This document shows, piece after piece, positions 1 through 23,962 of a stretch of DNA of 23,962 bases (position 1 is its first letter; the number at the start of each line of letters is the position of its first letter). Under the pieces are notes generated by a model. It was given only the letters and a program-made list of their open reading frames with translations, was not told the origin of the DNA and made no database searches. This DNA comes from an uncultured Kiloniellales bacterium (lineage in GTDB: Bacteria; Pseudomonadota; Alphaproteobacteria; Kiloniellales; JAKSDN01), in contig CALJXB010000275.1 in NCBI GenBank assembly GCA_937974415.1, positions 1-23,962 of the forward strand, read 5' to 3'. Made by a program: the position numbers and the translations under genes.

Positions 1-31
1 GCGTAGGACAACAAGCGAAGGAGGCGAGCCG

Positions 32-502
32 ATGCCGGCCAAGGCCCAAGTCGGAAACAAGGCACCGGATTTCACTCTTCCAGCCGACAGTGGCGGCACA
101 GTCAAGCTCTCGGACCTGCGCGGCAAGAAGGTCGTGCTGTATTTCTATCCGAAAGACGACACGCCCGGCTGCACCAAGGAGGCCTGCGGCTTTCGCGACG
201 CCCTGCCGGATTTCTCGAAGATCGACGCAGAGATCATCGGCCTCTCCAAGGACAGCGTCGCGAAGCACGACAAGTTCAAGGCCAAGTACGAGCTGCCCTT
301 CACGCTGGTATCCGACGAAGAGGGCAAGGTCTGCGAGGCCTATGGTACCTGGGTCGAGAAGTCGATGTACGGCCGAAAGTACATGGGCATCGAGCGCGCG
401 ACCTTCCTGATCGACGAAGGCGGCACGCTGCGCGCCGAGTGGCGCAAGGTGAAGGTGCCCGGCCATGTCGACGCGGTCCTGCAAACCGCACGGGAGCTGT
501 GA
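32..502 (+). CDS. bcp: Thioredoxin-dependent thiol peroxidase (Bcp/PrxQ peroxiredoxin)
   Basis: A 156-residue peroxiredoxin of the BCP/PrxQ class, which reduces hydrogen peroxide and organic hydroperoxides in the cytoplasm using thioredoxin as electron donor. The peroxidatic site is visible as P40-x3-T44-x2-C47, with a second cysteine at C52, the five-residue spacing typical of atypical 2-Cys PrxQ enzymes. The conserved arginine is probably R122 in [10 protein letters not shown]. Length is normal for the family, so the protein looks complete and active. The start is fixed by a strong AAGGAGG ribosome site about 8 bases before the ATG. A perfect 14-bp GC palindrome (501-514) overlaps the stop codon but has no T-tract. 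The gene appears to stand alone; nothing next to it suggests a dedicated reductant. Confidence 0.96.
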
Positions 503-650
503 GCCGGCCGGCTCTTCGGGCCCCAGGGCAATGACCTGACAGCGCCTGTCCACTTCGCAACCTGCGAATTCCGAAAAGGAAATGCCTGAAGCCTGAGCCT
601 TCCGGCGCGTTGACGATGAACATAGCGCAACAACGACTGTAGTGACGCCC

Positions 651-812
651 ATGAGATCCAAATCAGATTCCAACCAAAAACCCCAGCCGGAGCGCAGTTT
701 TCAGGCGAAACGGCGAAACTGCCTCATGTGCCAAGAACAATTCGAAAGCAGATGGCCGGGCGAGCGCGTCTGCAGGAAGTGCAAGGCCACGGCCGGATGG
801 CGAACCGGGTGA
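651..812 (+). CDS. Small zinc-ribbon protein, 53 residues
   Basis: A short ORF with an ATG at 651 and a TGA at 810-812. It has a basic, polar N-terminus and two CxxC pairs, C24-x2-C27 and C41-x2-C44, separated by 13 residues (NCLMCQEQF and [11 protein letters not shown]). This is the layout of a four-cysteine zinc ribbon, and the surrounding Arg/Lys residues suit nucleic-acid or ribosome contact. I infer zinc binding; the role is unknown. I believe similar tiny ribbon proteins are common in alphaproteobacteria, but could not check. Its 3' end overlaps the preferred lipocalin start by 16 bases, which would allow translational coupling. No strong ribosome site is visible upstream. The cysteine pattern is the main reason to believe it. 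Confidence 0.6.
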   Translation: MRSKSDSNQKPQPERSFQAKRRNCLMCQEQFESRWPGERVCRKCKATAGWRTG

Positions 813-1420
813 GGTTCCAGCTAACCTCACAGGCTCGCATAATTCGGGGGACGGGCCGGTGGATCGCCATACTGTTAGTCGGCGTTTTGGCCGGCGGCTG
901 CGCCTCGGACGCGCCTGCCCCAATGCACACCGTCACCGGCTTCGACTTGCAGCGCTATCTCGGTGAATGGCACCAGGTCGCCGCGATCCCCGCATGGTTC
1001 CAGAGCGACTGTGCCACCAACACAAGAGCCAACTACGCATTGGGCGACGATGGCCTTATGGAGGTACTGAACTCCTGCGAAACGGCCGATGGCTCTATCA
1101 ATCAAGCGGAAGCGCGGGCACGCTTTCTCGCCTATGATTCGCACGGCAAGCTGGAGGTCACGTTCGTCGAGGTGCTGGGGGCCTGGGTGTGGCCGGCCGC
1201 CGGCGACTATTGGATCATCGGCCTGGATACCGATTATCAATGGTCCGTCGTTGGGGAACCTTCGCGCGAGTTCGCCTGGGTATTGGCCCGGTCGCAAACA
1301 CTGGATACTCAGACGCTCCGGAACATCCGACAGATCTTGGAGAGAGAAGCCTACGACAGTTGCGCGCTTCTGCTGACGACACCGGACCAGCAAGGCCGCC
1401 TCTGCGACGTAGCCAAATAA
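797..1420 (+). CDS. blc: Lipocalin-family outer-membrane lipoprotein (Blc-like)
   Basis: A bacterial lipocalin of 207 residues. Blc-type lipocalins are outer-membrane lipoproteins that bind lysophospholipids and fatty acids in the envelope. The signal peptide has a hydrophobic core ([12 protein letters not shown]) ending at a lipobox with acylated cysteine C35. The lipocalin signature GEW is at 56-58 within [12 protein letters not shown], and the second conserved block lies at 138-165 (YWIIGLD, WVLAR). Length beyond the lipobox fits the family. I chose the ATG at 797 because it gives a normal signal peptide. An in-frame ATG at 728 would add 23 residues of odd composition and overlap the zinc-ribbon ORF by 85 bases. 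C72 and C94, and C189 and C203, could form disulfides (inference). A fasciclin lipoprotein gene follows. Confidence 0.88.
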
Positions 1421-1548
1421 CGGGCCGCACTGATCTACTAGTGCAGCAGAGCCCCGGTGCGAAAAGACCACACGACCAATGTGATCCAACCTCGGGACAG
1501 GAACGTATCAGTTTGTGTCACTCACAACCCGACCGGGGAGAGCCCAAG

Positions 1549-2046
1549 ATGAACCTCAGGACCTCGTTGAAAGCCCTTGTGTTGATTATCCCGTTTGCAT
1601 TGGCCGCCTGCGCCAGCCAGCAGGAAGCCAGCTCTGAGAAGGACATTGTCGATACCGCCGTCGAGGCGGGCCAGTTCAATACCCTCGTGGCCGCCGTGCA
1701 AGCCGCGGACTTGGTGGACACGCTGAAGAGCGACGGCCCCTTCACTGTTTTCGCACCGACCGACGCGGCTTTCGCAAAGTTCCCTGACGGTACGGTCGAA
1801 AACCTCCTCAAGCCCGAGAATAAGGATCAGCTTGTGGCGGTCCTGACCTATCACGTGGTGTCGGGGAAAATCATGTCGTCCGACATCGCCGGGAAGAAGG
1901 CGCAGGTTCCGACGGTTCAGGGCAGCGACTTGTCCGTCGACGCGACCAGCGGCGTCATGGTGGACAACGCCATGGTGGTCGCTGCGGACATCGAAGCCTC
2001 GAACGGTGTGATCCATGTGATCGACACAGTGGTGTTACCGAACTAA
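1549..2046 (+). CDS. Fasciclin (FAS1) domain lipoprotein
   Basis: A 165-residue exported protein with one FAS1 domain, a fold involved in adhesion and cell-surface interaction. The signal peptide ends at a lipobox (FALAAC) with C21 as the acylated residue. FAS1 hallmarks are in order: the H1 motif [14 protein letters not shown], the TYHVV segment in the middle, and the H2 motif [12 protein letters not shown] at the C-terminus. The length is typical for a single-domain bacterial protein. The same frame is open for another 360 bases upstream, but the ATG at 1549 is preferred: it is preceded by a GGGGAG ribosome site and gives the signal peptide. It lies 128 bases after the lipocalin gene. The specific ligand is unknown. 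Confidence 0.92.
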
Positions 2047-2068
2047 ATTCCGTTCAAGGTATTGCGGG

Positions 2069-2097
2069 AGGGGCCTCGTCGCGACGGCGGGGCCCTT
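2069..2097 (+). terminator. Possible terminator after the fasciclin gene
   Basis: Arms at 2069-2075 and 2091-2097 can form a 7-bp stem with one G-U pair. The loop contains a perfect 10-bp palindrome (2077-2086). It starts 22 bases after the fasciclin stop. The T-tract is poor, so this is a candidate only. Confidence 0.35.
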
Positions 2098-2250
2098 GCC
2101 TGTTTGAGCGCGGAATAAGGGAACCGACATAGCCATGCGCGCGTCACACAGAGATCGGAGCGAGACAGGCCAGGTGGGGTTGTGGCTCCTTATCGCACTG
2201 TCTGTGGTCCGATCTATTGGGCCAGGCACGGCGCACGGATCGATCGACGG

Positions 2251-3114
2251 ATGAGCGTCATCAGGCGACTATTGGAGGTCTTCTTTATGGTTCTGCCGCT
2301 TGTCGCCTGCTCGCCGGCCACCCTGCTCAACGCGTTCGTGCCGAGCGACGGCTATGTGCTCGATAGGGACGTTGTCTATGGGGAGGCCGAGCGGCAAGTG
2401 ATGGATATCTACCGCCCCGTAGACGGGTTCGCTGACAAATCCGGCGACGCGCCCGTCGTCGTCTACTTCTATGGGGGAAGCTGGAAGAACGGAAGCCGCA
2501 GGAGCTACCGCTTCATGGGAGAGGCCCTGGCCCGCAGCGGTTTCGTCGTCGCCGTTCCAGATTACCGCCTCTATCCCGAGGTTCGCTTTCCCGATTTCGT
2601 CGAGGACGGCGCTAAGGCGGTCCGCTGGGTATCAGCCCACGCCAAGGCGTACGGTGGCGACCCGGACCGTATTATTCTCATGGGGCATTCTGCCGGCGCC
2701 CATATTGCGGCCCTACTGGCCTTCGACGAACGCTATCTGGCCCGCCAGGGAATGCTGCACACGTCACTGCGTGGCTTCGTCGGCGTTGCAGGTCCCTATG
2801 CCTTCGATCCCCTTGCCTATCGATCGACGAAGCCGATCTTCTCGGGGCTGGCCGACACGGACCAGGCTCGCCCGATCACCTTCGTCGGCGGTGAGGAGAT
2901 CGCGGCGCTCCTTCTCCACGGTACCGACGACCGGACCGTCTTCCCCAAGAATTCTCGTGAGTTCGCCGCGCGCATTCGCGAAGAGGGCGGAGACGTCACG
3001 CTGCTGGAGTATGACGACACCGGCCACATCAAGATCATCCTGTCGTTTGCGGCGATATTCCGTGGCCGCGATACGGTCTACGAAGACACGATCGTATTCC
3101 TCAAGTCACTCTAA
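2251..3114 (+). CDS. Alpha/beta hydrolase (esterase-like lipoprotein)
   Basis: A 287-residue alpha/beta hydrolase of the carboxylesterase/BD-FAE type. The oxyanion segment YFYGGSW is at 72-78 and the nucleophile elbow GHSAG at 145-149, with Ser147. Asp226 (LLHGTDDRTV) and His259 (DDTGHIKI) complete the expected triad. The N-terminus (RLLEVFFMVLPLVAC) is a short signal peptide with lipobox cysteine C20, so it is probably anchored in the cell envelope. The start at 2251 is chosen because it gives this signal. An ATG at 2182 in the same frame adds 23 unhelpful residues, and neither start has a strong ribosome site. The substrate is probably an ester or acylated small molecule but cannot be named. 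It is the third lipoprotein gene in a row, though the gap before it argues against one operon. Confidence 0.88.
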   Translation: MSVIRRLLEVFFMVLPLVACSPATLLNAFVPSDGYVLDRDVVYGEAERQVMDIYRPVDGFADKSGDAPVVVYFYGGSWKNGSRRSYRFMGEALARSGFVVAVPDYRLYPEVRFPDFVEDGAKAVRWVSAHAKAYGGDPDRIILMGHSAGAHIAALLAFDERYLARQGMLHTSLRGFVGVAGPYAFDPLAYRSTKPIFSGLADTDQARPITFVGGEEIAALLLHGTDDRTVFPKNSREFAARIREEGGDVTLLEYDDTGHIKIILSFAAIFRGRDTVYEDTIVFLKSL

Positions 3115-3493
3115 GGATCGCCGCCGGGGCGCCCCCCTCTTGAGTCAGGCGTCGCCGGAGGGTCGATCCTCTCCAACTTACCGGATCTCTCACATCAAAT
3201 TCGCTCCAATCTTTTGGAAGCAGACCAGGGTAGGATTTCATCTCGGTGCACTTTTTTCTGAGCTTGGCATAATTCCCTGAAGATAGCGGATCTTGGCCTG
3301 CCCCAGATCTGACCTGACCCTCTAATGTCTTGGGATGCATCCGGGGCTCCTTGTGTCTTGCTGTCGTTGGGTCCTGATCGAACGATGGGTCCACACTAGA
3401 ACACCATCAGGTCCCACACAGCTCGCTGACCGACAGATCGCCCGCGCCAGTGACAAAATTGTTTCGCTTGTGAATATCGCCTTTCGAAAGGGT
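3115..3493. other. Gene-free stretch between the hydrolase and the monooxygenase gene
   Basis: About 380 bases without a convincing gene. It is the convergent boundary between the rightward lipoprotein genes and the leftward low-GC block. The longest reading frame here, 97 codons on the minus strand, has no start context, motif or codon bias. GGATCG near 3116 and CGATCC near 3163 could pair across a GC-rich stretch, but no clear terminator is present. Confidence 0.5.
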
Positions 3494-3790
3494 TTAGGTA
3501 ATTTGCGAACCTTTATAAATGATCGGATTGCCGACCAGAATGTCATTCAATTGCTCAATCGCGGATTCTAAATGCGGCGTGTGCCAGCGTTTACTTTCTT
3601 CTTCAGCATTGGCCCATTTCTCATATGAAATAAACGTATTGGGGTCGTTCTGATCATGGACGAACAAATACTCTATCGCGCCAGCTTCTTTGCGGGTTTC
3701 TTCGGTTAGTGTTGCGAGCACAGATTTTAAGTCATCTATCCGACTGTCCTTGGCGGTTACAACGGCCATCGTATAAAAAGTATCACTCAT
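3494..3790 (-). CDS. Antibiotic biosynthesis monooxygenase domain protein (YgiN-like quinol monooxygenase)
   Basis: A 98-residue dimeric alpha+beta barrel protein of the ABM family. Members are cofactor-free or heme-handling oxygenases; the YgiN branch oxidises quinols. Family signatures are EAGAIEYLFVHD (35-46), NPNTFISYEKWA (49-60, numbering approximate) and the histidine motif WHTPH with H70 and H73. A start at 3790 is preferred because AGGAGG lies 6 bases before it; the ATG at 3796 touches that ribosome site directly. It begins 16 bases after the DJ-1/PfpI gene stops, so the two almost certainly share a transcript. Base composition is clearly AT-richer than in flanking genes. The pairing suggests a role in quinone or electrophile stress, which is inference. 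Confidence 0.9.
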   Translation of the reverse strand: MSDTFYTMAVVTAKDSRIDDLKSVLATLTEETRKEAGAIEYLFVHDQNDPNTFISYEKWANAEEESKRWHTPHLESAIEQLNDILVGNPIIYKGSQIT

Positions 3791-3806
3791 ACTCATCCTC
3801 CTGGTT

Positions 3807-4466
3807 CTACGTTAACCGTGCAACCAAGCTACGGCCAACAGCGCCCGCCGAACCAGGGTTTTGCCCTGTAATAATGTTGCCATCCTCAATGACAAATTCG
3901 TCCCAGGCTTTCCGCTTTTGGTACGTCGCACCAGAGTCCATCATTAGTTCTTCGAGCAGGAACGGGACCTTGTCGATCGTACCGTAATCCACTTCTTCTT
4001 CTCTGGTAAAACCCGTCACGTTGCGACCCGCGACCAGAGGCGTTCCATCAGCAATTGTAATTCGTCCAAGAGCCGCCGGACCGTGGCATACAGCAGAGAC
4101 AGGGGCCCCACGTTCCAGCATGGCTTTGACGGTCCGGTGACTGTCGGCGTTGTCCACCAGGTCAAACAACAATCCATAACCTCCTGGGAATAATATCGCG
4201 TCGTAACGGCTAAGACCGACATCTTTCAGGACAGCTGTTTCGGAGAGCGCTTTTGAGAAATCAGGATCGGCGAACAACGTCCTCGTGATCTCATCCGCAT
4301 CTTCACCATATATAGGTGCTTGCCCGCCGAGAGGAGATGCAAAATCAAACTCGACATTGGCCCCGTGCAGCTCGTGAACGGCATGCGTCACTTCAGGCAA
4401 ATAGGTCCCGTTCGCTTCACCAGCGAGTTCTCCGTGATTGGTCACAATGATCAGTACTCTGCTCAT
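3807..4466 (-). CDS. DJ-1/PfpI family protein (Hsp31-like glutamine amidotransferase fold)
   Basis: A 219-residue protein of the DJ-1/PfpI superfamily, Hsp31-like branch, whose members act as glyoxalase III, deglycases or holding chaperones against reactive carbonyls. The nucleophile elbow AVCHGPAAL carries Cys127 followed by His128. The FPGGYG loop is at 93-98, the N-terminal acidic residue is Glu17 or Glu25, and the C-terminal TGQNPGSA stretch is typical. The frame is open for 54 codons upstream, but the ATG at 4466 has a GGAAGGA site just before it and begins the first beta strand (MSRVLIIVTN). It is first in an operon with the ABM gene and divergent from an araC-type gene. Exact reaction unknown. 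Confidence 0.9.
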   Translation of the reverse strand: MSRVLIIVTNHGELAGEANGTYLPEVTHAVHELHGANVEFDFASPLGGQAPIYGEDADEITRTLFADPDFSKALSETAVLKDVGLSRYDAILFPGGYGLLFDLVDNADSHRTVKAMLERGAPVSAVCHGPAALGRITIADGTPLVAGRNVTGFTREEEVDYGTIDKVPFLLEELMMDSGATYQKRKAWDEFVIEDGNIITGQNPGSAGAVGRSLVARLT

Positions 4467-4664
4467 TGGTGGTCCTTCCATATGCATTTTTTCGGCAAAA
4501 GCCGACCTACAAGGCCCGAGTGTCTTCACAAGAGATAGGAGTGGTTGATGCTTACATATACACACAAAACCGCTTTTCTCTTGCCCAATCCTGCTTTCAG
4601 ACAGCAAATCTGTTTCAATCAGTGGCAACCCTCGAATACCGTGAAAGAAAGGAGATGATCAACG
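4467..4664. promoter_or_regulatory. Divergent promoter region between DJ-1 and AraC-type genes
   Basis: This 198-base AT-rich gap must carry promoters for both the leftward DJ-1/ABM operon and the rightward araC-type gene. A small inverted pair, CAGA-N7-TCTG, lies near 4600. I cannot assign -35/-10 boxes or an AraC operator with confidence. Confidence 0.45.
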
Positions 4665-5609
4665 ATGCGTAAATCGGCAATTAGCCGACGGATCGAACAC
4701 CTTGATGACCGCTCTCAGAGTTGTGGGTCCGTCGGGACCCACATTCCGGGTGTGCGACTTTTCTGGGCGCGACAAGCGACCGCTGCTATTCCTTTTCTAT
4801 ATGACTCGGGCATCGTATTGGTGTTTCAGGGCCGTAAAATCGGATATTTGGCTGACGGGGAGTTCACGTATGATGCTGACAACTACCTTGTGCTCGGTAT
4901 GCCGTTGCCATTCGATTGTGCGACTTACGCATCGCCAGAAGAACCGCTCGCTGGACTTTATGTCGACGTCGAACGAAGGGAACTGAGAGAATTGGTGTCG
5001 TTGCTGGAAGCATTTGATGCCAAATATAAAACAGCAGACGAAAAAACGGCCGCATCAGTCGAGCCTGCTGGTTTTACCGAAGGCATGCGAAGTGCGGCGG
5101 ACCGACTGTTTCTTATGCTCGACGATCCATTGAAATGTGCCGTGATGGGCACGGCCGCGCGTCGGGAAGTCTTGTTTCAGGCACTGCGCGGTCCCAGAGC
5201 AAATACATTAATCTCACTAATTCGCTACGCCTCAACCGACGAACGGATCGACCGGGCCATGACTGCTCTTCGCGAGAATTTCGCTGCGACCGTCAGTGTC
5301 AATGATCTGGCGAAAGAAGCAGGCATGAGCGTGTCTACATTCCATCGGGCTTTCAAGCAGAAAACGGGCCACTCGCCAATTCAGTATCTCAAGTTAATTC
5401 GGCTACATTATGCGCGAAGACTACTTGCTTTCGAGACACATAAGATCGGTGAAATTGCCAGAATAGTTGGCTATGAGAGCGTATCGCAATTTGGCCGCGA
5501 ATATCGTCGCCTCTTTAACGAGCCCCCCTCTGCGGTCCGGGACAATACCACTCGCCTACCTCTATCAGTGTCGGATTCAATGAATTTCAATTTTCCAACG
5601 AAATCATAG
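4665..5609 (+). CDS. AraC-family transcriptional regulator
   Basis: A 314-residue regulator with an AraC_N-type sensor region (about 25-185) and a C-terminal double helix-turn-helix domain (about 193-290). The first helix-turn-helix includes VNDLAKEAGMSVSTFHRAF (212-230) and the second IGEIARIVGYESVSQFGREY (261-280). The RLFNEPPSAVR end of the DNA-binding domain is as expected. The start is supported by AAGGAG about 9 bases before the ATG. It faces away from the DJ-1/ABM operon, so it is the obvious candidate to control that operon and perhaps itself; the inducer is probably a small reactive compound (inference). Sampled lines of this gene are about 45-52% GC against about 60% in neighbours, consistent with recent acquisition of the whole three-gene block. 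Confidence 0.93.
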   Translation: MRKSAISRRIEHLDDRSQSCGSVGTHIPGVRLFWARQATAAIPFLYDSGIVLVFQGRKIGYLADGEFTYDADNYLVLGMPLPFDCATYASPEEPLAGLYVDVERRELRELVSLLEAFDAKYKTADEKTAASVEPAGFTEGMRSAADRLFLMLDDPLKCAVMGTAARREVLFQALRGPRANTLISLIRYASTDERIDRAMTALRENFAATVSVNDLAKEAGMSVSTFHRAFKQKTGHSPIQYLKLIRLHYARRLLAFETHKIGEIARIVGYESVSQFGREYRRLFNEPPSAVRDNTTRLPLSVSDSMNFNFPTKS

Positions 5610-5739
5610 CCGTAGCAAGTTAGCGCAAGCTGGCGAAAGCTCAGAGGCATTGCCGCGAATGCATCCTATCAAACACCGGCATGATGCCATGTTTGGGCGT
5701 ACAGAGAAGCAAGACCGGCTGGCCACCCTGCCTTCCAAT

Positions 5740-6030
5740 TCACGCGCTTCCATAACAAGATAATGATTGATGTTCTTCAAGATAGCTGCGCGGGTTCCAT
5801 AGGATCGCCATGACGTCCGGATCTTCCTGTTCGGCGGCTCGCCCGAGTTTGGCGTAGATCTTCGAGGGACCGAACTCGGGGGCAGGTCGGCTGTTCTCCT
5901 CTCCTGGCACCAACGCTCGCCCAGGCGGCACCTCCGGCGCCACCATCACCGGCATGACGGCGTGTTGTGGCTCGGTGGCGAGCCGGCGGCGCCAGGAGAA
6001 CACCTGATTGGCATTGACGTCGTGACGCAG
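5740..6030 (-). pseudogene. Probable remnant of an IS66-type accessory transposase gene (TnpA)
   Basis: On the minus strand the frame reads DVNANQVFSWRRRL near 6020-5980, followed by a valine/proline-rich VMPVMVAPEVPP segment. This resembles the end of the helix-turn-helix and the linker of IS66-family TnpA (OrfA) proteins (typically VNANQVFxWRR, then VPVVV). Similarity then fades and no start, TnpB/TnpC genes or terminal repeats are visible, so at most a decayed fragment remains. The rest of the 490-base gap between the araC-type and LysR genes (5610-6099) holds nothing else I recognise. The match is only about 25 residues, so this is tentative. Confidence 0.4.
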
Positions 6031-6099
6031 TGCAGATTTCGTCGCTTTTTGACCCTGAAAGGAAGTCCTAAGCCCGGTGAGATCAAAATTTGCGAACTG

Positions 6100-7062
6100 T
6101 TAATTCGAACCATTATCGTCCGGGCTACGAGCGTTTTCACAAAGGACAGTTAGAGCATCCGCTTCTAACTTCCACTCCTTCACGGCGGACAGAATTGCTC
6201 TACGCACCGTGCCGACCGATTCTGAGCTGACCTGGCCGCTAGGATAGCAAAGGCTGTAGCTGAGTGGCAGGCTCGGCACGAACTGGCGGATCACGACCCC
6301 GTTGTTCAGCCAAGGGCCGGCGGAGAAGGGCTCGGCGATGGTGATTCCGAGCCCTTTGGCGACCATGGCATAGCGGCTGTGTGATGTCTGGGTGGTGAGG
6401 CGGATATCCTTGACGGAGACATAGTCGGCAAAGATCGCCGCTTCCTTTTCAAAGTCTAGCGGCCCTACCGGGCTCCAGCCGATCACCGCTTCGTTCTTGA
6501 AGTCTGCTGCGGTGATCACATCCTTTTTAGCCAGCGGGTGACCTTTCGGCAGTGCACAAACATGCTCGACCGTAAGAAGCGGTTCGGACTCGATCCCCGG
6601 GATATTTGGAAGGGTCAAGGTTAGAGCCAGATCGGCGGATTGGTTCTGTAGCTTCTCGATGATCTCCGTCACCGTGCCGGTACTCGCCTCAAGGCTCCGG
6701 ACATGATTGCTTGACACGATATGGCGAGCGACCATGGGCAGCAGGGAGGTAGAGAGCGCCGGCAGACAGGCAACAATCACCGGCTGAGAGACGTTGTCGC
6801 GGATCTTTTCGCCGGCATGCTCGATCCGTTCCAGTCCGAGGAAGTTCTGCTCGACGACGCGGGCAAACTGAACCGCGGCCTTGGTAGGCGCTAGGCGGCC
6901 CTTGGTACGTTCGAACAGCTTGAACCCCAAACGGCCTTCTAACTCAGAAATGTGACGGCTGACTCCAGGCTGAGAGATCGACAGCTTGGCCGCCGCCCGG
7001 GTTGCCGTGCCAGAATTCATAAGACATCGGAACACCTCTATTTGGCGGAAGCTGAGTCCCAT
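6100..7062 (-). CDS. LysR-family transcriptional regulator
   Basis: A full-length 320-residue LysR regulator. The winged helix-turn-helix is at the N-terminus (helices about 18-40, AAAKLSISQPGVSRHISELE), followed by the linker helix and a periplasmic-binding-protein-like effector domain (about 92-300, PVIVACLP onward). The ATG at 7062 has a GGAG ribosome site 8 bases upstream. It is divergent from a family 5 solute-binding protein gene across a 151-base gap that contains a candidate T-N11-A LysR box. The usual arrangement would be LysR activating the divergent gene in response to the transported or catabolised compound, which is unknown. It may also govern the binding-protein and creatinase-fold genes farther right. 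Confidence 0.93.
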   Translation of the reverse strand: MGLSFRQIEVFRCLMNSGTATRAAAKLSISQPGVSRHISELEGRLGFKLFERTKGRLAPTKAAVQFARVVEQNFLGLERIEHAGEKIRDNVSQPVIVACLPALSTSLLPMVARHIVSSNHVRSLEASTGTVTEIIEKLQNQSADLALTLTLPNIPGIESEPLLTVEHVCALPKGHPLAKKDVITAADFKNEAVIGWSPVGPLDFEKEAAIFADYVSVKDIRLTTQTSHSRYAMVAKGLGITIAEPFSAGPWLNNGVVIRQFVPSLPLSYSLCYPSGQVSSESVGTVRRAILSAVKEWKLEADALTVLCENARSPDDNGSN

Positions 7063-7089
7063 CGTGCCACTCCGATCCTAGCTCTCTAC

Positions 7090-7108
7090 CTATACCATAT
7101 GCACATAG
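7090..7108. promoter_or_regulatory. Candidate LysR operator CTAT-N11-ATAG
   Basis: CTAT at 7090-7093 and ATAG at 7105-7108 are separated by exactly 11 bases, the classic T-N11-A LysR box. A second, overlapping inverted pair TATAC (7091-7095) and GTATA (7110-7114) widens the dyad. It lies 28 bases upstream of the lysR start and 106 bases from the divergent gene, a usual place for autorepression plus activation. Confidence 0.5.
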
Positions 7109-7213
7109 AGTATAACCAGTTCGTCTTTGTGATTATGCGAGCCTTGTGGAAATCTGGCCGATCAACAGAGATTGTTTGTCCATCTTGCTAGCCAGTATCA
7201 AGGGAGCATAGCC

Positions 7214-8803
7214 ATGATCCGGGGCCTGCAACCAACTCGTCACCGTCGCAGCAAAGAAGTGAGCCGACGACGATTCCTGCAGGGAACGGCTGCCCTTGGC
7301 GCTGCGGCCTTGGCCAGTACCGGCCTGAGGCCAGACGCGGCCCTCGGCGCAACGCCCAAGCGCGGCGGCAGACTTCGTCAGGCTATAAGTGGCGGCGCGA
7401 CCAGCGACTCCTTGGACGGCGCGACGCTGCAGGCTGCGCACCCGATAAGCGTCAGCTGGCAGCTACGCAACAACCTGACCGAAATCGACGCCGACGGCGA
7501 GGTGATAGGCGAGCTGGCCGAAAGCTGGGAAACCTCGGACGACGCCAAGCTATGGGAGTTCAAGCTACGCGATGGCGTCGAGTTCCATAACGGCAAAACT
7601 CTTGGGGCCGCAGACGTGGTCCACTCCTTGAACCATCACCGGGGCGAAGATTCCAAGTCAGCTGCCGCCAGCATCGTTCAGAACATCGCAGACATCCGCT
7701 CCGACGGCAAAGACCGGGTCGTGGTCGAGCTGGCCGAGGGCAATGCGGACTTCGCCTACCTGATGTCCGACTATCACCTGGTGGTGGCGCCCGAGGGCAC
7801 GGCCGGCGACGAGTGGGACAAGGGGGTGGGCACGGGTCCCTTCATGCTCGAATCGTGGGAGCCGGGCATTCGGGCGGTGACCAAGCGCAATCCCAACTAC
7901 TTCAAGGAGGGCCGCCCCTACTTCGATGAGGTCGAGACTCTGCACGTAGCCGATGTTATGGCGCGGACAAACGTGCTGCAGACCGGCGAGGTGGACGTGA
8001 TGGAGGAACCCGACCTCAAGACCCTGCATCTGCTCAGTCGTCAGCCTGGGATCGTGATCAATGAGGTCGGTGGAACGAAGCACTTCCCCTATCCCATGCT
8101 AATGACAGTGCCCCCGTTCGACGATCCGGACGTGCAGATGGCGCTCAAGTACGCCATCGACCGTGAAGCCTGGGTCCAGAAGATCCTCAAGGGCCACGGC
8201 TACGTGGGTAATGACCATCCCGTCGGAAGCAACCAACGCTTCTTCGCCGCGGATCTAGAGCAGCGGCAGTACGATCCGGACAAGGCCCGCTTCCACCTGA
8301 AGAAGGCCGGGCAGGAAGGGCTCACCGTGCCGCTCGTCGCTGCCGAGGTCTATCCCGGCGGCGTGGACGGCGCGGTCCTCTACCAGGAGGCAGCCAAGGC
8401 AGCCGGAATCACGATCGAGGTGCAACGCCTGCCCTCGGACGGCTACTGGGTCGAAGTGCCCTTGAAGAAGCCTTGGCATGTGAGCAGCTTGGCCGGCCGC
8501 CCGACGGTCGATTGGGTGATGTCGGTCTCCTATGCGGCCGGTGCGCCCTGGAACGATACCACCTGGGCCAACGAGCGCTTTAATCAGTTGCTGGTTCAGG
8601 CTCGTGCCGAGCTGGATGACGCTAAGCGTCAGGCCATGTACTTCGAGATGCAGCAGTTGGTTCGCGATGACTGCCCAACGGTCATTCCGGCCTTCGGTAA
8701 CTTCGTCAATTGTATGAGTGACAAGATCGGAATTCCCGAAAAGATCGCCGCCAACAACCAGCTCGACGGAATGAAGAACTTTGAACGCTGGTGGTTCGTC
8801 TAA
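7214..8803 (+). CDS. ABC transporter substrate-binding protein, family 5 (DppA/OppA type)
   Basis: A 529-residue periplasmic binding protein of the SBP_bac_5 family, which binds peptides, nickel, opines or other oligomeric solutes. The N-terminus has a Tat signal, SRRRFLQ at 17-23, followed by an alanine-rich hydrophobic stretch and a likely cleavage site after about residue 45 (ALG-AT). The family signature is seen in the segment with WEFKLRDGVEFHNGK and DVVHSLNHH, and in GTGPFMLESWEPG. The ATG at 7214 is chosen over an in-frame start at 7172 because AGGGAG precedes it and it starts the signal peptide. A strong terminator follows, so it is monocistronic: no permease or ATPase genes are nearby. 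It probably belongs to the divergent LysR regulon. Ligand unknown. Confidence 0.93.
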   Translation: MIRGLQPTRHRRSKEVSRRRFLQGTAALGAAALASTGLRPDAALGATPKRGGRLRQAISGGATSDSLDGATLQAAHPISVSWQLRNNLTEIDADGEVIGELAESWETSDDAKLWEFKLRDGVEFHNGKTLGAADVVHSLNHHRGEDSKSAAASIVQNIADIRSDGKDRVVVELAEGNADFAYLMSDYHLVVAPEGTAGDEWDKGVGTGPFMLESWEPGIRAVTKRNPNYFKEGRPYFDEVETLHVADVMARTNVLQTGEVDVMEEPDLKTLHLLSRQPGIVINEVGGTKHFPYPMLMTVPPFDDPDVQMALKYAIDREAWVQKILKGHGYVGNDHPVGSNQRFFAADLEQRQYDPDKARFHLKKAGQEGLTVPLVAAEVYPGGVDGAVLYQEAAKAAGITIEVQRLPSDGYWVEVPLKKPWHVSSLAGRPTVDWVMSVSYAAGAPWNDTTWANERFNQLLVQARAELDDAKRQAMYFEMQQLVRDDCPTVIPAFGNFVNCMSDKIGIPEKIAANNQLDGMKNFERWWFV

Positions 8804-8831
8804 CTATCGCCATCCTGTTGAATGCAGTCTT

Positions 8832-8866
8832 GGGGGCCTGCACTGCCGTGGGCGGCCCCTCTTTTT
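8832..8866 (+). terminator. Rho-independent terminator after the family 5 binding protein gene
   Basis: GGGGCC (8833-8838) pairs with GGCCCC (8854-8859), and an inner CAC/GTG pair (8841-8843, 8848-8850) extends the hairpin. TCTTTTT follows immediately. It lies 29 bases past the stop codon. Confidence 0.75.
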
Positions 8867-8987
8867 CATGTGCGCTGCTGGCTATAGGACGACTAAGTCG
8901 AGCCGTTTCTCCCTCGTCTGCTCCCGTCTCGGAAAGGGGACGGAGAACCAATCGCCACAGCGCACAATGGCCGGGTCATGGGCAATG

Positions 8988-9200
8988 GCTGCTTTGCGAT
9001 CTGATTTCCGACTTTCGCGCCCTCGACTGTGAACGGCGAGGTTGGGTCGACTCGAGACTTTGACCACTAGACGGCAAGAATCGGCCAGCAACGGCCGTTC
9101 CTTGGAGCCACTCGCAATGACCGTTTACAGATCACAAAGCGGCCGTTCGGATAATGCTTCTCAAACCGCCGGTTTGACCCGAGGGCGACGTTGTTCATGC
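8988..9200 (+). repeat. Dispersed intergenic repeat, copy A
   Basis: About 210 bases that align, with gaps, to 12056-12300 and in their first part to 18294-18359. Shared blocks in order are CTGCTTTGCGATC, CCGAC-TTCGCG, GGTTGGGTCGACTC, CAGATCA, a CGGCCGTTCGGA-like block, and AGGGCGACGTT. It has no coding potential and fills most of the 540-base gap between two solute-binding protein genes; from 9201 to 9347 I see nothing else. Confidence 0.65.
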
Positions 9201-9347
9201 TGGCCGCCCATCGGAACAAGTGTGCAGCCCGACTGCAACCGGGCCACCACAGTTATTGGGAAACTCCGGAAGGGTAGGTGGTTGGCGTCGGGCTCAAAAA
9301 CCCCCATTACACCTTACGATAACCGGCCCCGGAGCAATCATCGACGT

Positions 9348-10460
9348 TCATAGCCCTGCCTTGACTTGCTCGAACATCTCCTGGAGCTCCGGCTCGTTGC
9401 CGATCGGCATCTGGAAGACACCCGCGCTCAGGAGGTCATCCGGATTGCGGGTGAGACCGCGGTCCAGCAGGTCTTGTTCGCTGACAAGGTCGTACGCCTT
9501 CAGATTGGCATGCCCGAAGCCAAATTCGACAATTTCGTAAGCGCCGGCTTCCGGGCTCAGCATCGCGTTAAGGTACTCGTAGCAGCGATCGAGCTTGGTG
9601 GCGGTGGACATGATGCTCATGCCACAGGTCCAGGTCATCGCACCTTCCTTAGGATTCATCCACTTTACCGGATGACCTTCGCTTCGCAAGAAAGTGTAAG
9701 AATCATTCGTGGCTGTCGCCGCGACCAGCTCGCCGGAGGCGATTCCCGTTTGAATCTCAGTCGCGCCGTTGGCGTAGTAACGCAGCAACGGCAACTGCTC
9801 GCGCAGCAGGGCCTCTGTCCTCGCGACCTCTTCCTTGGTCATGTTGAACGGATCTTTGGCGCCGCCGTAGATAGCCGCAACCATGACTCCGTCAATCAAA
9901 CTGTCGTACAACGCAAGGCGCCCGGCATAACGCTTGTCCCACAACAAGCCCCACGACTCCTCCTCCAACTCCACCAAATCCTCACGGTAGAGGATCGAGG
10001 TCTGGCCCCAGTCGGAGCATACCCAGTGGCGCTGGCCGTTCTGAACCATGCCAGGGATCTCCTTCAAGCTCGGCACCAGATCATCCCAGTGAGTGAGGGC
10101 ACTTGTATCGAGCGGCATCAGAATTCCGGCGTCGCGCCAGGCAGGGATCTTATAGGAACAAGGTTGGGCCATGTCGGGCCTGAAGCCGGCCCGTATTTTT
10201 GTGAAAGCCTCTTCCTCATCACCAAAAAAGGTGAAGTTTGGACCCTCGCCATATTTTGCTAGATAGGAGCCGTGCAGCCCCGGGTCGTTGTAGCCCTCCC
10301 AGGTGAACACTACCGGGTGGTCTTCAGTGGCCGCATTCGCGCTCTTATGAAAGAGCGGAAACATCGCTGTACCGATTCCAACCGCAGCCAATGCTTTGCT
10401 GAGTGTCCTGCGGGACATCTTGCCAGAGAACAACCCGTCCTCAAATTCATTGATTCCCAT
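9348..10460 (-). CDS. Extracellular solute-binding protein, family 1 (PotD/PotF-like)
   Basis: A 370-residue periplasmic binding protein resembling spermidine/putrescine-type receptors. It opens with a Tat-like signal (SRRTLSK at 16-22, hydrophobic AAVGIGTAMFPLF, cleavage after ANA at about 43). The mature part has the usual FTWEGYNDPGL start, the DEEEAFTKIRAGFRPDMAQPC segment, and DWGQTSILYREDLV. The ATG at 10460 has GGAGGG 5 bases upstream; the frame is open farther upstream but that extension is not signal-like. It lies 200 bases downstream of the creatinase-fold gene on the same strand and may be co-transcribed with it. No permease or ATPase is present. The ligand is probably a small cationic or amino-acid-like compound (inference from family). 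Confidence 0.92.
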   Translation of the reverse strand: MGINEFEDGLFSGKMSRRTLSKALAAVGIGTAMFPLFHKSANAATEDHPVVFTWEGYNDPGLHGSYLAKYGEGPNFTFFGDEEEAFTKIRAGFRPDMAQPCSYKIPAWRDAGILMPLDTSALTHWDDLVPSLKEIPGMVQNGQRHWVCSDWGQTSILYREDLVELEEESWGLLWDKRYAGRLALYDSLIDGVMVAAIYGGAKDPFNMTKEEVARTEALLREQLPLLRYYANGATEIQTGIASGELVAATATNDSYTFLRSEGHPVKWMNPKEGAMTWTCGMSIMSTATKLDRCYEYLNAMLSPEAGAYEIVEFGFGHANLKAYDLVSEQDLLDRGLTRNPDDLLSAGVFQMPIGNEPELQEMFEQVKAGL

Positions 10461-10660
10461 AAAGCCCTCCAGAGCGCCTGCAATTTGCTGGAACTCGCAC
10501 TTCCCGACACGGGCAGGAGCAACCGCTAGCAATCTTCGAGACGCAAGCGCAGGTCGGCCTCGAAGGAGCGGCAAACGATAGCACAAAACATACCGATATC
10601 CGCATAGGCTTTGTCGAGGCGCACGATTAATCCACCATTTGGCCGCTGGCTACGGCCCGG

Positions 10661-11905
10661 CTACTCGATCACCTGCAATCCATCCGGAAATTGGCTCAAG
10701 AAAGCCACGGACGTATCCGAAAACTCCATGGTATTGATAACCAGCGAAGCACCAGCGCCCTCGGGCAGATAGACGTCGCTCTCCAGATTGATCACCATTC
10801 CCGGATCGAGCGTTGCATCGCCTGGGTCGATCTCCGTGTCATAGGTGAAAGGCCCGTCCCAGTCCGGCGGGATCGCAATCCCGAGTTCGTAGCCGCCGAC
10901 CCAACCGCGGTCTTCCCATAGCCGCTGGTCCTTGTAATAGTTCCGGGCAAACTCAGTCAGCTCCGCCACCCGCATGCCTGGTTTGAGCACCTGGGGGAGG
11001 CCTGCGAAAAGGCCTGATGATTTCTCAATCTGGGCCTCGACCGCGGGGTGGGGCTCGCCCATGGAAAAGGTGCGCGCAAGGTTTACATGATAGCATCGGT
11101 AGACCCCGCAAATATCCACCACCACGTTTTCCCCGGCCTGGATCTTCTTGTGTGATGCCGCCGCGTGGGGTGCTGCTGTTTTTCTGCCCGAGGTGACTGG
11201 AAGCTGGATCGCGGCGGGCTCACCGCCTGCCTTTATCATGGCGTAGGTCATCTCCGCATGGACGTCGAGCTCCGTAACCCCCACCTTGAGCGCATCTCGC
11301 GCTGCCGCCATTCCTATATCAGCGAAGCGCCCGGCCTCCCGCATGTATTCCAGTTCCTGGGGCGACTTGATCCGGCGCACGTCGCGCAGGATATTGGTGG
11401 CATCCACGACCTTGGCGCCCGCCGACGTGAGTGCAGCCTCGAAGAGTTCCGAGTGACCCCGGTTCGGCCGGTAGCTGAACTTCTCCAGTCCCACCGTGCC
11501 CGAAAGCCAGCCCATATCGGCCAGTTCAGCGGTGATGAACTTGATCATGCTGATCCCGCTGTCCCGGAGGACACGGAGATCCGGCGAGACGGTGGTGAAC
11601 TGAACCAGCATCTCCTCCGCCTCGGTCTCGAAATGAATGGTTTTGCCGCTCTCGCGATGGATGGCGATGCCGCTCGTCGGCGGCCAGATCATCGGGCTCT
11701 GGGCTTGGTACCAGTCGCTGAGAAATCCGCTTACGTAGTAGAGCCCCTCGGGCGCCGAGACGAAGAGAAGGTCGATGTTCCCGGCCTCCATCGTCGCCCG
11801 GATGCGCTCCAGGCGCTCGGCGAATTCTTCCCTGCCGAACGGCACCTCCGGGTCGGGGATGCATTGGCGGGTGATGTATTCCCGATTGCTCATTCTAGCT
11901 GTCAT
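10661..11905 (-). CDS. M24/creatinase-fold hydrolase (Xaa-Pro peptidase family) lacking metal ligands
   Basis: A 414-residue two-domain protein: a creatinase-type N-terminal domain (about 25-175) and a pita-bread M24 domain (about 185-410). Metallopeptidases of this fold bind two metals through Asp, Asp, His, Glu, Glu. Here the first Asp (D264) and one Glu (E375) remain, but the second Asp is N275, the GHG histidine position reads GGYELG, and the last Glu region reads GASLVINTM. His247 (TAAPHAA) is kept, matching the catalytic His of creatinase, which works without metal. This points to a creatinase-like C-N hydrolase rather than a peptidase. The start at 11905 has only a weak AAGG site; 11893 is possible. 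It sits upstream of a PotD-like receptor gene, suggesting uptake and cleavage of a small nitrogen compound. Confidence 0.88.
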   Translation of the reverse strand: MTARMSNREYITRQCIPDPEVPFGREEFAERLERIRATMEAGNIDLLFVSAPEGLYYVSGFLSDWYQAQSPMIWPPTSGIAIHRESGKTIHFETEAEEMLVQFTTVSPDLRVLRDSGISMIKFITAELADMGWLSGTVGLEKFSYRPNRGHSELFEAALTSAGAKVVDATNILRDVRRIKSPQELEYMREAGRFADIGMAAARDALKVGVTELDVHAEMTYAMIKAGGEPAAIQLPVTSGRKTAAPHAAASHKKIQAGENVVVDICGVYRCYHVNLARTFSMGEPHPAVEAQIEKSSGLFAGLPQVLKPGMRVAELTEFARNYYKDQRLWEDRGWVGGYELGIAIPPDWDGPFTYDTEIDPGDATLDPGMVINLESDVYLPEGAGASLVINTMEFSDTSVAFLSQFPDGLQVIE

Positions 11906-12055
11906 AGGAGCGAGCCTTGGCCTTCCTCGCGGGACACCCCGAGCTGGGATGTAGAAGTTCAAACAGTTTAGCGGAACAGATCAAGTGCTAGAACCGAAAT
12001 GCTGGAATGACCGAAATCAGCTAATCAACCGCCTAACTGACCGCGGTAAGTGAAG

Positions 12056-12300
12056 ACTGCTTTGCGATCAGACAGCCGACGTTCACGTGAGCGAACGGGA
12101 ATGACCGGGTTGGGTCGACTCCAGCCCTTCGTGGCTGTCACGCGATCGAACACTTTTGCGATGCCGGCGAAGGGCAACCTTCGGCCAGAAGTAGCCGTTC
12201 GACGTGGGGACGGCCAAGGTCCGCTTCCAGATCAGAAATGAGCCTTTCGGACAACGCTCCGCAAAGCGCCGATTCTAACCCAAAGGCGACATTCGCTTTG
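12056..12300 (+). repeat. Dispersed intergenic repeat, copy B
   Basis: About 245 bases sharing with copy A the blocks ACTGCTTTGCGATCA, CCGACGTTC, GGGTTGGGTCGACTC, CCAGATCA, CCTTTCGGACAACGCT and AAAGGCGACATTCG, in the same order and orientation. It fills most of the 450-base gap before the COQ10-like gene and has no coding potential. Copies have diverged a lot, so it is old or under weak constraint. Confidence 0.65.
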
Positions 12301-12356
12301 GCCCGTGCTAAGCTTCAATACAATGATCAGGTTTGATTCGAGCACTCATCGCTGTT

Positions 12357-12845
12357 ATGCCATCTCATCGGATCAGCTGCTACACCCCTTACAGGCGGGA
12401 TCAAATTTTTGACCTCGCGGCCGATGTCGAGCGCTATCCGGATTTCCTGCCATGGTGGGCCGCAGCCCGAGTCTGGAAGCGTGAGGGCAACGTCTATTAC
12501 ACGGATCAGGTTATCCACTTCGCCACGGTGCGCAGACGCTTGAAGTCGAAAACGGTCCTTCAACGCCCCGAGCGAATCGATGTGATCTCAAGCGATGGAG
12601 CTGTTCGGAATCTTCATCTGACTTGGCTTTTTAGTTCCCGGCCGAGGAAAGGGTGCCAGGTCTCGTTGACAGTTGACCTGGAACTGCGCTCGCAATTGCT
12701 TCAGAACCTCTTCGCTCATGCCATGATTCGCGCGGTTGGCCCTATCATGTCGGCATTCAAGGCCCGAGCCCACCGACTTTATGATCCCATGTCGTGCGAT
12801 TTCATCACGCCAGGTGAGCCTTCGTCTGGCGACACCATGATCTGA
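12357..12845 (+). CDS. COQ10/RatA-like START-domain (SRPBCC) ubiquinone-binding protein
   Basis: A 162-residue SRPBCC/START-fold protein of the COQ10-RatA family. COQ10 binds ubiquinone and is needed for its proper use in respiration. The hallmark DLAADVERYPDFLPWW (19-34) is near-perfect, as are the central VRRRLKSKTVL, the WLFSSRP-KGCQV stretch (90-102) and the C-terminal AFKARAHRLYD helix (133-143). The ATG at 12357 is the natural family start; a TTG at 12333 in frame is less likely. Compared with typical members the C-terminus is extended by about 19 residues. It lies 156 bases before rquA on the same strand, so a quinone-binding protein directly precedes a quinone-modifying enzyme. Rhodoquinone handling is a reasonable inference but not shown. 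Confidence 0.9.
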   Translation: MPSHRISCYTPYRRDQIFDLAADVERYPDFLPWWAAARVWKREGNVYYTDQVIHFATVRRRLKSKTVLQRPERIDVISSDGAVRNLHLTWLFSSRPRKGCQVSLTVDLELRSQLLQNLFAHAMIRAVGPIMSAFKARAHRLYDPMSCDFITPGEPSSGDTMI

Positions 12846-12891
12846 ACGGCACGCAGGCGAGTCTTCCTGAATCAGCCGACGCTGTGGGGAC

Positions 12892-12940
12892 TTGAGGAGG
12901 ATCAAGGACCCATGACGTTCTTTTCTCTATAAGAAGCTTT
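12892..12940 (+). promoter_or_regulatory. FNR/Anr-type promoter of rquA
   Basis: TTGAG-GAGG-ATCAA at 12892-12905 matches the FNR consensus TTGAT-N4-ATCAA at 9 of 10 positions. A TATAAG -10 box lies at 12928-12933, so transcription should start at about 12940. The box centre is then at -41.5, the exact position for a class II FNR-activated promoter. The predicted 5' leader is about 60 bases. GAGGAGG inside the box also looks like a ribosome site, but only a six-codon frame would use it. Confidence 0.6.
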
Positions 12941-13001
12941 CTTGATGGTGCTGGCGGCGCGAATTGAGCCGCTTAGACGAGACTAACGGGAGCGCACGCC
13001 A

Positions 13002-13781
13002 GTGACTTCGCTCGACGGCACGCATGTATTCGTCGACCAACCAATCGGCCATGGGCCGGCCTCGGACGCGCAACAATCGTCGCAGCGGCGTGATGCGACG
13101 GCCATACCCGCCTATCTGCGCGAGGTCTATGGCTGGGCCTACCTGAACCGGATCAATGCTCTCCTACTCGACCGCGACGCGGTGGTAAACGCTATCCTGT
13201 TGGGCAACAATCGGCGGCTACGTCGCACCCTTCTCTGTGAGATCGAGCCCGGGCAAGAGGTGCTGCATGTAGCCCACGTCTATGGTCGTCTCATACCGGC
13301 ATTGGCAGGACGGATCGGCTGCAGTGGCCGGCTTGATGTCATCGACCTTGTGCCGCTACAGGCGGCGTTGTGCCGGCGCAAGCTACGCGGCTTCCCCCAG
13401 GCGCGTGTCCGGTTCGCAGACGCCGCCCATCCGGGCGATGGGTTGTACAACACCGTCACCTGTTTTTTTCTGCTTCACGAAATTCCCGACGAGCGTAAGC
13501 GCGCCGTCGTCGATGCGCTTTTGGCGCGCGTCGTCCCGGGCGGTAAGGTGGTTTTCGTCGACTACCACAGGCCGGCGCGATGGCATCCGCTCCGTGGCCT
13601 CATGCGAGGCCTCATGAATCGACTCGAGCCCTTTGCAGAAAGCCTCTGGCCGCATGAGATCGTTGAGTTCGCCAGCGCCCCCGGCCCCTACCGCTGGCGG
13701 AAACAGACACTGTTCGGCGGCCTTTATCAAAAGACTGTCGCGTATCATGCACGATCTCAAGCTACTGAAATTTCTGTGTAA
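13002..13781 (+). CDS. rquA: Rhodoquinone biosynthesis methyltransferase-like protein RquA
   Basis: A 259-residue protein of the RquA family, which converts ubiquinone to rhodoquinone using S-adenosylmethionine as the amino donor. Rhodoquinone carries electrons to fumarate under low oxygen. Family blocks in order: AIPAYLREVYGWAYL (34-48), VNAILLGNNRRL (62-73), VLHVAHVYGRL (87-97), FFLLHEIPDE (155-164), GGKVVFVDYHRP (180-191), WHPLRGLM (194-201), LEPFAESLWPHEI (208-220) and FGGLYQK (238-244). The block at 87-97 replaces the GxGxG SAM loop of normal methyltransferases, a known RquA trait. The start is a GTG at 13002 with GGGAG about 9 bases upstream. A likely FNR-controlled promoter precedes it and a COQ10-like gene lies upstream. 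Conserved length and motifs indicate an intact enzyme. Confidence 0.92.
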   Translation: MTSLDGTHVFVDQPIGHGPASDAQQSSQRRDATAIPAYLREVYGWAYLNRINALLLDRDAVVNAILLGNNRRLRRTLLCEIEPGQEVLHVAHVYGRLIPALAGRIGCSGRLDVIDLVPLQAALCRRKLRGFPQARVRFADAAHPGDGLYNTVTCFFLLHEIPDERKRAVVDALLARVVPGGKVVFVDYHRPARWHPLRGLMRGLMNRLEPFAESLWPHEIVEFASAPGPYRWRKQTLFGGLYQKTVAYHARSQATEISV

Positions 13782-13830
13782 TGGGATGTGCAGGTTTCTT
13801 GCCATTCGCAACTCTGAACCCGCATTTCCA

Positions 13831-13857
13831 ATTCGGCGCTAATTTCTACCGCCGAAT
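13831..13857. other. 8-bp perfect inverted repeat downstream of rquA
   Basis: ATTCGGCG (13831-13838) and CGCCGAAT (13850-13857) are perfect complements around an 11-base loop, 50 bases after the rquA stop. There is no T-tract, so it is either a factor-dependent end or an mRNA-protecting hairpin. The rest of the 376-base gap before the CBS gene shows only the FNR palindrome. Confidence 0.45.
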
Positions 13858-14073
13858 CAACGGATGCGGTCGGTTTCGGACCGCTCGGGTGATGACGGCA
13901 AATGTCCCCAATCGGGTATTCGTGCTTTATTCGGAACCTGACTCCAATCCTCCTAACAACCACAAGGTCAGTCCGACTTGGAACAGCAAAAGGCCTCAGA
14001 TCGCCCGCACGTCACAAGTGCGGTTTCGAGATTGCGGAGTTTGGGCCCGCAGGCAGACAGGGAGACAGCTCCC

Positions 14074-14087
14074 TTGATCCAAATCAA
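14074..14087. promoter_or_regulatory. Perfect FNR/FixK-type palindrome upstream of the CBS gene
   Basis: TTGAT-CCAA-ATCAA is a 10/10 match to the FNR consensus. A TATTTA -10-like hexamer follows at 14106-14111, giving a start near 14118 and a box centre at about -38, slightly closer than the ideal -41.5. If that promoter is used, the upstream TTG at 14116 cannot be the translation start and the GTG at 14158 is favoured. Confidence 0.6.
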
Positions 14088-14157
14088 TGCCTTGGTTTTT
14101 AAGGCTATTTAGACGTTGCAGCCAGGTTTTTATGGTGCGTCCAGACTGGGTGAAATC

Positions 14158-14601
14158 GTGATTATCGAAAAGCTGCTTCGAAGCGGGCGAGCCGATGTCC
14201 CGGTCGTCGGGCCTGATGAGACGGTGTTGTCGATCACGCGCCTGTTCGAGAAGAGAAAGAGGGGGCTCGCGGCCGTATGCGATCCGGGCCGGCGGCTGCT
14301 CGGCGTAGTTAGCTTGGGTGACATAGTGCACGCCATCGGGAGTCACCAAGAAAGCGCTCTCAACATGCCGGTGCGCGAGATCATGACCAGCGATCTTGCC
14401 ACCTGCGGGCCGCAGGACAGTGTCGAAGACGCGCTGAAAACAATGACCGCCCTCAGCATTCGGCACCTGCTCGTTGTTGAGAATGGGGCGTTGAAAGGGC
14501 TGGTCAGCAAGCGAGACGCACTCGAACTGCTGTACAACGAGGCGGCCTTGGACTTTGAGCAAATGCGAAATTACGTGTTCAAGACGGGGGGCCGCTACTA
14601 G
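14158..14601 (+). CDS. Two-CBS-domain protein
   Basis: A 147-residue protein made of a tandem pair of CBS domains (about 8-65 and 72-125), which together form a Bateman module that usually binds adenine nucleotides. Visible signatures are DETVLSITRLFEKRKRGLA and GVVSLGDIVHAIG in the first, and DSVEDALKTMTALSIRHLLVV and GLVSKRDAL in the second. The GTG at 14158 is preferred: it gives the normal N-terminus and fits the promoter position; a TTG at 14116 would add 14 residues. The C-terminal tail (LYNEAALDFEQMRNYVF) is also common in stand-alone CBS proteins. A perfect FNR site lies about 70 bases upstream, suggesting expression under low oxygen. The regulated partner is unknown; it may sense energy state (inference). 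Confidence 0.88.
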   Translation: MIIEKLLRSGRADVPVVGPDETVLSITRLFEKRKRGLAAVCDPGRRLLGVVSLGDIVHAIGSHQESALNMPVREIMTSDLATCGPQDSVEDALKTMTALSIRHLLVVENGALKGLVSKRDALELLYNEAALDFEQMRNYVFKTGGRY

Positions 14602-14754
14602 CGGTAAGTGCTACCGAACGGGGCCTGTTCAAGAATCCACCTTCCAGAGGGTGGTCATTGTTGCGCGCGACACCTGAGCACGTTATAGGCCCTTTATTCC
14701 AAGGCCTTCCAATAGTGCCGGATGGCCGCTCATCGGCAGCGGAAGGAGCATGAG

Positions 14755-15696
14755 TTGCCCCCACTGGTTCCTTTGCATGACGTTCCCATGGACCGCCCCG
14801 ATGACCTCGGCAAGGATGAGTTGGCGACTTCCTTTGAGATCTTTCCTCCTCGGGAAAAGACCGCGGAAGATCAGCTTTTGCGGAATATCCGAGGTCTTGA
14901 AGTCCTTAAGCCACGCTTCGTTTCTGTGACCTATGGCGCCGGGGGCGGCACCCGGAAAAATACGCAAGCCATAGCGGCGCGAGTCGCCGCTGAAACCGTG
15001 ATGGCACCGGCGGCGCACCTGACTTGCATCAATGCTTCACGGAAGAAGATCGACGCCGTGGCGCAGGAGTACTGGAATTCGGGCATTAGACACATAGTTG
15101 CGGTGCGGGGTGATCCACCAGACCGGTCGACGGTCTATGAGCCGCATCCCCACGGCTATGCTTATGCCGCCGACTTGGTGGCCGGATTGAAGCGGATTGC
15201 CAATTTCGAGATCAGTGTCGCGGCCTATCCCGAGGTCCATCCAGAAGCATTGAGCGCCTCGCAAGATCTAGAGTCCCTGAAGCGAAAACTTGATGCCGGT
15301 GCAACCCGCGCGATCACTCAGTTCTTCTTCGACCCTGAGGTCTTTCTACGCTTTATTGAGCAAGCGCGAACGGCCGGCATCACCGCGCCCATCGTGGCCG
15401 GAATTATGCCGATCACCGATTTCGAGAGGATCCGCAAATTTTCCCAGAGCTGCGGTGTAACCATGCCAAACAAGTTGGCAGCGCTTTTCGATGGGTCGAA
15501 GCGAGATCCTGCGGCATGCCGCCGCCTGGCTGTCGCGCGTGCAGTGGAGCAATGCCGGCACCTACATGCCCAAGGCCAGCGCGAGTTTCATTTCTACACG
15601 CTAAACGATGCGCACTTAGCCGCAGACATCTGCAATTTGTTCCGCGACTCCTGGCGTAATGGTCGAACGGCGCCTCGCCCGCCTCGAGAGGTGTGA
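14755..15696 (+). CDS. metF: Methylenetetrahydrofolate reductase
   Basis: A 313-residue MetF, the FAD enzyme that reduces 5,10-methylene-THF to 5-methyl-THF for methionine and hence SAM synthesis. Key blocks: TSFEIFPPR with catalytic Glu28, TYGAGGGTR (59-67), AHLTC (87-91), VRGDPP with Asp120, and ITQFFFD with Gln189. The start is a TTG at 14755, chosen because GGAAGGAG (14741-14748) lies 6 bases before it. An ATG at 14722 (11 residues longer) and one at 14788 (11 shorter) have no ribosome site. It follows the CBS gene by 153 bases on the same strand. Its place next to rquA, whose product consumes SAM, may be meaningful. It could be either the only metF or a second copy; this window cannot tell. 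Confidence 0.93.
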   Translation: MPPLVPLHDVPMDRPDDLGKDELATSFEIFPPREKTAEDQLLRNIRGLEVLKPRFVSVTYGAGGGTRKNTQAIAARVAAETVMAPAAHLTCINASRKKIDAVAQEYWNSGIRHIVAVRGDPPDRSTVYEPHPHGYAYAADLVAGLKRIANFEISVAAYPEVHPEALSASQDLESLKRKLDAGATRAITQFFFDPEVFLRFIEQARTAGITAPIVAGIMPITDFERIRKFSQSCGVTMPNKLAALFDGSKRDPAACRRLAVARAVEQCRHLHAQGQREFHFYTLNDAHLAADICNLFRDSWRNGRTAPRPPREV

Positions 15697-15745
15697 TCCG
15701 ATCCGGCCACCGTCGCAATACCCTTATTGTCAGCGCATTCGGGCC

Positions 15746-15766
15746 CATCACGTGATGACCGGTCAT
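15746..15766. promoter_or_regulatory. Two overlapping perfect 12-bp palindromes
   Basis: CATCACGTGATG (15746-15757) and ATGACCGGTCAT (15755-15766) are both perfect and share three bases. They lie 50-70 bases after the metF stop and about 60 bases before an FNR-like site. They look like operator DNA for a dimeric regulator, but I cannot name one. Confidence 0.4.
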
Positions 15767-15822
15767 GGATTAAAACGGAACTTCTGAGCGCTTGGCGAAC
15801 GTCGCCTCTTGAGTACTACAAT

Positions 15823-15836
15823 TTGATTTAGATCAC
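15823..15836. promoter_or_regulatory. FNR-type site between metF and the GGT gene
   Basis: TTGAT-TTAG-ATCAC matches the FNR consensus at 9 of 10 positions. No good -10 box stands at the class II distance on either strand (the plus-strand hexamer at 15859-15864 is TAGGCG), so the target is uncertain. The nearest downstream genes are the short ORF at 15948 and the GGT-family gene at 16169. Confidence 0.45.
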
Positions 15837-15947
15837 CATACTATCCGGCCCGTCGTGGTAGGCGTTTTTCTTTTCTTTGGGTTCGGCAATTGCGGATCGG
15901 AGATTCGCGATTGCTTGAGTGGTAGGGAGTACTGACTGGTCGCGACG

Positions 15948-16172
15948 TTGACCATTGAGCCTGTGCTCGACTGGAATATGGTTGAAACTTTGATCCGCGC
16001 AAATGCCGTTCAAGTCGATCCTGAGACGAGCCGTCAGGACGCGCGATTGTGTATGTTCGCGTCCGACCTCGGCTGCCGGATGGCGGTGGCTTACGACTCA
16101 CTCGTAGGCATCGTCACCAAACATTATTCCTTGAGCAAAGCAAACGAAGCGTTTGCGTGCCAGACGAAATGA
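15948..16172 (+). CDS. Short ORF coupled to the GGT-family gene, function unknown
   Basis: A 74-codon frame with a TTG start at 15948, or 64 codons from an ATG at 15978. Its stop codon overlaps the start of the GGT-family gene in an ATGA junction, the usual sign of translational coupling. The sequence is not recognised: no signal peptide, membrane segment or clear motif is visible, and the end (GIVTKHYSLSKANEAF) faintly resembles the tail of zinc-type alcohol dehydrogenases. Neither start has a good ribosome site. It may be a small coupled protein, a decayed gene end, or merely an open leader. Confidence 0.3.
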   Translation: MTIEPVLDWNMVETLIRANAVQVDPETSRQDARLCMFASDLGCRMAVAYDSLVGIVTKHYSLSKANEAFACQTK

Positions 16173-17758
16173 CCCGTCTCGCCATCGCATCGAGCTCGCA
16201 GATCGCGGCGGACGCAGGCGCCGCGATGGCAGAGGCCGGCGGTAATGCTGTTGATGCGGGGATCGCTGCGAGCCTGGTTCAGTTGGTAACGGAGCCCGGC
16301 GTCGTGTCGCTCGGGGCCGGCGCTATCGTTGTCATCTGGCCACCGGGCGAGCATCCGGTAATGATCGATGGTACCTCGGAGATGCCGGGCCGCAACGTGC
16401 CGGCCGAACGGCTGGGCCGTGGCGGATTAGATGTGATGCTGGCCTACGGCGGCGGCACGCCCACGACGGTCGGTTACCCGTCGGTCGCCACGCCCGGCGC
16501 GCTCGCTGGTTACGCCTTCGCTGCCCGGCAGTACGGCAGCATAACGTGGAAGGGCCTTGTGGAACCGGCTTATTTGCATGCAAGAGATGGGTTTCCGCTG
16601 CCTCCAGCGTCGCAACGTTACATCGACCATACTCACCCAGGCATATTCGGTTGGAACCCCACTGCTTTGCGTCCTCTACAGGATAAGCACGGGGTGATGA
16701 AGCGTGCCGGAGAGATGATCTACATAGAGGGCCTCAGTGACAGCCTCGCAACCATCGCAGAGCAAGGCGTAGAAGCGTTCTACCGGGGCGATATCGCGCG
16801 GCTGATTGCCCGCGACATGGAAGCCAACGATGGACTATTGGGCCAAGCAGATCTTGAGGCTTACCGTCCCCGCATCTTACCAGCACTCGAAGTGACGTTG
16901 GATGAATGGCATCTGGCGACAGCCTCTGTGCCGAGCGTTGGGGGCGCCGTTTTGGCAGCCATGCTGTTGCTGGTGCGCGGCCTCGAACACAGCGCCTGGA
17001 CGGCGCAGATGGTGGCCCATCTGATCGACGTACAGACTCACGTTATGCGGTTTCGCAGGCGATGCTTGGATACATCGGACGAACTCGGACGCGACGTAGA
17101 GGAATTGTTAGATCTCGCGAACAGAAGACCATCGGCGCTCACCTCGCCATCCACGGTGCACACTTCCGTAGTGGACGCTGATGGACTTGCCTGCGCCATT
17201 ACCGCCTCCGCGGGCTACGGTTCCGGCGTTATGCCGCCTGGGACGGGCATTTGGATGAACAACACCCTCGGCGAGGTCGAGCTCAACAAGCGAGGGTTCC
17301 ACGCGCTGCGCCCCGGCACACGAATTCCCTCCAACATGGCACCAACCACCGGTCGTAGCCCTGATGGCTCTGTGCTTTCCATAGGATCGCCGGGCGCAGA
17401 TCGCATCACCACTGCGATTCTCCAGACTGTGACGAATTTCGTGCATCTCGACATGCCACTTCAAGATGCGGTGAATCACCCCCGCCTTCATGTCGAGTGG
17501 CCGCGGGACGGTGAGTGCTGCGTGGCCTATGAACCGGGCATGCCGGTGGACCAACTGGATGTACCGCAACGCCGATTCGACGGGCTGGACATGTTTTTCG
17601 GCGGGGTGAGCGCCGTACGCTTCGCACCTCCCGACCGCTTCGAGATGGCAGCGGATATCCGTCGAACCGGGGGCACGGCGCTCAGCCCACACCGCAGGAA
17701 CCGAGGATTGGTCGGCCCGCGGCAGGATTCACGACGCACATCGCCTTCGGTGCGGTAA
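16169..17758 (+). CDS. Gamma-glutamyltransferase-family protein (Ntn hydrolase)
   Basis: A 529-residue self-processing Ntn hydrolase of the GGT family. GGTs cleave gamma-glutamyl bonds such as that of glutathione; relatives act as acylases. The N-terminal AEAGGNAVDAGIAASLV block is typical. The processing site is in PSTVHTSVVDADG, with Thr329 as the expected new N-terminus and nucleophile. Later blocks are GSGVMPPGTGIWMNN (351-365), PSNMAPT (387-393) and GSPGADRI (406-413). The arginine that grips the glutamyl carboxylate in E. coli GGT (motif GREtAP) is missing: the site reads GTSEMP (68-73), so the substrate may not be gamma-glutamyl. No signal peptide is seen, so it is probably cytoplasmic. 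The start at 16169 fits the family although the ribosome site is weak. Confidence 0.88.
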   Translation: MTRLAIASSSQIAADAGAAMAEAGGNAVDAGIAASLVQLVTEPGVVSLGAGAIVVIWPPGEHPVMIDGTSEMPGRNVPAERLGRGGLDVMLAYGGGTPTTVGYPSVATPGALAGYAFAARQYGSITWKGLVEPAYLHARDGFPLPPASQRYIDHTHPGIFGWNPTALRPLQDKHGVMKRAGEMIYIEGLSDSLATIAEQGVEAFYRGDIARLIARDMEANDGLLGQADLEAYRPRILPALEVTLDEWHLATASVPSVGGAVLAAMLLLVRGLEHSAWTAQMVAHLIDVQTHVMRFRRRCLDTSDELGRDVEELLDLANRRPSALTSPSTVHTSVVDADGLACAITASAGYGSGVMPPGTGIWMNNTLGEVELNKRGFHALRPGTRIPSNMAPTTGRSPDGSVLSIGSPGADRITTAILQTVTNFVHLDMPLQDAVNHPRLHVEWPRDGECCVAYEPGMPVDQLDVPQRRFDGLDMFFGGVSAVRFAPPDRFEMAADIRRTGGTALSPHRRNRGLVGPRQDSRRTSPSVR

Positions 17759-17893
17759 AGGGCGTCGGCCTGGTGCGAAAGGGCCCAGAGCGCTAGTCGA
17801 CGTCAAAGAGCATTTGCGAGATCCAGCACCGATTCGCCAAGATAGCCCATGAGGTCATCTCGCAACCGCTGAGAACAAAGATCGCCGCGCGCC

Positions 17894-18148
17894 AGCCGGA
17901 AGTTCTTCCAAGAGGTTCAGCACCTGACCTTGCACGGCCACTGCGCCTCGAGCGCGAGCAGGCGGTCTACTACATTAGGGAGCGTTGCGCATTTCGGCTG
18001 ACCCGCGACGGCCTGTAGCTCACCGAGATCGCGCCCGGCATCTATTTGGAGAAGGACATGCTGGCCACCTGGACTTCGGGCCACTGTTCTCATCGCTGAT
18101 CGCCATCATGGACGGCAGCAACTTCGAGGTTCAACTCATGGGCATGAC
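17894..18148 (+). pseudogene. Decayed C-terminal end of an acetate/propionate CoA-transferase-type gene
   Basis: Pieces of the conserved C-terminus of family I CoA-transferases appear in order but in three frames. RKFFQEVQHLTLHG starts near 17897 in one frame. EQAVYYIRERCAFRLT, then LTEIAPGIYLEKDML after a TAG stop at 18016-18018, are in a second. GHLDFGPL and MDGSNFEVQLMGM are in a third. Intact members read roughly VLYVTERAVFxLTxxGL-LTEIAPGIDLERD-LAHMxFRP. At least two frameshifts and one stop show it is dead. Nothing of the rest of the gene is seen upstream. It sits in the 830-base gap after the GGT-family gene; 17759-17893 and 18149-18293 hold nothing I recognise. Confidence 0.65.
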
Positions 18149-18293
18149 TGATGATAGGCGCAACGCAGCATGGAGTGGAGTGCATATTCTTAACCTCCCG
18201 TCGCCAGAGTTCCGCGTGCGGCATCTTGATGCGCCACGTTGGTGTGCGAATGGCCGCGGGCAATTAGTCGCCTGGCTGATCGCAAGAGGTGGA

Positions 18294-18359
18294 CGACTAC
18301 TTTGCGGTCCGATTACCGACGTTCGCGCCGGTGAATCTGAACGACCGACTTGGGTCGAG
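18294..18359 (+). repeat. Dispersed intergenic repeat, partial copy C
   Basis: About 66 bases matching the first part of copies A and B: ACTACTTTGCGGTCCGATT, CCGACGTTCGCG and ACTTGGGTCGAG. It then stops abruptly at GGCTGTGTAGAAACG, which has the look of an insertion-sequence end. The stretch from 18360 to 18586 has no gene and may be such debris, but I found no matching inverted end. Confidence 0.5.
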
Positions 18360-18586
18360 GCTGTGTAGAAACGTGATGTGTTTGGCTTGGGATTCCGAGT
18401 TGTCAGGGTTTGACGGTCTGACGGGATCGATGTTGGAGTTTTGGGAATTCAGCGGCTAACGACGCGGCTGGTGGCTGGATTTGGCAATTGTTGGCGGTTC
18501 TTGTGCGGCGTCAGCGCCTATTGGACAGGTAGGGAGCTTTGGAGATAGGAGGATTTCTGGCTCATCGTAACCGCCAAGGAGTGAAG

Positions 18587-18988
18587 ATGAGACAGAGATC
18601 CGGAATCCGCGCACCGACTTCAGAGAAGCTTGTGAAGGACATTGACCAATTGCTTGTTTTGCGGCCAGGGAGAGATCCCAAGCTTAGCGTTGGCCCAAAA
18701 GAAGAAGCACACATTCTGGCGCACTCAATGGCTTTACTTGACTGGTTTGAGGGGCGATACGGCGCCGATACTTTTTCTGTTGGAGGGCCGTTTCAGATCG
18801 CGAATTCCAAACTCAAGCCGCTTCACCGTTTCCAGCTGGCGGGATTGCTAGAAGAAAATGGAGTTGCTCCACGCCAACTTCTGAAGATGCTCTTTTCTAA
18901 AGGCGGTTTTGGCTTCGTAGCCAACCGCCGCGAGGAATTGTTAGCCATTGCCCGTGCTGGCAGTTTCCGGGTCGGTTACCGATTTTGA
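18587..18988 (+). CDS. Hypothetical protein, 133 residues
   Basis: Not recognised. The ATG at 18587 is preceded by AAGGAG with 6-base spacing, the best argument that it is a real gene; a TTG at 18539 could extend it by 16 residues. The protein is soluble, basic at both ends and mostly helical in appearance. It has a middle segment EEAHILAHSMALLDWFEGRYG (about 40-60) and a C-terminal part (KPLHRFQLAGLLEENGVAPRQLL onward), with no signal peptide, membrane segment or cysteine. Base composition is somewhat lower in GC than in nearby genes, and it sits beside repeat and pseudogene debris. It may therefore be a transferred or mobile-element cargo gene. No function is offered. Confidence 0.55.
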   Translation: MRQRSGIRAPTSEKLVKDIDQLLVLRPGRDPKLSVGPKEEAHILAHSMALLDWFEGRYGADTFSVGGPFQIANSKLKPLHRFQLAGLLEENGVAPRQLLKMLFSKGGFGFVANRREELLAIARAGSFRVGYRF

Positions 18989-19202
18989 TATGGATGTGCA
19001 TTGAATTGGTCACTGGTGCCCAAATGGGCTGACGGTAGTCGGCTTATGACGCAGTGGACGGCCCCCATCTAACGGCATCGCAAGACGGCTCCTGGCTACT
19101 TGCAGACTTTCAGCTGTCTGACTGATTTCGTCGGCTTTGCACCAAAAACCGGACAGGCACCCCGATTTGGTCGGTTTACCCGTTAGAGTTTGTGCCACTG
19201 AC

Positions 19203-19496
19203 TCACCAGTCCAAGGTCCCCACCTTCTGCCGATGCGTATTGGTCGCCGTGCCGTCGCGCTCGATATAGCCGATGATCTGCCGATGGTTGTTGCGGATTT
19301 GCAAGCGCCGCCCGTGGCCCGGATCATGAATGTCTCCTACTTTCTGCCGGTGAGTGTTCACGATGTAGGAGCGTGAGGGGGTCGAGCTGGACGCGGCCCG
19401 TTCCTTGCAATAGCTCATAATGCAACGGGCGGACGCGGGGGAGGTCGCCAGGACGACGGCCACGGCGGCCAGGATCAAGGGCGTGAGCTTATCCAT
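19203..19496 (-). CDS. Small secreted protein with HRQ-type repeats
   Basis: A 97-residue protein with a clear Sec signal peptide (hydrophobic LTPLILAAVAVVLA, cleavage after ASA at about 23). The mature part carries three copies of an eight-residue motif: NTHRQKVG at 47-54 and 86-93, and NNHRQIIG at 69-76, spaced 17-22 residues apart. Two cysteines, C25 and C30, may form a disulfide. The pattern recalls short beta-hairpin repeats of the GxxxGY type in small periplasmic proteins, but I cannot name a family. The start at 19496 is chosen because it begins the signal peptide; the ribosome site is weak. Repeat copies use different codons, so selection on the protein seems likely. Confidence 0.6.
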   Translation of the reverse strand: MDKLTPLILAAVAVVLATSPASARCIMSYCKERAASSSTPSRSYIVNTHRQKVGDIHDPGHGRRLQIRNNHRQIIGYIERDGTATNTHRQKVGTLDW

Positions 19497-19606
19497 GGCC
19501 GGTGATACGCAGGCCGGGACGCCCACCTCCCCCACCCGTTACGTGGCCCTTCCAGCCCGGTGACAAGACCTTGGCAAAACGTGTCCCCGAGAGTGTCCCC
19601 GGAATG

Positions 19607-19629
19607 AAAAAACCGCCCTGGCTAGGCGG
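19607..19629 (-). terminator. Rho-independent terminator for leftward transcription
   Basis: On the minus strand CCGCC (complement of 19625-19629) pairs with GGCGG (complement of 19613-19617) over a 7-base loop, followed by six T (19612-19607). It ends a transcript coming from the right. The nearest gene on that side is the HupE-type gene, which stops about 350 bases earlier. Confidence 0.6.
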
Positions 19630-19980
19630 CAATTCCATCGTAACCCATTGAAATAATTTGTGGGCCAAACAGAACAAAACCGAGCACTGGTTGATTGTAG
19701 TTGGAGTCCATCCGGCTACTGACAGGAAGCAGGATTAATTTGCCAGGTCGGAAAGAAACTGCAGGCCGCCCTGAGGGCAAGCTTCCGATGACTATCTTCC
19801 GCCAATTGACGGACGAAATCTGGGACGTGGTATCTGGACCGGAAGTGAACAGAAGGCATCACTCGGGCCAACCGAACACAGATGTTCGAGGCTAGTCAGT
19901 ATTGGTCTTCACTGAAAGTATGTGCAAGGTCCTCTCACATTTCAGAAGGCGGCGGTTGGCGTATTGGCCGGTCAGGCGCA
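19630..19980. other. Stretch with no recognised gene between terminator and hupE-type gene
   Basis: No convincing ORF or tRNA was found in these 350 bases on either strand. The only frame with some length (19701-19895, plus strand) has no start context or motif. Because a leftward terminator closes the region, it is either a long 3' untranslated end of the HupE operon or an unrecognised small RNA on the minus strand. Confidence 0.4.
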
Positions 19981-21285
19981 TCAGAGAGCCCCTACCATCG
20001 AGACCGCCCGCTGAGCGGTCCAAACCGCGGCCACCGCAATGCATGGCAAGGCCACGGTCCAGCGGCCGATAGCCCAGGCACGGTTGTTCCAGCGTGCGAG
20101 CAACCGGATTAACGGCCAGGTCGCCAGGATGATCAGAACTTGGCCGATTTCAACGCCAAGATTGAAGGCTAGCAGGCTCTGCCAGATGTTCGGAGAGTTG
20201 ACCTGCAGAATCTCATGCAACACGAAGGAGAAGCCAAGACCGTGCAAAAGGCCGATTCCAGCGGTGATGGCGAACATCGTCGTTTCCGACCGCGTGTCCT
20301 GTATATGTGCCCTGATGGCGACAAGCGCGGCATAGACAATAGACAGGGCGATGCCCATCTCGACCGCCGGCACGAACCATGCGCCCGCTGGCACGTAACC
20401 GAAAAACCCGATGGCCAAGGTGATGCTGTGGCCGATGGTGAACCCGGTCGCCCGCCACAGCAGGCTGCTGAACTTGAAAGCGCCGAGGACCAGGCAGAGC
20501 ACGAACAGCACATGGTCCCAACCTTCCAGGATATGACGCACGCCCTCGGTCACGAAGGTGGCGGTCGCCGCCAAGGCCGAGCGGGACACGGTGATTGGCT
20601 CCAAGAGCAAGCCCCGGGCGCGAAACACCTCGGTTCCACCCGGGAAGTGGTCGAGCAGAAGATTGGCGGTTTCGTCCTGGCCCTCCAGGCCGGGGGCGAG
20701 GGTGCTGGACAGGCTGTAGTCGTAGACCGGGCCAATATTGCGGTAGCGCAGCATCACATCGACTACCGTATCCCCCACATAAGTGGCCGGGAACGTCTGA
20801 GGGTCGAACTGGCCTTCGAACGACCGTTTCGCCTCGTCCAGAGTGGCAAAGCTGGGTTTTTCCGCTCCAGGATAGGCGCGGACCTCCTCTACCTCGGCGA
20901 CAAACGACTGGCCGTCGACGCTCAGATGGTGACCGTCCGCGACCAGCTGCCCCAGCCCCAGGGGCGCCGCCGCCAGCGCGCGCCCGTCCAGGTAATGGAC
21001 GATCTGTCCGTCTTCCATTCTGTTGGTCGTATAGGGCGCCGGTTCCGGCAGGCCGTCGGGACCGACCGGCCCCAGGCGATCGGCGACCAGATAGGGCATG
21101 GGAATGCGGAGATAGACCCTGACGCCGTCCTGCAGATGCTCCACGTGGATCACGCGGACGTTGATGTTGAGCAAGAAATGGGCGCGTGCGATGCCTAGCC
21201 CATCCAAGATCAACGCCAGGGCCAACACGAGCAGCAACGCCGTCGGTCGGATCCTTCGCCGAGATACCTTTCCCTCGCTCTTCAC
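19981..21285 (-). CDS. HupE/UreJ-family membrane protein with periplasmic N-terminal domain
   Basis: A 434-residue protein: signal peptide (about 14-36), a periplasmic domain of about 200 residues (37-240), then a HupE/UreJ_2-type membrane domain with six to seven helices (about 245-430). Conserved blocks in that domain are EGVRHILEGWDHVLFVLCL (247-265), FTIGHSITL (282-290), GLLHGLGFS (345-353) and FNLGVEIGQ (374-382). His251, Asp257, His258, His286, His348 and Glu379 are candidate metal ligands; HupE/UreJ proteins are linked to nickel or cobalt uptake. The start is a GTG at 21285, just 7 bases after the upstream gene stops, so the two are an operon. No hydrogenase or urease genes are nearby, so the cargo is open. 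Confidence 0.85.
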   Translation of the reverse strand: MKSEGKVSRRRIRPTALLLVLALALILDGLGIARAHFLLNINVRVIHVEHLQDGVRVYLRIPMPYLVADRLGPVGPDGLPEPAPYTTNRMEDGQIVHYLDGRALAAAPLGLGQLVADGHHLSVDGQSFVAEVEEVRAYPGAEKPSFATLDEAKRSFEGQFDPQTFPATYVGDTVVDVMLRYRNIGPVYDYSLSSTLAPGLEGQDETANLLLDHFPGGTEVFRARGLLLEPITVSRSALAATATFVTEGVRHILEGWDHVLFVLCLVLGAFKFSSLLWRATGFTIGHSITLAIGFFGYVPAGAWFVPAVEMGIALSIVYAALVAIRAHIQDTRSETTMFAITAGIGLLHGLGFSFVLHEILQVNSPNIWQSLLAFNLGVEIGQVLIILATWPLIRLLARWNNRAWAIGRWTVALPCIAVAAVWTAQRAVSMVGAL

Positions 21286-21292
21286 GGCCCTT

Positions 21293-23077
21293 TCACTTCT
21301 CCTGGCGAACGTCCATCACTGTCAGGCCCGTGAGCTTCCAGACTTCTTCAGACGGCATCACCTCCATGAGCGCACTGAAGTGTACCCGACGCCGATGCAG
21401 GTGCCCCCAATGGCCGGCGCTGGCATTCGCCCGCCACTCGGTTCGGGTGCGGAAGGCGCCGCCGCCCAGGCTTTCAATGTTCCTGACCGCGACCTCGTCG
21501 ACACTATCGATTTGAGCAATGCCGCCGCCTTGAATCTCGATCGCCAGCGCCCGACGCACCTCAGGCATTACCTCGTCCAGATGCTTGAGGGCAACAGTGT
21601 GGGCCATGGCCTCCCGCAGCATTCCTTTGTGACGAATCTGCTGGGCAGTATGCAGATTGCCGACCAAGCGCGTGACGACCTCGGTGGCCTCTTCGGGGCC
21701 CGGCGTTGCCGCGAGGGGATTCTCGATCTCGATGACGGCGATTGAAGACAAGAGACCCGCGCCGAGAAAACCCGCGACTGCCGTGCCGATCCAGGCATTA
21801 CGCGGCAGCAGCCGCGGTTTGACCGCGAAGCCGATCGCACCGAGGCAGAAAAGCGAGAGGATGAGCGTTGGTACCGGCAGATGCAGCACCCGGGCGGGGT
21901 CGAGCGCCACGGGCTCGATCGCCGGCTCGCGATAGTCAATCAAGTGGTTCTGCCAGGTGATGAAACTGTCGTCTGGGTCGGCATAGGACATGAAGGGCCC
22001 TGCCGGGTCAATCGTCGTCGCCGGCACTTGCCGGATCTGGTCGGTGAAAAGCTCCCAGTCGACCGTGATCTCGTCGGGCATTCCTTCGGTCTCGTAGGTG
22101 AGGATCACGCCCAGGATGGCAGTCGAAATGTCAAGGCGTTGCGGTTCCTCGATCACTTGGATGCCGCGAAGTCCAACAGTTACGAAATTGGTTCGATCAA
22201 GGCTCGGATCGGCCGCCATGCCATCGATCGTGACCGGGTTCTTGGTCAAGAGGAAAGCGCCCACGCGCGCCATGAGCCCGTCCCACTCCTCAGACTCGAT
22301 AATGTCTTCGCCGTTGAGGCCAAGGTCCATCCACTGTTCCAAGTCCCGTATGCGCGTCAGCACCTCGTGTCGAACCTGGTGAGGCTCGACATAGAGGAAC
22401 GACATCAGAGCTGCCTTGTGGTGGCGCTTCAAAACCGGATTCTCGAACTTGCTGTACCAGGGATCTTGCCAATCGAGATGCACAGTCGCCGGCGCCGCGA
22501 GATAGCGGAAGTCGATCAAGGGTACGGCCTTGTGATAGGCGATGAAGCCCATGTTCACCAGCGTGACCCCTGCTTCGTCGAGCGGCGGTACGATGGTGAG
22601 CGTCTCGGGCCGTCCGGCGAAAGGATACTCGATCTCGACGTAGAGCACCCGCTTGTCGGCGGGCGGCTCCGGCACCGGTTGGCGGGTTACGGGGTTGATC
22701 ATGCCAGCGAAGGGTGAAAAGCGGTCTTCGCGCAGGCGGGACTCGGCAAGCTTCAACTCGGCCGGCAGGGTCTCGCCGTCAGGTGTAACGAATCGGAAAG
22801 TCTGCGTGGAAAAGCGACGCATGCGCTCGTCCAGCGTCGGGCGCTCCACCGCGGTGTTCGCCAACCAATCGTCGGGGAGCAACTCCTCGAAGACCGCGAG
22901 ATCTTCGACATAGACCTCGAGCGCGAGCTTGACCCGATCGTCCTCGATGGTGATCTCGGCGATGTTGGGGGCCGTTTCGGCCCCGGTCAAATTCATCCAA
23001 TCGGCCTGGGCGCGGTTTCCCGCCTCGGTCCCGACCACCAAGATGAGAGACAGAACTTGCAACAGCCGACGTGCCAT
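21293..23077 (-). CDS. Large exported protein of unknown function, operon partner of the HupE-type protein
   Basis: A 594-residue protein I do not recognise. It has a signal peptide (about 1-25, LLQVLSLILVVG, cleavage near AQA), a large extracytoplasmic region (26-397), two close membrane helices (about 398-419 and 428-449), and a C-terminal region (450-594) with no further membrane segment. The start of the mature part (IAEITIEDDRVKLALEVYVE) resembles in pattern the start of the HupE-type periplasmic domain (VRVIHVEHLQDGVRVYLRI), so the two may share a beta-rich domain. There is no cysteine-rich or obvious enzyme motif. The ATG at 23077 has AAAGAGG 6 bases upstream; an in-frame start at 23125 is less signal-like. 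Its stop is 7 bases before the hupE-type GTG. It probably forms a membrane complex with HupE. Confidence 0.82.
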   Translation of the reverse strand: MARRLLQVLSLILVVGTEAGNRAQADWMNLTGAETAPNIAEITIEDDRVKLALEVYVEDLAVFEELLPDDWLANTAVERPTLDERMRRFSTQTFRFVTPDGETLPAELKLAESRLREDRFSPFAGMINPVTRQPVPEPPADKRVLYVEIEYPFAGRPETLTIVPPLDEAGVTLVNMGFIAYHKAVPLIDFRYLAAPATVHLDWQDPWYSKFENPVLKRHHKAALMSFLYVEPHQVRHEVLTRIRDLEQWMDLGLNGEDIIESEEWDGLMARVGAFLLTKNPVTIDGMAADPSLDRTNFVTVGLRGIQVIEEPQRLDISTAILGVILTYETEGMPDEITVDWELFTDQIRQVPATTIDPAGPFMSYADPDDSFITWQNHLIDYREPAIEPVALDPARVLHLPVPTLILSLFCLGAIGFAVKPRLLPRNAWIGTAVAGFLGAGLLSSIAVIEIENPLAATPGPEEATEVVTRLVGNLHTAQQIRHKGMLREAMAHTVALKHLDEVMPEVRRALAIEIQGGGIAQIDSVDEVAVRNIESLGGGAFRTRTEWRANASAGHWGHLHRRRVHFSALMEVMPSEEVWKLTGLTVMDVRQEK

Positions 23078-23295
23078 GGTGCCTCTTTTAGGCGTTGAAC
23101 CTCGTGACAGACCAGCTTCGTTCACCGGGAAGCCTCCGCCCCGACTTGGTCATCGTTGGTTCCAATTCTAGGTCGTCCTGCTATTCTCCGCTTTGACGTT
23201 TACGCATCTTCGGACGCACTGCCCGTTCACCGCATCTGCCGTCCCTGAAAGTGTGCTCAGGTCGGGAGACTGTCCCGTAAAATCGAGGTTTCGCT

Positions 23296-23962
23296 TTAGA
23301 ACTTGTAGCTCATATTGAGTGCGAACGCGAAGATGCGGTTGGTCTCGTATTCTCCGACCAGGACCGCCGAATTGTCGATCTTGGCGTCGCCCAGGTCGAT
23401 GTATTCGAAGGAGCCGCCGAAGGACAGCTGCTCGCTCCATTGGTGCTGGGCGCCGATGGCGTAGCGAATCTGCCGGTCCATTGGGAGTTCAGCCGTTCTA
23501 TTGGCGTCGGAGACCGGCGAGGTGTCATAAGTGATGCCGGCCTGCAGCAGCCAGTCCTGTACCGGGCGATAGTGGACGCCGCCGCTGAAGTGATAGGTGT
23601 CGCGCCACTCGGTCGGGACGCTTGCGGTGCCCCCCGAGGTCGAGACCAGCAGCTCGTCGAATTCGCTCCAATCCTCCCAGCCGACGGTGCCGAGCAGGGC
23701 CCATTGATCGTTGAGCTCATGGTATGCGGCTACCCGCACCGTCTGAGGGAAGGTAAGTGCCACCTCTGAGCCAGTCGAAAAAGCGGGGCCGCCTCCCGTA
23801 TCAATTTCTAAATCACCAGCGAAATCCGGTTCCAATTTCGAGACGTAAGTGACACCAACACGTGTCCCATGGTTTAACTCGAAAAGCGCCCCCAAATTGT
23901 AACCATAGGCCCAGTCGTTGCCATCAACTTCAACCCGGCCTGCTCCGCCCACTGGTGGGTTG
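23296..23962 (-). CDS. FadL/OmpP1/TodX-family outer-membrane transporter, C-terminal part
   Basis: The frame is open to the right edge of the window, so the start is missing; about 221 C-terminal residues are present. FadL-type barrels take up long-chain fatty acids and other hydrophobic compounds. Family blocks are visible: NDWAYGYNLGALFELNHGTR followed by VGVTYVSKLEPDFAGD, then FPQTVRVAAYHEL, GTVGWEDWSEFDEL, FSGGVHYRP and QAGITYDTSPV. The end, ALNMSYKF, has the terminal phenylalanine required for insertion by the BAM machinery. It stops 218 bases before the operon of the unrecognised exported protein on the same strand; whether they are co-transcribed is unclear. A neighbouring outer-membrane porin and inner-membrane HupE-type protein could serve one uptake path, but this is weak inference. 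Confidence 0.88.
   Translation of the reverse strand, partial: NPPVGGAGRVEVDGNDWAYGYNLGALFELNHGTRVGVTYVSKLEPDFAGDLEIDTGGGPAFSTGSEVALTFPQTVRVAAYHELNDQWALLGTVGWEDWSEFDELLVSTSGGTASVPTEWRDTYHFSGGVHYRPVQDWLLQAGITYDTSPVSDANRTAELPMDRQIRYAIGAQHQWSEQLSFGGSFEYIDLGDAKIDNSAVLVGEYETNRIFAFALNMSYKF

Follow-up and report, generated by a model that had tools for sequence, protein, structure and literature searches.

Rhodoquinone (RQ) is an electron carrier for low-oxygen life, and fumarate reductase, with its frdA-type flavoprotein, is one of its users. Cells that contain both ubiquinone (UQ) and RQ face the question of matching each quinone to its proper enzyme. Among lipid-binding accessories there is also UbiT, from a family different from that of the protein described here, COQ10-R.

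Among the described systems, the START-domain UQ chaperone COQ10/RatA (PasT; CC1736, PDB 1t17) shares with COQ10-R the PF03364 domain, the helix-grip fold, the length and the core residues, whereas COQ10-R differs by its own clade, its linkage to rquA, its coexistence with a housekeeping copy (11 classified linked genomes), polar residues at positions 44, 46, 48, 63 and 75 and the lack of Cys31. CoQ and late quinone intermediates are ligands of known COQ10s, as stated in excerpts of PMC11541779, and excerpts of PMC9814641 state that RquA alone suffices for RQ in E. coli and in vitro. The rquA loci with fumarate reductase or complex II genes (Stairs et al. 2018) resemble ours in that rquA stands beside genes of the same quinone branch, the frdA-type cluster being the commonest neighbour here (27/88 loci). 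In its main text, this survey reports no proximity of rquA to candidate enzymes of quinone biosynthesis or to other hypothetical proteins, names respiration-associated functions, including ubiquinone biosynthesis, within 15 genes of rquA, and does not mention COQ10 (PMC5953543); in contrast, COQ10-R lies beside rquA here. The O2-independent UQ pathway ubiTUV is similar in having quinone genes with predicted FNR sites, and neither 'COQ10' nor 'neighbor' occurs in the main text of that paper (PMC11707229). The text of the R. rubrum candidate-gene paper contains no COQ10, FNR or START domain (PMC6529003). FNR/FixK-controlled CBS-domain genes, for their part, recall the CBS-pair gene of our locus, which sits behind a perfect box but comes after rquA; excerpts of PMC6515984 list CBS-domain proteins with those that increase in Bradyrhizobium diazoefficiens under microoxia. 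Among the matches listed for open-licence PMC papers, none reported a COQ10/RatA/START-type gene beside rquA, and the sole match for rquA with coenzyme Q-binding was a reference-list entry.

The window is the whole stretch of 23,962 nt that was analysed; handles beginning with L and G denote loci and genomes of the comparison sets, and FNR/FixK boxes follow the pattern TTGAT-N4-ATCAA. Profile scores confirm the gene set proposed by the initial annotation (COQ10-like, rquA, CBS pair and metF, all on the plus strand), and its three FNR-type sites were found again, one perfect and two with one mismatch:

12357-12845, plus strand: COQ10-R, a COQ10/START-domain paralogue tied to rquA (PF03364, 76.4 bits, cut-off 23.4)
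12846-13001, plus strand: gap of 156 bp between COQ10-R and rquA, with 1 difference from L038
12892-12905, no strand: FNR-type box TTGAGGAGGATCAA, 1 mismatch, before rquA
13002-13781, plus strand: rquA, predicted rhodoquinone biosynthesis protein (NCBIfam equivalog NF038261, 275.2 bits, cut-off 175)
14074-14087, no strand: perfect FNR-type box TTGATCCAAATCAA, 70 nt ahead of the CBS start chosen here
14158-14601, plus strand: CBS-pair protein, 147 aa (PF00571, 82.9 bits); the GTG start at 14158 is our choice in a frame open from 14116
14722-15696, plus strand: metF (TIGR00676, 322.7 bits, cut-off 293.7)
15823-15836, no strand: FNR-type box TTGATTTAGATCAC with 1 mismatch, preceding a 74-aa ORF and a gamma-glutamyltranspeptidase gene

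The order COQ10-rquA-CBS-start of metF was found again in L038, a near-copy (96.8% identity over window positions 12057-15061; 96.7% for COQ10-R and 98.8% for rquA) whose block is flanked by two N gaps, in which metF is cut and whose scaffold is labelled Betaproteobacteria. Note that the composition of the window contig matches its own bin (69% complete) poorly, and that the contig may be misbinned. Terminator and promoter patterns in 12000-16300 showed no excess over shuffles, the window had no Rfam match at gathering scores, and RNA folds of four gaps gave z values of -0.99, -2.05, 1.34 and 1.34, the value of -2.05 belonging to 13776-13900. A 98-aa frame (13781-14077) without Pfam match was taken as non-coding. 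A search for rquA on plasmids (tblastn of RquA, E<=1e-20, 72,556 records) returned 0 matches.

The initial annotation had seen a COQ10-type gene tied to rquA, and this is upheld by a separate subfamily, a recurrent adjacency and a housekeeping COQ10 classified elsewhere in 11 of the 15 linked genomes, including Phaeovibrio sulfidiphilus DSM 23193 and Roseospirillum parvum 930I. Indeed, COQ10-R is split from housekeeping COQ10/RatA by a 100/100 branch in a tree of 140 columns with long branches, and its branch reaches an SH-aLRT of 99 in a 138-row tree from which the weak COQ10 candidates L274-L276 were left out. The profile difference (R minus housekeeping) is at least +29 bits for COQ10-R (+67 in the window) and at most -32 for housekeeping proteins, and members not used to build the R profile (L038, L185, L218, L220, L221, L270, G284 and G461) score +30 to +87. 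All copies scoring at least +29 in the main profile comparison come from rquA-positive genomes, as do the training sequences of the R profile, and second copies with an intermediate score (+2 to +17) occur in four rquA-negative genomes (G004, G020, G045 and G049). The window COQ10-R is thus not a housekeeping COQ10/RatA orthologue, given its separate clade and the absence of the housekeeping residues; it also remains below the E. coli RatA equivalog PRK10724 (56 bits, cut-off 258).

Five mostly hydrophobic positions of housekeeping COQ10 are polar in COQ10-R, namely Y44 (27/29 rows), T46 (25/29), Q48 (29/29), T63 (29/29) and S75 (25/29), compared to mostly I/V/L, A, L/I/M, V/N and Y/L in 95 housekeeping rows. 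The housekeeping Cys31 (93/95 rows) is lost in COQ10-R, and the window protein carries W31, T46, Q48, T63 and S75. The AlphaFold2 model of COQ10-R has the helix-grip (START) fold (pLDDT 91), with Foldseek matches to 1t17/CC1736 (query TM 0.80) and 2d4r (query TM 0.88) and, among the top matches, polyketide aromatase/cyclases of the same fold. The five polar residues would face inward and line the cavity.

Of 109 distinct RquA rows, 15 have COQ10-R less than 0.5 kb from rquA, measured between the matched parts; rows or pieces shorter than 180 aa were dropped before the count and the tree. The linked cases show two geometries (12 same-strand upstream and 3 tail-to-tail), and two further loci have COQ10-R at 1.9 and 3.8 kb from rquA. 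Without the near-copy L038, 14/108 rows are linked compared to ~0.2 by chance, a figure that relies on assumed neighbour, copy and gene numbers. Rows without a COQ10-R label amount to 78/109, by a handle search that covered the loci other than L056. In addition, frdA-type flavoprotein genes occur in 6 of 12 linked rquA loci and 27 of 88 loci overall, a count that leaves out three linked cases of the class sample and relatives and in which cluster identity was Pfam-checked for L042 and L046. The recurrence beside rquA in several unrelated bacteria suggests a dedicated rhodoquinone carrier.

In the class sample (385 genomes, the window's included), three of the best 30 loci are COQ10-R and all three adjoin rquA; beside the window, they lie in G284 and G461, and the other 27 score at most -46. 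With these best 30 loci classified, and G197 (rquA-negative, two matches) left out, COQ10-R is present in 3/25 rquA-positive versus 0/360 rquA-negative genomes (p = 2e-4), or 2/24 versus 0/360 without the window (p = 0.004). Among 98 relatives, the corresponding values are 4/11 versus 0/87 (p = 9e-5) and, without the window, 3/10 versus 0/87 (p = 8e-4); they become 4/11 versus 4/87 (p = 0.005) and 3/10 versus 4/87 (p = 0.02) when intermediate copies are counted in, with single copies inspected in 36 genomes and most rquA-negative single copies unclassified. Two of the four positive relatives (G002 and G006) belong to one genus and carry COQ10-R away from rquA, and in 13 genomes with COQ10-R no rquA was found in the surrounding stretch (1.5-8 kb on each side, less at contig ends). 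COQ10-R is not obligatory for rquA: it was found in 28 of 80 rquA-positive genomes searched by handle, and 52 were without it.

Judged from sequence comparison, COQ10-R and rquA probably form a meaningful pair, in which a quinone chaperone would be specialised for RQ or feed RquA. RquA would convert membrane UQ into RQ, and COQ10-R would be a soluble START-domain quinone carrier, an offshoot of housekeeping COQ10/RatA with a cavity re-tuned to RQ or the RquA step. It might present UQ to membrane-bound RquA, but our first choice is that it would take up RQ(H2) and pass it on to enzymes that use RQ (fumarate reductase, for example), RQ being thereby kept apart from the UQ-specific COQ10; the ligand, the direction of transfer and a low-oxygen induction of rquA in the source organism are all presumed here. 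Tentatively, and as a possible rather than a probable reading, COQ10-R may be a second COQ10 that serves as an RQ-specific lipid chaperone, with a cavity rebuilt for the amino-substituted ring; UQ and RQ, carried on different proteins, would then form two benzoquinone pools of different potential in one membrane. For the question of UQ/RQ sorting, a COQ10 paralogue that is linked to rquA and altered in its cavity offers a concrete protein with named residues and cultivable hosts (Roseospirillum parvum and Phaeovibrio sulfidiphilus). If true, COQ10-R would count as an accessory protein in the rquA pathway and might help to produce rhodoquinone in engineered cells.

The same recurrent neighbourhood and the polar residues thought to line the cavity would also fit a COQ10-R that, instead of carrying the product, takes a direct part in RquA catalysis, by presenting UQ or by contributing polar groups or a route for an oxidant, a reading to which the aromatase/cyclase matches and the O2 requirement of RquA in vitro, with another oxidant presumed in vivo (excerpts of PMC9814641), lend weight. 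However, RquA functions without COQ10-R in E. coli and in vitro (same excerpts) and most rquA-positive genomes searched lack the paralogue, and we regard this direct part as unlikely. Rather improbable, too, is a generic extra carrier for anaerobic or low-potential quinones that has rquA merely as its most frequent neighbour: weak or intermediate R-type copies do adjoin UbiA-family prenyltransferases, MenA-like but below MenA cut-offs (L218, L224), a related copy lies one gene from UbiE (L187) and four intermediate copies sit in rquA-negative genomes, yet all three COQ10-R of the class sample (best 30 loci) are rquA-linked and the copies at +29 or more in the main profile comparison all come from rquA-positive genomes. 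Finally, the adjacency could be a chance neighbourhood that came from one ancestor and was passed on by horizontal transfer, the two genes having no functional connection. Alphaproteobacteria share a single geometry, with COQ10-R upstream of rquA on the same strand, and the 'linked' label is clustered on the RquA tree (10 changes compared to a shuffled mean of 14.3, with 0/500 shuffles as low), where starred branches force only 4 of the changes. This explanation is nevertheless very unlikely, since Competibacteraceae have a different geometry, two loci have the genes 2-4 kb apart, the adjacency is kept though linked proteins are only 30-55% identical to those of the window, and the linked members are not one recent clade in both trees.

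The preferred pairing of COQ10-R with rquA does not extend to the four genes as a whole. According to the initial annotation, COQ10-like, rquA, CBS and metF would form one compact oxygen-controlled rhodoquinone unit, with MetF feeding SAM to RquA and CBS sensing the energy state. Its proposed comparison of rquA neighbourhoods held for the COQ10-like gene (15/109 RquA rows) and failed for the other two, as a small CBS gene or metF occurs near rquA only in the window and L038 among 95 rquA loci of at least 6 kb (overlapping pieces of one genome counted apart); a four-gene operon was rejected. The single strand, the three boxes, the order kept in L038 with 1 difference in the 156-bp gap and a MetF that is not of the relatives' ArsR-metF-metH type speak for one unit. 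Against it stand, besides the neighbourhood count, the gaps between successive genes (156 bp for COQ10-R/rquA, 376 bp for rquA/CBS and 120 bp for CBS/metF), the absence of a box just upstream of COQ10-R and the boxes of their own before rquA and before CBS, which suggest separate promoters, and we consider one unit under one oxygen signal highly unlikely.

The predicted FNR-type boxes before CBS (perfect) and before rquA (1 mismatch) are credible. TATAAG (12928-12933) follows TTGAGGAGGATCAA after 22 intervening nt, a spacing that would be class-II-like. Across the window there are 6 sites with no more than one mismatch versus 0.42 expected in shuffles (0/100 shuffles reach 6), and three of the six lie outside the studied locus (5767, 10450 and 21161). 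Base composition by itself would yield ~0.0003-0.001 perfect sites per 3.5 kb, and the bin contains 10 perfect sites versus 0 for the reversed-pattern control. Over the 400 bp that precede COQ10-R, the closest FNR-type match shows 2-5 mismatches in 11 linked loci (3 in the window), L038 and the 3 tail-to-tail loci being left out. Within 700 bp upstream of rquA, boxes with at most one mismatch were found in 10 of 78 loci (window and near-copy L038 included, L043 dropped for its short upstream region) versus 3.5 sites expected, so that such a box is no general rquA feature, and general FNR control of rquA was rejected.

CBS and metF look incidental to the COQ10-R/rquA pair. With its perfect box upstream, the CBS gene would be a low-oxygen gene of a type already described in other systems. 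Its protein belongs to a set of 32 at E<=1e-15 (query counted in), and in the bin a second CBS-pair gene (L346) and a ccoN likewise lie behind a perfect FNR-type box. As for metF, it is probably a chance or lineage-specific neighbour of rquA. The window MetF falls outside the relatives' housekeeping ArsR-metF-metH type, with a separate 12-row clade (100/100) in a tree built from 12 relatives and 19 of 120 listed database proteins. In the genus mate G001, metF is flanked by an ArsR-type methyltransferase gene on one side and by a gene with a homocysteine S-methyltransferase domain on the other.

Across rquA loci, a COQ10-like gene was repeatedly found beside rquA, and in the window this pair belongs to a run of genes on one strand:

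12357-12845, + strand, COQ10-like gene
13002-13781, + strand, rquA (NF038261, 275 bits, cut-off 175)
ending at 14601, + strand, CBS-pair gene
14722-15696, + strand, metF
after a 74-aa frame downstream of metF, + strand, gamma-glutamyltranspeptidase gene

The 74-aa frame (15948-16172, +), in the gap between metF and the gamma-glutamyltranspeptidase gene and downstream of the third FNR-type box, shows a weak single-CBS-domain resemblance (PF00571, E 0.087) and overlaps the likely start of the next gene. Window positions 12057-15061 recur at 96.8% identity in L038, a locus of CP070775, where the block is flanked by two N gaps (L038 4340-4439 and 8062-8161). CP070775 is named 'Betaproteobacteria bacterium bin200 chromosome' and seems to be a scaffold joined from different organisms; despite this apparently composite nature, the gene order of the block is seen twice. 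Identity between the two copies is 88.8% in the upstream flank, 96.7% in the COQ10-like gene and 98.8% in rquA, the gap between both genes is 99.4% identical (1 difference in 156), and the two FNR-type boxes common to both copies are unchanged.

Phylogenetic analysis set the copy adjoining rquA, together with its relatives (COQ10-R), apart from housekeeping COQ10/RatA. In a tree of 95 proteins, a 100/100 branch placed 27 rows on the COQ10-R side, 4 from genomes without rquA and 23 from genomes with it, the latter comprising 13 linked copies (i.e., less than 0.5 kb from rquA), 2 near copies, 5 unlinked second copies and 3 rows initially labelled housekeeping (G002, G006 and the third copy of G115). 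A 138-row tree built with a quick method recovered a COQ10-R set of 35 rows (SH-aLRT 99), 31 of which came from rquA-bearing genomes. Moreover, gammaproteobacterial COQ10-R (Competibacteraceae, a Chromatiales MAG and a Lucinoma symbiont) grouped with the alphaproteobacterial COQ10-R and not with the housekeeping copies of their own genomes. The difference between two profiles also separated the sets (COQ10-R at least +29, housekeeping at most -32 bits, the housekeeping rows having belonged to the training set of their own profile), and five second copies were intermediate at +2 to +17 (those of G004, G020, G045 and G049, all without rquA, plus one of G117). A PF03364 whole-genome search of the first linked set found a second copy elsewhere in each genome with a linked copy, higher-scoring in all but G098.

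By the profile criterion, COQ10-R occurs in 28 of the 80 rquA-bearing genomes searched (82 handles less two duplicates, recognised by their identical coordinates) and is absent from 52. With G284 and G461 included, 30 genomes carry COQ10-R: 15 at less than 0.5 kb from rquA (among them the window's bin and the scaffold of L038), 2 within 4 kb and 13 without rquA in the fetched stretch. In an even draw of 385 genomes from the class, window's bin included, rquA was found in 25 (E<=1e-40). These genomes were scored with the COQ10-R profile, with at most 10 candidates per genome, and the best 30 loci were classified: 27 were not COQ10-R (-46 or less), and the other three (window, G284 and G461) have COQ10-R directly upstream of rquA, the matched parts lying 318, 183 and 319 bp apart. 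Among these best 30 loci, COQ10-R thus counts 3/25 genomes with rquA versus 0/360 without (p 2e-4), G197 (no rquA, two matches) being left out, and 2/24 versus 0/360 without the window (p 0.004). Among 98 relatives, bin included, strong COQ10-R was found in 4/11 genomes with rquA versus 0/87 without, and in 3/10 of the former when the window is removed (p 8e-4); counting intermediate copies gives 4/11 versus 4/87 (p 0.005), or 3/10 versus 4/87 without the window (p 0.02), the single copies of most relatives lacking rquA standing outside the one-by-one classification behind these counts.

In Alphaproteobacteria, COQ10-R lies upstream of rquA on the same strand at 12 loci (gaps of 113-439 bp between matched parts), and in three Competibacteraceae the two genes are tail-to-tail (28-72 bp). 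On a 109-row RquA tree, the linked label needs 10 changes, of which the starred branches force 4, versus a mean of 14.3 when shuffled (0/500 shuffles as low as 10); the label is clustered, yet not limited to one recent clade. Two genomes carry two divergent rquA copies each (L168/L169 in G002, L170/L171 in G005), at separate places in the RquA tree.

The initial annotation had joined CBS and metF to the same possible unit, an extension that the wider set of rquA loci does not support. In a scan of 145 rquA loci with profiles built from the proteins' own relatives, a small CBS gene or metF lay near rquA only in the window, its pieces and L038; 95 of these loci span at least 6 kb, some of them overlapping pieces of one genome; at L040 and L108, the CBS match falls inside frames of about 640 aa. 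tblastn agreed (88 loci besides the window pieces and 14 more, 12 of them with rquA). The best CBS match across 57 related genomes has 41% identity, and the database relatives of the protein comprise one at 86% (on a 560-base contig) and others at 57% or less. In the MetF tree, the window protein falls into a group with 11 database sequences, split at 100/100 from the proteins of 12 relatives, and in the genus mate G001 metF is flanked by genes for an ArsR-type methyltransferase and for a homocysteine S-methyltransferase-domain protein. The window's metF is the only strong one (301 bits; next 121) in its incomplete bin (2.89 Mb, 69%-complete), of which the window is one whole contig; the refuting case named in the initial annotation, a lone housekeeping metF, may or may not apply here.

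This contig may be misbinned or an island: its GC is 58.6% versus 60-71% in 31 other readable bin contigs or stretches fetched, and its tetranucleotide correlation with the bin is 0.40-0.60 in 6-kb pieces and 0.71 as a whole, versus 0.49-0.84 (leave-one-out) for 15 others of at least 6 kb. Claims on other copies in 'its' genome are therefore conditional, and the COQ10-R/rquA association is independent of the bin. As for the second COQ10 gene sought, a separate housekeeping copy was classified in 11 of the 15 linked genomes; G284 and G461 each hold a second COQ10-type match of unassigned class, and the window's bin and the L038 scaffold are unsafe for this count.

The three FNR-type sites proposed near rquA are present, and perfect boxes elsewhere in the bin have the following neighbours:

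12892, FNR-type box, one mismatch
14074, FNR-type box, perfect
15823, FNR-type box, one mismatch
elsewhere in the bin, ccoN gene near a perfect box (TIGR00780, 769 bits)
elsewhere in the bin, Crp/Fnr-family regulator gene near a perfect box (HTH_Crp_2, 54 bits; FixK model far below cut-off)
L346 (G000:C457, in the window's bin), second CBS-pair gene and divergent Hsp20 gene flanking a perfect box

The window holds 6 sites of this kind versus 0.42 expected, and the whole bin has 10 copies of the perfect motif, versus 0 when the motif is read backwards. Three of the nine other perfect-box places adjoin genes fitting low oxygen, and no low-oxygen-type gene was seen near the remaining six. In Bradyrhizobium, CBS-domain proteins are reported among those up under microoxia (PMC6515984). 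Before rquA, a 22-nt spacer separates the box from TATAAG, a spacing that would fit class-II activation. Within 700 bp upstream of rquA, a site with at most one mismatch was found at 10/78 loci, window and L038 included (3.5 sites expected). From these scans, FNR-mediated oxygen control of rquA is plausible in this organism and is no general feature of rquA loci. The single oxygen signal proposed for all four genes is not supported. At the 11 linked loci scanned, the window among them, the closest FNR-type match in the 400 bp ahead of COQ10-R carries 2 to 5 mismatches (3 in the window).

The predicted model of the window COQ10-R adopts a helix-grip fold (pLDDT 91), like that of CC1736 (1t17) and TTHA0849 (2d4r). 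Coq10 proteins, which bind CoQ in a tunnel of this fold, are described as CoQ chaperones (PMC11541779), and E. coli RatA/PasT, originally named a toxin, was later assigned such a role (PMC11988751). In strand 43-52 of the housekeeping proteins, even positions form the hydrophobic phase (mean hydropathy 3.2, 1.5, 3.6 and 4.1 at 44, 46, 48 and 50, versus 0.2, 0.7, -2.6 and 1.2 at 43, 45, 47 and 49). COQ10-R carries Y, T and Q at 44, 46 and 48, plus T63 and S75, and position 85 goes from N/G to mostly I/L; because of this phase, the changed residues would face the cavity. Such a moved polar patch in the quinone cavity, beside RquA, the methoxy-to-amino enzyme, suggests that COQ10-R could recognise rhodoquinone, or ubiquinone en route into RquA. 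RquA is reported to suffice by itself both in E. coli and in vitro (PMC9814641), which would give COQ10-R an accessory role; the 52 of 80 rquA-bearing genomes that lack it fit this view.

The frdA-type neighbours favour a role of COQ10-R in handing quinone to fumarate reductase: a gene of this cluster is found in 6/12 linked loci and 27/88 loci overall, directly after rquA on the same strand at L042 and L046 (where Pfam confirms a fumarate-reductase/succinate-dehydrogenase flavoprotein) and about 1.5 kb from COQ10-R in G284. Stairs et al. 2018 (PMC5953543) found respiratory complexes and respiration-associated genes in the surroundings of rquA, no more than 15 genes away, and state that candidate quinone biosynthesis enzymes and other hypothetical proteins were not near it. 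Among the matches listed from the open-licence PMC literature, no earlier report ties a COQ10-type gene to rquA.

Away from rquA, COQ10-like copies adjoin UbiA-family, MenA-like prenyltransferase genes in G002 and G020, and one lies a single gene from UbiE in G117. These second copies (L218, L224 and L187, respectively) are of weak or intermediate R type and are possibly other quinone-specific carriers. In G045 and G049, which lack rquA, the second copies (L226 and L227) adjoin radical-SAM genes, the neighbour at L227 having been read by eye.
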